Positions 1 through 64,000 of a stretch of 64,000 nt of DNA are shown one piece after another (the first letter of the stretch is position 1; each line of letters begins with the position of its first letter). The notes beneath the pieces were generated by a model that searched no databases, was not told the origin of the DNA, and worked only from the letters and a program-made list of their open reading frames with translations. Origin of the DNA: Psychromonas ingrahamii 37. Its GTDB lineage: Bacteria; Pseudomonadota; Gammaproteobacteria; Enterobacterales; Psychromonadaceae. A program made the position numbers and the translations under genes. The stretch covers positions 4,340,001-4,404,000 of the forward strand of contig NC_008709.1 of assembly GCF_000015285.1 (NCBI RefSeq), written 5' to 3'.

Positions 1-111
1 TGATAAAAGTTCTAGTGCTTTTTCTACTGGAAGACCACGTACTTGATCTGCCACCAGGCGCGCTTTCTGAGCCGAAGAACGAGCATATAGATGTTTAGCT
101 AAAGCTTCCAT
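1..111 (-). CDS. rplV: 50S ribosomal protein L22, 5' part only
   Basis: The first 37 codons of L22, cut by the window edge. Translation from the ATG at 111 begins [20 protein letters not shown], which lines up with the E. coli L22 N-terminus as remembered ([20 protein letters not shown]). L22 binds 23S rRNA domains and lines the exit tunnel. It follows rpsS by 8 nt on the same strand, the usual S10-operon order, so rpsC and rplP would be expected beyond position 1. Confidence 0.95.
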
Positions 112-119
112 AATATCTC

Positions 120-398
120 CTATTTCTTCTTCGTTTTCTTATCCGAGGTGTGGCCTCGGTAAGTACGCGTTGGTGCAAATTCACCCAGTTTTTGACCAAC
201 CATTTCGTCAGTTACAAATACTGGTACGTGTTGACGCCCGTTATGGACAGCGATGGTCAAACCAATCATATCTGGAATGATCATTGAACGGCGAGACCAA
301 GTCTTAATCGGCTTCTTCTCTCCGCTTTCCATCGCTTTCTCTACCTTCTTCAGCAAGTGCAGGTCAATGAAGGGACCTTTCTTGAGAGAACGTGGCAT
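120..398 (-). CDS. rpsS: 30S ribosomal protein S19
   Basis: 92 residues, the normal length for S19. It begins [18 protein letters not shown] and has the family core [20 protein letters not shown] and the [12 protein letters not shown] segment, ending in a lysine-rich tail. S19 sits in the head of the 30S subunit and contacts S13 and the A-site tRNA region. It lies between rplB (14-nt gap) and rplV (8-nt gap), the conserved S10-operon order. Confidence 0.98.
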
Positions 399-412
399 GG
401 CGATACCTCTGC

Positions 413-1240
413 TTATTTCTTATTACGACGACGAACAATGTACTGATCAGTACCTTTGTTCTTACGAGTTTTGTAGCCTTTAGTTGGCATACCCCAAGGC
501 GAAACAGGGTGACGACCACCACTTGATTTACCTTCACCACCACCATGTGGGTGATCTACTGGGTTCATTACAACACCACGAACGGTAGGACGAACACCAC
601 GCCAACGCGTAGCACCTGCTTTACCTAATTGGCGTAGCATATGTTCTGCATTACCAACTTCACCGATTGTCGCACGACACTCAGTAGGGATCTTACGCAT
701 TTCACCACTACGTAAACGTAGAGTTACATAAGCACCATCACGAGCTACAATTTGGCTGTATGCGCCAGCTGAACGAGCAATTTGAGCTCCTTTAGCAGGT
801 TTCATCTCAACCGCGTGTACAGTTGTACCCACAGGGATATTACGCATCGGTAAGCAGTTGCCTACTTTGATTGATGCATCTTCACCAGATATGATTTGAT
901 CACCAGCAACCAAGCCCTTTGGAGCAAGGATATAGCGACGTTCACCATCAGAGTAAAGTACTAGTGCAATATTTGCGCTACGGTTTGGATCATATTCCAA
1001 ACGCTCTACTTTTGCCGGGATACCATCTTTATTACGTTTAAAATCAACAATACGGTAGTGTTGTTTATGACCACCACCGATGTGACGAACCGTAATACGA
1101 CCACCATTATTACGACCACCAGATTTAGATTTAGACTCTAAAAGTGCCGCGAATGGTTTACCTTTATGCAGATCGTTGTTTACCACTTTTACTAAGTGGC
1201 GACGACCTGGAGAGGTAGGCTTACATTTTACAATAGCCAT
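413..1240 (-). CDS. rplB: 50S ribosomal protein L2
   Basis: 275 residues (E. coli has 273). It begins [15 protein letters not shown]. The C-terminal part holds the universally conserved [20 protein letters not shown] stretch around residue 230, which contacts the peptidyl-transferase region. L2 binds 23S rRNA and helps subunit association. It is separated from rplW by 11 nt and from rpsS by 14 nt in the same transcript. Confidence 0.98.
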
Positions 1241-1251
1241 CTATAATTCCT

Positions 1252-1551
1252 CTATTCAGCGCCAGCGAAATCGATGTCTGCACCTTCAACTAGGCTAACG
1301 TATGCTTTTTTCCAGTCGCTACGGCGACCGACACGTTGACCTGTACGCTTGGTTTTACCCTTTACGTTCAGTGTGCGAACACCAGTAACTTCGACTTCAA
1401 ACAGTTTCTGAACTGCCGCTTTGATCTCTGCTTTAGTTGCAGTACCTGCAACCTTGAATACCATAGTATTATGGTTCTCAGCAGATAAAGTTCCCTTTTC
1501 AGAGATATGCGGGGCTAGTATAACTTGCAGTAAACGTGCTTCACTGATCAT
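1252..1551 (-). CDS. rplW: 50S ribosomal protein L23
   Basis: 99 residues with the family start region [20 protein letters not shown], the [17 protein letters not shown] loop and the basic [13 protein letters not shown] end. L23 forms the docking site for trigger factor and SRP at the ribosome exit tunnel. Its start overlaps the rplD stop by 4 nt (ATGA), implying translational coupling. Confidence 0.97.
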
Positions 1552-2153
1552 GTTAGGCTCTCCTCAATCTTTTTCACTGCAGCTGCAGTTACTAAAACTT
1601 TATCAAATGCGATTAGGCTTACTGGATCAATACCTTGAACATCACGAACATCTACTTTGTAAAGGTTACGCGCTGCTAAGAATAGATTTTCATCTAATTC
1701 TTCAGTAATGATTAGAACATCTTTCAGATCCAGTTCTTTTAATTTAGCTTTTAGCTCTTGAGTTTTCGGAGCTTCAACACTAAATTTTTCTACAACGATT
1801 AGACGATCCTGACGAACTAACTCAGAAAGGATACTTTTCACTGCGCCACGATACATTTTTTTGTTTACTTTTTGGCTGTGGTCCTGAGGACGTGCAGCAA
1901 AAGTAACACCACCACCAACCCAGATAGGGCTGCGGATTGTACCAGAACGAGCGCGACCAGTCCCCTTTTGACGCCATGGTTTTTTACCACCACCACTAAC
2001 ATCACTACGGGTTTTCTGAGCACGAGTACCTTGACGAGCACCAGCTGCATATGCAACGACTACCTGATGAACTAGGGCTTCGTTGAATTCACGTCCAAAG
2101 GTAGTTTCAGAAACTTCAAGAGCACTTTGTGCATCTTTCAATACCAATTCCAT
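1548..2153 (-). CDS. rplD: 50S ribosomal protein L4, also S10-operon autorepressor
   Basis: 201 residues from the ATG at 2153, matching E. coli length and its start [12 protein letters not shown]. An in-frame TTG two codons upstream is possible, but the GAGGAG ribosome-binding site is best spaced for the ATG. The internal loop [16 protein letters not shown] is the tunnel-lining, rRNA-binding extension. In E. coli L4 also binds the operon leader and represses both transcription and translation; a leader of the right length is present here, so the same control is inferred. Confidence 0.97.
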
Positions 2154-2167
2154 TATCAACTCCTCGG

Positions 2168-2806
2168 CTATGCTTTAACAGCAGGTTTAATGATTACGTC
2201 GCCATTCTTCGCACCAGCTACTGCACCTTTAACGAGCAGTAAATTGCGTTCAATGTCTACGCGAACAACTTCAAGGTTTTGAGTCGTAACACGCTCAGCA
2301 CCCATATGACCAGCCATCTTCTTGCCTTTAAATACGCGACCCGGAGTTTGACATTGGCCAATTGAACCTGGAGCACGATGGCTAACAGAGTTACCGTGAG
2401 TCGCGTCTTGCATAGAGAAATTCCAACGCTTAATAGCACCTTGGAAACCTTTACCTTTAGACTGACCAGTAACATCTACTTTATTAATTTCGTTGAAAAG
2501 CTCAACGCTTAGCTCAGCACCTACTTTGATATCTGCACCTTCGTTGTCAGCAAGAGTAAACTCCCACAGACCACGGCCAGCTTCTACACCTGCTTTCGCA
2601 AAGTGACCAGCTTCTGGCTTGTTTACACGGCTAGCTTTTTTCGAGCCAGCTGTTACTTGAAGAGCTTGGTAGCCATCAGTATCAAGCGTTTTCACTTGAG
2701 TAACACGATTAGGTGAACATTCAAGAACTGTAACTGGGATAGAAACACCATCTTCAGTGAAGACGCGAGTCATACCAACTTTACGACCTATGAGACCGAT
2801 TGTCAT
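2168..2806 (-). CDS. rplC: 50S ribosomal protein L3
   Basis: 212 residues, close to E. coli (209). It begins [20 protein letters not shown]. It carries [20 protein letters not shown] and [10 protein letters not shown], the loop reaching the peptidyl-transferase centre and bearing the glutamine that is methylated by PrmB in enterobacteria. L3 nucleates 50S assembly. It lies 15 nt after rpsJ and 14 nt before the chosen rplD start. Confidence 0.98.
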
Positions 2807-2821
2807 TGTGTCAACTCCTTT

Positions 2822-3302
<481 letters not shown>

Positions 3303-3308
3303 GCGAGC

Positions 3309-3336
3309 ATAATACAGTATTGGGGAATGAAAACAA
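3309..3336 (-). promoter_or_regulatory. Promoter of the S10 operon
   Basis: On the minus strand TTGTTT (3336-3331) and TATTAT (3314-3309) are separated by 16 bp, a good sigma70 pair. Initiation about 7 nt downstream gives a leader of about 169 nt, matching the known leader length of this operon. Confidence 0.65.
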
Positions 3337-3440
3337 GGTTTTATTGGTAGTTTTTTAAACAAATATCAAAAGAATCTTGCTGTTACCTTGGCTGGATATC
3401 GCTTATTCTTCATCCGATTAACAACAGAGCCACTCTTAGC

Positions 3441-3473
3441 TTGACAGTGACAGTCCCTGTCTGGGTATATACT
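3441..3473 (+). promoter_or_regulatory. Possible tmcA promoter
   Basis: A perfect TTGACA at 3441-3446 precedes TATATACT (3466-3473). The 19-21 bp spacing is long for sigma70. The spacer contains an inverted repeat (GACAGT..CCCTGTC), which could be an operator. Placement 44 nt before the tmcA start fits. Confidence 0.4.
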
Positions 3474-3516
3474 AACGATCAAATACACACTGTCACACAC
3501 ACATGGGGAGTTTTTC

Positions 3517-5571
3517 GTGCCGGCACTTTTATCTTTGCTTGACCATCTTAAAAATCATGCGACAATTCAAAATCATCGCCAATTATTGCGTCTGCAGGGC
3601 GACTTGAATTGGTGCTTTACCCTAACCCAAAAAATGATTGCTGAGCTGCAACTCCCCTATTTTTGGTGCGGCCCCAGCCCGATTACCAATAACTCTATTT
3701 CATACAAAGAAATTTTAGGGCAAGAAACATCATTACTTGTTATTAATGCTCACCCGGCTTTTGACGGCAATCAATTTGCTGCCGCTGAAGGTACCTTACG
3801 AGGAGGTGGATTATTAATTCTCTTAACACCGACAGATATTTCCTGTGATGATCTGTTTTACCAATATATAAGCGCACAATTACAACATTTTAACTTTCTC
3901 ACCCTGAAGCAGGGTCTTCCCTTACCCAACTTTACTCTCCCCCCTGCTAACAACTGCCCTGTTATCAATAAACAACCCGCGCTTAACCTCAGCGGACAAC
4001 ATAATGCAATTCAGGAAATCATTAAAACAGTGACGGGTCACCGCCGGAGACCACTGGTGTTAACAGCTGATAGAGGAAGGGGGAAATCAGCCGCTCTGGG
4101 GATCGCTGCCGCGCAACTATTAAGTGAATCCAGAGTTAAAAAAATTCTGGTCTGCGCGCCAAATAAGCAAGCGACCGCCACGCTGTTCAGACATGCAAAC
4201 TTAATCTTAAAACCAGCGCATGGACAAAGTGGCACCACAACAATAGACCAAGGCACTATTGAGTTTATTGCAGCAGATACCCTGCTTGATGAATATCCTC
4301 AATGTGATCTGTTAATTATTGATGAGGCGGCCGCAATACCCGTGCCCACATTAGAATCTTTAGTGATTCATTACTCGCGACTTGTTTTTGCCACTACGCT
4401 CCATGGTTATGAAGGCTCTGGAAGAGGATTTGCACTGCGTTTTCAAAAACGCTTAACGGAATTGGCTCCTCAATGGCGAAAGCTCCATCTGGACCAACCT
4501 ATTCGCTGGGCAAAAAATGATCCTCTTGAAGCTTTTACGCTGAGCAGTATTTGCTTAACGGAAGCCGTTGCACAACAGCCTGTTTATAAAGCACAACAGG
4601 CGCTTAGCTTTGAAAAACTGACTCCGGCAGAGTTATTAGCCGATAAAACATTATTACAAGCACTTTTTTCTTTATTGGTCTTGGCACACTATCAGACCAA
4701 ACCATCGGATCTTGAAAAATTACTTAATGACAGTTCAGTACATATTTTTATTGCCAGGCAACAAGGGCAAATACTCGGGGTTGCACTTATAAAGGAAGAA
4801 GGTAATTTTGACCACAATCTCTGCGAGCAAATATGGCGGGGATCGCGCCGCGTGCCTGGACACCTAATAGCTCAATCTTTAACTTTTCATAGCCGATTTC
4901 AGCTAGCGGCATCGAATTCTTATGCCAGAATACAACGGATAGCGATTCACCCTGACTGTCAGAATCGCGGTATAGGCAAACAATTTATAAACCACTTAAT
5001 TGGTTGGGCGAAAAAACAGGCCTTTGATCATCTGTGTGTCAGTTATGGCGTGACAGCTGATTTATTATCTTTCTGGCAAAAGCGCCACTTTGTCCCCTTA
5101 CGTATCGGTCTTAGTCAGGATGCAAGCAGCGGCACACATTCTCTGATAATGAATTTACCTCTTTCTAAAAGAGCGCATCTCTTACATCAATTAATTGTTC
5201 AACAATTCAGGCAACAACTGCCCACCCAATTAAGTCGACACCTGCAGCATTTAGATACGGAGGTGGTTTTAAAATTATTATTAAACAGCAGTAAAGTGCA
5301 ATCTGACCAGCCAAGCTTACTCAGTTATACGCAGGGCCATTTACCCTATGAGTTTATTGAACACGATCTGATAGATTTAATGTTAAACTGCGATTTAACC
5401 GGTTTAAGCAAAGCACAACAATGTCTGGCTATCCAGAAAATCTTACAAAATAATAGTTGGGCAGAGATTTGCAGAAAAAATAATTTAACAGGCAAAAAAC
5501 AAGCCCAATATATTCTAAAAGAAACCATCAAACAGTTAACCACTAACGTTACCAAAAGAGGAAATCAATGA
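3517..5571 (+). CDS. tmcA: tRNA(Met) cytidine acetyltransferase TmcA
   Basis: 684 residues. TmcA uses acetyl-CoA and ATP to form N4-acetylcytidine at the wobble base of elongator tRNA(Met). Domain order seen: an N-terminal domain, a helicase-like ATPase with Walker A TADRGRGKSAALG (about residue 185) and Walker B LLIIDEAAAIPVP (about 265), then a GNAT acetyltransferase core with IAIHPDCQNRGIGKQFI (about 485). The E. coli protein is 671 residues. GTG is chosen as start because GGGGAG lies 6 nt upstream and no better ATG exists. Its stop overlaps the rsuA start by 4 nt (ATGA). Confidence 0.96.
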   Translation: MPALLSLLDHLKNHATIQNHRQLLRLQGDLNWCFTLTQKMIAELQLPYFWCGPSPITNNSISYKEILGQETSLLVINAHPAFDGNQFAAAEGTLRGGGLLILLTPTDISCDDLFYQYISAQLQHFNFLTLKQGLPLPNFTLPPANNCPVINKQPALNLSGQHNAIQEIIKTVTGHRRRPLVLTADRGRGKSAALGIAAAQLLSESRVKKILVCAPNKQATATLFRHANLILKPAHGQSGTTTIDQGTIEFIAADTLLDEYPQCDLLIIDEAAAIPVPTLESLVIHYSRLVFATTLHGYEGSGRGFALRFQKRLTELAPQWRKLHLDQPIRWAKNDPLEAFTLSSICLTEAVAQQPVYKAQQALSFEKLTPAELLADKTLLQALFSLLVLAHYQTKPSDLEKLLNDSSVHIFIARQQGQILGVALIKEEGNFDHNLCEQIWRGSRRVPGHLIAQSLTFHSRFQLAASNSYARIQRIAIHPDCQNRGIGKQFINHLIGWAKKQAFDHLCVSYGVTADLLSFWQKRHFVPLRIGLSQDASSGTHSLIMNLPLSKRAHLLHQLIVQQFRQQLPTQLSRHLQHLDTEVVLKLLLNSSKVQSDQPSLLSYTQGHLPYEFIEHDLIDLMLNCDLTGLSKAQQCLAIQKILQNNSWAEICRKNNLTGKKQAQYILKETIKQLTTNVTKRGNQ

Positions 5572-6260
5572 GATTAGATAAATACATTTGTGAGTCTACC
5601 ACTATGACCAGAAGCCAGGCTAAAAAGGTCATTATCCAGGGACGTATAACAAGCGACGGCACTGTCATGCGTAATACGGGTTATAAAGTATTAGAGAATA
5701 CACCAATCTGTTTTGATGGTAACTTAATTAATGTCCGTGGCACACGTTATATTATGCTTAACAAACCGAAAGATTTTATCTGCTCAACTGTTGATGAACA
5801 GTTCCCCAGTATTATTAATTTAATAAAAGTTGATAAACCTGATCAGCTCTGTATTGCAGGTCGACTCGACGCCGATACAACGGGTTTAGCACTGATTACC
5901 GATGATGGGCAATGGTCTCACAAAATCACCAGCCCGCGCAGAAATTGCAGTAAACGCTATCGCGCCACACTTGCCCAACCCGTTGAACAAAATGCAGTTA
6001 CTTTGTTTAAAGAAGGAATACAACTGAAAAGTGAAAATGTCCCCTGCTTACCTGCAACATTAGAAATTTTAACGGACAATGAAGTTTTACTGACCATTCA
6101 TGAAGGTAAATACCATCAGGTAAAACGCATGTTTGCCGCTATTGGTAATCTGGTAGTCGAACTGCACCGCGAGCAGATTGGTGAAATTAAGTTAGATACA
6201 GATCTTAAATTAGGCGAATGGCGTTATTTAACCACCGATGAAGTTAACTCGGTTAAATAA
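5568..6260 (+). CDS. rsuA: 16S rRNA pseudouridine(516) synthase RsuA
   Basis: 230 residues. An N-terminal S4 RNA-binding domain (MRLDKYICESTTMTRSQAKK) is followed by the RsuA/RluBEF catalytic domain with AGRLDADTTGLALITDDGQW, in which the Asp after GRLD is the catalytic one. GKYHQVKRMFAAIGN and VVELHREQIG near the end match E. coli RsuA better than RluB, RluE or RluF. It is translationally coupled to tmcA, so two RNA-modification enzymes are made together. Confidence 0.9.
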   Translation: MRLDKYICESTTMTRSQAKKVIIQGRITSDGTVMRNTGYKVLENTPICFDGNLINVRGTRYIMLNKPKDFICSTVDEQFPSIINLIKVDKPDQLCIAGRLDADTTGLALITDDGQWSHKITSPRRNCSKRYRATLAQPVEQNAVTLFKEGIQLKSENVPCLPATLEILTDNEVLLTIHEGKYHQVKRMFAAIGNLVVELHREQIGEIKLDTDLKLGEWRYLTTDEVNSVK

Positions 6261-6280
6261 ACGAATAGCATTCTTTGATT

Positions 6281-6307
6281 AGGAACGATAATAGTATTGT
6301 CGTTCCT
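6281..6307 (+). terminator. Hairpin after rsuA, weak terminator candidate
   Basis: AGGAACGA (6281-6288) pairs with TCGTTCCT (6300-6307), extendable inward to a 12-bp stem. No T-tract follows, so factor-independent termination is doubtful. The same sequence, worn down, forms the body of each downstream 86-bp repeat unit, so this copy is probably the ancestral one. Confidence 0.35.
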
Positions 6308-6340
6308 GCAACGAAAACTAATCAATCGCTAGGAAAAAAG

Positions 6341-6684
6341 ATGAACTATCAAGCAGCAGTTTTTGACCGGGAACCGTTTATATTGTCATTCCAACGGCTC
6401 AAACTGATCAATCACTAGGAAAAAAGATGAACTATCAAGCAGCAGTTTTTGACCGGGAACCGTTTATATTGTCATTCCAACTGCTCAAACTAGTCAATCA
6501 CTAGGAAAAAAGATGAACTATCAAGCAGCAGTTTTTGACCGGGAACCGTTTATATTGTCATTCCAACTGCTTAAACTAATCAATCACTAGGAAAAAAGAT
6601 GAACTATCAAGCAGCAGTCTTTGACCGGGAACCGTTTATATTGTCATTCCAACTGCTTAAACTAATCAATCACTAGGAAAAAAG
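6341..6684 (+). repeat. Four exact-period 86-bp tandem repeats, each a 25-codon mini-ORF with its own RBS
   Basis: Copies start at the ATGs at 6341, 6427, 6513 and 6599, and the fifth start (6685) is the HAD gene itself. Each unit encodes a 25-residue peptide beginning MNYQAAVFDREPF, ends in TAG, then supplies AGGAAAAAAG and the next ATG. The first nine residues equal those of the HAD protein, so the unit is a duplicated promoter-proximal segment fused to older leader sequence. The units differ by only a few substitutions. Whether the peptides are made is unknown; if transcribed, all five starts have the same ribosome-binding site. Confidence 0.9.
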
Positions 6685-7353
6685 ATGAATTATCAAGCAG
6701 CAGTTTTTGATATGGACGGTTTATTATTGGATACCGAAAGAGTATGCCAAAAGGCATTTCAGGATGCCTGCCGTCACTTGTCGTTACCCATATTAAATGA
6801 GACTTATTTAAAAATAATCGGCACTAACGCCTTAAGTATCAAAAAGATTATTACCGCAGGTTATGGCCCTGAGCTTGATTATGAGAGTTTGCGCGTTGAG
6901 TGGATGAAACGTTACCATGCGGTGGTTGATTTCCAGGCCATTCCCGTTAAGGAGGGGGTCATTGCTTTACTCGACTGGTTACAAGAGCAGTCCATTCCGA
7001 TGGCGGTTGCCACCTCAAGCGAGAAGGACGTCGCATTAACTAAATTAAAATTATCTGGGTTAGAGGGGTATTTTCAGCAGTTAAGCACCGGATGTGAAGT
7101 CACTCACAGTAAACCTCACCCGGAGATATTTTTACTGGCGGCAAAACGCTTAAATACCGATCCCACGGCTTGTTTGGCTTTTGAAGACTCAAATCATGGT
7201 GTTCGGGCAGCCGTGAATGCTGGCATGCATGTTTTTCAGGTGCCGGATCTGGTTACTCCCTGCCCAGAAACGCTGGCTTTAGGGCATCAAGTTAAGCCTT
7301 CATTAAGTGATGTTTTGTCCCGTCTGCAAAATGCTCAGCAAGAAAATCAATAA
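6685..7353 (+). CDS. HAD-superfamily phosphatase (beta-phosphoglucomutase-like)
   Basis: 222 residues. HAD motif I is AVFDMDGLLLDTE (residues 6-18, nucleophile Asp9, acid Asp11). Motif II is AVATSSEKD (Ser/Thr, about 109), motif III is the lysine of HSKPHPEIF (about 142), and motif IV is AFEDSNHGVRAA (about 166). The helical cap lies between motifs I and II, as in the YniC/beta-PGM group of sugar-phosphate phosphatases. The exact substrate cannot be read from the sequence. The 3' end overlaps the convergent LysR gene by 62 nt. Its 5' end is the source of the tandem mini-ORFs upstream. Confidence 0.85.
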   Translation: MNYQAAVFDMDGLLLDTERVCQKAFQDACRHLSLPILNETYLKIIGTNALSIKKIITAGYGPELDYESLRVEWMKRYHAVVDFQAIPVKEGVIALLDWLQEQSIPMAVATSSEKDVALTKLKLSGLEGYFQQLSTGCEVTHSKPHPEIFLLAAKRLNTDPTACLAFEDSNHGVRAAVNAGMHVFQVPDLVTPCPETLALGHQVKPSLSDVLSRLQNAQQENQ

Positions 7354-8188
7354 GCAAACGAATTTTTGGGGATAAATAACGATTTTGCGGGTAAACCGCC
7401 CATATCCCCTCCTCAGCAACCCGGACATTGTTTAATAAAGAAATTAATTTGCCTGAATTAATATGCTCCTGCAGATAATAATCAGGCAGCTGAATAATAC
7501 CAATATTTTTCAGCGCAGCATCCACTAGCCCAAAGCCACTATTACAACGCAGATTCCCCCGCACACGAATATTTTTTTCTTTGCCCTGTTCAGTAAAATG
7601 CCAATAATCACGCGTGCCTAATAAACAATTGTGCTGCACTAATTCAGATAATGAGTGTGGTTCACCAAATTTTTTAAGGTACTCAGGTGATGCGCACACA
7701 AAATTTTCACGTGCCGCTAATTTTTTGGCGACTAAACTCGAATCCGGTAAGTCACCGAGGCGAATGGCTAAATCAAATCCGCCATCAACTAAATCAACGC
7801 GCTGATTAGTCAGCTCGCAGGTCACTTGGATCCTCTCATAACGGCACAAAAAATCGTTAATTAACGGCAGAATTTTTTGTTCTCCATAAGTAATAGGGGC
7901 TGAGAGTTTAATATGCCCCTGTGGTTTAGCCTGTAAACTGCTAATTGCCTGCTCCGCAGCTGCCAACCCCTCTAATACATTATGGCAATGCTGATAGAAA
8001 ATCTGCCCCTCTTGCGTCACTGAAACATGACGTGTAGTGCGGTAGAGCAGCCTGACATTCAACCTTTTTTCTAATGCGTTAATTTGTCTGCTGACCTGCG
8101 CGGTCGAAATCTTCAATTTTTTACCCGCCAGGGTAAAGCTGTGCATCTCTGCGACCGCAACAAACTCATTAATACCCTGCCATTGCAT
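7292..8188 (-). CDS. LysR-family transcriptional regulator
   Basis: 298 residues. The N-terminal winged helix has the typical FTLAGKKLKISTAQVSRQIN helix-turn-helix (about residues 18-37), followed by the linker helix and the substrate-binding domain. It is divergent from adhC-fghA across 175 bp, the arrangement of LysR activators next to formaldehyde detoxification genes in many gammaproteobacteria, so control of adhC is inferred. Its 3' end runs 62 nt into the HAD gene on the other strand. Confidence 0.9.
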   Translation of the reverse strand: MQWQGINEFVAVAEMHSFTLAGKKLKISTAQVSRQINALEKRLNVRLLYRTTRHVSVTQEGQIFYQHCHNVLEGLAAAEQAISSLQAKPQGHIKLSAPITYGEQKILPLINDFLCRYERIQVTCELTNQRVDLVDGGFDLAIRLGDLPDSSLVAKKLAARENFVCASPEYLKKFGEPHSLSELVQHNCLLGTRDYWHFTEQGKEKNIRVRGNLRCNSGFGLVDAALKNIGIIQLPDYYLQEHINSGKLISLLNNVRVAEEGIWAVYPQNRYLSPKIRLLIDFLAEHFADGTKHHLMKA

Positions 8189-8207
8189 ATTGTTACCACA
8201 CAGTAAA

Positions 8208-9494
<1,287 letters not shown>

Positions 9495-9549
9495 TCTCAT
9501 TTCGGAATAAGCAACACAACTGAGGTTAAATAACCATCCTGATATTAAT

Positions 9550-9578
9550 CGTTTCTAAATTTTTAGAAACGGTTTTTT
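9550..9578 (+). terminator. Intrinsic terminator between adhC and fghA
   Basis: CGTTTCTAAA (9550-9559) pairs with TTTAGAAACG (9562-9571), followed by G and six T. It ends only 18 nt before the fghA ATG, so fghA is either expressed by partial read-through at a lower level or needs a promoter inside the 3' end of adhC. Confidence 0.8.
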
Positions 9579-9595
9579 AACAATCTGGGAAAATC

Positions 9596-10447
9596 ATGAG
9601 CATAGAAAATATTAGCACCAATAAAGTATTTGATGGCTGGCATAAACAATATAACCATCAATCACAGACACTTAATTGTAAAATGCGTTTTGCGATTTAT
9701 TTACCACCGCAAGCCGCTAATGGAAAAAAAGTACCCGTTATGTACTGGTTATCCGGCTTAACCTGCACCGATGAAAATTTTATGCAAAAAGCAAGCGCAC
9801 TTAAGTTGGCTGCCGAATTGGGGATCGCTATTGTAGCCCCCGATACCAGTCCGCGCGGAGAAGGTGTCGCAGATGATCCAGAACAAGCTTATGATCTTGG
9901 TTTAGGGGCGGGCTTTTATGTTAATGCCACGCAGGCGCCATGGAATAAACATTATCAGATGTATGATTATGTGGTCAATGAGTTACCGGGGATCATCGAA
10001 AATCATTTTCCGGTCAATAAACAGCGGGTTATTAGCGGTCATTCAATGGGCGGACATGGCGCATTAATGATTGCACTGCGTAATCCTAGTCTCTATCAAT
10101 CGGCGACTGCCTTTAGTCCCGTTAGTAACCCAGTCAATTGCCCTTGGGGGAAAAAAGCATTTAGCGCGTATCTTGGTGCCGATTCAAAAAAATGGTTACA
10201 ATACGATACCTGTGAATTAATCGCTTTAGCGCAACAAAAAATCCCGATGTTAGTTGATCAGGGTGAGAATGATAATTTTTTAGAAGAGCAGCTAAAACCC
10301 CATAGTTTAGTGGTAGCCGCCAGCAGCAATCATTATCCATTGAGTTTAAATATGCGCCAGGGTTACGACCATAGTTATTATTTTATTGCCAGTTTCATTG
10401 AGACACATCTTTATTTTCACGCGGCTAATTTAGGCTTAACTGAATAA
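9596..10447 (+). CDS. fghA: S-formylglutathione hydrolase
   Basis: 283 residues. An esterase-D-type alpha/beta hydrolase that splits S-formylglutathione to formate and glutathione, completing the AdhC pathway. The nucleophile elbow is SGHSMGGHGAL (Ser about 150). PVMYWLSGLTCTDENF (about residue 47) and the histidine of GYDHSYYF (about 262) complete the pattern. GGGA lies 5 nt before the ATG. Cytoplasmic, no signal peptide. Confidence 0.95.
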   Translation: MSIENISTNKVFDGWHKQYNHQSQTLNCKMRFAIYLPPQAANGKKVPVMYWLSGLTCTDENFMQKASALKLAAELGIAIVAPDTSPRGEGVADDPEQAYDLGLGAGFYVNATQAPWNKHYQMYDYVVNELPGIIENHFPVNKQRVISGHSMGGHGALMIALRNPSLYQSATAFSPVSNPVNCPWGKKAFSAYLGADSKKWLQYDTCELIALAQQKIPMLVDQGENDNFLEEQLKPHSLVVAASSNHYPLSLNMRQGYDHSYYFIASFIETHLYFHAANLGLTE

Positions 10448-10471
10448 AATCATGTTAACGGCAAACAGCTT

Positions 10472-10781
10472 ATACCAAAAGAATTAATGAAGTGATCAAT
10501 GATTGCGAAGGAAAAATAAGCACTAATAAGGCGTGAGTTGCATTCGATCGTTACTCTTCTTCACAAAATGGTATGGAACAATTTTGAACAGCTTTAGCTG
10601 GCCACAAAGTGGAGAAGAACAGGATGCTCTGAATACACAAAATAGTAGGGAACGATTTTGAACAGCTTCAGCTGGCGACGAAGTGGTGAAGAACGGGATG
10701 TTCTGAATAAAACCCACAACGCAGTTAGGGATGATTTTAACCAGCAAGGCTGATTATCTTTTTAGTTCTTTTGGTATTATT
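10472..10781. mobile_element. Non-autonomous MITE-like repeat element with 12-bp terminal inverted repeats
   Basis: The left end ATACCAAAAGAA (10472-10483) is the exact reverse complement of TTCTTTTGGTAT at the right end (10767-10778). Inside are three diverged tandem segments of 74-80 bp starting near 10575, 10649 and 10729, each with GGAACRATTTTGAACAGC-like sequence. A 74-codon reading frame on the minus strand has no family features. It fills the fghA-VOC spacer. No target-site duplication could be confirmed by eye. Confidence 0.6.
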
Positions 10782-10812
10782 GAGGAGCCCTTATTGTAAT
10801 TCGGGCCCTGGT

Positions 10813-11196
10813 TTATAACTCGCATATTTCTAAAGGTAGATTATCGGGATCGCTAAAGAAGGTATATTTTTTATTGGTATAGGGGTCAATACGGACAGGC
10901 TCCACAGCAACAGCAAAGGACTGCAAATGCTTACAAGTCAGATCCATTGATTCGACCACAAAGGCAAGATGTCTTAATCCTAACGCTTCAGGGTGACTCG
11001 CTCTGGGTGCAAAATCCGGAAAAGAAAATAACTCCACCTGAGTGCCGTCGGGTAACTGCAAATCAAGCTTATAAGAATCACGCTCTTCTCTGTAATTCTC
11101 ATCAATAATCTTTAATCCAAGAACAGCAGTATAGAAATATTTCGATTTTTCATAATCAGAGCAGATAATCGCCGTATGATGTGTTCCTTGTAACAT
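10813..11196 (-). CDS. VOC-superfamily (glyoxalase I-like) protein
   Basis: 127 residues made of two beta-alpha-beta-beta-beta repeats. The first metal ligand is the histidine in GTHHTAIICSDYEKSKYFY. Others are the glutamate in GTQVELFSF (about residue 55), a histidine in LGLRHLAFVVE (about 75) and the glutamate in LPLEICEL at the end. Length and motifs resemble the YaeR/GloA2 group, a single-domain VOC metalloenzyme of uncertain substrate. AGGAAT sits before the start. It stands alone between a MITE-like element and a GNAT gene. Confidence 0.8.
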   Translation of the reverse strand: MLQGTHHTAIICSDYEKSKYFYTAVLGLKIIDENYREERDSYKLDLQLPDGTQVELFSFPDFAPRASHPEALGLRHLAFVVESMDLTCKHLQSFAVAVEPVRIDPYTNKKYTFFSDPDNLPLEICEL

Positions 11197-11230
11197 TTTT
11201 TATTCCTCTGTTTTTCCAATATATTGACTA

Positions 11231-11274
11231 ATACCCAAATCACCTAGAGGCAGCTTCAAGTAGTTTGGGGATAG
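11231..11274. repeat. Degenerate REP-like palindrome copy
   Basis: ATACCCAAATCACCT at the left and AGTAGTTTGGGGAT at the right match the outer arms of the better-preserved element at 23431-23480, but the centre is rearranged. It overlaps the last codons of the GNAT gene, so the repeat supplies its C-terminus and stop. Confidence 0.55.
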
Positions 11275-11777
11275 AGTCTAAAACCGCGGGCTTGATAGTT
11301 GGCCAATGCGCGTGGATGATCAAGTGAACAAGTATGCAGCCAAACACGTTTAGCCTGGCATAACTGCCAGGCGTGTTTAATCGCCGTTGATAATAGATAA
11401 CCACCAAAACCTTGACCGATAAACTTGGGGGCCAGCCCAAAATAGAGGATCTCAACATCACCGCTATCTGCTATTTCAAGTTCAAAATAACCCGCAATTG
11501 CCCCCCGATAATAAGCAACCCAAGTTCTGAGTTGCTCCCGTTCAACATGGGCTTCCCATTGCATCTGGGAATCATTGAGCTTATCAACCCATTGCCAACT
11601 TTCACCGATCAAACTATAGAGATATTTGTTAAAACGAAACTCTTTAATTTCAGCCTCAATAATCATTAAACCTTCAACCGGTGGTTTTTCAACCAGCTGT
11701 TCAGGGGCGTTCATTTCTAAATAAAAGAAGGTTACATCATGCAAGGCTATTATTCCTGTTTCTAGTATTACTGTCAT
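11256..11777 (-). CDS. GNAT-family N-acetyltransferase
   Basis: 173 residues from the ATG at 11777 (MTVILETGIIALHDVTFF). A longer reading to 11897 is rejected because its extra 40 codons run out of frame through the small gene at 11806-11955. The acetyl-CoA loop is FGLAPKFIGQGFGGYLLSTA, and the C-terminal half shows HPRALANYQARGFRLY, typical of GNAT folds. The acceptor substrate is not deducible. The final residues lie in a REP-like element. Confidence 0.75.
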   Translation of the reverse strand: MTVILETGIIALHDVTFFYLEMNAPEQLVEKPPVEGLMIIEAEIKEFRFNKYLYSLIGESWQWVDKLNDSQMQWEAHVEREQLRTWVAYYRGAIAGYFELEIADSGDVEILYFGLAPKFIGQGFGGYLLSTAIKHAWQLCQAKRVWLHTCSLDHPRALANYQARGFRLYPQTT

Positions 11778-11805
11778 AGAGTTAAGTGAAACGCAGTCTA
11801 TGCGC

Positions 11806-11955
11806 TTATTTATCCGATCTTTCTTTTTCAGTTTGCAGCAAGTCATTCGCCTCGACAGAATCGGGGGACTCGACAGAATCACTGCAGCAACTGCCAAAAT
11901 GCACTTTCTCTATCCAGGCATTTAACTCATCTTCAGTCGGTTTTTGATTTTCCAT
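11806..11955 (-). CDS. Small 49-residue protein with a CC motif, unknown function
   Basis: Reads MENQKPTEDELNAWIEKVHF, then GSCCSDS, then an acidic-polar tail ending ERSDK. It lies just upstream of the GNAT gene on the same strand, 28 nt apart. The regular ELNAWIEKVHFGSC start looks like a folded helix followed by a cysteine pair rather than random sequence. I do not recognise a family. The overlapping frame would otherwise be read as an unlikely GNAT extension, which favours this frame as the real gene. Confidence 0.5.
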   Translation of the reverse strand: MENQKPTEDELNAWIEKVHFGSCCSDSVESPDSVEANDLLQTEKERSDK

Positions 11956-12030
11956 TTAACACCCAGCCATTTAAACTTTATATCGCAATTTAGATTAACA
12001 ATAACAGCCTCCTTTAAAAAGGATTTTCAG

Positions 12031-12684
12031 CTACAAGCCAATACTCTGCAAAATATCCAAAAAAACGCCTTCTCTATTTTTACTGGTCAATTGCGGATGC
12101 AAGCGACATAAGCGGATTGCCTGACCAAACTTATCTTTGCCGATCACACTTAATACCCGGGTAAATAATTGCTCATCAAGATGAAAGGTTTTAATGGCAT
12201 AGATAATCGCACTGTCCAAATTAACATAAGTTGTACCATCAAAATCAAAAGCTTCATTTTCTTGTTCAAGATAAAGCTTGTCGTTATTTACCCGCAGTTC
12301 CCACCCTTGGTAATTAAGACGTGTCTGAATCATTTCAAACATAAACCAGGCACTGCGTTTAAATCCTTCAAAAGCACTGCCTTCAAGTTCAGATTCTGCC
12401 AGCTCCTGCTTAGTCCAATTCGAACCTATGCCCAGTGTTTTTTGATGTTTGACCGTTAATGCTTTTTTAATCGCATCCCGGTAGGCAAATAATGAACTGA
12501 ATGCGGTACGTTGAACAATAGAGGCACACTCATTACAGCTCGGCACACAAATTGGCGCGTGGGTGATTAAACTCTCTTCGCTGCTGTATTTAGGAAAGTT
12601 AATGACTTTGTCTTTCGGCTCGCCGCAAAACCAGCATTGGTTACGATTATTAAAGGGGATTTCAATCGAAGGATATCTATTCAT
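12031..12684 (-). CDS. Conserved-looking hypothetical protein with two CxxC pairs
   Basis: 217 residues from the ATG at 12684 (MNRYPSIEIPFNNRNQCWFC). A reading to 12744 adds a short hydrophobic stretch and is less likely. Two cysteine pairs, CWFCGEPKD (about 17-20) and CVPSCNEC (about 46-53), could form a treble-clef or rubredoxin-like zinc site. The rest is mixed alpha/beta with no membrane segment. It is monocistronic, and I cannot assign a function. The C-terminal third (DKFGQAIRLCRLHPQLTSKN) looks helical. Confidence 0.65.
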   Translation of the reverse strand: MNRYPSIEIPFNNRNQCWFCGEPKDKVINFPKYSSEESLITHAPICVPSCNECASIVQRTAFSSLFAYRDAIKKALTVKHQKTLGIGSNWTKQELAESELEGSAFEGFKRSAWFMFEMIQTRLNYQGWELRVNNDKLYLEQENEAFDFDGTTYVNLDSAIIYAIKTFHLDEQLFTRVLSVIGKDKFGQAIRLCRLHPQLTSKNREGVFLDILQSIGL

Positions 12685-12819
12685 GCTTTTCCATTTCTGC
12701 CATACAAAAAACAATAATAGCAAACCTGTTAAGGAAGTGATCAACTATTATGCTGGAAAATGACGACCCGCAAGGGAATGACGAGTCTTTTATTTACTTT
12801 GTTCAACCTGTTTCGTAGA

Positions 12820-13746
12820 CTATTCTACCCATATCTTTTGGCAAATAAGTTCGGCTAATTGATGGCTTGCAAGGTTACGTTCAACAACCGAGGGTGCTAA
12901 CTTGCCTTTTTCCACCACACTTAACCAATCATCGATCATACCCGTAAAGCCTTTGCCGGTTAACATAGGCGTCCAGTCAGGAAGAGCAATAACGGACTCT
13001 TGATTATCTTGCCAGCATTTACCCGAAACAAAGGAATCAAACTCAAAAGCACAATTTTCATAACTCGCTGAAATGCGCTCTTTAGTCGCACCATAAAGAC
13101 GGTTCATTGAGGCATGCAATAGGGTCTTCTGTTGTTGCCACTGAATATCTACACGGGATAACCGCTGACCTTGAGACTGCCAGGTAAGGTAGACATCATC
13201 CAAGTTATTTTTAGCATCAAGGTTGATACTGTCCAGTGGATGAATAAAGTCGTCAAAAATAAAGGTGCGAATATCACCTGGTTGATTAAATCTATTTTTT
13301 TCCCAACGTAATGATAATAAAGATGAATGCTCTTTGGTATTTTGAATATTCGGCAGATACTGATTATACAAAGGAATAAAACGACGATTAAAGCCCAGAT
13401 ATAAAGGTTGTCGATGCTTTGCAGCCAACTCATAAAGTCTTTCACAATCAAAGGCATTATCGGCCAGAGGTTTATCAACAAAGGTTGGAATACCCTGCTG
13501 TAAAAAAAAGGTCGCAATTTGCAGATGGGAAACCGTGCTGCTATGAATCATTACTGCATCGATCCCGGCTTTAATTAAGTCTTTATAATCTGAATATAAC
13601 CTATCAATACGATACAACTTAGACAGTCTTTTTAAGGTGTTTTTATCGCGCGTGCAGAGAAGCACCTCAAGCCCTGGAATTTGAGTAATTACGGGTAAAT
13701 GCGCTTTTTGCGCAATATCACCCAGTCCAATAATAGCAAGTTTCAT
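12820..13746 (-). CDS. Gfo/Idh/MocA-family oxidoreductase
   Basis: 308 residues. The N-terminal Rossmann motif is LAIIGLGDIAQKAHLPVI. The family signature FVDKPLADNAFDCERL (about residue 90) has Asp in place of the common Glu of EKP. It is followed by an alpha/beta dimerisation domain. Such enzymes oxidise or reduce sugars and cyclitols with NAD(P), and some act as biliverdin-reductase-like proteins. The substrate here is unknown. It is monocistronic on the minus strand. Confidence 0.8.
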   Translation of the reverse strand: MKLAIIGLGDIAQKAHLPVITQIPGLEVLLCTRDKNTLKRLSKLYRIDRLYSDYKDLIKAGIDAVMIHSSTVSHLQIATFFLQQGIPTFVDKPLADNAFDCERLYELAAKHRQPLYLGFNRRFIPLYNQYLPNIQNTKEHSSLLSLRWEKNRFNQPGDIRTFIFDDFIHPLDSINLDAKNNLDDVYLTWQSQGQRLSRVDIQWQQQKTLLHASMNRLYGATKERISASYENCAFEFDSFVSGKCWQDNQESVIALPDWTPMLTGKGFTGMIDDWLSVVEKGKLAPSVVERNLASHQLAELICQKIWVE

Positions 13747-13825
13747 TCCATCTCCCGGTGATCGTTTTAATATAAAGCAAAGTATTCGTTATTTAAAATA
13801 ATTTATCTTAAGCCAATACGCAAAA

Positions 13826-13858
13826 AAAAAGTATTGATCTAAGATCAATACTTTTTCC
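13826..13858 (-). terminator. Terminator of metNIQ
   Basis: AGTATTGATCT pairs with AGATCAATACT across 13830-13852. On the minus strand a run of T follows (A-run on the plus strand at 13822-13829). It ends about 31 nt after the metQ stop. Confidence 0.75.
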
Positions 13859-13888
13859 TATTACAAGCAATTAGTTAGAGAGTATGAC

Positions 13889-14704
13889 TTACCAACCCTT
13901 AACAACACCATCTTTGAAAATTTTCATTGCAGCGTCATAAACTGTTTCTGTCTGGTACGCTTTAAGAAAGTTTTGGACATTTTCAGCATCGACATTATCT
14001 TCACGTGCAACGAGCAAGTTTACATAAAGAGAGTCTTTACCTTCAACAAAAAGACCATCTTTCTCGGGTGACAAGTCAATACTGCTTGCATAAGTTGTAT
14101 TAATAATAGCCAGGCTCACATCTTCCAAAGAGCGTGGCAGCTGCGCGGCTTCCAGCTCAACAATCTCTAAATTCTTTGGGCTGCTAGCAATATCAAGTAC
14201 GGTGGCACCAAGACCTGCGCCTTCTTTTAATACCAGTAGGCCCTGGCGCTCAAGCAGCATCAATGAACGCCCTAAGTTGCTTGGGTCGCTTGGTACGGCA
14301 ATAAGGTCACCCTCTTTTAATTCGTCAAGTGATTTAATTTTGCTTGAGTAGCCGGCAATAGGGTAAACAAAGGTATTACCTGCCACGGCAAATTTATAAC
14401 CACGATCTTTGATTTGCTGATCCAGATAAGGTTTATGCTGGAAAGCATTAACATCAATAGAGCCTTCTGCAAGTGCTGCATTGGGGGTAATGTAATCAGA
14501 AAAAGTAATTAACTCTACTTCCAGACCGTATTTTTCTTTTGCAACTTTTGCAGCGACTTCAGCTACTTGCGCCTCGGCCCCGGCCATAACACCGACTTTG
14601 ATTTTATTATTATCAACAGCAGCGTCTTTATCACCACAACCGCTTAGGATCAGTGTGGAAGCAAGGCCTACAACGGCAAAAATATTTTTCAGGTTAAAGC
14701 TCAT
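13889..14704 (-). CDS. metQ: D/L-methionine-binding lipoprotein MetQ
   Basis: 271 residues. The signal peptide ends in the lipobox LILSGCGDKD (Cys about 23), so it is a lipid-anchored periplasmic binding protein. The NLPA-family body includes KVGVMAGAEAQVAEVAA, SDYITPNAALAEGSIDVNAF and QHKPYLD, all characteristic of MetQ. It delivers methionine to MetI/MetN. It is last in the operon, 56 nt after metI, and is followed by a clear terminator. Confidence 0.95.
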   Translation of the reverse strand: MSFNLKNIFAVVGLASTLILSGCGDKDAAVDNNKIKVGVMAGAEAQVAEVAAKVAKEKYGLEVELITFSDYITPNAALAEGSIDVNAFQHKPYLDQQIKDRGYKFAVAGNTFVYPIAGYSSKIKSLDELKEGDLIAVPSDPSNLGRSLMLLERQGLLVLKEGAGLGATVLDIASSPKNLEIVELEAAQLPRSLEDVSLAIINTTYASSIDLSPEKDGLFVEGKDSLYVNLLVAREDNVDAENVQNFLKAYQTETVYDAAMKIFKDGVVKGW

Positions 14705-14760
14705 GATATATCTCCTTTCAAGGTATTCCTTGATTTTTTAAATGTTAATGTAAGTTGTTA

Positions 14761-15447
14761 TTAGCGATGATCCACAGACTTAACTAAGTGATCACCAATT
14801 GATTGAATAAGTTGTACGATAAAAACTAAAATAACCACTGTAATCATCATCACGGTAGCATCAAAGCGTTGGTAGCCATAACGAATGCCAACGTCTCCAA
14901 GGCCACCGCCACCCACAGTACCGGCCATTGCCGAATAACCCACTAGGGTCACAAGCGTAATAGTAACCGCATTGATAATTCCGGGTAGTGCTTCCGGTAA
15001 AAGTACTTTAGTAATAATTTGTTGCGGTTTTGCACCCATCGCCTGTGCAGCCTCGACCAATCCTGAGGGTACTTCTAATAACGCCCCCTCAACAAGACGT
15101 GCAATAAACGGAATAGCGCCAATAGTCAGGGGTACAATAGCCGCTGCGGTTCCTATTGTGGTCCCCACAACAAAGCGCGTAAAAGGAATAATCGCCACCA
15201 ACAAAATAATAAAGGGAATAGAGCGACCAATATTGACCACAATACCCAATATTTTATTAAGCAAATCGTGTTCAAGTAATCCGTTTTTTTTGCTTAAGTG
15301 CAATACAATACCCACCGGAATGCCAACAACAAATCCTAGAAACCCGGAAGCGAACACCATCGCAACCGTTTCACCTAACGCTTCGAGTAATAATTGCAGA
15401 AGACCTTCATGCTCCCCCCACCAACTCGACATTAAATCAAATGACAT
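14761..15447 (-). CDS. metI: Methionine ABC transporter permease MetI
   Basis: 228 residues, about five membrane segments. The binding-protein-dependent permease motif [20 protein letters not shown] (about residue 130) contacts MetN. The [20 protein letters not shown] stretch is typical of MetI. It overlaps metN by 11 nt (15437-15447), implying coupled translation. Confidence 0.95.
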
Positions 15448-16471
15448 AACCTAACACCTCAACTTCTACATTATGTTCTTTTAGAAAAGCAATCGCTTTT
15501 AAAGCCGCTTCTTCCGTGCCAAAAAACTCAGCTAACATCAGGCCAAATTTAACCCCGCCAACATAGTCCATATTGGAGCTGATAATACTGATATCTATAT
15601 TAAACTGCCGTGCCAACTGGCTGATTACAGGGGTATCAACCGATGCGCCGGTAAACTCTAAACGCACCAATGGAAAACTGTTTTCAACTCTACTAGTCAA
15701 TAAGCGAGCACTATAATCAGCTGGAATAGTAAGGTCCAGCGTAGAACGTATAAACTGACGTGCCAATTCTGTTTTAGGATGTGCGAAAATATCACCAACA
15801 AGTCCTTGTTCAACCATTTTACCATCACCAATAATAGCAACTTGTGCACAGATACCTTTGACGACGGCCATTTCATGGGTGATTAATAAAATGGTCAAAT
15901 TTAATTCACGGTTAATCTTGCGCAGCAGCTCTAAAATAGATTGCGTGGTTGCAGGATCCAATGAGCTCGTCGCTTCATCACACAATAAAACCAGAGGATC
16001 GGACGCAAGTGCACGTGCTATTGCCACACGTTGTTTTTGTCCTCCACTTAAATTAGCGGGATAGGTATCCCTTTTGTCGGTTAGACCAACAAGCTCCAAC
16101 AAACCATTGACTTTATCTTTAATTTTATTTTTATTAACAGCCGCTAATTCAAGGGGCAGCGCCACGTTATCAAAAACGGTTCGCGAAGATAACAGGTTAA
16201 AATGTTGAAAAATCATGCCAATTTTACGGCGCGTTAAAGTTAACTCCTGCGTTGACAGTTGAGTAAGATCAACGCCATCAAGAATGATATTGCCACTTGA
16301 CGGGCGTTCTAATAAATTAACACAGCGAATTAAAGTACTCTTACCCGCACCGGAGGAGCCTATAACACCAAAAATACTGCCCTGCTCGATAGAGAGGTTA
16401 ATATTACTGAGTGCATGGATTGCTCTCCCTGCTTGATAGAATACTTTATTAACTTTTTTTATCTGGATCAT
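15437..16471 (-). CDS. metN: Methionine ABC transporter ATPase MetN
   Basis: 344 residues from the ATG at 16471; a TTG one codon earlier is possible, but AGGAAA spacing fits the ATG. Walker [11 protein letters not shown] (about 38), ABC signature [16 protein letters not shown] (about 140) and Walker [13 protein letters not shown] (about 163) are all intact. The C-terminal ACT-like domain (residues about 265-344, [19 protein letters not shown]) binds methionine for transinhibition in E. coli MetN. It is the first gene of the operon, behind a MetJ operator. Confidence 0.96.
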
Positions 16472-16555
16472 CAAATTTCCTGAATTTAACGGTGAGTGAC
16501 CTACATTTTTCTATTTACACTATGCGGAAAGCAGATGAAAGCGAAATACCGCCGA

Positions 16556-16584
16556 ACACTAAGCCGTATAGACGTCTAAGTCAA
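16556..16584 (-). promoter_or_regulatory. metN promoter with MetJ boxes in the spacer
   Basis: A perfect met box AGACGTCT (16570-16577) abuts a second box AGCCGTAT (16562-16569, 6 of 8 matches), meeting the two-box minimum for MetJ dimers. On the minus strand TTGACT (16584-16579) and TAGTGT (16561-16556) are 17 bp apart, with both boxes exactly inside this spacer. Repression by MetJ-SAM is inferred. Confidence 0.75.
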
Positions 16585-16846
16585 TATTTTCTTATGATCC
16601 CTTCGATTATTATTACCATCAACAAACCAAGCGATCAGTCATTAAAACACTCTTTGCATAGCTTAAATAATCCATAGTGAAAAAAAAGGCTGTCTCACTT
16701 TGTCTTTTACAGTAAATTAGTTAACATGAAATTTTTAATTTTCTTGTTAAAACAGCGTACTAAGTACTCTACATAAATTTCCTCGCATTTTTGAGCAGTT
16801 TACTCAATAAAGACGCTTTTTAAGATCAGAAAACTTTCGAGTGAGT

Positions 16847-16880
16847 ACCTTACATAACCTGAATTCAGGATATGTAAGGT
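16847..16880. repeat. 34-bp near-perfect palindrome
   Basis: ACCTTACATA-A-CCTGAA meets TTCAGG-A-TATGTAAGGT; 16 of 17 pairs match and only one A-A mismatch breaks the symmetry. It lies in the 608-bp metN/phosphoribosyltransferase spacer (16472-17079), otherwise AT-rich with no other gene seen. No T-tract follows, so it is not a typical terminator. It could be an operator or a cruciform-prone element. Confidence 0.6.
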
Positions 16881-17079
16881 CTTGGATACCCCAGAGCATC
16901 AAACTGAATATGTTTGAAAAACCATTTATTTCATCTGATAAAGAGGTCTCTGTCTGTGGGTCCGCTCGTTGATAATGCTAGTTTTATGTAAAAAAATGCA
17001 ATAAACAGGATCCAGGTTATTGTTATTTTTTCCTGTTGCTCTAAACTTTGCGCAAAAATTCACTCGCAGAGGTTATTAA

Positions 17080-17643
17080 ATGTCCAGCAAAGTATATATT
17101 ACTGCCCAACAACTACTTGAAGACTCATTTCGTCTTGCCGCACAAGTCTATGATAGCGGTTTTCGTCCACAATTTATTGTTGGTATTTGGCGAGGAGGAG
17201 CACCTATTGGTATTGCAGTACAGGAATACTTTGATTATAAAAAAGTAGATACCGACCATATTGCAGTGCGTACCTCTTCCTATTATGGTATTGGCAAACA
17301 AAGTAAAACCATAAAAGTTCATGGCCTGCATTATATTATTGAAAATGCCAATGCTGATGATGGCTTATTAATTGTTGATGACGTATTTGACTCAGGCAGA
17401 AGTGTGGTGGCATTAGTTGAAAGACTAACAGCAGAAATGCGCTTAAATATGCCAACCGATGTACGCATTGCCACGCCCTATTACAAACCTAAAAATAAAA
17501 CCGTTGCCATAGTACCTGATTATTTTATCCATGAATCAGAAGAGTGGTTAGTGTTTCCCCATGAAGTTTCAGGTTTAAGCATTGAAGAAATCGTTTCCGG
17601 TAAAAGTGATTTTGAAAATATTAAGCATTTATTCACCGAATGA
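17080..17643 (+). CDS. Purine-type phosphoribosyltransferase (hypoxanthine/xanthine-guanine-like)
   Basis: 187 residues. The PRPP-binding signature is LLIVDDVFDSGRSVVALVE (about residues 100-118). FIVGIWRGGAPIGIAVQEYF near residue 33 is the loop that binds pyrophosphate. The C-terminal region PDYFIHESEEWLVFPHE resembles the base-binding hood of xanthine/hypoxanthine-type enzymes. Expected reaction: purine base plus PRPP to nucleotide. The precise base is uncertain. An overlapping frame starting at 17048 has no family features and is ignored. Confidence 0.8.
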   Translation: MSSKVYITAQQLLEDSFRLAAQVYDSGFRPQFIVGIWRGGAPIGIAVQEYFDYKKVDTDHIAVRTSSYYGIGKQSKTIKVHGLHYIIENANADDGLLIVDDVFDSGRSVVALVERLTAEMRLNMPTDVRIATPYYKPKNKTVAIVPDYFIHESEEWLVFPHEVSGLSIEEIVSGKSDFENIKHLFTE

Positions 17644-17655
17644 ATCTGATTTTCC

Positions 17656-17697
17656 GCTATAAATAACACTTTATTTATATAAAGTATTATTTATAGC
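17656..17697. terminator. AT-rich bidirectional hairpin between convergent genes
   Basis: GCTATAAATAACACTTTA and TAAAGTATTATTTATAGC form an 18-bp stem with a single C-A mismatch and a 6-nt loop. It lies at the junction of the phosphoribosyltransferase gene and acpH and covers the acpH stop codon. It is weak in GC for a terminator, but the position fits. Confidence 0.45.
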
Positions 17698-18292
17698 CCT
17701 CGTAAGTAATATAACCAGCTGTTTTATCCAATAAATCTGAATATAACTCAAAGAATATTTCCGATAGCGCCGCATAATGCTTAACTAAGGTTTCACCGGT
17801 TAAAGCTAATGGTGCCATTCTTATACTGCGTAAAGACATAGACTCCAGCGCATACTGAATATTATCGACTTTTTGGTAAGACTCAAGCCACTTTTGCTGC
17901 CAAACTAATGTTGATGTTTTTTTAAAACGCTCTGGAAATGTATTTATTTCGCGGGCAGATTCCAATTCAATTTGTAACTGCGCTTGCTGGCAAAAGTCGT
18001 TTAATGATGAATGATGAAATTGAGACCAATGCTTAGCCAGAAAATGATCCCAAAACATATCTAAAGCAATCGGTGCGTAACGACGCAACTCTTTAGCAAA
18101 CAAGGGTTTTGCTAATTTAACCAATTGATGCCTGTCAGTATAACTATCAACAAAACGATGCAGACGAATTCCCTGCACAATATCACTATTAAATTTTCCG
18201 CTGGGGTTTCCTTTAATAAAATCGCCCAAAAAATTCCCTACGAAGCTGGTCCCGGTATGCTCCGCAATATGTAAGTGTGCAAGAAAATTCAT
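17687..18292 (-). CDS. acpH: Acyl carrier protein phosphodiesterase (DUF479)
   Basis: 201 residues from the ATG at 18292 (MNFLAHLHIAEHTGTSFVGN), the start shared with E. coli AcpH; eight earlier residues to 18316 are rejected. Conserved family segments: GNFLGDFIKGNP, GIRLHRFVDSYTD and APIALDMFWDHFLAKHW, whose His/Asp residues form the metal site. AcpH removes 4'-phosphopantetheine from holo-ACP. It is convergent with the preceding gene. Confidence 0.92.
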   Translation of the reverse strand: MNFLAHLHIAEHTGTSFVGNFLGDFIKGNPSGKFNSDIVQGIRLHRFVDSYTDRHQLVKLAKPLFAKELRRYAPIALDMFWDHFLAKHWSQFHHSSLNDFCQQAQLQIELESAREINTFPERFKKTSTLVWQQKWLESYQKVDNIQYALESMSLRSIRMAPLALTGETLVKHYAALSEIFFELYSDLLDKTAGYITYEGYK

Positions 18293-18430
18293 GTTAAAAC
18301 CTATAAAGTACGACAATTAAGCCTAATTTATAGCCCCTGTTAAAGAAAGTAAAACAATAAAAAGGGGAGAATTAAGATCAGCAGAATAACCGCTGAATGA
18401 CAACTAGCTCTGCCCCTTATTTAAAAATTA

Positions 18431-18976
18431 TTAATCAGCTTTAAAGTTAAATTTTTGCCCGGCAATACTCGCTTCATACATCAAACCACCTTTAGCCAAG
18501 GTGAAGACCGCGAAACCACCGACATAATTTGCTTTGCTCTGCTGCTTGCCTAGCGCAGCTCCTGTGCCAGTACTGCCTGCTTGGGCCGACGTCCCAAAAG
18601 TCAGCGCTACCGCGCTTGCCTGAGCGCCAAATTCAAAGCTGCCGGCGGTAAAAGCATCATAGGCCCGTTTATCCTGTAAGAAAATGATTTGACTGAAGGC
18701 TTGACCGCCCAACTGAAAACCCAAACTGATTTGTATCATATTCACACTGCCCGTCGGCCGTCCGCCTGAGTAGACTTGCCCCTCACCATAGGCACCGCCA
18801 AGACCAATACCGCCTTTACCTATAGTAGGGAAAACGGCATAACCATAAGCATTATCAAAAAAATCAGCTGTGCTTGGCGAACGTTGAAACTGCTCTATTG
18901 TTGTTTGATACTGATCTGCGGCAACCTGAAAACTCAAGAGTAAACCACCGGCACAAAGTGCTAACCATTTTTTCAT
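18431..18976 (-). CDS. SYLF-domain (Ysc84/DUF500) exported protein
   Basis: 181 residues. The signal peptide MKKWLALCAGGLLLSFQVAA is followed by a SYLF/lipid-binding domain. NAYGYAVFPTIGKGGIGLGG and GGAYGEGQVY are the family hallmark, and the C-terminal half is rich in Gly/Ala beta strands. SYLF domains bind phosphoinositides in eukaryotes; the bacterial role is not established. Likely periplasmic or outer-membrane associated. Monocistronic. Confidence 0.85.
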   Translation of the reverse strand: MKKWLALCAGGLLLSFQVAADQYQTTIEQFQRSPSTADFFDNAYGYAVFPTIGKGGIGLGGAYGEGQVYSGGRPTGSVNMIQISLGFQLGGQAFSQIIFLQDKRAYDAFTAGSFEFGAQASAVALTFGTSAQAGSTGTGAALGKQQSKANYVGGFAVFTLAKGGLMYEASIAGQKFNFKAD

Positions 18977-19094
18977 TTTATAGATCCTTGATTATTTGAG
19001 GATAAGTAAAGTATTAATAACAAATTTTCTAATCACTTATGCTGGTTGCAATAAATACTAGCCAGACCTAAAACAATATTTTAGTATCGATATG

Positions 19095-19154
19095 GGTATT
19101 GGTATGGTCATAAATATTGGCATAGGTATTGGTATCGGCATAGATATTAGTGTT
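19095..19154. repeat. Two imperfect 30-bp direct repeats
   Basis: GGTATTGGTAT recurs at 19095 and 19125 with similar CATARATATT tails. It sits in the 903-bp spacer 18977-19879, which besides the items listed here shows only AT-rich sequence and no larger ORF on either strand. Confidence 0.5.
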
Positions 19155-19419
19155 GATTTTATTTGGTTCATTATCTCCCCTGCCCCTGTATATAGGTTAT
19201 GGAAAACTGCGATTAACTCCCTACAGACAGAAAGAATGCAAGTCTAATATAGTTCATTCTGTTTAATTCTGCGTAGAATTTAATGCCTTCTTGTGTTGCG
19301 GATTAGCAGATATTACGATGTTTTAATGATGCAGAGTAGGCAGTTAAAAAACTATTTAACTGTTTAAAGGAAAATATTGAAGGGAATATATTTAAAAGGG
19401 TAATCGAGCCGCTGCTCAA

Positions 19420-19524
19420 TCACACCCAAACGGAAGCTTCTAGTATAATAATCCCTGCAGTGACTGAAAACATGATAAATATTCCTGCTATTTCACGGCT
19501 AATGGTAACTATTTTCTGTTTCAT
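19420..19524 (-). CDS. Possible 34-residue small membrane protein
   Basis: ATG at 19524 to TGA at 19420: starts MKQKIVTISREIAGIFIMFS and ends with a hydrophobic TAGIIILEASVWV, consistent with one membrane helix after a short basic N-terminus. The ribosome-binding site is weak (TAGAG, 8 nt upstream). It stands in an otherwise empty spacer. No family recognised; it could be chance. Confidence 0.3.
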   Translation of the reverse strand: MKQKIVTISREIAGIFIMFSVTAGIIILEASVWV

Positions 19525-19790
19525 AAAAACACTCTAAAAATGTGACTTGGATCTACATTATATTGTTTTTTAAATTTAAAATCAATAATTATGAGACATA
19601 AATCACACTTTACAATCATTCATACAAGCATCCTGTAGAAGAAATATCCGTCAACCAGCTGGCAAAAATGAGTGCCAAATAAGATCCCTCTACTATCATC
19701 ATGATTTTCATGTGAGCTAGCGCGCAGCAGAGAGAAACCTGCTATGCTGCTTTATTTGCACATTTCAGGCGGACAGCTTAACGCTGTTAA

Positions 19791-19860
19791 TATATACCCA
19801 AGTAGTTTGGATATATAGCCAAACGACTGGATATGCATCCTCAAATAGCTTGGCAATATA
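19791..19860. repeat. Cluster of REP-like half arms upstream of the quinone oxidoreductase gene
   Basis: TATACCCAAGTAGTTTGGATA is followed by two diverged versions of the same arm (AAACGACTGGATATGC, AAATAGCTTGGCAATATA) at roughly 20-bp steps. The arm matches the right half of the REP-like element at 23431-23480. It ends 19 bp before the next start codon, so it is part of that 5' region. Confidence 0.45.
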
Positions 19861-19879
19861 ACTAAAAAAGGAAGTCTAT

Positions 19880-20884
19880 ATGAAAGCAGTTGCTTACCAA
19901 AATTCACAACCTATTACCCATCCTCAGGCTTTAATTGATGTCGACCTTCCAAAGCCGGTCGCCAGTGGCACTGATATATTAGTCAATGTTGAAGCTATTT
20001 CAGTGAATCCCGTCGATACCAAAGTTCGCAATAACGTCACTCCAACCGATCAGCAGTACAAGATATTAGGTTGGGATGCAGTTGGCACGATTGTCTCTAT
20101 TGGTGAGCAGGTAACCTTATTTAAACCCGGCGATAAAGTTTGGTATGCAGGTGCAATCAACCGCCAGGGTGCAAATTGTGAATACCATCTGGTTGATCAA
20201 AGAATTGTTGCCTTGGCCCCCAAAAGTTTATCCTGCCGCGAAGCAGCCGCTATGCCGCTGACTTCAATTACAGCATGGGAAATATTATTTGATCGCTTTA
20301 ATCTTAATAGTGAGAGTAAAGGAACACTATTAATTATTGGCGCAGCCGGCGGTGTGGGCTCAATCATGATTCAACTTGCAAAACAGCTCACCAATCTAAC
20401 TGTTATTGCCACAGCATCAAGACCGGAAACACAAAGTTGGGTTAGGGAGTTAGGTGCCGACCATGTGATTAATCACCGTCAGGATTTAGAACAGGAACTG
20501 CTGTCAATTGGTCTGGACAATGTAAATTACATTGCCAGTCTTACCCATACGGAAGATCATTTCGCGGAAATAGCGACAATTATCGCCCCGCAGGGAAAAT
20601 TAGCAGTGATCGATGATGCGGCGACCCTTGATATTATGCCGCTTAAGCGTAAGAGCGTCTCTGTTCATTGGGAACTGATGTTTACCCGCTCACTCTTTGA
20701 AACAGAGGATATGATTGAGCAGCATAAATTATTAACCCGCGTTGCCAACATGGTGGATCAGGGGAAATTAAAATCGACTGTTGCAAATGATTTTGGAACA
20801 ATCAATGCCGCGAATCTTATCAAGGCGCATGCTTTATTAGAATCGGAAAAATCCAAGGGGAAAATAGTATTATATGGTTTTTAA
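19880..20884 (+). CDS. Zinc-free medium-chain dehydrogenase / quinone oxidoreductase-like protein
   Basis: 334 residues. The N-terminal GroES-like domain has ISVNPVDTKVRNN in place of zinc-ligand motifs. The Rossmann motif is IIGAAGGVGSIMIQLAK (about residue 153), as in QOR/MDR enzymes using NADPH. The overall pattern (MKAVAYQNSQPITHPQALID, PLTSITAWEILFDR) resembles the YogA/zinc-type ADH-like subgroup. Substrate unknown. AAGGAAG lies 6 nt before the ATG. Monocistronic. Confidence 0.82.
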   Translation: MKAVAYQNSQPITHPQALIDVDLPKPVASGTDILVNVEAISVNPVDTKVRNNVTPTDQQYKILGWDAVGTIVSIGEQVTLFKPGDKVWYAGAINRQGANCEYHLVDQRIVALAPKSLSCREAAAMPLTSITAWEILFDRFNLNSESKGTLLIIGAAGGVGSIMIQLAKQLTNLTVIATASRPETQSWVRELGADHVINHRQDLEQELLSIGLDNVNYIASLTHTEDHFAEIATIIAPQGKLAVIDDAATLDIMPLKRKSVSVHWELMFTRSLFETEDMIEQHKLLTRVANMVDQGKLKSTVANDFGTINAANLIKAHALLESEKSKGKIVLYGF

Positions 20885-20955
20885 AAAAGACTATCAGCAG
20901 GTGTTTATATTTTCACAGGTTTACCTGCGGAGACTAAGTTAATTACGCTTAAAAT

Positions 20956-20977
20956 GCCTCTGAATTTTTTCAGAGGC
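20956..20977. terminator. Bidirectional terminator between convergent genes
   Basis: GCCTCTGAA (20956-20964) pairs perfectly with TTCAGAGGC (20969-20977) around a TTTT loop. Minus-strand flanking sequence gives ATTTT after the stem. It separates the quinone oxidoreductase gene from the MarR-type regulator. Confidence 0.7.
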
Positions 20978-20999
20978 TAAAAGCAATTCCCATCAGTGA

Positions 21000-21512
21000 T
21001 TACAATGAACGTACGGCCCGTGATGCCGGATCATAAATACCCGATAAGGTTCTCATGGTAGCGGCAAGTTCACCCAGTTGATCGCTAATGCCCAGCTTGC
21101 TGATAGCATCAACAAGCCATTTTTCGCGGATCTTGCGATATTCCGCGCAAAATTCTCGCCCACTTTCTGCCACTTTATAATAAGTATCTTTCCCACGCCT
21201 TTCACTTTCAACCAGTTCTCGCTTAACAAGTTTCCTCACCGAGTAGGAGACATTATGAATATCTTCAATATTGAGAGTGAATGCAACATCCACGATCCGT
21301 TTTGGCCGGTCACGATGATGCATATTATGAAGTACCAGAATATCAAGCGGCCCCAGCTCAGGAAGCCCCGAGGCAAAACTGCACGATAGCATCCAACGTT
21401 CAAAGGCATTATTAAGCATAGTTAACGCATATTCAAACTCACTTAACGTAACGGAATCTTTCCCCATCAAATGCGATGAAGATACGATTGGAAAATATTC
21501 ACTCTTTTTCAT
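21000..21512 (-). CDS. MarR-type winged-helix regulator next to TRAP/pxp genes
   Basis: 170 residues. The body shows LSEFEYALTMLNNAFERWML, GLPELGPLDILVLHNM and a wing HTH region NIEDIHNVSYSVRKLVKREL with ESERRGKDTYYKVAESG, as in the predicted MarR-type group COG5631. It follows the TRAP large permease by 12 nt on the same strand, so it probably belongs to that transcript and regulates the transporter and/or the divergent pxpABC genes. Ligand unknown; 5-oxoproline is a reasonable guess. Confidence 0.75.
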   Translation of the reverse strand: MKKSEYFPIVSSSHLMGKDSVTLSEFEYALTMLNNAFERWMLSCSFASGLPELGPLDILVLHNMHHRDRPKRIVDVAFTLNIEDIHNVSYSVRKLVKRELVESERRGKDTYYKVAESGREFCAEYRKIREKWLVDAISKLGISDQLGELAATMRTLSGIYDPASRAVRSL

Positions 21513-21524
21513 AGTTACCTCTTT

Positions 21525-22829
21525 TTAACTGGCGGTCATTTCCGATGGTAGCCAGGTGACAATACCCGGAAATACTGTGACTATTACTACCGCGAAAAGT
21601 AATAAGAAGAAAAACGGTAGCGCAGCCTTTGAGATAAAGATCATATCACGCCCGGTGAGGCTTTGAAGGACAAATAAGTTAAAACCGACGGGCGGAGTGA
21701 TTTGTGACATTTCAACAACCAGCACAATATAAATACCGAACCACAGCGGATCAATTCCGGCCTGCAGCACCATAGGTAAAACCACTGAGGTGGTCAGGAC
21801 AACAACAGAAATGCCGTCTAAGAAACAGCCCAGCACCACAAACAACAAGGTCAAAATAAACAGCAGTAGATAAGGTGAAAGCTCCATTGCAGCGATAGTT
21901 TCTGCCAGCATACGGGGTAACCCAATAAAACCCATTGCAACGGTTAAAAATGCCGCACCGGCAAGAATTAAAAGAATCATGCATGAGGTTTTTGTCGCCC
22001 CCATTAAGCTGCCAACCAGACTTTCCCGAGTCAGGGAGCGACCAGTAAAAGCAAGCAATAGTGCGCCAACGACCCCAAAAGCCGCAGCCTCAGTCGGAGT
22101 TGTTAGACCACCATAAATAGAACCCAGAACAAATAAGACCAGAAGCCCAACAGGAATAAGCTTGAGCAGGGCTTTCAACTTTACAGACCAGCTGTAGGTA
22201 ACTGTGTCGCTAGGTACTTTGCTCGGATTGCGCAATGCCCAGTACATGGTATATCCCATAAACAGCATTACCAGCATCAGACCGGGCACGGCACCTGCAA
22301 TAAATAAACGGCCAATAGAAACCTCTGCGGCCACACCATAAACAATCAAAATAATCGACGGTGGAATTAAAAGACCAAGTGTTCCTGAACCTGCCAGTGT
22401 TGCAATCGCCATTTTATCATCGTAGCCCTGCTTTTTGAGCTCAGGCAGTGTCATTTTACCGATTGTCGCCGCCGTTGCAGCCGATGATCCGGACACTGCG
22501 GCAAATAGACCGCAACTTAAAATATTTACATGTAACAGGCGACCGGGTACTCGCCCCAGCCAGGGTGTTAACCCTTCGAACAGGTCACTGGACAAACGGG
22601 TTCTGAATAGAATTTCCCCCATCCAGATAAACAACGGCAAAGCTGCGAGTGACCAGTCAGACACCGCGCCCCAGGTGGAGGTTGCATAAATCAAACCAAA
22701 GGCGTCGTTACCTAACAGGATCATACCTGAGATAGCCACCATCAGCAGTGACAAAGCCACCCACAGTCCGCTGGCAAGAAAACCAAACAGCACAACCAGA
22801 AGTATGCCTCCAATAATCAGTTCATTCAT
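21525..22829 (-). CDS. TRAP transporter large permease (DctM-type)
   Basis: 434 residues, about 12 membrane segments, the usual DctM length. Family stretches visible: IWMGEILFRTRLSSDLFEGL, LSCGLFAAVSGSSAATAATI and IPPSIILIVYGV. It exchanges sodium ions for substrate bound by the DctP-type protein. It overlaps the small permease by 4 nt. Confidence 0.92.
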   Translation of the reverse strand: MNELIIGGILLVVLFGFLASGLWVALSLLMVAISGMILLGNDAFGLIYATSTWGAVSDWSLAALPLFIWMGEILFRTRLSSDLFEGLTPWLGRVPGRLLHVNILSCGLFAAVSGSSAATAATIGKMTLPELKKQGYDDKMAIATLAGSGTLGLLIPPSIILIVYGVAAEVSIGRLFIAGAVPGLMLVMLFMGYTMYWALRNPSKVPSDTVTYSWSVKLKALLKLIPVGLLVLFVLGSIYGGLTTPTEAAAFGVVGALLLAFTGRSLTRESLVGSLMGATKTSCMILLILAGAAFLTVAMGFIGLPRMLAETIAAMELSPYLLLFILTLLFVVLGCFLDGISVVVLTTSVVLPMVLQAGIDPLWFGIYIVLVVEMSQITPPVGFNLFVLQSLTGRDMIFISKAALPFFFLLLFAVVIVTVFPGIVTWLPSEMTAS

Positions 22830-23392
22830 TGACTCTCTCCCTTTGAATCCTGATGTTTTACACCGTCAATATTAATAAAATCTTTTTCAGCCAGCGATTC
22901 CTCTTCAGAAAGTGGAATTCGTTTACCAAAGAGAAGACTACATACGGTCAGGTCAATGACCGAGATAGCAAATATAACCATGCCAATGGCAACAGGAAGT
23001 TGAACAATCCACATCGGAATGGCCACAAAACCCGATGAAACCTCCTCATAATCCCAGGATTCCCATACCATATAACAAAGCTCGTAGGCTAAATATGCGC
23101 TTAGAACAGACGCGCTGAGCAGGACAAAACGCTCACAAAAAAGTGCACTTTTCTCACCTAATCGTGAAGTAAATAAGCTCACTCGAATATGACCACCGTG
23201 CTGAAATGTATAAGCTAAGGCCATAAAACTTGAAGCTGCCAGCAAAAAACCGGCAAAGTCATCACTTGAGGGGACAACAATTCCCATCCAGCGTCCGACC
23301 ACGCGAGCTAGAATCACAACACATATGGCGACGATACATACGGCGGATAAAATCCCTGCTCCGTGATACAACTTATTTAAAAAAAAACGCAT
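22826..23392 (-). CDS. TRAP transporter small permease (DctQ-type)
   Basis: 188 residues with four membrane helices. LAASSFMALAYTFQHGGHIR contains the GGHIRV segment that is typical of DctQ proteins. It pairs with the large permease to form the membrane unit. A REP-like palindrome separates it from dctP by 92 nt. Confidence 0.88.
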   Translation of the reverse strand: MRFFLNKLYHGAGILSAVCIVAICVVILARVVGRWMGIVVPSSDDFAGFLLAASSFMALAYTFQHGGHIRVSLFTSRLGEKSALFCERFVLLSASVLSAYLAYELCYMVWESWDYEEVSSGFVAIPMWIVQLPVAIGMVIFAISVIDLTVCSLLFGKRIPLSEEESLAEKDFINIDGVKHQDSKGESQ

Positions 23393-23430
23393 GAATGGAA
23401 ACTCCTGTTTTTTGTTCCGCTAGAGGATAG

Positions 23431-23480
23431 ACCCAAATGACCTGAAGATGCAGGAATCAGCATCTTCAAGTAGTTTGGGA
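23431..23480. repeat. REP-like palindromic repeat between dctP and dctQ
   Basis: ACCCAAATGACCTGAAGATGC (23431-23451) pairs with GCATCTTCAAGTAGTTTGGG (23460-23479) around an 8-nt loop. It resembles the common Vibrionaceae/Psychromonas intergenic palindrome beginning TACCCAA. Such hairpins often stabilise upstream mRNA, which would favour the binding protein over the permeases here. Confidence 0.7.
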
Positions 23481-23484
23481 TATA

Positions 23485-24456
23485 TTATTTTTTGTACGCT
23501 TCTAAGATGGCTTCACCTTCACTTCCAGCTTCTTTAATCCAGTCTTTTGCCATGACATCGCCAATGTCGTTAAGAGAGCTCATCAAAGCTTTTGTCGGCG
23601 CTGCTACGTTCATCCCTTTGTCAGCAAGGATTTTGGTATTTAATGCCGTTTCTTTTTTTGCCATTTCCCAGCCGCGCAACTCTGCATCAGCGGACGCTTG
23701 TAATAGCCCCTGCTGAGTTTTTTCATCCAAACGTTTAAATGCACGGGTATTAATAATCACCATGTTTTTCGGAATCCATGCCTGCACGTCTGTATAGTGG
23801 CTGACATAATCCCAGGATTGGCTGCTGACACCTGTTGTTGGCGAGGTGATCATCATATCGATAATGCCGGTGGAGAAAGCTTGCGGAATTTCTACCGTTT
23901 GAACCGTAGTAGGTGACGCCTTCAGCAAAACAGATAATTGGGATAAGGTTGAACTGTAAGCGCGCATTTTTCCGCCTTCCAGATCTTCTACAGAGTTAAT
24001 CGCTTTTTTACTATAAATGCCCTGTGGTGGCCATGGCACAGAATACAACAACATCATGTTATCTTCGGCCAGTTTGCTCTCTATCGTTGCTTTTGATACA
24101 TCGTATAACTTCTTCGCCTGATCAAAATCAGTGGCTAAAAACGGCAGGTTATCAAGCTTAAACACGGGATCCTCATTACCTAAGATACCGATAAAAACTT
24201 CGCCGATAGAAATCTGGCGCGAACGTACCGCACGAACGATCTCTTTATGGTTGATTAACGAACCACCTGCATGAACGACTATCTCAAGCTCACCATCGGT
24301 TGCCGCTTTAACATCTTCAGCAAATTGACGGATGTTCTGGGTATGATGAGTTGAGTCGACGTAAGGTGTCGCCATATCCCATCGGGTGCTGGCAAAACTG
24401 GTCGAAGTGGCCGCTATCGCAAGCAGCATTGTGGTTGTTTTAAGAAATACTCTCAT
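23485..24456 (-). CDS. TRAP transporter periplasmic substrate-binding protein (DctP-type)
   Basis: 323 residues. Cleavable signal peptide (MRVFLKTTTMLLAIAATSTS then FA). DctP-family features: RWDMATPYVDSTHHTQNIRQ at the start, GGKMRAYSSTLSQL around residue 155 with the arginine that usually binds the substrate carboxylate, and SQSWDYVSHYTDVQ. Being next to pxpABC suggests 5-oxoproline or a related lactam/carboxylate as substrate; that is inference. Confidence 0.88.
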   Translation of the reverse strand: MRVFLKTTTMLLAIAATSTSFASTRWDMATPYVDSTHHTQNIRQFAEDVKAATDGELEIVVHAGGSLINHKEIVRAVRSRQISIGEVFIGILGNEDPVFKLDNLPFLATDFDQAKKLYDVSKATIESKLAEDNMMLLYSVPWPPQGIYSKKAINSVEDLEGGKMRAYSSTLSQLSVLLKASPTTVQTVEIPQAFSTGIIDMMITSPTTGVSSQSWDYVSHYTDVQAWIPKNMVIINTRAFKRLDEKTQQGLLQASADAELRGWEMAKKETALNTKILADKGMNVAAPTKALMSSLNDIGDVMAKDWIKEAGSEGEAILEAYKK

Positions 24457-24744
24457 TGTTTTAGTTCCTTTTTTAAAACCTCAGGTTGATTAGACCTATC
24501 TGCGGTCAGATCATTAAATTAAGCCATTTTATTTTGCTGTTATTAAAAAATAACAGCTAATTAAAATAGATAACACTTACTACAACTTTCAATAATAATA
24601 ACTGCACAACTTAAATTTGAGGCCTGAACTTATACGTCCCGCAACAGTTTGGCAACAAATTAAAAACAATTTGCTTACAAATCGTCTTCAATGTATCTTT
24701 GAATCACACTTTTGGAGTCATGATAAGATTCATTTCTCGGATCT

Positions 24745-24758
24745 GATAGGATCGTATC
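24745..24758. promoter_or_regulatory. Possible operator in the dctP/pxpA divergent region
   Basis: GATAGGATCGTATC is palindromic except for one pair. It lies in the 344-bp spacer 24457-24800 between the divergent transporter and pxp operons and is a plausible site for the MarR-type regulator. Nothing else distinctive was seen in this spacer beyond AT-rich promoter-like sequence. Confidence 0.35.
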
Positions 24759-24800
24759 GCTCTCAAATAATTACCCTAACGTCAAAATAGGAAGGTAGAA

Positions 24801-25532
24801 ATGAAACTTAATTGCGATATGGGAGAAAGTTTTGGTATCTGGGAAATGGGCTTAGATGAAGCGGTGATACCTTGGATTGATATGGCTAATATCGCCTGCG
24901 GATTCCATGCATCGGATCCGGATGTGATGGCCAAAACCGTTCAGTCAGCCGTTAAAAAAAACGTCCAGATTGGTGCCCACCCCGGGTATAACGATAAAAT
25001 AGGTTTTGGACGACGCAGTATTCCCCATACCCAAAAGCAGATATCCCACTTGATCGCCTACCAGACCGGTGCCCTGCAAGCAATCTGCCAGCTCTATGGC
25101 GGTAATGTTGAATATGTCAAACCCCATGGTGCGCTGTATAACGATATGATGGTCGATCAAGATATTTTTCGCGCCGTTATTGACGGTCTGACCAAGCTGT
25201 CTCCCCGGCCGGCGCTGATGATCCTCGCCCAAACGGATAATAGCCTTTACAAGGGTATTGCTGATCAGGCGGGCGTGCGCTTAATTTTAGAAGCCTTTGC
25301 CGACAGGGCCTACACACCTGAAGGCCGACTTGCTCCGCGCTCACAAGCAGGTGCGGTATATCATTGCCCAGAGCAAATTATCAAACAGGTTATGCAATTA
25401 GCCAAAAATGGTTGTGTTACCACAATCGAGGGCGGCCAACTGCAGCTTAACGCTGATAGTGTCTGTGTTCATGGTGACAATCCGGAGTCGGTAGCAACAG
25501 TCGAGCAACTATTCAGGGCACTGAACCCATGA
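24801..25532 (+). CDS. pxpA: 5-oxoprolinase subunit A (LamB/YcsF family)
   Basis: 243 residues. LNCDMGESFGIWEMGLDEAV at the N-terminus, NIACGFHASDP, IGAHPGYNDKIGFGRR and VKPHGALYNDM are the PxpA hallmarks, with His/Asp residues for catalysis. With PxpB and PxpC it hydrolyses 5-oxo-L-proline to glutamate using ATP. AGGAAGG lies before the ATG. Its stop overlaps the pxpB start by 4 nt. Confidence 0.95.
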   Translation: MKLNCDMGESFGIWEMGLDEAVIPWIDMANIACGFHASDPDVMAKTVQSAVKKNVQIGAHPGYNDKIGFGRRSIPHTQKQISHLIAYQTGALQAICQLYGGNVEYVKPHGALYNDMMVDQDIFRAVIDGLTKLSPRPALMILAQTDNSLYKGIADQAGVRLILEAFADRAYTPEGRLAPRSQAGAVYHCPEQIIKQVMQLAKNGCVTTIEGGQLQLNADSVCVHGDNPESVATVEQLFRALNP

Positions 25533-26233
25533 AATCACCTATCATCAAGCGGGTATCAGAAACCCATGCCATGATTTATATCGGGGACACTATTGCCCCG
25601 GAACGGGCATCTCTAATTGGCTCTCTGTGCGAAAAAATTCACCTCGAGGTCGCTGATGGGATTATTGAGGTGGTGCCCTCTTATACCTCGATTATGATCG
25701 AATTCAATCTTTTAAAAATATCCTATGCAACTCTGGAAGCAAGCTTAATCGAGCTGCTTGGTAGTTTTGAACAAAAATCACAAAAAAGCCAGGCAAGAAT
25801 TATTGAACTGCCCGTTTATTACCACGCTGATGTGGCACCGGATTTACGGACGCTGGCTGAAGCGAAGAATTTATCTGTTCAGCAGGTTATCGATATTCAT
25901 TGCCAGACCCTTTATACCGTGTGCGCGATCGGCTTCTCTCCCGGTTTCGCCTTTCTTGGCAGCGTCGATGACCGTATTGTTATGCCCCGTCACGCCAGTC
26001 CGCGCCTGAAAATACCGGCAGGCAGTGTCGGTATTGCGGACCGGCAGACAGCCGTTTATCCCGATGATTCACCGGGTGGATGGCAGATTATTGGTAACTG
26101 CCCAAGCACCTTATTTAATCCAGAAAAGGAACCGATGATGCCGTTTTCTGTCGGTGACACGGTACGTTTTAAATCCGTATCACTAGAAGAGTTTACTCGG
26201 CAAGGAGGACAAACATGTCCAGACTGGAAGTAA
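25529..26233 (+). CDS. pxpB: 5-oxoprolinase subunit B (KipI-like)
   Basis: 234 residues. The N-terminal half carries VVPSYTSIMIEFN. The cyclophilin-like C-terminal domain has CAIGFSPGFAFLGSVDDRI and SVGIADRQTAVYPDDSPGGW, as in KipI/PxpB. Its last 30 codons, together with the following RBS and start, are duplicated downstream at a 110-bp period, leaving a decoy start 18 nt inside its own 3' end (26215). Confidence 0.92.
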   Translation: MKSPIIKRVSETHAMIYIGDTIAPERASLIGSLCEKIHLEVADGIIEVVPSYTSIMIEFNLLKISYATLEASLIELLGSFEQKSQKSQARIIELPVYYHADVAPDLRTLAEAKNLSVQQVIDIHCQTLYTVCAIGFSPGFAFLGSVDDRIVMPRHASPRLKIPAGSVGIADRQTAVYPDDSPGGWQIIGNCPSTLFNPEKEPMMPFSVGDTVRFKSVSLEEFTRQGGQTCPDWK

Positions 26234-26361
26234 TTCAGCCGGAAAGAGTGACGTTTTCTGTCGGTGACGCAGTACGTTTTAAGCAGGTATCACAACAAGA
26301 ATTTATTCAGCAAGGAGGAAAAATATGTCCAAACTGAAAGTAATTCAACCGGGAATGTTAT
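26142..26361 (+). repeat. 110-bp tandem duplication spanning the pxpB end and pxpC start
   Basis: The unit beginning GTTTTCTGTCGGTGAC occurs at 26142 and again at 26252, about 85 percent identical by eye. Each copy ends with AAGGAGG, an ATG (26215 and 26325) and GTAATTCA. The first ATG opens a 40-codon ORF (26215-26337): eight PxpC-like residues (MSRLEVIQ), then PxpB-tail residues (TFSVGDAVRFK), stopping just inside pxpC. Only the second ATG leads to full-length PxpC. Confidence 0.9.
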
Positions 26362-27272
26362 CTCTTATTCAGGATGTCGGCCGCTTTGGCGTGGCACAAC
26401 TGGGTTTAAGTCAAGGTGGTCCGATTGATCTGCATGCCTATTGCTGGGCAAACCACTTGCTTGCTAATAGCATGCACTGTCCAGTACTTGAAATCACATT
26501 AGGTCAGGCCAGTTTTACAGCCCAGGAAGATACTATGGTAGCCCTCACGGGAGCCAATATGATGGCAACCCTTGACGGCGTTGCACACAAAAACTGGTGT
26601 AGCTTTCAAATCAAAAAAGGGCAGACACTTAAACTTGGTTTTGCTCAAACCGGGCTTAGAGCTTACCTTGCTATTGCCGGTGGTTTTGCCGCACAGAAAA
26701 TATTTGGCAGCAGCGCCACTGTGATGCGTAATAAACTTGGCGGGCTGGCAAAAGACGACGATTCCCTTGCCAGAGGAAACAAAATAGCCGCAGGACAGTT
26801 ATTAACCGCGGCGAGCATTAACCAGCATCGCACTGTCTGTCGATCCGTTCCAAAGCATTTTATCCCGGACTATGCCGATACTATCGAGATTGGTGTACTG
26901 CCGTCCTATCAAGTTGAGCGCTTCCCTCAATTACAGCGGGATCGATTTTTTCAAAGTAGTTTTGCCGTTAGCCCGCAAAGCGATCGGATGGGCGTGCGTT
27001 TAACAGGCGCAGCAATAAAGTGTGATACTGCCGGCATTATTTCAGAAGGCATTGCACTTGGCGCGATTCAAATTCCGCCCGACGGACAACCGATCATACT
27101 GCTCAATGATCGCCAAACTCTGGGAGGTTATCCGAAAATCGGCTGCGTATCACGCTTGGATCTACCCAAGATAGCGCAGGCCAGAGCAGGTTCAGTAATC
27201 CGCTTTTACGATGCAGATATTGAAGAAAAATCGTCACAATGGTGTGAATTTTTAGGTTTTTTCAATATGTAG
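26325..27272 (+). CDS. pxpC: 5-oxoprolinase subunit C (KipA-like)
   Basis: 315 residues. LKVIQPGMLSLIQDVGRFG at the N-terminus, QGGPIDLHAYCWANHLLAN, ALTGANM and the C-terminal QSDRMGVRLTGAAI and GAIQIPPDGQPIILLNDRQT are typical of the biotin-carboxylase-like KipA/PxpC family. It forms the PxpABC hydrolase with the two preceding gene products. AAGGAGG lies 7 nt upstream. The duplicated decoy start upstream is described separately. Confidence 0.94.
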   Translation: MSKLKVIQPGMLSLIQDVGRFGVAQLGLSQGGPIDLHAYCWANHLLANSMHCPVLEITLGQASFTAQEDTMVALTGANMMATLDGVAHKNWCSFQIKKGQTLKLGFAQTGLRAYLAIAGGFAAQKIFGSSATVMRNKLGGLAKDDDSLARGNKIAAGQLLTAASINQHRTVCRSVPKHFIPDYADTIEIGVLPSYQVERFPQLQRDRFFQSSFAVSPQSDRMGVRLTGAAIKCDTAGIISEGIALGAIQIPPDGQPIILLNDRQTLGGYPKIGCVSRLDLPKIAQARAGSVIRFYDADIEEKSSQWCEFLGFFNM

Positions 27273-27302
27273 TTAACCGCACACCTTATTATTTGCGCTG
27301 CA

Positions 27303-28286
27303 CTAGCGTTTAATCAACCGGCGCGGGACAACTTCCACACTGGGATTATAAGTTCCCTGTGCAGCAAGCAAGGCCAGTTGCAGTGCTTTTTCTGCAATAA
27401 CTTCTAACTGCTGCGGTAAGGACTGTACTTTGATAGGTAAAAAATCTAACAGGCGGTTATCACCAAAAGTTGCCAGTTCAGTTTTTTCCTGTAATTCGGG
27501 ATGTGCTAATAAACAATCCAGTACTCCAACAAATAATGTATAAGAGGTAATTAAAATGGCATCGGGGAAACAACCCTGATCTATCCATTGCTGCGCTAAA
27601 TATTGACCTTGTTCAATACTAAAATCTTCACCATAAGCGTATTGAATGTTAAGCGAGCCACTGTATTGTGCCAGTGCAGCTTTAAACCCTAATTCTCGCT
27701 CTTTGGAGACGCCCAGCAGTGGCCCAGCGCCAATTAAACCAATACTGTTAATATTTTTTTCTAATAGGGCTTCACATAACTGATAAGCGCCTTCAAGATC
27801 TTCACTAATAACGCTGCTGAAACACTCATCATCCAAACACCTGTCTATCGCCACGACCGGCACTCCTTTAGCCTGTATATTGCGATAAAATTCATTATCA
27901 CCGGGTAATGCAGTGGCAACAATTAACACATCAATACCCCGCCGGACAAGATTTTCAGCAACATTCATTTCCGTATTAATGTCATCACCCGAACCACAGA
28001 TTATTAATTGAAAACCCGATTTTCTGGCATCGCGCTCTAATAATTTAGCGATTTTAGCGTAACTGGTATTTTCCAGATCCGGGATAATTAAACCAAAGGT
28101 ACGGCTATTGCCCACCCGTAGAGTACTGGCCGCATAGTTAGGTTTATAATTATATTTATCCACAACGGCCATCACTTTCAGACGCGTTTTTTCACTGATC
28201 CTATATTGCTCTGCTTTACCATTAATAACGTAACTGGCCGTGGTACGAGAGACACCTGCTAAGCGCGCTATTTCTACTAATTTCAT
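27303..28286 (-). CDS. cra: Catabolite repressor/activator Cra (FruR)
   Basis: 327 residues from the ATG at 28286 (MKLVEIARLAGVSRTTASYV), the start shared with E. coli Cra. A 37-codon upstream extension is rejected: it would run across the operator DNA. LacI-type HTH with VINGKAEQYRISEKTR, then a periplasmic-binding-protein-like sensor domain (IGLIGAGPLLGVSKERELGF, ATFGDNRLLDFLP). In enterobacteria fructose-1-phosphate releases Cra from DNA. It is divergent from fruBKA with two Cra operators between. Confidence 0.93.
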   Translation of the reverse strand: MKLVEIARLAGVSRTTASYVINGKAEQYRISEKTRLKVMAVVDKYNYKPNYAASTLRVGNSRTFGLIIPDLENTSYAKIAKLLERDARKSGFQLIICGSGDDINTEMNVAENLVRRGIDVLIVATALPGDNEFYRNIQAKGVPVVAIDRCLDDECFSSVISEDLEGAYQLCEALLEKNINSIGLIGAGPLLGVSKERELGFKAALAQYSGSLNIQYAYGEDFSIEQGQYLAQQWIDQGCFPDAILITSYTLFVGVLDCLLAHPELQEKTELATFGDNRLLDFLPIKVQSLPQQLEVIAEKALQLALLAAQGTYNPSVEVVPRRLIKR

Positions 28287-28379
28287 CAAAAATCCTTTAT
28301 AAAAAACAATTATCGAGATCCGTATCACAGTATAGGAAATCACCAAACCAATAACCATCAAAAAGCAGTTGCAATTGTA

Positions 28380-28417
28380 GCTGAAACGGTTCAGCATAAC
28401 AACTGAATCGGTTCAGC
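28380..28417. promoter_or_regulatory. Two Cra/FruR operators in the cra-fruB intergenic region
   Basis: GCTGAAACGGTTCAGC (28380-28395) and CTGAATCGGTTCAG (28403-28416) both match the Cra consensus TGAAWCGNTTCA and are about two helical turns apart. They sit between cra and fruB in the 315-bp spacer, so Cra probably represses fruBKA and perhaps itself. A TATACT (28515-28520) may be the fruB minus 10. Confidence 0.85.
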
Positions 28418-28601
28418 AACGATAAAGACAAGAAATAATAGATTGAGAGTACAGCCATTCACATCACGATAGTGAATATAAGACTGAATAGATGATCGTT
28501 GATTGGCTCACAATTATACTGACGACTAAGCGCTCATTTTTAAACCATTTGTGTCTGCGTTAATAAGCGCGACAGTCACTAACATTAGTAAGGTACCCTG
28601 C

Positions 28602-29723
28602 ATGTTATCAATTAATACCCACGATATTATTCTTTCCCAAGCCGCAGAGAATAAACAAGATGCAATTAAATCTATCGCGAACGGCCTGATGGATAAGGGT
28701 TATGTCGAAATCGGTTATGTTAACGGTATGCTCGCTCGTGAAGCCCAAAACACCACTTTTTTAGGTAATGGTATCGCCATCCCTCATGGCACAACGGATA
28801 CCCGTGATCAGATAAAACAAACCGGTGTGATTTTGCATCACTTTCCTCAAGGTGTGAATTGGGGTGATGATAATATGGTTTATTTAGCAATAGGTATCGC
28901 AGCAAAATCAGATCAGCATTTAGAAATTTTAAAAATGCTGACGAAAGTACTTTCTGCTGAGGGTGTTGAACAACAGTTACAAAATGCAACCACTGCTGAA
29001 ACCATTGTTGATTTATTAACCGGCAAAGTGCAAACCGAAATGTTGTTAACGACTGACTTGATTCAACTCGAGACTGCAGCACAGGATATCTCTCAACTAA
29101 CAGCGCTTGCAGCCGATTTAATCAAAAATCAGGGAGCGGTCGGTGATACTTTTGCTGATGCAATAGCGGCTAACAATCCAACGCATTTAGGCCAAGGTCT
29201 GTGGTTAACTGCCAGCAACCAAGGTGTTAATAAAACTGCCCTCTCTTTTGTAAAAGTATCCCAATCATTCCAGCATTTAGATAAACCAGTCAGCGGCCTT
29301 CTCTGTATCGCCAGTAACAGTGAACTGCATTTAAAAACGCTGGATTTTCTGATTGATATGATTGCCAAACAAAAAGTAGATAAGTTCTTCAGTTCGAATC
29401 AAGAACAAGTTATCAACTTACTGACAAAAGAAACGCTCGAAGGTACTCAAAAAACATTCACTATCCGTAATCCGCATGGTTTACATGCCCGCCCGGGTGC
29501 GATGCTGGTTAATACGGCGAAAAAATTTGCAGCGACCATTCAGCTGGCAAAAACAGATACGCCGGACAAGACAGTCAATGCAAAAAGTTTAATGAAAGTG
29601 ATGACCTTGGGGGTCAAGTTTAAAGACCAGTTACAGGTTACCGCACAGGGTGAAGATGCCGATCAGGCACTGCTTGCCATTGGTCAAGCGATTGAGGACG
29701 GCCTTGGAGAAAAAATCCAATGA
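28602..29723 (+). CDS. fruB: Fructose PTS multiphosphoryl transfer protein (EIIA-FPr)
   Basis: 373 residues from the ATG at 28602 (MLSINTHDIILSQAAENKQD); 17 earlier codons are rejected by comparison with E. coli FruB. The EIIA active-site histidine is in FLGNGIAIPHGTTDTRDQ (about 60). A middle M domain follows, and the C-terminal FPr/HPr domain has NPHGLHARPGAMLV (about 290) with the phosphorylated His. It passes phosphate from enzyme I to FruA. It overlaps fruK by 4 nt. Confidence 0.95.
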   Translation: MLSINTHDIILSQAAENKQDAIKSIANGLMDKGYVEIGYVNGMLAREAQNTTFLGNGIAIPHGTTDTRDQIKQTGVILHHFPQGVNWGDDNMVYLAIGIAAKSDQHLEILKMLTKVLSAEGVEQQLQNATTAETIVDLLTGKVQTEMLLTTDLIQLETAAQDISQLTALAADLIKNQGAVGDTFADAIAANNPTHLGQGLWLTASNQGVNKTALSFVKVSQSFQHLDKPVSGLLCIASNSELHLKTLDFLIDMIAKQKVDKFFSSNQEQVINLLTKETLEGTQKTFTIRNPHGLHARPGAMLVNTAKKFAATIQLAKTDTPDKTVNAKSLMKVMTLGVKFKDQLQVTAQGEDADQALLAIGQAIEDGLGEKIQ

Positions 29724-30661
29724 GTAAAAATCTAAAAGTGGTTACTGTCACCTTAAACCCGGCCTTAGATCTTACCGGCTCACTTGAGGCATTACAGACA
29801 GGGTCTGTGAATTTAATTGAAACCGGTAGTCTGCACCCTGCAGGCAAAGGTATCAATGTTGCCAAGGTACTTGCCGAATTGGGTGCAAAGGTCACTGTCA
29901 CAGGCTTTCTCGGGACAAATAACCAAGCTTCATTTGTAGAGTTATTTGAATCGTTAAAGATCAATGACCAATTTATCCGTGTTCAAGGTGATACGCGCAT
30001 CAATGTCAAGATCGTTGAAAAATCCGGTCAGGTGAGCGATCTCAACTTCCCGGGCGTGATTGTTGGAGAATCTGAATTAGCTGAATTTGAGCGAACTTTA
30101 TTTAAGCTTTCAAAAACACATGATGTCTTTGTTATTGCCGGAAGCCTCCCGCAGGGCGTGACACCGGAGCATTGTGCAGGCTGGATTGAAACACTGAACA
30201 AAGCCGGTAAAAAAGTATTTTTTGATAGCAGCAATAAAGCCTTAGCAGCCGGTGTTAATGCACATCCTTACCTGGTTAAACCCAATGATGAGGAACTAAG
30301 TGCTTTACTTAATCTGCCATTAAAAAATACGGATGAAATTAAGAATGCCGCACAGCAATTACAGCAACAGGGTTGTCATAATGTAGTCATCTCTATGGGC
30401 GAAAATGGCGTACTTTGGCTTAACCAAGCAGGCTGGCTTAAATCAACACCACCGAAAATGGAAGTAGTGAGCACGGTTGGCGCCGGTGATACTTTAGTCG
30501 CAGGCCTTTGTTGGAGTGAGCTAAATCAATGGGATAAATCACAAAGTTTAAGCTTTGCCACCGCATTATCGGCGCTTGCGGTTAGCCAAGTGGGTGTGGG
30601 TGTTGAAGACATCGATCAGGTTGAAGCATTGCAAAAAAACATAAAAATAACACAAGAGTGA
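29720..30661 (+). CDS. fruK: 1-phosphofructokinase
   Basis: 313 residues, PfkB family. It opens with VVTVTLNPALDLTGSLEALQ, has the substrate motif GSLHPAGKGINVAKVLAELG and the ATP/anion-hole motif VSTVGAGDTLVAGL with the catalytic Asp (about 256). It converts fructose-1-phosphate to fructose-1,6-bisphosphate. It lies between fruB (4-nt overlap) and fruA (64-nt gap). Confidence 0.95.
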   Translation: MSKNLKVVTVTLNPALDLTGSLEALQTGSVNLIETGSLHPAGKGINVAKVLAELGAKVTVTGFLGTNNQASFVELFESLKINDQFIRVQGDTRINVKIVEKSGQVSDLNFPGVIVGESELAEFERTLFKLSKTHDVFVIAGSLPQGVTPEHCAGWIETLNKAGKKVFFDSSNKALAAGVNAHPYLVKPNDEELSALLNLPLKNTDEIKNAAQQLQQQGCHNVVISMGENGVLWLNQAGWLKSTPPKMEVVSTVGAGDTLVAGLCWSELNQWDKSQSLSFATALSALAVSQVGVGVEDIDQVEALQKNIKITQE

Positions 30662-30725
30662 TTAAGAAGGTTATTTAATAACCTTAGTATTTACTTTATA
30701 AATAAATTGTTCAGAGGATAAGAAT

Positions 30726-32453
30726 ATGAAATTAGCGATAGTCACAGCATGCCCCAGCGGCATTGCCAACAGTATTATTGCTGCTGGTTTAATTGAAAAA
30801 GCAGTCTCAACATTAAACTGGGAAGCGACAATCGAATGCCAGTCTAGCGTCAAATCGGTACAAATTTTAACACAACAACAAATTGATCAAGCCGACTGTA
30901 TCGTGATTGCTGCGAATACAACGGTTGATCTTAGCCGCTTTCAGGGTAAAAAAGTGTATCAATCTGATATTACGGAATGCCTGGAAAATACAAAAAACTA
31001 TCTGGAGAACGCAGTTAACAAAGCACAACTGCTTATCCAACCCATAACGAGGAAGACCACTATGTCAACAACTAAAAAAATTGTTGCAATTACAGCCTGC
31101 CCAACGGGTGTTGCACACACCTTTATGGCAGCAACTGCCTTAGAAGATAAAGCTAAAGAGCTTGGTTATGAAATTAAAGTTGAAACACGCGGCTCAGTCG
31201 GTGCAAAAAACCAGTTAACCGCAGAAGATATTAGCGCGGCTGATCTGGTTATTATTGCCGCAGATATTAGCGTTGATTTAGCCCGTTTTGATGGCAAAAA
31301 ATTGTATAAAACCAGTACTGGTTTAGCCCTTAAAAAAACCGAGCAAGAGATCAACAAAGCATTTTCTGATGCAGCGATTTATCGCAGCACAGGTGCAGCG
31401 GCAAGCAGTGATGGTGAGCAAATGAAAGCATCGTCTGCTATCTATAAACACCTTATGTCCGGTGTTTCTCATATGTTACCTGTGGTTGTTGCGGGTGGTT
31501 TATTAATTGCGTTGTCTTTTGTCTTTGGTATCGAAGCCTTTAAAGAGGAAGGTACACTTGCAGCGGCATTAATGACTATCGGCGGAGCTTCCGCTTTTGC
31601 GTTGATGATTCCGGTATTATCTGGTTTTATTGCCTTTTCGATTGCCGACAGACCCGGTCTTGCACCCGGTTTAATTGGCGGTATGTTAGCAAGTTCAACG
31701 GGAGCGGGTTTCCTTGGTGGTATCATTGCAGGTTTCCTAGCAGGTTACACAGCAAAATGGGTTGCCGATAATTTCCCATTGCCAGATTCTATGGCGGCGC
31801 TAAAACCCATCTTAATTATTCCTTTGATTGCCAGCTTAGTAACAGGTTTAGTGATGATCTATGTGGTCGGTACGCCAGTGGCTGCAGTCATGGCCGGACT
31901 AACTGACTTCCTACAAACCATGGGCTCAGGAAATGCTGTCCTATTAGGTATTCTTCTTGGCGCAATGATGTGTTTCGACCTTGGTGGTCCAGTCAACAAA
32001 ACAGCCTATACCTTTGGCGTGGGTCTATTGGCATCACAAACTTATGCACCTATGGCGGCGATTATGGCTGCGGGTATGGTACCGGCTCTAGGTATGGGTC
32101 TAGCAACATTCTTAGCTAAATCTAAATTTATCGCAAGTGAAGCCGAAGCGGGTAAAGCATCATTCGTATTAGGTCTTTGCTTTATCTCTGAAGGTGCTAT
32201 CCCCTTTGCCGCACATGATCCATTACGCGTAATCCCTTGTTGTATGGCCGGTGGCGCGTTAACAGGTGCACTGTCTATGTTATTTGGTGCACAACTACTA
32301 GCGCCACACGGTGGTTTATTCGTACTGCTTATACCGGGTGCTATCTCACCAGTCCTACTTTACTTAGTAGCGATTGCAGCAGGAACAGCAGTGACTGGTA
32401 TCAGTTACGCCTTCCTTAAGAAAAGCGACCGTAAAGAAGCCGTTGCAGCTTAA
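30726..32453 (+). CDS. fruA: Fructose-specific PTS enzyme IIB'BC
   Basis: 575 residues. Two tandem EIIB domains: the first TACPSGIANSI (about residue 8), the second AITACPTGVAHTFMAATALE (about 119), where Cys is the phosphorylated residue. Both copies keep the Cys, whereas E. coli FruA's first copy is regarded as non-catalytic. The EIIC domain follows with about nine helices and SIADRPGLAPGLIGG and CFISEGAIPFAAHDP motifs. It imports fructose as fructose-1-phosphate. Confidence 0.95.
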   Translation: MKLAIVTACPSGIANSIIAAGLIEKAVSTLNWEATIECQSSVKSVQILTQQQIDQADCIVIAANTTVDLSRFQGKKVYQSDITECLENTKNYLENAVNKAQLLIQPITRKTTMSTTKKIVAITACPTGVAHTFMAATALEDKAKELGYEIKVETRGSVGAKNQLTAEDISAADLVIIAADISVDLARFDGKKLYKTSTGLALKKTEQEINKAFSDAAIYRSTGAAASSDGEQMKASSAIYKHLMSGVSHMLPVVVAGGLLIALSFVFGIEAFKEEGTLAAALMTIGGASAFALMIPVLSGFIAFSIADRPGLAPGLIGGMLASSTGAGFLGGIIAGFLAGYTAKWVADNFPLPDSMAALKPILIIPLIASLVTGLVMIYVVGTPVAAVMAGLTDFLQTMGSGNAVLLGILLGAMMCFDLGGPVNKTAYTFGVGLLASQTYAPMAAIMAAGMVPALGMGLATFLAKSKFIASEAEAGKASFVLGLCFISEGAIPFAAHDPLRVIPCCMAGGALTGALSMLFGAQLLAPHGGLFVLLIPGAISPVLLYLVAIAAGTAVTGISYAFLKKSDRKEAVAA

Positions 32454-32489
32454 TTTGACGCTTTAAATAGCGACTGGTTAGTCCATAAA

Positions 32490-32517
32490 AACCCGGCACA
32501 TTGCTGGGTTTTTTTTC
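32490..32517 (+). terminator. Terminator of fruBKA
   Basis: ACCCGGCA pairs with TGCTGGGT (one G-T pair) around CAT, followed by eight T. It lies about 37 nt after the fruA stop. Confidence 0.85.
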
Positions 32518-32588
32518 CAGAAAATATCACTATTTTGAAGAAAAAAGAACATTTTTTAATCCACTCAGACACTAAGAAGGTAGATAAT

Positions 32589-33050
32589 ATGAAAATAGCA
32601 ATGGCCTGTGACCACTCTGGTTTTAGTTTAAAAGAGGAGGTCAAAATGTTATTAGAAAATGCCGGGCATACTATTATAGATTTTGGCGCAAATAACCAGG
32701 AGGCTTGTGATTTATCCGATCATATTTACCCGGCAGCATTAGCCGTTGCTAAAGGTGAAGCTGAGCGAGGCATTTTTATTGATGGCGTCGGTTATGGCAG
32801 TGCGTTAATCGCTAATAAAATTTCGGGATTGTATGCGGCGGTCTGCCAAGACCCTTTTTGTGCGCAACTCGCACGGTCTCATTCAAACACCAATATCCTT
32901 TGTATTGGTGCCAAAATAATTGGCTCTGGTATTGCTGCTGAGATTGTCAATACCTGGATGACCACAGAATTTCTTAGCGGTGATGCAAAATATAAAAAAC
33001 GTGTTGATAAAATAGTTGAAATAGCAAATAAACACCTAAAACCGTTATAA
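32589..33050 (+). CDS. RpiB/LacAB-family sugar-phosphate isomerase, variant active site
   Basis: 153 residues from the ATG at 32589 (MKIAMACDHSGFSLKEEV), the family start; 18 earlier codons are rejected. HTIIDFGA and the helix ending KHLKPL fit RpiB. At the position where RpiB enzymes have the catalytic Cys (CGTGIG in E. coli), this protein reads FIDGVGYGSALIANKISG, with Asp instead of Cys. It may use Asp or act on another sugar phosphate. It lies between the fructose operon and fbp, so a role in hexose/pentose phosphate interconversion fits. Confidence 0.8.
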   Translation: MKIAMACDHSGFSLKEEVKMLLENAGHTIIDFGANNQEACDLSDHIYPAALAVAKGEAERGIFIDGVGYGSALIANKISGLYAAVCQDPFCAQLARSHSNTNILCIGAKIIGSGIAAEIVNTWMTTEFLSGDAKYKKRVDKIVEIANKHLKPL

Positions 33051-33066
33051 CTGCAACTGAAAGCAC

Positions 33067-33098
33067 AATATTGATGTTAGCTAACATTAATCAATATT
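33067..33098. other. Hairpin between the RpiB-like gene and fbp
   Basis: AATATTGAT and ATCAATATT flank the perfect palindrome ATGTTAGCTAACAT. There is no T-tract. It could be a weak terminator of the RpiB-like gene or an operator for fbp. Confidence 0.4.
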
Positions 33099-33165
33099 AA
33101 ATCATGTTAATTTTGTACACACGATAACGTTTTGCAGATAATAGATCTGGATAAAGGAATATGGA

Positions 33166-34179
33166 ATGATTACGCTCGGTGAATACATTATTAAAAAGCA
33201 GCATGAATCTCCAGAGGCGACAGGAGAATTATCATCTATATTAGGCGCAATTCGGTTAGCGACCAAAGTTGTTAATAGAGACATAAATAAAGCTGGATTA
33301 GTTGATATTATTGGCGCAACGGGTGTGGAAAATGTGCAGGGTGAAGTCCAGCAAAAAATGGATTTATACGCTAATGACGTTTTTAAAGCGGCATTAGAAG
33401 CGCGTGGTGAAGTTTGTGGTGTGGCATCCGAGGAAGAAGATGAGTTTGTTTCCTTTAATGATCAACGCTGTATAAACAGTAAATATGTTGTATTGATGGA
33501 TCCGCTGGACGGCTCTTCAAATATTGATGTTAATGTATCGGTTGGAACCATTTTCTCCATTTATCGCCGTATTAGCGAGCCGGGCAAGCCAGCAATCTTA
33601 GAAGACTTCCTACAACCAGGAACTGAACAGGTTGCCGCCGGATATGTTATATACGGTTCGTCAACTATGTTAGTTTATACAACTGGATATGGTACACACG
33701 GCTTTACCTGCGATCCTTCACTGGGTACTTTTTACCTTTCACATGAAAATATGAAAATTCCAGATAACGGTTCAATTTACTCGATCAATGAAGGTAACTA
33801 TCTGAAGTTTCCACAGGGTGTAAAAAAATATTTAAAATACTGTCAAGAAATTGATGGCCCAACAAACCGCCCTTACACATCTCGTTATATTGGTTCTTTA
33901 GTTTCTGATTTTCACCGAAATTTGCTTAAGGGCGGCATTTACATCTACCCTTCTACGGCCTCCGCACCAAAAGGTAAGCTAAGATTATTATACGAATGTA
34001 ACCCGATGGCATTTATAATGGAACAGGCTGGCGGAAGAGCAACCGATGGTTTTAACCGCCGCATTATGGAGCTAACACCAACCGAGTTGCACCAGCGAGT
34101 GCCATTTTTCTGTGGTAGTTCTAAAATGGTCGATAAAGTAGAAGCAATGATGGAAGAGTATTCTTCAGAAGAAAAATAA
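33166..34179 (+). CDS. fbp: Fructose-1,6-bisphosphatase class I
   Basis: 337 residues. Metal/phosphate motif [20 protein letters not shown] (about 107) with DPLDGSS, the acidic cluster [10 protein letters not shown] (about 84) and [20 protein letters not shown] (about 245) are all typical. [20 protein letters not shown] (about 277) holds the last metal ligand. A gluconeogenic enzyme producing fructose-6-phosphate. TAAAGGA precedes the ATG. Followed by a strong terminator. Confidence 0.96.
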
Positions 34180-34216
34180 AATCGTTTAACTTTATTCACT
34201 TTATACAGATAAAAAA

Positions 34217-34240
34217 ACCGCTCAATGAGCGGTTTTTTTT
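34217..34240. terminator. Bidirectional terminator after fbp
   Basis: ACCGCTC and GAGCGGT form a 7-bp stem around AAT, with seven A before and eight T after it, so it can serve both fbp and the convergent blc side. Confidence 0.9.
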
Positions 34241-34241
34241 A

Positions 34242-34402
34242 ATACCAATCCCACTAATTGGGTGATCTGTTTAGGCGCCGGAAAAACACATGAAAGCAAG
34301 GCGTTTATTGCAGTAACTAGTTGTTCTAATTACAAAATAAACAACGAAGCTAACATTCATTTTAACAAGCATAAATGAATAGAAAATGAGTGGATTTGGT
34401 AT
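34242..34402. mobile_element. Second MITE-like element with ATACCA ends
   Basis: The left end ATACCAATCCCACTAATT and the right end, read on the other strand as ATACCAAATCCACTCATTT, form imperfect inverted repeats of about 18 bp around 160 bp of non-coding DNA. It abuts the fbp terminator and ends 4 bp from the blc stop. The outermost ATACCA is shared with the element at 10472. Confidence 0.55.
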
Positions 34403-34405
34403 GAT

Positions 34406-34963
34406 TTATTCTTTCGTAATTCCACCTTTCTCAGCTTCATTGAGCACGCTTTGTTGATCAACAAAAATCAGTTGATCCGTTGCAAAACCGTTTATTTTGG
34501 CGGTCTTTATAAAATCTTGTTTAACAGCTTCTGTTACCGTTGCTGTTCTTGCTAATAACCATAAATAATCTTTGCTGTAGCTTGTCACATAAGCATACTG
34601 GTAATTTATTTTATCTAGTTTAAAAATCACATAAGAGCCGTAAAACGGACCGAAAAATGATACTTTTAGGTGACCTTTGTTTTTCTCATCGACAAAATAG
34701 GCTTTTCCTTCAGCCGTTGTCCATTCTTTTTCTTCGCTTGAGTAACCACTATTTAAGACCTTTATCCCGCCATCTTCTCGCAATGAATATTCGGCCTTAA
34801 CATTCGACATCCCTCTTTCAAATGAGTGATCCAAACGGGCAATCTCATACCATAGACCTAAATATTTCTCAGTCTGCAGCCCTTCGACGGGTTTGATATC
34901 CTTTGCTACCCCGGTACAGCCAAACTGTAAAAAAGCAATCACAGCGATCAAAATTATACGCAT
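34406..34963 (-). CDS. blc: Outer-membrane lipoprotein lipocalin Blc
   Basis: 185 residues. Signal with lipobox LQFGCTG (Cys16), then the lipocalin start KYLGLWYEIARLDHSFERGM (GxW motif), the GYSSEEKEWTTAEGKAYF strand region, and a C-terminal YLWLLARTATVT strand with the conserved Arg. Bacterial lipocalins bind lysophospholipids or fatty acids at the outer membrane. The last residues (GGITKE) end at the neighbouring repeat element. Divergent from the DUF2860-type gene. Confidence 0.93.
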   Translation of the reverse strand: MRIILIAVIAFLQFGCTGVAKDIKPVEGLQTEKYLGLWYEIARLDHSFERGMSNVKAEYSLREDGGIKVLNSGYSSEEKEWTTAEGKAYFVDEKNKGHLKVSFFGPFYGSYVIFKLDKINYQYAYVTSYSKDYLWLLARTATVTEAVKQDFIKTAKINGFATDQLIFVDQQSVLNEAEKGGITKE

Positions 34964-35189
34964 CTTTATTTTCCCTAATAGTGAATTCTAAATTTAGCTT
35001 AAATGTAGTACGTTGCAGCAGAAAAATGCGATCACATTGTTGCACCAGAGTATCCTATACTGTCTTTAGAAAAATTAATGCCAGCTGTAGAATCCGCAAT
35101 GATATGATCTGCACCACTTCAGGCTTCGTATCACTCTTTTAATATTGGCGGTTTTCCGTCTTAGGTTATCTCATTCAAGGAAGAAAATA

Positions 35190-36212
35190 ATGCGTAAATT
35201 GTTACCGGTTGTCATATCAAGTATTTTGTTAAGCAATTTTCTGGCCGCTGAGGTCGCCGCAAATTCAGCACCAGCGGTACAACCACTTGCTGAGAAAGCG
35301 GGCTGGGAGTTCACTCTGGGCATCAATTTAGGTTACAGCGCTGGTCGCTCACAATTAAATACCAATAATGATAACGCAGTCAATGAGAATCTTAACAATA
35401 ACGGTCAGGCTATCAGTAAGCCATTTATATTTCCCACAGCCCGCGCACAGTATACTTTTACAGAATTAAAAACGCAGATATTTGCAGGGGACAGCCGCGA
35501 AAAAATTTCGACAGCCAAGTTTCAATATGAACTGGGGATCACCCACTTATTTAATAACAGCAGCGAAATGACGGTCGCTTATTTTCCGCAAATGCTATCT
35601 TTCAATGATGCCTGGCAGGATCCCTATTTAACCGGCAGTACACGAACAACAACGGACGAAAATGCGCAGGGCGGGCGATTTGCTTTAACCCGCATTGCAG
35701 GCAGTACAATTACCCTTAAATATGCCTTTGCCTTTACAGCGATAGAAAATGAACACAGCGGACAAAGTTTAGGATTGAATGCTAAGCAGTTGACCATGCT
35801 ACAGCGTGACAGCTTGTATCAGCGCGCTGAAATAGAAACCATGTATTCGATCGCACCCGGCATATTTTTCAAACCCGCACTGCAATACACAACAAGGTCT
35901 GCCGATGGTGAAGCACATAACTTTGATCAATATGGACTGCAGTTAAGCCTTCTGGTTTTTAAAGGCAGACACAGCTTAATTACTACCCTCAATACCGGCA
36001 TTAAAAAGTTTGCCGTTGAAAATCCGGCTTTTAATGAAAAACAGAATACCGTGAATGCAGGACTCTTTTCTGTTTATAGCTATGACCAGGCGCTTAACTG
36101 GCAACCATTAAGTTTTAATCTACTGGCCGGTTACACAAAAGAAGACTCTGATATCAATTTTTACGATAGCGAAGGTTTCTTTACGTCGACCGGCATCACC
36201 TATCAGTTTTAA
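35190..36212 (+). CDS. DUF2860-type outer-membrane beta-barrel protein
   Basis: 340 residues from the ATG at 35190 (MRKLLPVVISSILLSNFLAA), with AAGGAAG before it; 15 earlier codons are rejected because the signal peptide starts here. After the signal, alternating strands (KAGWEFTLGINLGYSAGRS, FPTARAQYTFTELKTQIFAG) and the terminal GITYQF with C-terminal Phe mark an outer-membrane barrel. It resembles the DUF2860 proteins common in Vibrio, of unknown role. Its final 94 bp are repeated six more times downstream. Confidence 0.75.
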   Translation: MRKLLPVVISSILLSNFLAAEVAANSAPAVQPLAEKAGWEFTLGINLGYSAGRSQLNTNNDNAVNENLNNNGQAISKPFIFPTARAQYTFTELKTQIFAGDSREKISTAKFQYELGITHLFNNSSEMTVAYFPQMLSFNDAWQDPYLTGSTRTTTDENAQGGRFALTRIAGSTITLKYAFAFTAIENEHSGQSLGLNAKQLTMLQRDSLYQRAEIETMYSIAPGIFFKPALQYTTRSADGEAHNFDQYGLQLSLLVFKGRHSLITTLNTGIKKFAVENPAFNEKQNTVNAGLFSVYSYDQALNWQPLSFNLLAGYTKEDSDINFYDSEGFFTSTGITYQF

Positions 36213-36777
36213 TCTACTGGCCGGTTACACAAAAGAAGACTCTGATATCAATTTTTACGATAGCGAAGGTTTCTTTACGTCGACCGGCATCACCTATCAG
36301 TTTTAATCTACTGGCGGGTTACAAAAAAAAGGACTCTGATATCGACTTTTACGATACTAAAGGTTTCTTTATGTCGACCGGCATCACCTATCAGTTTTAA
36401 TCTACTGGCGGGTTACAAAAAAAAGGACTCTGATATCGACTTTTACGATACTAAAGGTTTCTTTATGTCGACCGGCATCACCTATCAGTTTTAATGTACT
36501 GGCGGGTTACACAAAAGAAGACTCTGATATCGACTTTTACGATAGCGAAGGTTTATTTACATCGACCGGCATAACCTATCAGTTTTAATATACTGGCGGG
36601 TTACACAAAAGAAGACTCTGATATCGACTTTTACGATAGCGAAGGTTTATTTACGTCGACCGGCATCACCTATCAGTTTTAATATACTGGTGGGTTACAA
36701 AAAAGAGGGCTCTGATATCGACTTTTACGATACTAAGGGTTTATTTATATCGACCGGTTTAAGCTATCAATTTTAAT
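36120..36777 (+). repeat. Seven 94-bp tandem copies of an outer-membrane protein 3' end
   Basis: Unit starts at 36120 (inside the gene), 36214, 36308, 36402, 36496, 36590 and 36684, always exactly 94 bp apart. Each unit could encode about 30 residues starting LLAGYTKEDSD and ending STGITYQF plus TAA in its own frame, but none of the downstream six has an in-frame start. Copies 1 and 2 are identical; later copies differ (LAGYKKKDSDIDFYDTKG, STGLSYQF in the last). This array fills the 675-bp spacer to flgA; the final 110 bp (36778-36887) show nothing. Confidence 0.95.
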
Positions 36778-36887
36778 CTATTACGGCGCTGATATCTTAT
36801 AGAAGCCGAGTGTCTAACAGCTCTAAAATGATTATTGCTGTTGATTTGTAACTTTCTCAAAAATTAATCGGCAAAGATAATCAGGTT

Positions 36888-37592
36888 CTATTTGGACTCA
36901 ACGGACACTTTATTTTTGCCGATCACCGTGGTGGTAATAATATTACCCGAACGTTTATTTTTGACCTTGATTAAATCACCAAGCTGGCCTGATTTAAGCG
37001 CGATACCAAGGGTACTCAAAGAAAAAGAATCCTGCTTGAATATAATGCTCACTTCAGATTTTCGTATTACCGCATATTCTATGATTATATCTTTCTTTTT
37101 TATAATGCTGCCTGCACGTAATTTGCGTTTTGTTTTTTTCCCCGCAAGACCGGCAACATTCGGATAATAATCATTATTTCTTATTCTCTGTTCACGAAAG
37201 ACAATATCCTCAGGCTGCAGGGAATGCCCACGGGGTAATGATGAAGCAGTGGTAGCAACCGCCATATAATAATTAATATTGGCGACAATATTGACTGACC
37301 ATTTGTGTTGCTTAACCGTATTATCACATGTCACTTTATAGCTGACGCGGTTAATAGCATTAGCTGCCGCCAGACTAATAATGACAGGCGACAAACAATC
37401 CTCAAGTTTTTTTAATGATGGCGGAATACGCAGCGTACTGCTGTAACGGTATTCCTGCCAATCCATTTTCCGGGCAAACGTAGCGCTGTCGGTATTGATC
37501 TGTTTTTTTACAATAGTCGTGAGCTGCGAAACTTCAAGGGCCGAAGAATAACTCGCTAAAAAGGCTAAAAGCAGAATTAAAATTCGTCTCAC
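36888..37592 (-). CDS. flgA: Flagellar P-ring assembly chaperone FlgA (lateral system)
   Basis: 234 residues. Signal peptide from the GTG start (MRRILILLLAFLASYSSALE). A SAF/BON-like C-terminal domain with LPRGHSLQPEDIVFREQRIR, RKLRAGSIIKKKDI and ALKSGQLGDLIKVKNKRSGN is the FlgA pattern. It guides FlgI into the periplasmic P ring. GTGA overlaps the stop of the preceding flagellin-like gene by 4 nt, so it is translationally coupled to the ParM-containing segment; flgA is more usually placed before flgB. Confidence 0.88.
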   Translation of the reverse strand: MRRILILLLAFLASYSSALEVSQLTTIVKKQINTDSATFARKMDWQEYRYSSTLRIPPSLKKLEDCLSPVIISLAAANAINRVSYKVTCDNTVKQHKWSVNIVANINYYMAVATTASSLPRGHSLQPEDIVFREQRIRNNDYYPNVAGLAGKKTKRKLRAGSIIKKKDIIIEYAVIRKSEVSIIFKQDSFSLSTLGIALKSGQLGDLIKVKNKRSGNIITTTVIGKNKVSVESK

Positions 37593-38617
37593 TTGAGTAG
37601 ATCAACAACGGTTTTACGCGATATAGTGGCGTGGTTTTGGTTAAGGTTAAATGCCGCTGCCCATTTTTGTTCTGTCATAATGGTATTCACTTTGGGCTCA
37701 AATGGAGTTTCCTCCGTTGTAAGCTGCTGTAAATAAGATGCCCCGGATGTGAGTTCTGACTTTCTTAATTGGTTAAGCATCTGGTAACTGCCTTTGGCAC
37801 TATCAATAAGCCCAATAAGAGTCGACAGGGTATGGTCATTAATGGGCAGAGGTGATCTGGTTAATGTTGTTATATCCTTATCAATAGCGGTTATATTAGT
37901 TGGAATAGATTGCCCGCTGGGAAATCTGTGTCCTTGTCCGGTCACTGTGGTAATTTTACTAGATTGCCGCCATTGAGCGTCACTCATTGATAAAATGAGC
38001 TCATTTTTCTGATTGCTTTTTACGCTGATATCGGTAAAGCCCAACGCTTTATTGAATTGGTTGAGCAGCTCATCGTCAGTCTTTGCCGCTTCAAACATCA
38101 GCAAGCTGATTTTTCCATCAATATTGAGGGTAACCAGCTCATTATCCCAACGCGAGCGATTTAAGTCTAAGCCTTCAATCTTAAATTTAATTTTATTTTC
38201 TGTATTTATCTGCGCGTTTAGCGTTGAATCCAAGACGCGCTTACCAGAAAATTGCGCATCCATTGATGCACTTATTTTTCGTTGCTCCAACCTGATTTTT
38301 GCAGCCTGCTCAGGCTGTAATTCAGATATACCCTGCGCCAAATTTGGTTCGATCATTTTCTTTATTTTGATCAAGCTGCCTGCAATCTCTTTTATTCCCT
38401 GTCTGGCAAGATCAATAGATGCCAGTTCAACATGAGAATCCGATAACGCGAGGGAGGCACCAATATTTTTTGATAACCCGCTGACCTTGTTTTTTTGATT
38501 CGCAGGCTGAAGGCGAGTACCAGCAACATCGGCTAATAAGCTAGGGCTTTTAATCGATGTCGGGCTATTTTGCCCAAGAGAAGATACAGAACTATCTATT
38601 CTAGTGGTTGTTACCAT
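37589..38617 (-). CDS. Flagellin-D1-like protein of unknown role in the flagellar operon
   Basis: 342 residues, no signal peptide. Residues about 65-135 follow the flagellin D1 helix pattern: a helix like LARQGIKEIAGSLIKIKKMI, an Asn/Leu-rich link, then KISASMDAQFSGKRVLDSTL, comparable to flagellin segments ending FNGKKLLDG (in LafA of this cluster, [10 protein letters not shown]). The canonical D0 start is absent. The C-terminal third has another amphipathic helix (STLIGLIDSAKGSYQMLNQL). It could be a hook-associated or LafW-like filament protein, or an adaptor for the actin-like protein two genes upstream. Coupled to flgA. Confidence 0.55.
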   Translation of the reverse strand: MVTTTRIDSSVSSLGQNSPTSIKSPSLLADVAGTRLQPANQKNKVSGLSKNIGASLALSDSHVELASIDLARQGIKEIAGSLIKIKKMIEPNLAQGISELQPEQAAKIRLEQRKISASMDAQFSGKRVLDSTLNAQINTENKIKFKIEGLDLNRSRWDNELVTLNIDGKISLLMFEAAKTDDELLNQFNKALGFTDISVKSNQKNELILSMSDAQWRQSSKITTVTGQGHRFPSGQSIPTNITAIDKDITTLTRSPLPINDHTLSTLIGLIDSAKGSYQMLNQLRKSELTSGASYLQQLTTEETPFEPKVNTIMTEQKWAAAFNLNQNHATISRKTVVDLLK

Positions 38618-38660
38618 AATTCCTATCCGTCATGCCTATTAATATCAATAGCTTGATTGT

Positions 38661-39164
38661 TTAAAATATTTTTTTAGCCTTTATCTTACGGACTAATGCT
38701 AACTTATCAGCCGATATGATTTCTGTCACTTGTGCGGCAGGGAAAGCCCCAGAAGATTCCGCTTCAACCTTTTGAGACCCTTCGTAAGCGACAATAGAGG
38801 CATTAGCGGGAATGACACTGGACATCTTGCTGTCCACGCTTTCCTGCAGCCTCTGCAATGCAGCAAGCACCTCTTTCTGCTGATTATTGATACCCTCTTG
38901 GTGGGAGACCGGAGCGTTCCCGCTATAAAAAAAATCTAACTCATCAAGGCTTGCCGATGATAAATTTTGAGCTAATTTTTCAGCCAGGTCAGGCATTATT
39001 TTCTGCAGATAAAGCCCCGCTAAAAGTGTTTCTCTCTGCTTCAACAGACAGAGATCTGTCTGCCCGTCATCAAACAAAATCTTCCACTTTTTAAGCTCTG
39101 TGAGTGCCGCTTTTTCATTGCTGTTTTTAGGGTCAAGTGGGAACTGAATTCTAACGTTTGCCAT
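38661..39164 (-). CDS. Candidate ParR-like adaptor encoded with ParM
   Basis: 167 residues. The N-terminus VRIQFPLDPKNSNEKAALTE, then LLKQRETLLAGLYLQKIMPD, follows the strand-helix-helix order of R1 ParR (RTIAFKLNPDV..., ...LTAGLALYRQDP, from memory), a ribbon-helix-helix protein. The acidic, low-complexity C-terminal half could be a ParM-capping tail as in ParR, but is longer. The start overlaps the parM stop (TAATG). It occupies the place where fliJ is expected but lacks the long FliJ coiled coil. ParR identity is inference from context and short motifs. Confidence 0.5.
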   Translation of the reverse strand: MANVRIQFPLDPKNSNEKAALTELKKWKILFDDGQTDLCLLKQRETLLAGLYLQKIMPDLAEKLAQNLSSASLDELDFFYSGNAPVSHQEGINNQQKEVLAALQRLQESVDSKMSSVIPANASIVAYEGSQKVEAESSGAFPAAQVTEIISADKLALVRKIKAKKIF

Positions 39165-40171
39165 TATACTACACTTTCTTCTTCACCATCACTTAAGGCA
39201 TACAGCATATTTTCTTTAGCGAGTGCTATCTGTGCATTCTCAAGAATAATGACCCGATCGCCAAGTACAGAATAAGCCGCTTTTACTGCATCATATACGA
39301 GGGGTGCTCCTCCGCCAACAATATAAACACGATTTGGATTTTTGCAGAATTTCTTCATTTCTTCGGCAACAGTCTGACCCAGTTCGTTAATCCGATCTTC
39401 GATTTTTTTCAGTACAACATCAACTTGACTCAAGTCATTAATCACTTCTTTTACAAATTCACTATCGTGACGGTTTTTAATCAGCTCGTTGGCCACCAGA
39501 TAAGATGCATCGCTGTCGGCATTTGCCAGAGCTTGTCTCGCGGTATTAGTCACCAGCCCGACGCCAATTTCAGTGTTGCCGTAAACACTTGATATTTCAT
39601 CAAACTGCCCCACTATCACAGCGCTATCAACCGTTGTACCACCTATATCAATAACTAAAGAGCGGCTAAATTCATTAACATTTGATTCCAATAAAGTTGA
39701 AAGTACCGCGGGCACACTTTCCGGCATAACCTCGACGGCAGCTATATTAAAAACCTTACCTTTATTGAGCACCAGAGTGCGCATCAGATTATCTTTTTTG
39801 CGCTGGATATTCCCTTCATTTTTTTGGCAGTCATCGGCATTATAATAAGCGGTAATCGGCAGCGTCGCGACAATCTTAATCTTCTGCGGCTTAAGGCCAG
39901 TCTTTAATAAAGCATGGTGTACTGACAATAAATTAAGATCTGAATACTGATAATCAATATGTGTTGTCTCCAGGGCTTTATCCGAAGTAATATCATAAGT
40001 ATATTTTGTTTCCCCGACTAAATAATTGGAGATCACTTTATCGGCACGCAGTGCCGCACTTTTCCAGCCTTTACGAAATGAATTCGGACTGATAATTGTC
40101 TCTATTTTTGTACCGTCAAACCAGGAAATTTTTACATTTGTACTGCCGTCATCGACTGAAATCGTAAGCAT
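39164..40171 (-). CDS. parM: ParM-type actin-like ATPase inside a lateral flagellar operon
   Basis: 335 residues (R1 ParM: 320). Actin-fold motifs: phosphate 1 ISVDDGSTNVKISW (4-17), phosphate 2 LVIDIGGTTVDSAVI (172-186) with the Asp equivalent to R1 Asp170, adenosine motif VYIVGGGAPLVYDAVK (282-297). Many blocks match remembered R1 ParM: ISPNSF, QYSD, VHHALL, VMPES, IDxGGTT. ParM forms filaments that push plasmids apart when bound by ParR-parC. Here it starts 3 nt after fliI and is coupled to the ParR-like gene, with no room for upstream parC iterons. A flagellar role is therefore inferred; the function is unknown. Confidence 0.88.
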   Translation of the reverse strand: MLTISVDDGSTNVKISWFDGTKIETIISPNSFRKGWKSAALRADKVISNYLVGETKYTYDITSDKALETTHIDYQYSDLNLLSVHHALLKTGLKPQKIKIVATLPITAYYNADDCQKNEGNIQRKKDNLMRTLVLNKGKVFNIAAVEVMPESVPAVLSTLLESNVNEFSRSLVIDIGGTTVDSAVIVGQFDEISSVYGNTEIGVGLVTNTARQALANADSDASYLVANELIKNRHDSEFVKEVINDLSQVDVVLKKIEDRINELGQTVAEEMKKFCKNPNRVYIVGGGAPLVYDAVKAAYSVLGDRVIILENAQIALAKENMLYALSDGEEESVV

Positions 40172-40174
40172 TTT

Positions 40175-41485
40175 TTACTTTCCTTTAAAAATAAGTGCTA
40201 ATTGTTGGCAGCTTTCTTCAAAGCTGACATATTGAATGGTATTTTGCATCAGTAATTTTTCTATGATTGGATTTTTTTGGATTGCTTCATCAAGTTCCGG
40301 ATCATTGCCCTGCTGGTAACCTCCTAATGCAATCAAGTCTTTGGCCTTGTTATACATACTGTAAAGGCGTTTGCATTGTCTTGCTATTTGCAGATGAGGT
40401 TCACTTACCACGGCATCCATACAGCGGCTGATGGATTTTTCGATATCCACGGCCGGAAACTGCCCTCGCTGGGCAAGTTCTTTAGATAGTACTATATGGC
40501 CGTCCAGAATCGCTTTTGCCGTATCAACAACCGGATCATAGTCCTCATCCCCCTCGGACAAAATGGTGTAAATAGCGGTCATGGTGCCGGCATTTTCATG
40601 ACCATTTCCGGATCGCTCCAATAAGGGAGGGATAAATGAAAAAACAGAGGGAGGATAACCCTTGATGGCAGGCAGCTCCCCCAGAGAAATTGCCACTTCA
40701 CGTTGCGCCATGGCGTAACGTGTTAAGGAGTCCACCAGCAGTAAAACGTTAGCGCCTTTGTCCCGATAATATTCCGCCACAGAATGGCACAATTCGGTGG
40801 CCTGAATACGCATCAGAGGTGATTGATCCGCTGGCGCTGCAATCACTACGGATTTTTTTAAACCTTCCGCACCAATATTTTTTTCAATAAATTCCCGAAC
40901 TTCTCTGTTTCTTTCTCCTATCAGCCCAACTACAACCACATCAGCTTCTGAGAATTTAGTGATCATCCCCATCAGAACAGACTTACCAACACCACTGCCG
41001 GCAACCAAACCAACACGTTGCCCTTTAGCAAGCGTTAATAAACCATTAATCGATTTTATGCCCACATCGAAAGGCTCACTGATAGGTTTCTTTTTTAAGA
41101 TATTGATGGCTTCTGCGCTGCGCAGGGTAATAGTATCAATCCCCCGAGGAGATGGCAGGTCATCAATCGCTTCGCCGTGGGCATTTAATACACGCCCCAA
41201 CCAAGAGTTATCAATATGATAGTGCTCAGTTTTTTTAAGCGGGATAACTTTTGAACCAACATAAATAGTCGAAAACGGGTGATATGGCATTAAGAAGGCT
41301 TTTGCACGTTTTATACCAATCACTTTAACTTTTATATTTTCAACATCCGTTTCAATAATACAATCTTGATTCAAACGGAATCGGCAGCCTTCGGCAACAA
41401 TCAGCTGGTTATTGGCATTAATAACCTTTCCTGTCAGGGTCGCAATCGGTACATCCGTAATAGTGCTGCCAGAAAACAAGTTCAT
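40175..41485 (-). CDS. fliI: Flagellum-specific export ATPase FliI (lateral system)
   Basis: 436 residues. Walker A GLVAGSGVGKSVLMGM (about 160), Walker B VLLLVDSLTRYAMAQREVAI (about 245) and the F1-beta-like SGNGHENAGTMTAIYTILSE region are intact. It energises type III export of rod, hook and filament proteins. It shares one nucleotide with the end of fliH. It is followed after 3 nt by the ParM-like gene rather than fliJ. Confidence 0.96.
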   Translation of the reverse strand: MNLFSGSTITDVPIATLTGKVINANNQLIVAEGCRFRLNQDCIIETDVENIKVKVIGIKRAKAFLMPYHPFSTIYVGSKVIPLKKTEHYHIDNSWLGRVLNAHGEAIDDLPSPRGIDTITLRSAEAINILKKKPISEPFDVGIKSINGLLTLAKGQRVGLVAGSGVGKSVLMGMITKFSEADVVVVGLIGERNREVREFIEKNIGAEGLKKSVVIAAPADQSPLMRIQATELCHSVAEYYRDKGANVLLLVDSLTRYAMAQREVAISLGELPAIKGYPPSVFSFIPPLLERSGNGHENAGTMTAIYTILSEGDEDYDPVVDTAKAILDGHIVLSKELAQRGQFPAVDIEKSISRCMDAVVSEPHLQIARQCKRLYSMYNKAKDLIALGGYQQGNDPELDEAIQKNPIIEKLLMQNTIQYVSFEESCQQLALIFKGK

Positions 41486-42162
41486 CAGCTAATCTGCTCT
41501 ATCATGGTCTGCATTTTTTCCTGCGCATTCATTTTAATATCAACCAGGTTGGTATTAACTTCGCAGCAGCCAGGCTTAATTAGAATATTAGATTTTAGTT
41601 TCCAGTTCGCATCCGGCAGCGGTCCTAAACTAGTAATACGCTGGTAATCCTGCTCGTTTAATGAAATCAACACGGTAGTTGGCTGCTCTGGTAAAGAGGC
41701 GATACTGTCCTCAATCCACTGCACAATAATCTCCGGATTAAGTGCCAGCTCTTTATTAATCACTTTTTGTGTTATTTCAGTGATCATGCTGATCGATGCC
41801 CGCTTAACATCCTCTTTCAGGGTGGCGGTAATAGTTTGCGACTCAATCACTGCGCTATTCAGGGCAGATAAAGTAAGATCTATTTCTTTTTTACTTTCTT
41901 CTGTGCCCTCTTTCACGCCTTGTAATAATCCCGTACCGTAACCTTCTTTTTTGCCTTGTTCAAAGCCTGTTTCATAACCTGCCTGTTGACCATTTTCAAA
42001 GGCATCTTTAAAAACTTTATCGATCATCTCCTGCGAATACACCGCGCTAACCGTCGATGCTGCGGTCAAATCCGAGTTAGCTTTAAAGGCTGCACTCTTC
42101 AAAGAGGGGAAGACATAAGCAATAAATGCTCTTGAGTCTGCCTTGCGGATTATATCGCCCAT
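41485..42162 (-). CDS. fliH: Flagellar assembly protein FliH (lateral system)
   Basis: 225 residues. The central GxxxG-rich helix region (NGQQAGYETGFEQGKKEGYG, residues about 60-80) is characteristic of FliH, followed by the V/A-ATPase subunit-E-like C-terminal domain. FliH regulates and docks FliI at the export gate/C ring. It lies 3 nt after fliG and touches fliI by one base. Confidence 0.88.
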   Translation of the reverse strand: MGDIIRKADSRAFIAYVFPSLKSAAFKANSDLTAASTVSAVYSQEMIDKVFKDAFENGQQAGYETGFEQGKKEGYGTGLLQGVKEGTEESKKEIDLTLSALNSAVIESQTITATLKEDVKRASISMITEITQKVINKELALNPEIIVQWIEDSIASLPEQPTTVLISLNEQDYQRITSLGPLPDANWKLKSNILIKPGCCEVNTNLVDIKMNAQEKMQTMIEQIS

Positions 42163-42165
42163 GTA

Positions 42166-43221
42166 TTACTCGACAACACTTTCAGTATATAAAATAAGCT
42201 CTATTACACCCCTGCGATTCAGATCTCTCAAGGTCTCCATAATCTCTGCTTGAGCATTCTTTACCACGCTGATTGGCATGCCGCCCAACTCTTTTATCTC
42301 GCTTTCAAGATCGGCAGCAAGACGTTTAGGTAAGCTTTTTAAGATATCCTGCTTGAATTCAGGTGTTGCACCTTTAAGCGCAACAGCCCATAAATCATGG
42401 GTAATATGTTGATGGATAAGCTCAAGTGTCTGTTCGGTTTGATTAGCAATGACATAGAAGTCAAACATATCATTTTCAATTTGTTGAACAACATCGCTAT
42501 TCTTCTCTTTTAATGAATGCATAATGGCCGATTTATCACCACCGTAATGATTAATAATATCGACTACCTGCTTAATGCCTTTTAATGAACCGTTTTTATT
42601 TTCAGTATATTCCGTCGCACAGCGCTCAATCAGCTCTAATAAATCATCTGCAACATTCTGCTCTAATTCCTCAATCTGTGTAATGCGGTAAAGCAAGTCA
42701 ATACGAGTCTTTTCTGAAAATAACGTAAATATTTCAGAGCTTGTTTCTGCGGGTAAATAAGCCAGAAAGACACTTTGCATTTTGGCATGTTCATTAGCAA
42801 TACTTTTCATCAGAATTTCAGCTGAAATCCATTGTAGTTTCTGCATTTTGTTTTTGATTTCATCACCGTAGAGATCAGCGACCAGTCCCTTGGCTATATT
42901 GCCATCCAGGGCACTATTGAGCATATTATCAATAAAGTTTTTTGAAGCGCCATGAATCCCCGAGTGCTGCTTGAAGTCATTAAAAAAGTCTTCAATCACA
43001 TCTTTTGCCTGTGTCGTTTTAATATCAGATAATGTCGACATTACCTTTGCCACTTTCTGTACTTCGTCACGGCTAAAATTTCTTAATACCCCCGCGGCAA
43101 TCTCTTCTCCCATGCCAAGCAGCAATAAAGCGGCCTGCTCTACCTTTGAAAGGGCAAGTGGCTCGTTAGAAACGCTGGGTAAATCAGAATCTGTTATTGT
43201 AGTATCTTTATTTTCCATCAT
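42166..43221 (-). CDS. fliG: Flagellar motor switch protein FliG (lateral system)
   Basis: 351 residues, three FliG domains. LSKVEQAALLLLGMGEEIAA starts the N domain that binds FliF. The middle domain has YGGDKSAIMHSLKEKNSDVV. The C-terminal torque domain includes LWAVALKGATPEFKQDILKS and LPKRLAADLESEIKELG with charged residues that meet the stator. C-terminal extension is normal. Between fliF (6-nt gap) and fliH. Confidence 0.93.
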   Translation of the reverse strand: MMENKDTTITDSDLPSVSNEPLALSKVEQAALLLLGMGEEIAAGVLRNFSRDEVQKVAKVMSTLSDIKTTQAKDVIEDFFNDFKQHSGIHGASKNFIDNMLNSALDGNIAKGLVADLYGDEIKNKMQKLQWISAEILMKSIANEHAKMQSVFLAYLPAETSSEIFTLFSEKTRIDLLYRITQIEELEQNVADDLLELIERCATEYTENKNGSLKGIKQVVDIINHYGGDKSAIMHSLKEKNSDVVQQIENDMFDFYVIANQTEQTLELIHQHITHDLWAVALKGATPEFKQDILKSLPKRLAADLESEIKELGGMPISVVKNAQAEIMETLRDLNRRGVIELILYTESVVE

Positions 43222-43227
43222 AAGCCC

Positions 43228-44976
43228 TTATGCGTTAACCCAATTTTTCAATATTTCACTGACACGATTTGGGTGTTCTTTGGAGATAAGCTGCAAATGC
43301 TGAATTTGAACACTAAGCGGTGAGTTTGGACTCGGCAGCATCTGCATCATTGAATCATTACCGCTGGCAGTCTCACCAATTCCATATTCAGCTAAACGCT
43401 GTGCAAATTCTTTTTCTTTATCCTGCGTACTTTGCGCAATTGCTTGATGCTCTGCTGGTAATGGTCCGGCATCCTTCGCTGAATTATTAACAGTAATATG
43501 TTTAATCAACGGTCTTAACACCACAATAATCAGCATCATTGCGACTAAGCCACTGATAATTATTTTCAGTAACGATTGCCACCTGGTTTCTTCATACCAG
43601 GCTGCAGCAACGGGATTGGTGACCTGAATGGGTGAAAATGTAAAACTAGTGACATTAATGCTGTCACCCCTGTTCAAATCAAGCCCTACCGCGCTAGAGA
43701 TCATTGCATTTATTTTTGACAACTCATCAGCTGTCCACTCACCATCCGGGGCAATATCTTTATTAATGACCACAGATAATGAAATATGATTAATCTTGCC
43801 CTGCTGATATTCCGTATGAGTGACTGAACTGCCAACGGCATATTTTCGATTTAATTCACGGCGCAATTTCTTTTTACTGTTGTTGGGTGTACTTTCTTGT
43901 CCATCAACCACCGGTGGAGTGCTACTTAATGATCCGGGAATCCCGATCGCAATATCTGACTGATCGTCATCCTCAATACTCATTTCGCTGAGCAAAACTG
44001 GCGTAGCATCAAACCTTTCCATGGTTTCTTGTTTTTTCGAAAAATCGATATCCGCAGCACTTTCAATACGGAAGTTATTCTCACCAAGAATCGGGATTAA
44101 CATCGATTTTGCTTGTTTCTTGATCTGCTGTTCAATGCCTGCTTTATACTCTAACTGTTTAGACGACGCTAATGAATATTCGCCATCATTAACATCATCA
44201 CTGAGTAAACGACCCGATTGATCGGTAATTGAAACAGATTCCGGATTGAGATTATTCACACTGCCGGCGACCAGATTCATAATAGAAGTAATCTGTGCAA
44301 CACTCAGTTTATCGCCGGATTTAACATCCAGCATTACCGCTGCGGTCGCAATATTATCGCCTCGGCCGACGAACAAATTTTCCTTAGGAATAGCTAAATG
44401 CACTCGGGCATTATTAATCGCATTCAGTGACATAATAGTTTTAGCCAGTTCCCCCTCAAGACCAAGATTATATCGCGCATTCTCAATAAACTGACTTGTA
44501 CCTAGTGCAGATTGCTTTCCAAGCACGCTCAAACCTTCGGGGAGTGTTGCTTTTACGCCCTTTGCCGCGAGTAACATTCTAATTTTTGCAACTTCGCCAT
44601 CTTCAACTAAAATCAGACCGGTATCGGGCTGCATTTGATATTTTATGTTTTCAGCTTCTAATGCAGCCAGAATATCACTGTTATTATAGGGCTCCTGTAT
44701 ACCGTAAAGCGGACGGTAGTTGCTTGAGGATGACCATAATAAAATAACCAGTATGGTCACTAGTGCAGTTAAAAATACCGTGATAACAGCAAAACTTTTA
44801 CGTGAGTTTTTTAACAAATAAAGTATTTTTCCCCAGACGCTTAATGCCGAAAAAAGGGTATCTTCAGCAACTCCCTTGCCTGTTTTTCTATTTACAAATC
44901 GGCCGTTTGCTTCGCCGCTTTTGTCTGCTAAGTTACCCGGTAGTGTATTTTTACGGGCGGGCATTGAGTGTTCCAT
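43228..44976 (-). CDS. fliF: Flagellar MS-ring protein FliF (lateral system)
   Basis: 582 residues. An N-terminal membrane helix (AVITVFLTALVTILVILLWS, about residue 65) is followed by the ring-building motifs YRPLYGIQEPYNNSDILAAL and ARVHLAIPKENLFV, and the C-terminal helix (ISGLVAMMLIIVVLRPLIKH, about 475). The last about 30 residues (EHPNRVSEILKNWVNA) form the FliG-binding tail. It is the membrane base of the lateral basal body. Lies 12 nt after fliE. Confidence 0.95.
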   Translation of the reverse strand: MEHSMPARKNTLPGNLADKSGEANGRFVNRKTGKGVAEDTLFSALSVWGKILYLLKNSRKSFAVITVFLTALVTILVILLWSSSSNYRPLYGIQEPYNNSDILAALEAENIKYQMQPDTGLILVEDGEVAKIRMLLAAKGVKATLPEGLSVLGKQSALGTSQFIENARYNLGLEGELAKTIMSLNAINNARVHLAIPKENLFVGRGDNIATAAVMLDVKSGDKLSVAQITSIMNLVAGSVNNLNPESVSITDQSGRLLSDDVNDGEYSLASSKQLEYKAGIEQQIKKQAKSMLIPILGENNFRIESAADIDFSKKQETMERFDATPVLLSEMSIEDDDQSDIAIGIPGSLSSTPPVVDGQESTPNNSKKKLRRELNRKYAVGSSVTHTEYQQGKINHISLSVVINKDIAPDGEWTADELSKINAMISSAVGLDLNRGDSINVTSFTFSPIQVTNPVAAAWYEETRWQSLLKIIISGLVAMMLIIVVLRPLIKHITVNNSAKDAGPLPAEHQAIAQSTQDKEKEFAQRLAEYGIGETASGNDSMMQMLPSPNSPLSVQIQHLQLISKEHPNRVSEILKNWVNA

Positions 44977-44988
44977 GACATAACCTTA

Positions 44989-45318
44989 TTAAACTGACAT
45001 CTTCATAACTTCATCAAAACTTGATAACAATTTATTTCGAACCTGCATTAGAGCGGTAAAGGACAGGCTTGCTTTTTGTGCGGCAACTACTGCGCCAATC
45101 AGATCATCACTTTTACCTAATTCAACCGCATTAATCTTCTGGGTTGCAGACACCTGCTGATCATTAACACTATTGAGTACTGAGATAAGTGTTTTACTAA
45201 AATCGACCTGCGGGGTAGCAGCGAAATTATTTGCCTTGATAGGCGAACTCTTTATATCCGATATTTTTTGCAGATGATCTGCATTGAGCAAGCTAGTCGC
45301 TGAAATATTCATAAGCAT
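44989..45318 (-). CDS. fliE: Flagellar hook-basal body protein FliE (lateral system)
   Basis: 109 residues, usual FliE size. PQVDFSKTLISVLNSVNDQQ and the C-terminal KASLSFTALMQVRNKLLSSF followed by DEVMKM are the FliE signature. FliE joins the MS ring to the rod. It is the first gene of the fliEFGHI-parM segment. In Vibrio/Aeromonas lateral loci, as I recall, lafK lies just before it; here only a 160-bp spacer with a GCAGAT/ATCTGC hairpin (45375-45393) separates it from the MotY-like gene. Confidence 0.9.
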   Translation of the reverse strand: MLMNISATSLLNADHLQKISDIKSSPIKANNFAATPQVDFSKTLISVLNSVNDQQVSATQKINAVELGKSDDLIGAVVAAQKASLSFTALMQVRNKLLSSFDEVMKMSV

Positions 45319-45478
45319 TCCTGTAGTGTTTAATTTGTACTGCTTCTAGGAAAAATTTGGCTATTGTTATATCAGCAGATTGTTTTTATCTGCCATTATA
45401 TTTCTCTTAGTTAACCGAACTTTGAAGCATATCGATAAAGACAACTATTTTTAATACTTTCACTATCAACCCCATCGT

Positions 45479-46366
45479 CTAATTTAGATTGTTTGTTTTT
45501 GCATTCGCCTTAACCAAACGGATAGATACTCGCCTGTTTTTTTCGCGCCCTTCGGCACTATCATTGCTCGCTATAGGGTAGCGCCCCCCGTGCCCCCGTA
45601 TTTCAATTAAATCCATATTTACCGAATTATTAATTAATGTCTGTGCAATTTCATCGGCTCTAAATTTGGACAATCTGAGGTTCTGGCTTGAATTTCCATA
45701 CTTATCCGAGTGTCCATCGATCAGTATTTTTACGACACTTTGATCTTTATTAATATAATCGCTGAGTTTTACCAAATCTTTAGTTTGCGTTTTATTTAGC
45801 TTATATTGATTTTCAATATAGTTAAAAGAGAGCTGATTTATCTCTTCATAATTAATAACGGGTAATTGATTCGCGCATTGATTAAAAGAAACGGTCTCTT
45901 TCTGCCATGAAGTGGTTGGAAGAGAAACAATATACATAACCTCTGTATTCGACATGGAATAAAATTGTAACCAGCTGCCGGCGAGCATATGCTGGAAAAT
46001 GGTCTCTACCCCCTGACGAAAGTTAATACTATTCTCGCCAATACTATCAGCCATAATCTGCTCTTGTGGAGAGGCTTGCAGCTCATACCAAGGGGCATTA
46101 ATAACCTCGGCAAATGACTCCTTTATGGCTGCCGCAGAATGAATGCGCGAGTAAATCAACAGCTGTAAACTCTGACCCGATTCTGCAATAAAAGATACTT
46201 TAAAACCCCAGTCTGGAATTTCCGTATAAATCTCACAGCGGTCGAACTTAAGCTCCGTTTTCCACGTTGTATTATCCATTTCTCCTTGATAATGGATGGG
46301 TATGGCGGCAATCCCCCCCGTAAATAAAAGTAAAAGGGTTAAAAAAAGTTTTAGGCTACAACTCAT
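45479..46366 (-). CDS. MotY-like T-ring protein (lateral motor)
   Basis: 295 residues. A signal peptide (MSCSLKLFLTLLLLFTGGIA) is followed by a MotY-type N-terminal domain (CEIYTEIPDWGFKVSFIAES, LQFYSMSNTEVMYIVSLPTT) that binds the P ring. The C-terminal OmpA-like peptidoglycan-binding domain has DGHSDKYGNSSQNLRLS and GREKNRRVSIRL. MotY surrounds the basal body and recruits the stator in Vibrio and Pseudomonas; a lateral MotY is known in V. parahaemolyticus. Its start overlaps the flgL stop by 4 nt. Confidence 0.85.
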   Translation of the reverse strand: MSCSLKLFLTLLLLFTGGIAAIPIHYQGEMDNTTWKTELKFDRCEIYTEIPDWGFKVSFIAESGQSLQLLIYSRIHSAAAIKESFAEVINAPWYELQASPQEQIMADSIGENSINFRQGVETIFQHMLAGSWLQFYSMSNTEVMYIVSLPTTSWQKETVSFNQCANQLPVINYEEINQLSFNYIENQYKLNKTQTKDLVKLSDYINKDQSVVKILIDGHSDKYGNSSQNLRLSKFRADEIAQTLINNSVNMDLIEIRGHGGRYPIASNDSAEGREKNRRVSIRLVKANAKTNNLN

Positions 46367-47253
46367 AACTGCTTAAACAATGATAAGGAACTTATCTGTG
46401 CAAATGTTTTCTGGGTTGCTTCCAATGCGCTCATAAAATCATTCAATTTCAGACTCGCTTCATCGTAGCTTAATGCCGTAAGCTGATCGACGAGTTTTGT
46501 TGCAAACAGTTCTGTATCACTGTGTGTCGCGAGCATACGATCAATATTATTAATTTGACTACCGGCATAGGCCTGAGAGGAAGAAGCTTTATTAAGTGAA
46601 ATAAGGCTATTATTATGCGCCTCCTGCAGCTTGCTTAGATTGGGATCAGCTTTACTTAATTCAGTGATAGAAGTCTCCAACATCACTAATATTGCAGCTG
46701 CATCTACCTTTTCCAGTGTCAGGTTATTCTGCATCATAATACCGTCGCCAATCGCCGTTTCCCGGGTGTTGTTATTAATCGCCGGGTTAGCTGTTACAAC
46801 GCCCTCAGTGATGTTAAAAGGTTTTTGATCTGTTGCCGTACCGGAAAAAAGGTAAGAGCCATGACTATTTTTAGCATTAAAGGTGCTCACCATGGATGCA
46901 TGAAGCGACTCAAGTTCGGTCACAATACCCGCGCGATCTTCGAGCGTCATGGTGCCGTTAAGCCCCCATAGCAATAATTCATTAGTCGACTGCAGGCCTT
47001 CAACAACATTTGCTATATGTGTTTCATAAAGCTGGTATCCACTTTTCACATTTTCGTTATTATCTTTATATTGGCTTATTTCCGCTTGAGTTTTCTCTAA
47101 CCCCATCAGTTTAATGGTGGCAATAGGATCATCTGAAGGTTTGGTTATTTTTTCACCCGTATACATCTGCTGCAGTAATGTACTCAGCTCGGTATTGCTT
47201 TTGCTCATGCCCGTGAGCATAGTATTGGTAAAGTGTGAATCTGAAATTCGCAT
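46363..47253 (-). CDS. flgL: Hook-filament junction protein FlgL (lateral system)
   Basis: 296 residues with flagellin-like ends: start MRISDSHFTNTMLTGMSKSN, YTGEKITKPSDDPIATIKLM near residue 35, and the C-terminal helix. Family length is about 300. Its 5' end with the RBS TTGGAG is duplicated 88 bp upstream as a truncated decoy ORF. Followed by a 4-nt overlap with the MotY-like gene. Confidence 0.88.
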   Translation of the reverse strand: MRISDSHFTNTMLTGMSKSNTELSTLLQQMYTGEKITKPSDDPIATIKLMGLEKTQAEISQYKDNNENVKSGYQLYETHIANVVEGLQSTNELLLWGLNGTMTLEDRAGIVTELESLHASMVSTFNAKNSHGSYLFSGTATDQKPFNITEGVVTANPAINNNTRETAIGDGIMMQNNLTLEKVDAAAILVMLETSITELSKADPNLSKLQEAHNNSLISLNKASSSQAYAGSQINNIDRMLATHSDTELFATKLVDQLTALSYDEASLKLNDFMSALEATQKTFAQISSLSLFKQL

Positions 47254-47358
47254 ATTAAAACTCCAAGTTAAACCGCAGTAATAATACTGATAATCATTCG
47301 ATTAGCATGTTATTGGTACAGTATGAATCTGATACTCGCATATTAAAATTCTCAGTTA
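47223..47358 (-). repeat. 88-bp tandem duplication of the flgL 5' end
   Basis: The 48-bp block covering RBS, start and first codons of flgL (47223-47270) recurs at 47311-47358. In the upstream copy the ATG at 47341 opens a 15-codon ORF to 47294 (MRVSDSYCTNNMLIE) mirroring the FlgL start MRISDSHFTNTML. Differences are single substitutions. It fills the flgK-flgL spacer, which other lateral clusters keep short. Confidence 0.85.
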
Positions 47359-48720
47359 AAAAGCGCGAAGAATACTATTAAACATCTGATTTGCAGTGCT
47401 GATAACTTTCATATTTGCTTCATAAGCATTGGCATAGATCATTAAATTAGCAGCTTCTTCATCACTGTTAACCCCACTTAGATTTTCTCTTGATGCCTGC
47501 ACCTGATTAAACAAGGCGGTATTAGAATCTAAATTTTGCTGTGCTTGCCGGCTGTCAATGGCAATCTTGCCAACGCTTAAACTAAAAGCTTCCGAAAGAT
47601 TAATATTACCCGCCCCTGTGATAGAAAAATCAGTTTTTGAAATATCAAGCAGATTTGCCAGTATTTGACCATCACCTGGATTACCATCACCTGAAAACGC
47701 TAATTCATCCGTCGACAATAAGTTCATTTGCATACTGCCTGCCGGATTAGCAGGATCGTAGGAAAAAAGAGCCAGACCGGGTGAAAGTCCGTTAAGATCG
47801 GTACCACTCGCTAAGCTTTTATTAACCTCATCGGCAACAATAACAGCCATCTCGTTAATCGTATTGTGCAGCGCTGCCAGATCTTTTTTCTGTGTCTTGT
47901 CGATTGCTCCCAACTCCCCACCGAGATCGCTCGAGACATTGAAAGTAGAACCGTTGAAAGTAGCATTGATAATCGCCTGATAAGGATCAGAAGGTAATGG
48001 AGTCGTTGTAAACTCTGCCGCTTTATCATTAATAAGCAGTGGTTGACCATTGTTCGTTGATAGTTGCAATTCACCATTTTCTTCTTTATTTACATTAACC
48101 TTTATCAGCTGTGATAATTCATTTAGCATCTGATCGCGGTTATCTTCAAGCGTTGCAGTATTTCCGCCAACATTATAAACTTCCATAATAGCTTTGCTGC
48201 TTTGAGCAAGGTTATCAAGCAGTCCATTGACCATAGAAAGGTTATTTTCTCTGTCGCTCGCTAACTGCGCATTCTGATTGCTCAGTGTCTGGCTCAACCC
48301 TTTAAAACGCTGAGCAAGTGCCTGTGCATCAGATAAAACCTGCTGACGAAACTCGACGGATTCCGGCGCAACACTCGCTTCACTGATACTGCTAAAAAAC
48401 TGATCCATTCCAGCTGAAAGATTAAATCCGTCCAACCCGACAATCTGTTCCAGCTGGCCAAGGCTTGACGCACTGTAGCTACTGTTACCCAGTTCGGTAT
48501 TGCTGCTGCGCAGCTGAGAAATAATAAATTGATCTGCCATACGGCGGATACTTGAAACCTCCACACCAGCCCCGACATCATTAGAGCGAGTAATACTGCT
48601 TTGTACTGCCTGCTGACGAGAATGACCCGCAGTATTTGCATTTGCTATATTTTGAGCCGTTATATTTAAAGCTGTACGGTTTGCGCTTACCCCTGATAGG
48701 GCAATATTATATATACTCAT
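47356..48720 (-). CDS. flgK: Hook-filament junction protein FlgK (lateral system)
   Basis: 454 residues. Start MSIYNIALSGVSANRTALNI and NIANANTAGHSRQQAVQSSI are typical rod/hook-family D0 sequences. The C-terminus SGVNSDEEAANLMIYANAYE completes the pair. HAP1, first junction protein on the hook. Eighteen nt after flgJ. Confidence 0.93.
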   Translation of the reverse strand: MSIYNIALSGVSANRTALNITAQNIANANTAGHSRQQAVQSSITRSNDVGAGVEVSSIRRMADQFIISQLRSSNTELGNSSYSASSLGQLEQIVGLDGFNLSAGMDQFFSSISEASVAPESVEFRQQVLSDAQALAQRFKGLSQTLSNQNAQLASDRENNLSMVNGLLDNLAQSSKAIMEVYNVGGNTATLEDNRDQMLNELSQLIKVNVNKEENGELQLSTNNGQPLLINDKAAEFTTTPLPSDPYQAIINATFNGSTFNVSSDLGGELGAIDKTQKKDLAALHNTINEMAVIVADEVNKSLASGTDLNGLSPGLALFSYDPANPAGSMQMNLLSTDELAFSGDGNPGDGQILANLLDISKTDFSITGAGNINLSEAFSLSVGKIAIDSRQAQQNLDSNTALFNQVQASRENLSGVNSDEEAANLMIYANAYEANMKVISTANQMFNSILRAF

Positions 48721-48737
48721 GACTATCCCCTGCGCTC

Positions 48738-49121
48738 TTAATCTTTATTATTCAACTGGTTAAAAGCAATCTCATTGTTAAGTGCAAAATGGTTAACTGC
48801 TGTGGTGCCGGCACTGGATAACTGTTTCACCAGCATTTCAGATATTGACCCCGGACCACCCTGTGCCATCTGCATCGCCAACTGACCGTCGTGCATATCA
48901 CGCATGATACTGCCACTTTTAGAAGATAATGGACTGTCTTCATTATTGATTAAATCTGTAGCTGCCCGCATATTTTTAAGAATCTGTTGATAGAGCATGC
49001 CTTCAAATTGTTTAGCAGCCATTTTTAATGCGGCCTCCGGATCACTTTGATATTTAATATTGTTAATCATTTTCGTGTCGTTATAGAGTGACACTGTTGA
49101 ACTGCCCACTACCTGAAACAT
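48738..49121 (-). CDS. flgJ: Rod-assembly protein FlgJ, rod-binding domain only
   Basis: 127 residues; only the N-terminal rod-capping domain is present (KMAAKQFEGMLYQQILKNMR, then DMHDGQLAMQMAQGG). The muramidase domain of E. coli FlgJ (total 313) is missing, as in several lateral and alphaproteobacterial systems, so a separate peptidoglycan hydrolase must open the wall. No frameshift is seen. Between flgI (11 nt) and flgK (17 nt). Confidence 0.85.
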   Translation of the reverse strand: MFQVVGSSTVSLYNDTKMINNIKYQSDPEAALKMAAKQFEGMLYQQILKNMRAATDLINNEDSPLSSKSGSIMRDMHDGQLAMQMAQGGPGSISEMLVKQLSSAGTTAVNHFALNNEIAFNQLNNKD

Positions 49122-49132
49122 AAATTTATTCC

Positions 49133-50239
49133 CTATATAACGAGTAATTCTGCATTTAATGCGCCTGCTTCATCTAATGCTTGTAATATCTGCATAACAT
49201 CATCGGGTGATCCCCCAACGCTGTTAATTGCATTAACAATAGTCTGTAAATCAACCCCCTCGCGCCAAACCATCATCTGGGGATTATCCTGCTCTATAAC
49301 AATTTTTGAATTTTTAATGACCTCGGTATTGCCTCCCTCCGATAATGCAGCGGGTTGACTGACAAAGGCATCTTCCTGAATACTGATAGTAAGACCACCA
49401 TGAGACACGGCCACCCGCGATATTTTTACCGACTCGCTAATAACCACGGTACCGGTGCGAGAGTTAAAGATAACGCGCGCTTTGCCTTTGCCTTGATCGA
49501 CATCAATTTCTTCAAGCATCGACATAAATGTCACACGCTGGCCCTTATCCATCGGCGCAGCGACTTGCACACTTGCAAAACTCATCGCCTCAGCAACGCC
49601 AGGTCCAAAAATCATATTGATACTGCGGGCAATATTTTTTGCCGTAGTGAAATTCGGTTTCTGCAAATTAAGGGTGATATGCGAGCTCTCATTAAAGGTA
49701 TTCAAAATCTCACGTTCCAAAATTGCACCGTTAGGGATACGCCCGGTGGTAGGTAGATTAATCGTCACACTGCTGCCGTCGGCACCCTGAACACCGAGAC
49801 CGCCAACAATCACGCTACCCTGCGCAATCGCATAGATTTCACCATCCATTCCGTGCAGCGGCGTTAAAATTAAGGTTCCACCGCGTAAACTTTTAGCATC
49901 CCCTAAACTCGATACCACTACATTTATTTTTTGCCCTTCACCTAACATGGCGGTCACCGTTGCAGTAACCGATACTGCCGCAACATTTTTCAATTTAGGG
50001 TTAACGCCAGGGTTAAGCTGCACACCAAACTTTTTGATCATATTAGTCACAGATTGACTGGTAAATTTAACCTGGCTTTTATCGCCGGTACCATCTAAAC
50101 CAACGACTAGACCGTAACCGGCAAGCTCATTTGTGCGGATACCCTTAATATCAACCAGATTCATCAAATCATCGGCAACACTCGAATTGATAAGGAAAAC
50201 CAAGCCAAGATAACAAAAACTTCTTAACATTTTAGACAT
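49133..50239 (-). CDS. flgI: Flagellar P-ring protein FlgI (lateral system)
   Basis: 368 residues. Cleavable signal (MSKMLRSFCYLGLVFLINSS then VA). Family core: DIKGIRTNELAGYGLVVGLD, TGDKSQVKFTSQS, GADGSSVTINLPTTGRIPNG. Forms the periplasmic bushing ring with FlgA as chaperone. Ten nt after flgH. Confidence 0.95.
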   Translation of the reverse strand: MSKMLRSFCYLGLVFLINSSVADDLMNLVDIKGIRTNELAGYGLVVGLDGTGDKSQVKFTSQSVTNMIKKFGVQLNPGVNPKLKNVAAVSVTATVTAMLGEGQKINVVVSSLGDAKSLRGGTLILTPLHGMDGEIYAIAQGSVIVGGLGVQGADGSSVTINLPTTGRIPNGAILEREILNTFNESSHITLNLQKPNFTTAKNIARSINMIFGPGVAEAMSFASVQVAAPMDKGQRVTFMSMLEEIDVDQGKGKARVIFNSRTGTVVISESVKISRVAVSHGGLTISIQEDAFVSQPAALSEGGNTEVIKNSKIVIEQDNPQMMVWREGVDLQTIVNAINSVGGSPDDVMQILQALDEAGALNAELLVI

Positions 50240-50249
50240 TATGACTCCT

Positions 50250-50948
50250 TTAAAATGGCATCCAGGGGGAGGTAAAAAACTGCATTAACCAGCCGGCTGC
50301 ATTGCTGTCTGCCAAGGCGCCTTTTCCTGAATAGGTAATTCTTGCATCGGCAATACGCTGTGAGCCAATAGCGTTATCACTGTTAATATCTTCAACCCTG
50401 ACATTGCCAGTCAAACGAATAAATTCATCGCCCTGATTTAAGGTGATCCATTTTTCGCCACGAATATGTAATACTCCATTGGGCAAAACCTCATAAACCG
50501 TTACTGTGATTGAGCCACTTAATTTATTACCTTGTGAGCTCGAGGCTGAACCACTAAAGTCACGCTCACCCGCAACACTTGCAGAATAATTGTCTAGTAC
50601 GCTGCTGCCAAAAGTTGGTGCGCTGATTTCAGCACTGCTGCTTTTTCCAAATTCTGTACCGGCTGCTTTCTTTGATGAGGTTTCTTCGTTGAGGTATACC
50701 ATTAGAATATCGCCAACGTCATAGGCGCGTATATCGGTAAAAAGTGAGAAAGACTGGGTAGGCTTGAATAAACTACCATTTCTGGTTTTAGGCTGGGAAT
50801 AATCCAGCAATGGTGGCGCAAACGCGGCGTCATTTGGAGCAGGTGGAACAAATTCAGAGCGTACTGTGCAAGCGCTTATGAATAAAGATAATAAAAGCAA
50901 AAATGCTGATTTATAATAGATGGTAGGACCTGCCTCATGTCTGGCCAT
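50250..50948 (-). CDS. flgH: Flagellar L-ring lipoprotein FlgH (lateral system)
   Basis: 232 residues. Lipobox LFISACTV (Cys27) after a short hydrophobic stretch. FlgH motifs: SLFKPTQSFSLFTDIRAYDV, GDILMVYLNEETSSKKAAGT and VLPNGVLHIRGEKWITLNQG. Outer-membrane ring of the basal body. Its start shares one nucleotide with the flgG stop. Confidence 0.93.
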   Translation of the reverse strand: MARHEAGPTIYYKSAFLLLLSLFISACTVRSEFVPPAPNDAAFAPPLLDYSQPKTRNGSLFKPTQSFSLFTDIRAYDVGDILMVYLNEETSSKKAAGTEFGKSSSAEISAPTFGSSVLDNYSASVAGERDFSGSASSSQGNKLSGSITVTVYEVLPNGVLHIRGEKWITLNQGDEFIRLTGNVRVEDINSDNAIGSQRIADARITYSGKGALADSNAAGWLMQFFTSPWMPF

Positions 50949-51733
50949 TAGGTTGCTTGCGCTATGTATTTTAACATTTCATCTGCGGCAGAAACCATTT
51001 TCGCGCTCATTTCATAAGCACGTTGAGTTGAAATCATATCAACCATTTCTTCAACTACTTGCACATTTGAGCCTTCCAGTGCACCTTGCTTAATAATTCC
51101 TGCACCATCAAGTCCGGCAGTCAGTTCATTAGCAGCGCCACTAGATTCTGTTGCTGAAAATAAGTTCCCCCCCTTTGCCATCAATCCAGATGGATTCATA
51201 AAAGTGACCAGTGTAATTTCACCAATTTGTTCAAGTTCAGTTTGACCCGGAATAACCGCGCTGACTTTCCCGTCGATAGCGATACTTACACTAGTTGCAC
51301 CCTGCGGCACGTTTACTTGGGGTATTAAAGATAAACCTTGAGTATTAACAAATTGGCCTTCCGCGTTAAGATGAAACTGCCCATTTCGGGAAAACATAAT
51401 GGTGCCATCGGAGTTTTCAATCTGAAAAAATCCAGCGCCAAGAATGGCTAAGTCGAGCTCCTGACTGGTATTTTGAATGCTGCCCTGAGTATAAACTTTT
51501 TGCGTTCCAACGACTCGTACACCATTACCGAGCTGCAGGCCCGTTGGCAGTTTATTTTGGCCATCAACGGATGCACCAGGTTGTTTTTGAATGGAATAAA
51601 ACAAATCTTCAAAGACCACACGGTCACGCTTAAACCCAACCGTATTAATATTCGCTAAATTATTAGAAATAGCAGTCATTTTTGCATCTTGAGCGGCCAT
51701 CCCCGTTTTACTTATCCATAAAGCACTGTTCAT
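50948..51733 (-). CDS. flgG: Distal rod protein FlgG (lateral system)
   Basis: 261 residues, usual length. MNSALWISKTGMAAQDAKMT and NNLANINTVGFKRDRVVFED are the classic FlgG start (Leu-Trp-Ile-Ser-Lys-Thr-Gly), and GALEGSNVQVVEEMVDMIST and QRAYEMSAKMVSAADEML the C-terminus. Four nt after flgF. Confidence 0.96.
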   Translation of the reverse strand: MNSALWISKTGMAAQDAKMTAISNNLANINTVGFKRDRVVFEDLFYSIQKQPGASVDGQNKLPTGLQLGNGVRVVGTQKVYTQGSIQNTSQELDLAILGAGFFQIENSDGTIMFSRNGQFHLNAEGQFVNTQGLSLIPQVNVPQGATSVSIAIDGKVSAVIPGQTELEQIGEITLVTFMNPSGLMAKGGNLFSATESSGAANELTAGLDGAGIIKQGALEGSNVQVVEEMVDMISTQRAYEMSAKMVSAADEMLKYIAQAT

Positions 51734-51737
51734 ACCT

Positions 51738-52469
51738 TTATCCCCTCGCCGAGATTAGTTTATTACCTGCGGCTATCAGTTGATCTGCCGCTTTCATCAT
51801 TTTGACCTGCATTTCATACTGACGAGTGGCTGTCATCACCCCAATCATTTCTGAAATGACCGATACATTGGCGCTTTCCAGATACTCCGAAGTCATTTCT
51901 ACATCAGGAGAAGCCTCAAGTGGCACCGCGCTGCTAAATGTCCCGGAGGTGTTTAACGTCAGTTTATTGGTATCCGGATTAACCAGTTTAATCTGGCCGA
52001 CCTCAATGCTCGCACCTCCACCATTAGACATCACAGTGATAATACCCTTATTACTGATAGTCAGACTTTGATGCTCAGGTAATACCAGTTGCTCCCCTCC
52101 GGTGCCCAATAAAGCATTATTATTAACACTTAATTCCCCATCCGCTGACGCTTTGATATTACCCGCACGGGTATAGCTTTCTTTACCATCATTGCCTCGA
52201 ACAGCAAAAAAACCATCTCCGGTAATAGCAACATCTAAGGGCCGTCCGGTTTGTGAGAGCTTGCCATGGCTGAAGTCAATTGAAGTAGAGTTACTTCGGC
52301 TGGTAACACTGCTGAGAAAACCATCCCCGGTGCGGAATACCGGAACGGTTCTTTCCAGCACGGCCTTAAAACCAATGGTATTTACTTGGGCCATATTATT
52401 GGCTCTCACATGCTGCGAGATCATTAGTTTACTGGCACTCGTGGCGGCGGTGAATAAAATAGGGTTCAT
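51738..52469 (-). CDS. flgF: Proximal rod protein FlgF (lateral system)
   Basis: 243 residues. MNPILFTAATSASKLMISQH and HVRANNMAQVNTIGFKAVLE at the start, with the C-terminal ISEMIGVMTATRQYEMQVKM. Placement between flgE and flgG and length agree with FlgF. Confidence 0.92.
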   Translation of the reverse strand: MNPILFTAATSASKLMISQHVRANNMAQVNTIGFKAVLERTVPVFRTGDGFLSSVTSRSNSTSIDFSHGKLSQTGRPLDVAITGDGFFAVRGNDGKESYTRAGNIKASADGELSVNNNALLGTGGEQLVLPEHQSLTISNKGIITVMSNGGGASIEVGQIKLVNPDTNKLTLNTSGTFSSAVPLEASPDVEMTSEYLESANVSVISEMIGVMTATRQYEMQVKMMKAADQLIAAGNKLISARG

Positions 52470-52479
52470 TGATTATCCT

Positions 52480-53676
52480 TTAAACCGCATTAAATAAGGC
52501 TTTGGTCAGCTGATCTGCAGTTGAAATAGTTTTTGTATTCGCCTGATAATTACGTTGTGCTGTCATCAGGCTGACCAACTCGCTGGTTAAATCAACATTG
52601 GAAGTCTCAAGCATATTGGATGTTAATTTGCCTAACACACCACTGCCCGGCGCGCCTTTGACGGGTGTGCCCGACCCAAAAGTCTGCATCCAGGAAGTAT
52701 TATTACTCTGTTCCAGTGCGGTTGGATTGGGGAAATCGGCTAATACTAACTGCCCCTGCAACTGACTTTGCCCGTTGGTAAACTGCGCAAAAATCATACC
52801 ATTATCCTCAACACGTATACCGGTTAGTTCGCCCGCAGTGTAACCATTGGGATTATTGGTACTGACACCAAAGTCTGCTCCATATTGCGTCGATCCGGTT
52901 AAGTCAATTTCAACGGCTATCAAGTTTGCACCCAGAGCAGGAATCGAAACCAAGATTGGTATAGTCGAAGTATCAGCCAACAAGCCTTCAGTCGTAAATT
53001 CAATCACCGGTGCCGGGTCGGGAGTGACATCGTTGTCATCAGCAATAACTTTAATATTCCACTGATTTGAGCCGGTATTAATAAAATATTGTGACACTGT
53101 GTGGGCGTTACCCAAAGAATCAAATGCCTGCGCTGTGTAAGAAGATGTAAACGAAGTTGGATCGGCAGGATCAAAAGCAGCACTTGCCACCGGCGTTGCT
53201 CTAGCATCAAAATTAGCAGTAAATTCAATACTGTCTGTTGCTTTTGCTGATAATGAAGCTGTCGAAATAGCGAGATCATCGATATTACCCTTCTGCAGAT
53301 TAGCCTTTGCATCGACGGTATAACCCTGCAGCTTATTACCTGCACTGGAAACAATAAAGTTGTCTTTATCGGTGGAAAATGCCCCTGAACGTGTGTAAAT
53401 CTGCTGACCTTTGTTGTCTACCGTTGCAAAAAAACCATTACCACTAATCGCCAAATCCAGTGCGCGACCGGTTGCTTCAAGCGAACCATTACGGTCAAAG
53501 TTCTGGGTAATACCCGAGACTTCAACACCACCTGCCTGACCACCATTATAGATAGAGGCAAACTCGGCTCGAGATTCCTTAAAACCATAGGTTGAAACAT
53601 TTGCGATATTATTTGAAATTGTATTTAATTGTTTATTGGTGGCATTTAACCCACTGATTGCAATATTAAAACTCAT
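52480..53676 (-). CDS. flgE: Flagellar hook protein FlgE (lateral system)
   Basis: 398 residues. MSFNIAISGLNATNKQLNTI and NNIANVSTYGFKESRAEFAS at the N-terminus, NVDLTSELVSLMTAQRNYQA at the C-terminus. The middle (YTAQAFDSLGNAHTVSQYFI) is the hook D1/D2 region. Polymerises into the hook. Ten nt before flgF. Confidence 0.95.
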   Translation of the reverse strand: MSFNIAISGLNATNKQLNTISNNIANVSTYGFKESRAEFASIYNGGQAGGVEVSGITQNFDRNGSLEATGRALDLAISGNGFFATVDNKGQQIYTRSGAFSTDKDNFIVSSAGNKLQGYTVDAKANLQKGNIDDLAISTASLSAKATDSIEFTANFDARATPVASAAFDPADPTSFTSSYTAQAFDSLGNAHTVSQYFINTGSNQWNIKVIADDNDVTPDPAPVIEFTTEGLLADTSTIPILVSIPALGANLIAVEIDLTGSTQYGADFGVSTNNPNGYTAGELTGIRVEDNGMIFAQFTNGQSQLQGQLVLADFPNPTALEQSNNTSWMQTFGSGTPVKGAPGSGVLGKLTSNMLETSNVDLTSELVSLMTAQRNYQANTKTISTADQLTKALFNAV

Positions 53677-53724
53677 CTATAACCCCTTAGCATATGGTTA
53701 ATGTTTAATTGGTAGAAATATTTA

Positions 53725-54417
53725 TCAATTGGCTCCACCAAATTGACTGATATCGTAAAATGGTACGCTGCCCAAACCACGAAGAGAGATCATTGAAGCC
53801 CCCCCCGTAGCAGGAATATTAATTGATTCTATTTTTCCACTCAGTAATATCTGCGGCTGATACTCCTGCCCGTTGCTCAGCTCGACCGAGACACTGTGAG
53901 CTCCCTTGGCAAGATTTAACGCCTCTACATCTAATTTAAAATCAACTTGTCCTGCCGCTTGGGGGCCAAGCACTACTTTTTTAATCTGACCAAATTGATC
54001 GTTAATTAATAAATTGACCTGCGATGAAGGACTTGTTAGTACCACCTGCCCCGAAAGATTTTGTGCAGGCTCTCCGTCAACACTGAATTTATCACTTCTG
54101 ATCATCACTTCCTGACCAACCAGTGAAGCTGTTGCCAGTACCTGCAGGTTATCCATCATCACCGAATTACGTTGCATTAACGAAACCATATTTTCAGCAC
54201 TTTCAACCTGAGAAAATTGTGCTAATTGGCTTACATACTCTGTCCCATCGCCGGGATTTAAGGGATCCTGATTCTGAATTTGCGCAACCATTAAGGTAAT
54301 AAATTCATTTTTCAGAGAACTACTATCATTGGGATTAGCGTCAATCGTCTTAGTTTGCGAGGCCATCTGAGTAATAGCGACATCTGCACCTAATACACTG
54401 CTTTCAGATAATGCCAC
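53725..54417 (-). CDS. flgD: Hook-cap protein FlgD (lateral system)
   Basis: 230 residues. N-terminal NEFITLMVAQIQNQDPLNPG then DGTEYVSQLAQFSQVESAEN is the FlgD capping signature. C-terminal FlgD Tudor/FnIII-like region (VSVELSNGQEYQPQILLSGK). Required for hook polymerisation. One nt after flgC. Confidence 0.94.
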   Translation of the reverse strand: MALSESSVLGADVAITQMASQTKTIDANPNDSSSLKNEFITLMVAQIQNQDPLNPGDGTEYVSQLAQFSQVESAENMVSLMQRNSVMMDNLQVLATASLVGQEVMIRSDKFSVDGEPAQNLSGQVVLTSPSSQVNLLINDQFGQIKKVVLGPQAAGQVDFKLDVEALNLAKGAHSVSVELSNGQEYQPQILLSGKIESINIPATGGASMISLRGLGSVPFYDISQFGGAN

Positions 54418-54418
54418 G

Positions 54419-54847
54419 TTAAATATCCAACACGCTGATTAATGACTGCTGCATCGACTTGGCATTATTTAGCACTTCAACATTCATTTCAAAGCTGCGG
54501 CTCGCAGACATCATATCGGCCATTTCACTAACGACATCGATCCCTGAATAAAAAACATTTCCCTCTGCGTTTGCCAGTGGATTTTCAGGCTCATGACGCT
54601 GCTGGGTAAGAGAGTCTGTTGCAATAACATCGGCAACCATAACCTGTGCAGAGCGAATATTACTCGCTGAGCCGTTGTTCATATTATTATAAATTGTCGC
54701 AAAAATGGGCTTTAACGGTTTGAACACATCCTCTTTATTACCGGAGAAGGAATCTGCATTAGCCAAATTACTTGAGATAGTATTTAACCTCACCGTCTGA
54801 GCTGTCATTGCGGAGCCTGCGGTTAAAAATATTTGCTGAAACGACAT
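54419..54847 (-). CDS. flgC: Proximal rod protein FlgC (lateral system)
   Basis: 142 residues. MSFQQIFLTAGSAMTAQTVR and LNTISSNLANADSFSGNKED at the start, VVSEMADMMSASRSFEMNVE near the end. Two nt after flgB. Confidence 0.94.
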   Translation of the reverse strand: MSFQQIFLTAGSAMTAQTVRLNTISSNLANADSFSGNKEDVFKPLKPIFATIYNNMNNGSASNIRSAQVMVADVIATDSLTQQRHEPENPLANAEGNVFYSGIDVVSEMADMMSASRSFEMNVEVLNNAKSMQQSLISVLDI

Positions 54848-54849
54848 TC

Positions 54850-55203
54850 TTATCTTCCTTCTATCGCGGATTTTAAACCTGAAATTTTCATCTTCAAAAA
54901 ATTCAGGCTGGTCTGATAATTCAGATTGTTTTCAGCAAATTTGGCCTGTTCTATACCGAGCTCAACTGTATTACCATTTTCTGAACGCTGAAAAGGTATT
55001 CTGAAAAAGATTTCTTTGGACAAATTTAGTTGTGTGTCCCGTGCATTTATTTTGTTCATTGTTGCTGAGTAGGTTAAATCTTGAGCCTTGTAATTAGGAG
55101 TATCAGAATTTGCCAGATTATTCGCAAGAATTTGGGTACGTTGGGTATGGAACTGAAGCAGTTGAGTATGAATCCCCAAAGCTTTATCTAGCTGAATGCT
55201 CAA
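54850..55203 (-). CDS. flgB: Proximal rod protein FlgB (lateral system)
   Basis: 117 residues, slightly short for FlgB. TQILANNLANSDTPNYKAQD is the rod signature. First gene of flgBCDEFGHIJKL; the 188-bp spacer to lafU (55204-55391) holds AT-rich sequence and a short dyad GTGAC...GTCAC near 55330-55343, but no confident sigma54 or sigma28 promoter could be read by eye. Confidence 0.93.
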   Translation of the reverse strand: MSIQLDKALGIHTQLLQFHTQRTQILANNLANSDTPNYKAQDLTYSATMNKINARDTQLNLSKEIFFRIPFQRSENGNTVELGIEQAKFAENNLNYQTSLNFLKMKISGLKSAIEGR

Positions 55204-55391
55204 CTTGCTATTCCTTATTGAGTAATAATTAATTTTATTGAATATATAAACAATAAAAAAATAAAGGCAAGCTAGTGATGCAGATTTGGCGAGTAATGCG
55301 CAAAAAACACACGGGTTAGATCAATAAACGTGATGAGTGTCACGTATTAGGTAGCGCAGATTAGCTTATCTGTAAAAGGCAGCTAGCAGTT

Positions 55392-56312
55392 TCAGTCAGC
55401 AAAATCCAGCCGGGTCACAGGTTTGTTTTTGCTTGCTAATGTTGTAGCGTTATCTTTTTTTGCCAGCAGCTTGGAATACTGTTCGTCACTGCCGCCATAA
55501 ATATCATTCATATCATCAACCGCCTGACGTGTAAGGATAATTACCTCGACACGTCTGTTAATACTGCTTAATTCATTCTGTTTATCGATTGGTTTGGTAT
55601 TAGCCATGCCTATCACCTGAGTAATATTGGCTTTTTTTAATCCCCCTAACTCCATAATACGGCGTGCACTGTTTGCTCGTTGTGAGGAGAGCTCCCAATT
55701 GCTGACTTGCTGTCCGTTATAAGGTGCAGAGTCCGTATGCCCGGTTATCACCACACCATTTTCAATAGCATTAAAAACAGAAGAAAATTCAAGCAGCATA
55801 TCCTCATAAAAAGGGGTCAACTGCGTGCCTCCCCGCTCGTACATTTTTTGATCTTCACTAGCGGTTAACAGAATGCGTAATCCATCCGGGATAACTTCAA
55901 TCAAAATATTATTACTGGCATCTATTTCTTCAACAAGATCATCTAAGCGTTTCATTAAGAACTGCAGTTCCTCCTGAGTATTATATTCGCCCTGTATTAA
56001 TGCGTTATTTACCGTGTCATTAATATCTGTATTATTATCTTTAGCAGATGACATTAAAGGTATTGAAACTAAAGAATTTTTCTGTGCGAACATTCTCTCT
56101 TGCGGCGTGCTCATCTGCCCGGTGCGAAAATAATGTATAATGTCTTCTTTTTCTTTTTTATCTGCAATCTGTAATGCCCATAGCACCAAAAATACGCACA
56201 TCAGAGAAACCATTAAATCAGCAAATGCCAGCTTCCATGCCGATGAGTGCTCTTCATGCGCTTGGTGCCGACCTTTTTTTATTATAATAATCTGCTGCTT
56301 TTTATCGTACAT
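55392..56312 (-). CDS. lafU: Lateral flagellar motor protein LafU (MotB-like)
   Basis: 306 residues. One membrane helix near residues 29-48 carries the proton-binding Asp in AFADLMVSLMCVFLVLWAL (Asp32). The C-terminal OmpA-like domain (VVITGHTDSAPYNGQQVSNW, ELSSQRANSARRIME, INRRVEVIILT) anchors to peptidoglycan. Pairs with LafT; lateral motors of Vibrio/Aeromonas use protons. It follows lafT by 92 nt. Confidence 0.93.
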   Translation of the reverse strand: MYDKKQQIIIIKKGRHQAHEEHSSAWKLAFADLMVSLMCVFLVLWALQIADKKEKEDIIHYFRTGQMSTPQERMFAQKNSLVSIPLMSSAKDNNTDINDTVNNALIQGEYNTQEELQFLMKRLDDLVEEIDASNNILIEVIPDGLRILLTASEDQKMYERGGTQLTPFYEDMLLEFSSVFNAIENGVVITGHTDSAPYNGQQVSNWELSSQRANSARRIMELGGLKKANITQVIGMANTKPIDKQNELSSINRRVEVIILTRQAVDDMNDIYGGSDEQYSKLLAKKDNATTLASKNKPVTRLDFAD

Positions 56313-56404
56313 TTTCCCTTACCTTTTTTACCGAATCTGATTGACCTGCCCACTTTGCTATTATCTTAATTCCCTCTATTCTAATGGCTTATTTTTATGC
56401 TTTC

Positions 56405-57268
56405 CTAAGGCTTATCTAATTGATCTGCCCATTCTTCTATTATTTTAAAGGCCGGTTTTTCATCTATTTCAATCGCACGTCTTCCTGAGTCTATGGATAA
56501 AAGGGGAGATCGATTAGAGACATGCGCAACCAGTATTTGTTTCACAACTTCAAAGGGCACAATCGATTTCATCACGTTACTTTTCACTGCGCAGCTAAGC
56601 GGATCAAACAGACAGTAACAGCCAAAAACACCTAAAAAGGTACCAATTAATGCGGTCGCAATATTCGATCCTATCATTGCAATATCAGTGTCAATGGACT
56701 GCATCGTCAGTATAATTCCCATTACTGCACCTAAGACTCCCAGCCCGGGTAAAGAATCTGCTAATTTTTTTAGCGCCACCGCAGGTTCAAGCAGCTCCGA
56801 TGTAATCACCTCAATTTCACTCTCTAAAGTAGCATCGATTTCATGTGCGGCAACGAGGCTTGAAATGGTCATTCTGAAATTATCAACGATAAAATGGACC
56901 AACAAATCATTGCGTAAGACTAAAGGGTATTGATTGAAAATACTGCTATTTTCATAATCTTCCACATGACTTTCAAGCACTTTCGCACCGGAAGGCATTT
57001 TTTTTACACGCATCAGCTGATAATGGAGACTTAACAGCTGCCGGTAGAATTCTTTGCTGTAGGGATTAACAGTAAAGACATCTTTGAGCTGAGAGGTTAT
57101 CAAGATCAGGCAGTTTTTACTGGAGCCTACAATTAACGCGCCTGACCCGGCACCAAAAATAATCAAAATTTCAGTGGGTTTCCATAACAACTTTAGATTC
57201 CCGCCAACAATCATGAAACCCCCAAATAGGCAAAACATAATAAAAACTAGGCCTGCTAACCGGATCAT
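56405..57268 (-). CDS. lafT: Lateral flagellar motor protein LafT (MotA-like)
   Basis: 287 residues, four membrane segments (first MIRLAGLVFIMFCLFGGFMI). LADSLPGLGVLGAVMGIILT, containing the conserved Pro of the stator core, and IGSNIATALIGTFLGVFGCY are MotA hallmarks. A cytoplasmic loop before these meets FliG. Starts within the lafS stop (4-nt overlap). Confidence 0.94.
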   Translation of the reverse strand: MIRLAGLVFIMFCLFGGFMIVGGNLKLLWKPTEILIIFGAGSGALIVGSSKNCLILITSQLKDVFTVNPYSKEFYRQLLSLHYQLMRVKKMPSGAKVLESHVEDYENSSIFNQYPLVLRNDLLVHFIVDNFRMTISSLVAAHEIDATLESEIEVITSELLEPAVALKKLADSLPGLGVLGAVMGIILTMQSIDTDIAMIGSNIATALIGTFLGVFGCYCLFDPLSCAVKSNVMKSIVPFEVVKQILVAHVSNRSPLLSIDSGRRAIEIDEKPAFKIIEEWADQLDKP

Positions 57269-57996
57269 AATAAACCCCCTTTATTTACAACTAAATATGT
57301 CAATTTTCGATGAGCCTCTCGCTGGATTTTATTGATTCGGGAGAAATTATTATTAGTCGCTAATGCCATCTCTTTAAACGACATATCTTTTTCATACATC
57401 AGATGTAAAATCAAAACTTCCTCTTCCGTAAGCTGTTTTAAAGCCACACTCAGACATTGTGTATTATCAATTTCGGTGCAGATGTCTACACTCTGAGCAT
57501 TGTCCTTTAGCAGTTGATCACTCAGCTCGGAAAAAACTTTGCCGTTTATAGCGCAACGGGCTTCTTCGTATTGTTGTTCACTGAGTACCTTATTCTCTAG
57601 CATTTCCGACTTGTTTGGTAATCGACCCAAGGACTGCATCAGGGCTTTTTCCTGCGCCAAAAATGTACTGGCATTTTTTCGGCTTTCCTCGGAGCGCCAG
57701 TCACGGCTTCGGATCTCATCGAGTATCGAGCCCCGTATACGGATATAAGTGAGGCGGATAAATTCTTTTTCGTCATCCATAACAGGGAATCTGCGAATCA
57801 TCTTCAATAGGGCAATCAGCCCCACTTGCTTCATATCATCGTTGTCTGAAATGCAGTTGATATAGCCCATTTTTTTTATCACCGCATGTACCAGATAGAG
57901 ATATTTGTTCACCAGAAAAGATTCTTCCTGCTTATTTCTTGTTCCTGTCAGCTCAGCCGTCTGATTATATTTTTTTTGCTTAGTTGAGTGCAGCAT
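57265..57996 (-). CDS. lafS: Lateral flagellar sigma-28 factor LafS (FliA-like)
   Basis: 243 residues. Region 2 DDMKQVGLIALLKMIRRFPV (about 54), region 3 LGRLPNKSEMLENKVLSEQQ and region 4 QLTEEEVLILHLMYEKDMSF plus KEMALATNNNFSRINKIQRE form a FliA-type sigma. It should direct late lateral genes (lafA, motor). No flgM anti-sigma gene was seen in this window. Ten nt after lafF. Confidence 0.92.
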   Translation of the reverse strand: MLHSTKQKKYNQTAELTGTRNKQEESFLVNKYLYLVHAVIKKMGYINCISDNDDMKQVGLIALLKMIRRFPVMDDEKEFIRLTYIRIRGSILDEIRSRDWRSEESRKNASTFLAQEKALMQSLGRLPNKSEMLENKVLSEQQYEEARCAINGKVFSELSDQLLKDNAQSVDICTEIDNTQCLSVALKQLTEEEVLILHLMYEKDMSFKEMALATNNNFSRINKIQREAHRKLTYLVVNKGGLL

Positions 57997-58006
57997 CTCC
58001 TATCAC

Positions 58007-58453
58007 CTACTGAATAATTAGCTTGGTCACATGCACTTGAGAATATGCACCAGCTGATGAGATTTTTTTGAGTATTGGATTTACATCGCTATTAAAATTC
58101 TCATTGATAAAGGTTAACAATGAAGCATCATCAATGTTCTTATACTTTGGTGTTGCCAGAATTTTTAATATTTCCCCTTTGATTCTAGGAATGTTTTTTT
58201 TGAACTCTGTTTCGCTTAGCTCGTCTTTAGCTTCAATGGCAATATCCATTGCAATCAGCTTGGTACGTTTACCGTTATTGCTTGAATAATAAATATCGTT
58301 GACCAGAACAAAGGCTAAATACGCCTCGCTCGCTGGTTCTTCTATCTCCTTATGTGCTTCAACCAACGACGATTGGGTCTGATAATAATATCCACCACCC
58401 GCAGCGACGAGAAGCAGTAAAAGTAGACCAATCACTATTATCATTTTATTCAT
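58007..58453 (-). CDS. lafF: LafF, FliL-like membrane protein
   Basis: 148 residues. Single N-terminal anchor (MNKMIIVIGLLLLLLVAAGG) then a periplasmic FliL domain (AYLAFVLVNDIYYSS, LSETEFKKNIPRIKGEILKI, VHVTKLIIQ at the end). FliL rings assist stators. Position lafE-lafF-lafS matches Aeromonas lateral clusters. Confidence 0.82.
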   Translation of the reverse strand: MNKMIIVIGLLLLLLVAAGGGYYYQTQSSLVEAHKEIEEPASEAYLAFVLVNDIYYSSNNGKRTKLIAMDIAIEAKDELSETEFKKNIPRIKGEILKILATPKYKNIDDASLLTFINENFNSDVNPILKKISSAGAYSQVHVTKLIIQ

Positions 58454-58471
58454 TATTACTTTCCCTCGCTG

Positions 58472-59476
58472 CTAAACTTTAACAATAAATTCATCTTGAC
58501 TATTTGTTGTCTTATCATCAACGCTTGCAAATTGATTGCCTAAAATCTGTTCTTGGCTGTTTTGCTCTTTATTAGCCCGCCCCTCACTGCCCGATGAAAT
58601 ATCAACGGATACGTTAATAAAATTCTGATTTAGCAACTCGTGGCGTAATCTTTCTGAGGTCTGCATCAGTGCTTCACGAACAACACTATTTGGACTTGTA
58701 ATAGCGACACTGACTTTATCGCCTTCGATCACCACAGTTAATTTGATATGTCCCAGGTCAGGTGGATCCAGCCTTATTTGAGCACTTTTGATATTATTAC
58801 TGGCTTGAATATTTATTCTGTCCTGCAGTATAAGCAATAATTTTTCTCCAATCCGGCTGCTTGCTGCAGCCTTGGAATCGCTGCGCTCAAGCTCTGCATG
58901 CAAATCAACCTTTGCCCATTCAATGATTTTTTCTGTCAAACCAGGACTGCTTGCATTAATGCCAGGCAAAGCAGATATATTTTGCTGTGCAGAATCAAGA
59001 CTCGCAATGGAACTGCTAATGATATTTTTTAAAGGCAGAGAATTCGCATGAGATAAATGAATAGCATCACGAATATGCGCAGAGTCTACCGATCCATTGC
59101 GGAATAAAGACGAGGTTGGCAGCGCAGTTCTTTGATTGATCCGAGTAAACCCTTCAACCTGAGCAATCATATCAATCGGTGCACTAAAATTCGCCGCAGA
59201 GCGGTTATCCGTTTGCATCAAATCAGCCGAACTTGCGGTTTGAGTCATCTTGACCTGCTTTGCAAGGTTCAATAGTCTTGTTAACGATTCCTGTACAGTA
59301 AATTCAATTTGATCGCCATCAGCAGAAGTCGCGACTATCTCTGAAAATCCCTCTGCCAGCGAACTTTCTTGTGCCCCATCCAATAATGTAAAAGCACTTA
59401 GCAACGGCTTACTTTCACTTTTAGTGCCACTTGCAGCTGTATTGACTGGTGCCGCCAACCTGAGCGTTAAATCCAT
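58472..59476 (-). CDS. lafE: LafE, FliK-like hook-length control protein
   Basis: 334 residues. A Ser/Ala/Gln-rich disordered N-terminal ruler is followed by a FliK C-terminal domain with SAQIRLDPPDLGHIKLTVVI (about 230) and SERLRHELLNQNFINVSVDI. It measures hook length and switches export to filament substrates. Eighteen nt before lafF. Confidence 0.85.
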   Translation of the reverse strand: MDLTLRLAAPVNTAASGTKSESKPLLSAFTLLDGAQESSLAEGFSEIVATSADGDQIEFTVQESLTRLLNLAKQVKMTQTASSADLMQTDNRSAANFSAPIDMIAQVEGFTRINQRTALPTSSLFRNGSVDSAHIRDAIHLSHANSLPLKNIISSSIASLDSAQQNISALPGINASSPGLTEKIIEWAKVDLHAELERSDSKAAASSRIGEKLLLILQDRINIQASNNIKSAQIRLDPPDLGHIKLTVVIEGDKVSVAITSPNSVVREALMQTSERLRHELLNQNFINVSVDISSGSEGRANKEQNSQEQILGNQFASVDDKTTNSQDEFIVKV

Positions 59477-59484
59477 CAGAATCC

Positions 59485-59817
59485 CTATGCTTTAACAATA
59501 ATATTCGTTATTGATGATTGGCTATAAGCACCCATTCTTTTTTTGCTTTTATTAAGATTAACGAGTGCGCTTTTAACATCATTTAATTTTTCGGTGATTA
59601 TTTCACTGGTCTGTTCATGCTGTACCTTAAGTTTACTGAGCGCAAGACGCAGTGCCGGCGGTATTTCTTTACCCGCTAAATCGGTTAATAATTTTTCAAT
59701 CACGGCTTCATACTTACTGATTTGATCCAAATCTTCATGCTCTGTGGCACGCTGCAAACCGCCGGTAAGCAATTTCACTTGTTTTATATAACTCTGTTGC
59801 AGCGCATTGTCACGCAC
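59485..59817 (-). CDS. Small helical FliT-like/LafX protein
   Basis: 110 residues, almost all helical (VKLLTGGLQRATEHEDLDQI, SKLKVQHEQTSEIITEKLND), overlapping fliS by 8 nt. Position between lafC and lafE matches the small gene called lafX in Aeromonas and lafD/fliT in Vibrio. FliT is the chaperone of the filament cap; sequence is too divergent to be sure. Confidence 0.55.
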   Translation of the reverse strand: MRDNALQQSYIKQVKLLTGGLQRATEHEDLDQISKYEAVIEKLLTDLAGKEIPPALRLALSKLKVQHEQTSEIITEKLNDVKSALVNLNKSKKRMGAYSQSSITNIIVKA

Positions 59818-60190
59818 TTAATCCATCCCAGCCATCTTTAATGTCCTGAATAATCGGTTTGAGCTTGTTAATTTCTTCAATATCGTTATTACGGCTGGCC
59901 TGATAAATTTTACTGATCGCAAATTCATAAATACGATGGAGATTATTAATCAGCTCATCACCCGTACTTAAATCCAGTGAACTGTCCAGGGCAATTAAGA
60001 TATCCATCGATTTTTGTGCTGAGGCAGCCTTCATTGCATAGTTTTTTTCCTGCAGATGAAAGGTCATCTTATCAATCTCTTCCATTAACTTAACGTGCAG
60101 CATACGAATCAGCTCTATTGATGAAGAAGCCGCAGCTTGTGCTTCGACCTGAGTCTTTTTATAGGCTCTTCTCGGGTTGTTTATTAACAT
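59810..60190 (-). CDS. lafC: Flagellin export chaperone FliS (LafC)
   Basis: 126 residues. INNPRRAYKKTQVEAQAAAS then SSIELIRMLHVKLMEEIDKM matches FliS, which binds the C-terminus of flagellin in the cytoplasm before export. The conserved start Tyr (RAYK) is present. Nine nt after lafB. Confidence 0.9.
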   Translation of the reverse strand: MLINNPRRAYKKTQVEAQAAASSSIELIRMLHVKLMEEIDKMTFHLQEKNYAMKAASAQKSMDILIALDSSLDLSTGDELINNLHRIYEFAISKIYQASRNNDIEEINKLKPIIQDIKDGWDGLSA

Positions 60191-60199
60191 AATAAATCC

Positions 60200-61543
60200 T
60201 TAATATTGGCTAAACATAGTACTGATATTGTTCATTTGAGTCTGCAGCGTACTTAATGAGGTATATTGTTTTAAATAACGCGCATAAAAATTTTCATACT
60301 TACGATCTAAAGATTCTAATTTATTATCAACACGCGATTTTTGTATATCAATCGACTCAATCTGGTTTTTTATCGTTCCGCTTGAATTATCATTATAAAT
60401 ATCAAGCTTGCCCTGCAGTTGACTGAGGAACATACCTTCCCCGCGAAATATTTCTTCAATATCCGCCGTTGAGGTCTTTTGAAACGCCTCAAAGGTGTCA
60501 CCATCAAAGCTTAAGGTGCCATCACGACTAAACTCAAAACCTAACTCACCCATGGTGATACCGTCAAAGGTCTGCTGAAAAACACCGCGCAGACTGTTTT
60601 TAATGGAGCGGGTGGTCGGATCCGACGCCAATGCACCGCGTGATTGACCTTCTGTATTCCCGGTCGCACTGTATTTATCTATCGTGCTGGCAATCTTGTT
60701 GTATTGTTTAACCAAAGCATCCATCACATCTTTGGTCCCTTGCTTATCCGCATCAATAATGATCGTCTCACCCGCTTCGCCGCTTTGATGTGCTTTTTTC
60801 AGAGTAAGATCAACACCACTGAAAACACCCTCCATCTCATTGCTGCTATTTTGTAATTTAAGGCCGCTATTTTCAACACCAAGCCAGGCGATAGCATCCT
60901 GACTTTTAAGTAATTCAGTCATGTTATTACTGTTCATCGCCGTATCAAAAACCGAATCTGCAGTACTCGATGAAATACTAACGCTGTTTTCTGCGCCCGT
61001 CTTATCACCACTAAACAGCAGCTGAATTTGGCCATTACTGATGACTAATGAGGCAGAAACACCGGTATTATCCGGCGCATTGTTAATGGCGGTGACTAAA
61101 TCTAAATAACTCAGTTCGCCATTACCTACTTTATCTGCCACGGCTAAATCGACAGTAAAACTTTCACCGTTAATATTCATCGTCAGCACTCCAGAAGCCG
61201 GTACAAAGGAGTCCTGAGTTGTGCCGGAAGGAAGTTGTGTTGCTAATTGGTGATGCTGGGCAAGTTGTTCAACAAAAAGTTGGTAGTTGCCTGCCTGTGC
61301 TTTTGCACCGGCCTTCGCCGTTAAGAAATCTTCATCGGAAGAAGTTGCAGAATTTTTGGTAACTGTTTTATTGTAACCACTCAGATTTTCAAGCGTACGA
61401 TTAAAAGCACTTAATTCAGTATTGATACTGCTTAATGCGCTGCGTTTTCCACTCAACTCTTTTAATCGCAGATTGGCACTTGTCTCAAAGGGGTACACCT
61501 CCCAGGAAGCCAGTTGCGTCGCCATACTTACCGGATCGATCAT
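60200..61543 (-). CDS. lafB: Filament cap protein FliD (LafB)
   Basis: 447 residues. FliD N-terminal region (MIDPVSMATQLASWEVYPFE, ELSGKRSALSSINTELSAFN) and C-terminal region (QIESIDIQKSRVDNKLESLD, YENFYARYLKQYTSLSTLQT) bracket a variable centre. Caps the lateral filament. Followed by lafC; preceded by the lafA1 terminator. Upstream 61544-61700 contains no confident sigma28 box. Confidence 0.92.
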   Translation of the reverse strand: MIDPVSMATQLASWEVYPFETSANLRLKELSGKRSALSSINTELSAFNRTLENLSGYNKTVTKNSATSSDEDFLTAKAGAKAQAGNYQLFVEQLAQHHQLATQLPSGTTQDSFVPASGVLTMNINGESFTVDLAVADKVGNGELSYLDLVTAINNAPDNTGVSASLVISNGQIQLLFSGDKTGAENSVSISSSTADSVFDTAMNSNNMTELLKSQDAIAWLGVENSGLKLQNSSNEMEGVFSGVDLTLKKAHQSGEAGETIIIDADKQGTKDVMDALVKQYNKIASTIDKYSATGNTEGQSRGALASDPTTRSIKNSLRGVFQQTFDGITMGELGFEFSRDGTLSFDGDTFEAFQKTSTADIEEIFRGEGMFLSQLQGKLDIYNDNSSGTIKNQIESIDIQKSRVDNKLESLDRKYENFYARYLKQYTSLSTLQTQMNNISTMFSQY

Positions 61544-61712
61544 ATTAACCCCTCTTTAATATCGATATGACTAAATCTATGTCGTTTTTCTCAATGTAAT
61601 ACAGATAAAACAGTTGCTCTTATATTTGAAGCCACCTGAATATATTAATCGCTTATCTTAACCCTATTCAGGGTCATAGCTCGCTATTAATCCACCTATT
61701 GATAAGTTAAGA

Positions 61713-61745
61713 CAAAAAACCACTCTCCGCCGCGAGTGGTTTTTT
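61713..61745 (-). terminator. Terminator of the first lafA
   Basis: ACCACTC (61719-61725) pairs with GAGTGGT (61734-61740); on the minus strand TTTTTT follows. It stands 14 nt after the lafA stop and separates flagellin from lafB. Confidence 0.85.
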
Positions 61746-61758
61746 GTTATCGTTATGA

Positions 61759-62796
61759 TTAACCCATTAATGACATGGCTAACTGCGGCACCATTTTAGT
61801 TGATGAAAGCACCTGCGCACCGGCCTGCATTAACATTTGGTTTTTGCTCATCGCAGATGACTCAGCCGCCATATCGGTATCCATAATACGGGATTTTGCT
61901 GCCGCGGTATTTTCAGACATGCTTGCCAGATTGGCCATAGTATGATCTAAGCGGTTAATATTGGCGCCCAGTTGAGAGCGGGTAGCACCTATATCGGTGA
62001 TAAATCCGGAGAGTGTATCTATTGCCTTAGTTGCCGTATCTTGTGAGCTTAGTGTAAAACCACCTGCTTCCTGTTTTGTTTCAACGGTCGCCCTATCAGT
62101 AAATCCAGCGAGTACTGTTGCGTCAGCGCCAGCAGCTTCAGCAGCAGCTAAGCCAAGTGCTGCTGCAGCTGCAATTTCACCAGCGGTTGGAGAGCCAGCA
62201 CTTGCGGCAGTTGCAATATCAGCATCATAAGCTTTAATATATGCGGCGCTGCCTGCAAGCTTTCCAACGGCTGTCACCACCTCTCCCAGCTCTGCTGTAA
62301 TATCCACAGAGAGTGTTTCCGCCGAGGTGTTGCCCACCTGATAACTGATTGCACCGGCTGCAAACACACCGTCGGTTTTATCAAGCAGTTTTTGACCGCC
62401 CATATTGGTGTTTTCCATCAGACTGCCAAGCTCAGAGGCGAGTGATTGGAACTCCGCTTCCATCGCCGTACGATCATCATCGGAGGCGGTACCATTGGCA
62501 GATTGTGTTGCTAGATCGCTCATACGGTATGCGATATTGGTCATTTCTTCCATTGCGCCTTCCGCAGTCTGCATTTGTGACGTCGCATCACCGGCATTAC
62601 GCATTGCCACGCCCATCCCGCGACCTTGGGCTTCTAAACGGTTGGATATCTGCAGACCCGCCGCATCATCGGATGCTGAGTTAATACGGAAACCTGTGGA
62701 TAAACGCTCTAATGAGGTATTAAAATCCGCGTTGGTTTTATTGAGGGTATTTTGACCAACCAGGTTGGCATAGTTGGTTTGAATTGATAATGCCAT
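61759..62796 (-). CDS. lafA: Lateral flagellin LafA, copy 1
   Basis: 345 residues. Start [20 protein letters not shown] and [20 protein letters not shown] are flagellin D0/D1 and match V. parahaemolyticus LafA closely as remembered. The C-terminus [20 protein letters not shown] to MSLMG is also canonical. The centre (residues about 165-235) is Ala-rich and has little resemblance to copy 2. AAGGAATAA precedes the ATG; a GCCGTAAC (62853-62846) may be a weak sigma28 minus 10. The 340-bp spacer to copy 2 holds nothing else recognisable. Confidence 0.95.
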
Positions 62797-63092
62797 TGTT
62801 TTATTCCTTTTATTTACAATAAAATATTGTTTCGACCTGACAGTAGTTACGGCTCAAAAAACAATTTTGATTCAGTTTATTGATCTTAATTCGCACTTTT
62901 TTACTAATATGCGCATTAATATATTTAGAAACAGCAAAAATAGCACACTAAGATACATGATAAGGCTATGTTGATTGATGAAGGATATATTGATTGATGA
63001 AAAGCATTTTGTAAGAGGAGAAATAAGTCAATAAGATTAAAGCGAACGCTATAAAATACGAGTAAAAAAGGCCTTTAATCTCAATTTAAAAT

Positions 63093-63124
63093 AAAAAAAC
63101 GCACTGGTTAAAGTGCGTTTTTTT
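63093..63124 (-). terminator. Terminator of the second lafA
   Basis: ACGCACT (63099-63105) pairs with AGTGCGT (63112-63118), flanked by A6 and T7, so it would work in either direction. It lies 12 nt after the flagellin stop. Confidence 0.85.
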
Positions 63125-63136
63125 ACCCGCGGTTGA

Positions 63137-64000
63137 TTAACCCATTAATGACATGGCTAACTGCGGCACCATTTTAGTTGATGAAAGCACCTGCGCACCG
63201 GCCTGCATTAACATTTGGTTTTTGCTCATCGCAGATGACTCCGCCGCCATATCGGTATCCATAATACGGGACTTTGCCGCCGCGGTATTTTCTGACATGC
63301 TCGCCAGATTGGCCATAGTATGATCTAAGCGGTTAATATTTGCGCCCAGTTGAGAGCGGGTGGCACCGATATCGGTAATAAACCCGGAAAGGGTATCGAT
63401 TGCATTCGTTGCCCCGGTTTGTGACGTTAATGTTAAACCACTGGCTTCCTGATTTGCAGCCACCTCAATCATAGTATCCAAACTAGTGCCTAAATTAGCC
63501 GCTGTATCACCCGCTGTATCACCCGCAGTAACAGCTTCGGCTGAGCGTGATGCATCGGCAGTCGTTACAGCATATGCTTCCGCATCAGCTTGTTGCTGGG
63601 CGGTTGCAGCACCAGTAATAGACTCAGCGCTGTAATAAGCGCTGTAATAACCACTAGAACCGCTTACAGTCGCATTATTAGCGCCTTTTGCAGTTGTCAC
63701 GGCGGCACTATATGCTGCAGTATTTATTTCAGCATATTTTGTATCATAAGCTTCGGTAAAAGTCGCAGCACCAGCAAGATCGCCAACTAAAGAGGCCACC
63801 TTTCCGAGCTCAGCTGTAATATTCACGGATAGTTTTTCCGCCGAGGTATTACCCACCTGATAACTGATTGCACCGGCTGCAAAAACGCCATCGGTTTTAT
63901 CAAGCAGTTTTTGGCCGCCCATATTGGTGTTTTCCATCAGACTGCCAAGCTCAGAGGCGAGTGATTGGAACTCCGCTTCCATTGCAGTACGATCATCATC
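63137..64000 (-). CDS. lafA: Lateral flagellin LafA, copy 2 (5' end outside the window)
   Basis: 288 residues up to the window edge; the first part (about 100 residues) is beyond 64000. The visible frame begins [14 protein letters not shown], as in copy 1. C-terminal 100 residues are nearly identical to copy 1 ([20 protein letters not shown]). The middle is different: Ala/Tyr/Ser-rich (SGYYSAYYSAES) and about 40 residues longer. It is 340 bp upstream of copy 1, with its own terminator, so the two are probably expressed separately. Confidence 0.92.
   Translation of the reverse strand, partial: DDDRTAMEAEFQSLASELGSLMENTNMGGQKLLDKTDGVFAAGAISYQVGNTSAEKLSVNITAELGKVASLVGDLAGAATFTEAYDTKYAEINTAAYSAAVTTAKGANNATVSGSSGYYSAYYSAESITGAATAQQQADAEAYAVTTADASRSAEAVTAGDTAGDTAANLGTSLDTMIEVAANQEASGLTLTSQTGATNAIDTLSGFITDIGATRSQLGANINRLDHTMANLASMSENTAAAKSRIMDTDMAAESSAMSKNQMLMQAGAQVLSSTKMVPQLAMSLMG

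Follow-up and report, generated by a model that had tools for sequence, protein, structure and literature searches.

Sevenfold copying of the 3' end of a DUF2860 gene in Psychromonas ingrahamii is most likely a harmless copying accident rather than a device for cell-surface variation

How did the 3' end of an outer-membrane protein gene come to stand seven times in a row in the chromosome of Psychromonas ingrahamii 37? The question arises from a stretch of 64,000 nucleotides (contig NC_008709.1, positions 4,340,001 to 4,404,000 of the forward strand), referred to here as the window and used for numbering unless stated otherwise. An initial annotation had described seven copies of a 94-bp unit with exact spacing, each carrying the end of the gene and a stop codon, and had taken them for silent cassettes for surface variation. 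The spacing was borne out by TRF, which reported 7.1 head-to-tail copies with a period of 94 bp at 36111-36780 (93% matches, 0% indels, score 1044). With its length of 670 bp, an array of 94-bp units is far beyond chance. The gene was assigned to the DUF2860 family with an E value of 7.5e-109 to PF11059 over residues 38-339, scoring 363.9 bits against a curated cut-off of 22.9. The elements of the locus, with copies 1 to 7 abbreviated as c1 to c7, are the following:

35190-36212, forward strand: intact gene of the DUF2860 (PF11059) outer-membrane beta-barrel family, 340 amino acids plus TAA, its end lying inside the first repeat junction
36111-36204, forward strand: copy 1, the expressed 3' end of the DUF2860 gene from codon 308 (TRF)
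36205-36298, forward strand: copy 2, same sequence as copy 1 (copy alignment)
36299-36486, forward strand: copies 3 and 4, mutually identical, a mix of c7-like and c1-like states (copy alignment; incompatible site pairs)
36487-36674, forward strand: copies 5 and 6, with 3 differences between them (copy alignment)
36675-36768, forward strand: copy 7, farthest from c1 with 19 differences (copy alignment)
36113-36122, forward strand: left copy of TTTTAATCTA, a short direct repeat at the array edge and putative duplication microhomology
36771-36780, forward strand: right copy of TTTTAATCTA, followed by unique sequence

Column 1 of the unit coincides with the start of codon 308 of the gene. When extended by 8 bases into the following copy, every copy encodes, each in its own phase, the last 33 residues and TAA, so that the claim of a gene end and stop in every copy was confirmed as well. 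All copies have the pattern S-F-N-x-L-(A/V)-G-Y...Y-Q-F in common, and both loop forms quoted in the initial annotation, EDSDINFYDSEG and DSDIDFYDTKG, were found in the array. Because 94 is not divisible by 3, successive copies shift frame, with c4 and c7 back in the frame of the gene itself. All of c2-c7 lie downstream of the first stop. Among the aligned copies, 20 of the 94 columns are variable, with c1 identical to c2 and c3 identical to c4.

The array consists of head-to-tail repeats of tens of base pairs with a near-constant period, as is characteristic of minisatellites and VNTRs. As far as the available portion of the source describes them, the MIRU-VNTR loci of Mycobacterium tuberculosis likewise have head-to-tail units of similar length at gene boundaries with intact flanking genes, and a locus can be found in one lineage only (PMC2734929). 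The same portion gives MIRUs as 40-100 bp long and scattered over 41 places of one chromosome, their copy number varying between isolates, and links the repeat length upstream of fpg1 to the level of fpg1 mRNA (PMC2734929); a link of that kind is not known for the 94-bp array. Unlike the dispersed MIRUs, which place one unit at many loci, the 94-bp unit is private to a single locus and represents the gene's own 3' end. Searches of the whole genome (4,559,598 bp, one contig) with the unit DNA, matching 6 of the 7 copies, and with the tail peptide, matching 7/7, gave no match outside the array locus.

Copies c2-c7 are also promoterless partial copies sharing their ends with one expressed gene, the arrangement known from silent cassettes; in a scan restricted to consensus matches, 5 promoter-like sites were present in 34900-37000 versus 5.3 in shuffles, none of them inside the array. 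In this respect the locus resembles pilE/pilS, vlsE and tprK, where one expressed gene is accompanied by promoterless partial copies able to recombine. In those systems the exposed regions are hypervariable, and replacement of alleles has been demonstrated. The locus also resembles orphan CdiA-CT modules, Rhs tips and MafB cassettes, in which gene 3' ends are aligned downstream and recombination swaps the C-terminus. There the modules differ strongly from one another, are far longer and come with immunity genes. In contrast, the units described here are 94 bp long, up to 20% different and without a partner gene, and unlike in pilE/pilS, vlsE and tprK, the loop core is conserved in the DUF2860 family and the copies differ at no more than 19 of 94 bases.

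Could recombination nevertheless carry different versions of the last loop from the downstream copies into the expressed gene, with selection of the variants? The geometry of the array would permit it: a deletion between c1 and any later copy leaves an intact 340-amino-acid protein with the tail of that copy, as had been proposed. The proposed swapping of tails stands for c3-c7, each of which would bring in a different tail, and fails for c2, which is identical to c1. The identity of c1 with c2 and of c3 with c4 points to duplication or conversion in the recent past. Furthermore, 18 pairs of sites show all four combinations of states among the five distinct copies, all of them between columns {26, 33, 59, 60, 61, 74} and columns {69, 75, 87}. 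These incompatible patterns, also taken as support for silent cassettes, suggest past exchange among the copies or recurrent change, and because of them c3 and c4 have the appearance of mosaics that may have formed in either way. In the accessible text of the respective papers, OMPdb includes the DUF2860 family among outer-membrane barrels, with Cj0561c as its sole characterised member (PMC9581022), and a DUF2860 protein is one of the candidate antigens that a reverse-vaccinology screen proposed for Aeromonas (PMC10383140).

The variability of the tail itself argues against such a role. Across 20 loci, the core at residues 319-327 (DSDINFYDS) has a mean entropy of 1.05 versus 1.52 overall, and just 4.6% of equal-length windows are more conserved, which places it above about 95% of them. 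For the wider loop 316-329 this value is 39%, and for the whole tail 308-340 it is 46%. Since the wider loop and the tail are average and core 319-327 is strongly conserved, the segment is not hypervariable. The expressed tail has also not evolved faster than the rest of the gene. Compared with the orthologue of Psychromonas sp. MB-3u-54, the tail gives a pN of 0.069 and a pS of 0.179 (ratio 0.39), the gene body a pS of 0.287 and a ratio of 0.33, and no excess of amino-acid change in the tail was detected (Fisher p=0.69, rounded counts). Nor are the variable columns concentrated in the loop, which holds 10 of the 20 within its 42 of 94 columns (p=0.66). General barrel topology would have this loop face the outside; a search for a solved structural relative of the DUF2860 protein returned an unrelated chain at best (E 0.43). 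With its family conservation and loop column counts, the tail lacks the profile of a hypervariable exposed donor region, and a silent-cassette system for surface variation is quite improbable here.

The differences among the copies allow some inspection of their history. One proposal is that each duplication of the tail pushes an older version downstream, so that the copies represent past states of the gene restorable by deletion. It agrees with the identity of c1 and c2, with c7 being farthest from c1 and with a pN/pS of the copies resembling that of the expressed gene. However, the distance from c1 is not monotone along the array (10 for c3/c4, 7 for c5, 5 for c6 and 19 for c7). Moreover, c1 and c2 are nearest to the MB-3u-54 orthologue, with 8 differences each, whereas c3-c7 have states in common at columns 18, 46 and 48 that are absent from c1, c2 and this outgroup. 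An ordered record of past gene ends is therefore rather unlikely, and it would in any case be compatible with a minisatellite origin as a special form of it without a specialised role.

Of the 21 changes among copies, 8 are counted as synonymous; the number could be 6, since the changes at columns 75 and 87 are silent in one copy but alter the protein in another. Under neutrality a share of 0.21-0.33 is expected, the value varying with the assumed mutation bias, and the excess, which would have favoured an ordered record, is not significant (P 0.06-0.38 for 8 changes). The pN/pS ratio lies between 0.13 and 0.60 in 9 of the 10 pairs of distinct copies, with the c3-c6 pair left out, and is 0.33 in the gene body. 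Neutral decay of the copies, which the initial annotation had named as evidence against its own proposal, is not rejected, although the synonymous share and pN/pS lean to constraint. Counting against a minisatellite without function, low pN/pS would fit copies that were once expressed or selected as protein, at numbers too small to reject neutrality. On the same side, the open frame and stop are kept in 6/6 spare copies; the simulated chance of a single copy keeping both is 0.77, 0.60 and 0.41 at 5, 10 and 19 changes, respectively.

A more far-reaching idea is that of a working reservoir, in which deletion, duplication and conversion within the array would from time to time change the expressed C-terminal beta-hairpin, and the arrays at other gene ends would act alike. 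If this were true, the copies would be marked by selection at the protein level, each having been or becoming again the expressed end, and the arrays would amount to a general way to shuffle protein termini. We consider such a reservoir distinctly unlikely.

The array is confined to P. ingrahamii among the homologues compared. A search for DUF2860 proteins gave matches in 20 of 41 genomes; besides the array copies there were 24 gene matches, of which 20 were fetched, the one of the window included. In all 19 other fetched homologues the array is absent, with a best downstream tail match of 36-45 of 99 bases versus 94 of 99 here, which again speaks against silent cassettes. The nearest relative with the gene, Psychromonas sp. 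MB-3u-54, is 81% identical and has no array. A tail search within the genus yielded a match in 16 of 24 genomes, and several matches at one locus were present only in the genome of the window. The array may thus be young or lineage-specific, with the caution that many relatives are represented by draft genomes, in which tandem repeats can be collapsed. A literature search did not retrieve an account of gene-end arrays in Psychromonas, which is no proof of their absence; what was available of the P. ingrahamii genome paper does not use the word tandem, and its passages on repeats and duplications are not about such arrays (PMC2405808).

The right end of the array coincides with a break in synteny, as it adjoins the left edge of a segment of about 37 kb that runs to about genome position 4413709. 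The part of it within the window is:

36781-64000, no strand assigned: left part of the ~37-kb segment, by reading largely flagellar genes, absent at this place in MB-3u-54

In MB-3u-54, 188 bp separate the stop of the DUF2860 gene from the start of acs, and the preceding genes have the same order as here. The acs orthologue of P. ingrahamii is found at genome position 4413794 and is 94% identical to that of MB-3u-54.

This raises the question of whether the ~37-kb segment that starts right after the array has its attachment site in the repeated gene end. The displacement of acs from 188 bp to about 37 kb downstream would fit such an event, as would the right part of the MB-3u-54 spacer, which matches the far edge at 4413710-4413842 (96%), and the first gene of the segment (flgA-like), for which no match was found in the MB-3u-54 draft genome. 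However, a 19-base tail pattern searched with up to 3 mismatches gave 12 matches, none near 4413710, and the unit had no match there either. None of the 19 PF00589 matches of the genome falls within the segment, and the window contains no tRNA (the scan extended to the window's end, 9.7 kb short of the end of the segment). A sevenfold array is not the usual look of attachment sites. Given the lack of a PF00589 match, a tRNA in the window and a tail copy at the far edge, an origin as attachment site is not supported, and the array being an integration scar is very unlikely.

The units might also act as RNA, folding as hairpins in the 3' untranslated region. Folding energies of c1 and c2 point in this direction with a z of -2.27, whereas the values are weaker for c4 (-0.60), c6 (+0.42) and c7 (-1.64), c5 being left out. 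In addition, a group of 20 array units from this genome showed no stronger folding than 150 random segments (Mann-Whitney p=0.17). A role as RNA element is extremely improbable, and in view of this group comparison the idea that hairpins stimulate slippage was dropped as well.

The window holds four further arrays with units of 74-110 bp, and 3 of these touch or cross the end of a gene. The first (6315-6710; 86 bp x 4.6) lies before and extends into a HAD-family gene. It forms four tandem mini-ORFs of 25 codons (MNYQAAVFDREPFILSFQ...NH*) that repeat the N-terminus of this gene; AGGAAAAAAG stands ahead of each ATG, as at the real gene, and every TAG stop overlaps the AGGA of the next unit. A 110-bp x 1.9 array (26142-26352) bridges two adjoining genes for carboxyltransferase subunits (PF02682, PF02626), and a diverged 88-bp x 1.8 repeat (47216-47376, 79%) spans the flgL start and the flgK end. 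The fourth, a 74-bp x 2.0 repeat (10562-10709, 87%), is intergenic and follows an esterase gene.

To place these arrays in the context of the genome, 40 spread 20-kb stretches were analysed together with the window (864 kb; units of at least 45 bp; 5 CRISPR rows excluded). Of 24 non-CRISPR arrays, 12 lie across gene ends, 10 are intergenic and 2 are inside genes. The open-frame rule had dropped the HAD-family gene (6685-7353) for its 62-base overlap with 7292-8188, which made the array of this gene intergenic in the count; under a looser rule the gene is restored and the numbers become 13 boundary and 9 intergenic arrays, with none of 25 other arrays checked moving. Random placement of the same unit lengths predicts 72% inside genes, 14% at boundaries and 14% intergenic. 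The 2 of 24 arrays observed inside genes are far fewer than this (P=9.5e-11), and outside genes the boundary share of 12/22 compares with 49% predicted (p=0.67). Placement as seen fits random duplication followed by removal of gene-breaking copies.

One of the boundary arrays in the sampled stretches can serve as an example:

L044, 16055-16962: 302-bp x 3.0 array, 96% alike, at the junction of a gene for a chorismate-binding enzyme and a MenD-like gene

Further boundary arrays are found at the genes for MlaE (88 bp x 2.9), BacA/UppP (46 bp x 4.2) and TauE (139 bp x 5), at FAD monooxygenase (ubi-type), hybrid kinase and sigma-54 response regulator genes, and at those for a ketoacyl-synthase-domain protein, FlgK/FlgL and the two carboxyltransferase subunits. 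Going by Pfam names, 10 of the 12 boundary arrays would be without an outer-surface product, the exceptions being DUF2860 and flgK/flgL. Comparable arrays at the ends of genes of cytoplasmic or inner-membrane families stand against silent cassettes, and the surface-variation role proposed for this locus found no backing on this side either.

For comparison, 400 kb each of five relatives (2 Mb) were sampled, in which 2, 1, 1, 1 and 1 boundary arrays were found (G010, G019, G022, G028 and G032, respectively). The 800-kb sample of the genome of the window, with the chosen window left out, contains 9 boundary arrays versus these 6 in 2 Mb, i.e., a 3.75-fold higher density (one-sided p=0.011). Boundary and intergenic arrays together amount to 17 in 800 kb versus 22 in 2 Mb (p=0.032). 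In the relatives, 10 of 32 arrays are inside genes, and 6 of the remaining 22 are at boundaries, a lower share than in the genome of the window. Provisionally, this genome has more gene-end arrays than its relatives; the enrichment is provisional because of the simple open-frame gene rule, the post hoc comparison and the small number of genomes (five), and because 2 of the 6 control boundary arrays touch only frames of 90-109 codons. As a cause of many arrays, loss of a repeat-stabilising function was considered and rejected, there being no obvious loss among MutS, RecJ, ExoI and SbcC. MutS, RecJ and ExoI score above cut-off in 7/7 genomes searched, that of the window included; SbcC-like long frames are present in 7/7 and above cut-off in 1/7, which is not the genome of the window.

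Taken together, the array is very probably a locus-specific minisatellite that arose from the gene's own 3' end and for which no function need be assumed. The observation was correct and the phenomenon is an ordinary one; a function is not supported. According to this minisatellite explanation, a 94-bp segment with the 3' end and stop of the DUF2860 gene would have been tandemly duplicated between short direct repeats, either TTTTAATCTA or a shorter precursor, and the array would have grown through slippage during replication or through unequal crossover, the copies now and then exchanging sequence. The anatomy of the array, its restriction to one lineage among the genomes searched, the conserved core of the loop, the recurrence of such arrays at non-surface genes and their placement within this genome are observed, whereas slippage as mechanism, neutrality and copy-number instability are what we infer. 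The two places of MB-3u-54 that match the TTTTAATCTA sites have only TTTTA in common. Duplication between short direct repeats would be the natural reading of these edges, though not a proven one, as the duplication may itself have produced the second copy of TTTTAATCTA. More generally, short tandem duplications may arise genome-wide, with those that break genes being removed and the survivors lying between genes or across gene ends. The array can persist at little cost because copy 1 completes the gene and c2-c7 come only after its stop codon. With a stop codon within the unit, the array is harmless and therefore an expected leftover of random duplication and selection. A limit on the minisatellite explanation is that the placement model fitting this genome is not shown to hold in the five relatives.

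The locus cautions against taking tandem repeats at the 3' ends of surface genes for antigenic-variation loci in every case. A genome with provisionally more gene-end arrays suits the study of how short tandem duplications originate and survive in bacteria.

The sampled stretches contained two minor features besides. A CRISPR-like array with the repeat GTGTTCCCCGTGCCCACGGGGATGAACCG and a period of about 61 is located at L029, 8729-10837. Three intergenic tandem arrays (L033, 3844-4076; L034, 3278-3646; L035, 17800-18222) have a GGTGCAT...AATGCACCCTACC-like motif in common, which perhaps represents a dispersed palindromic repeat family.
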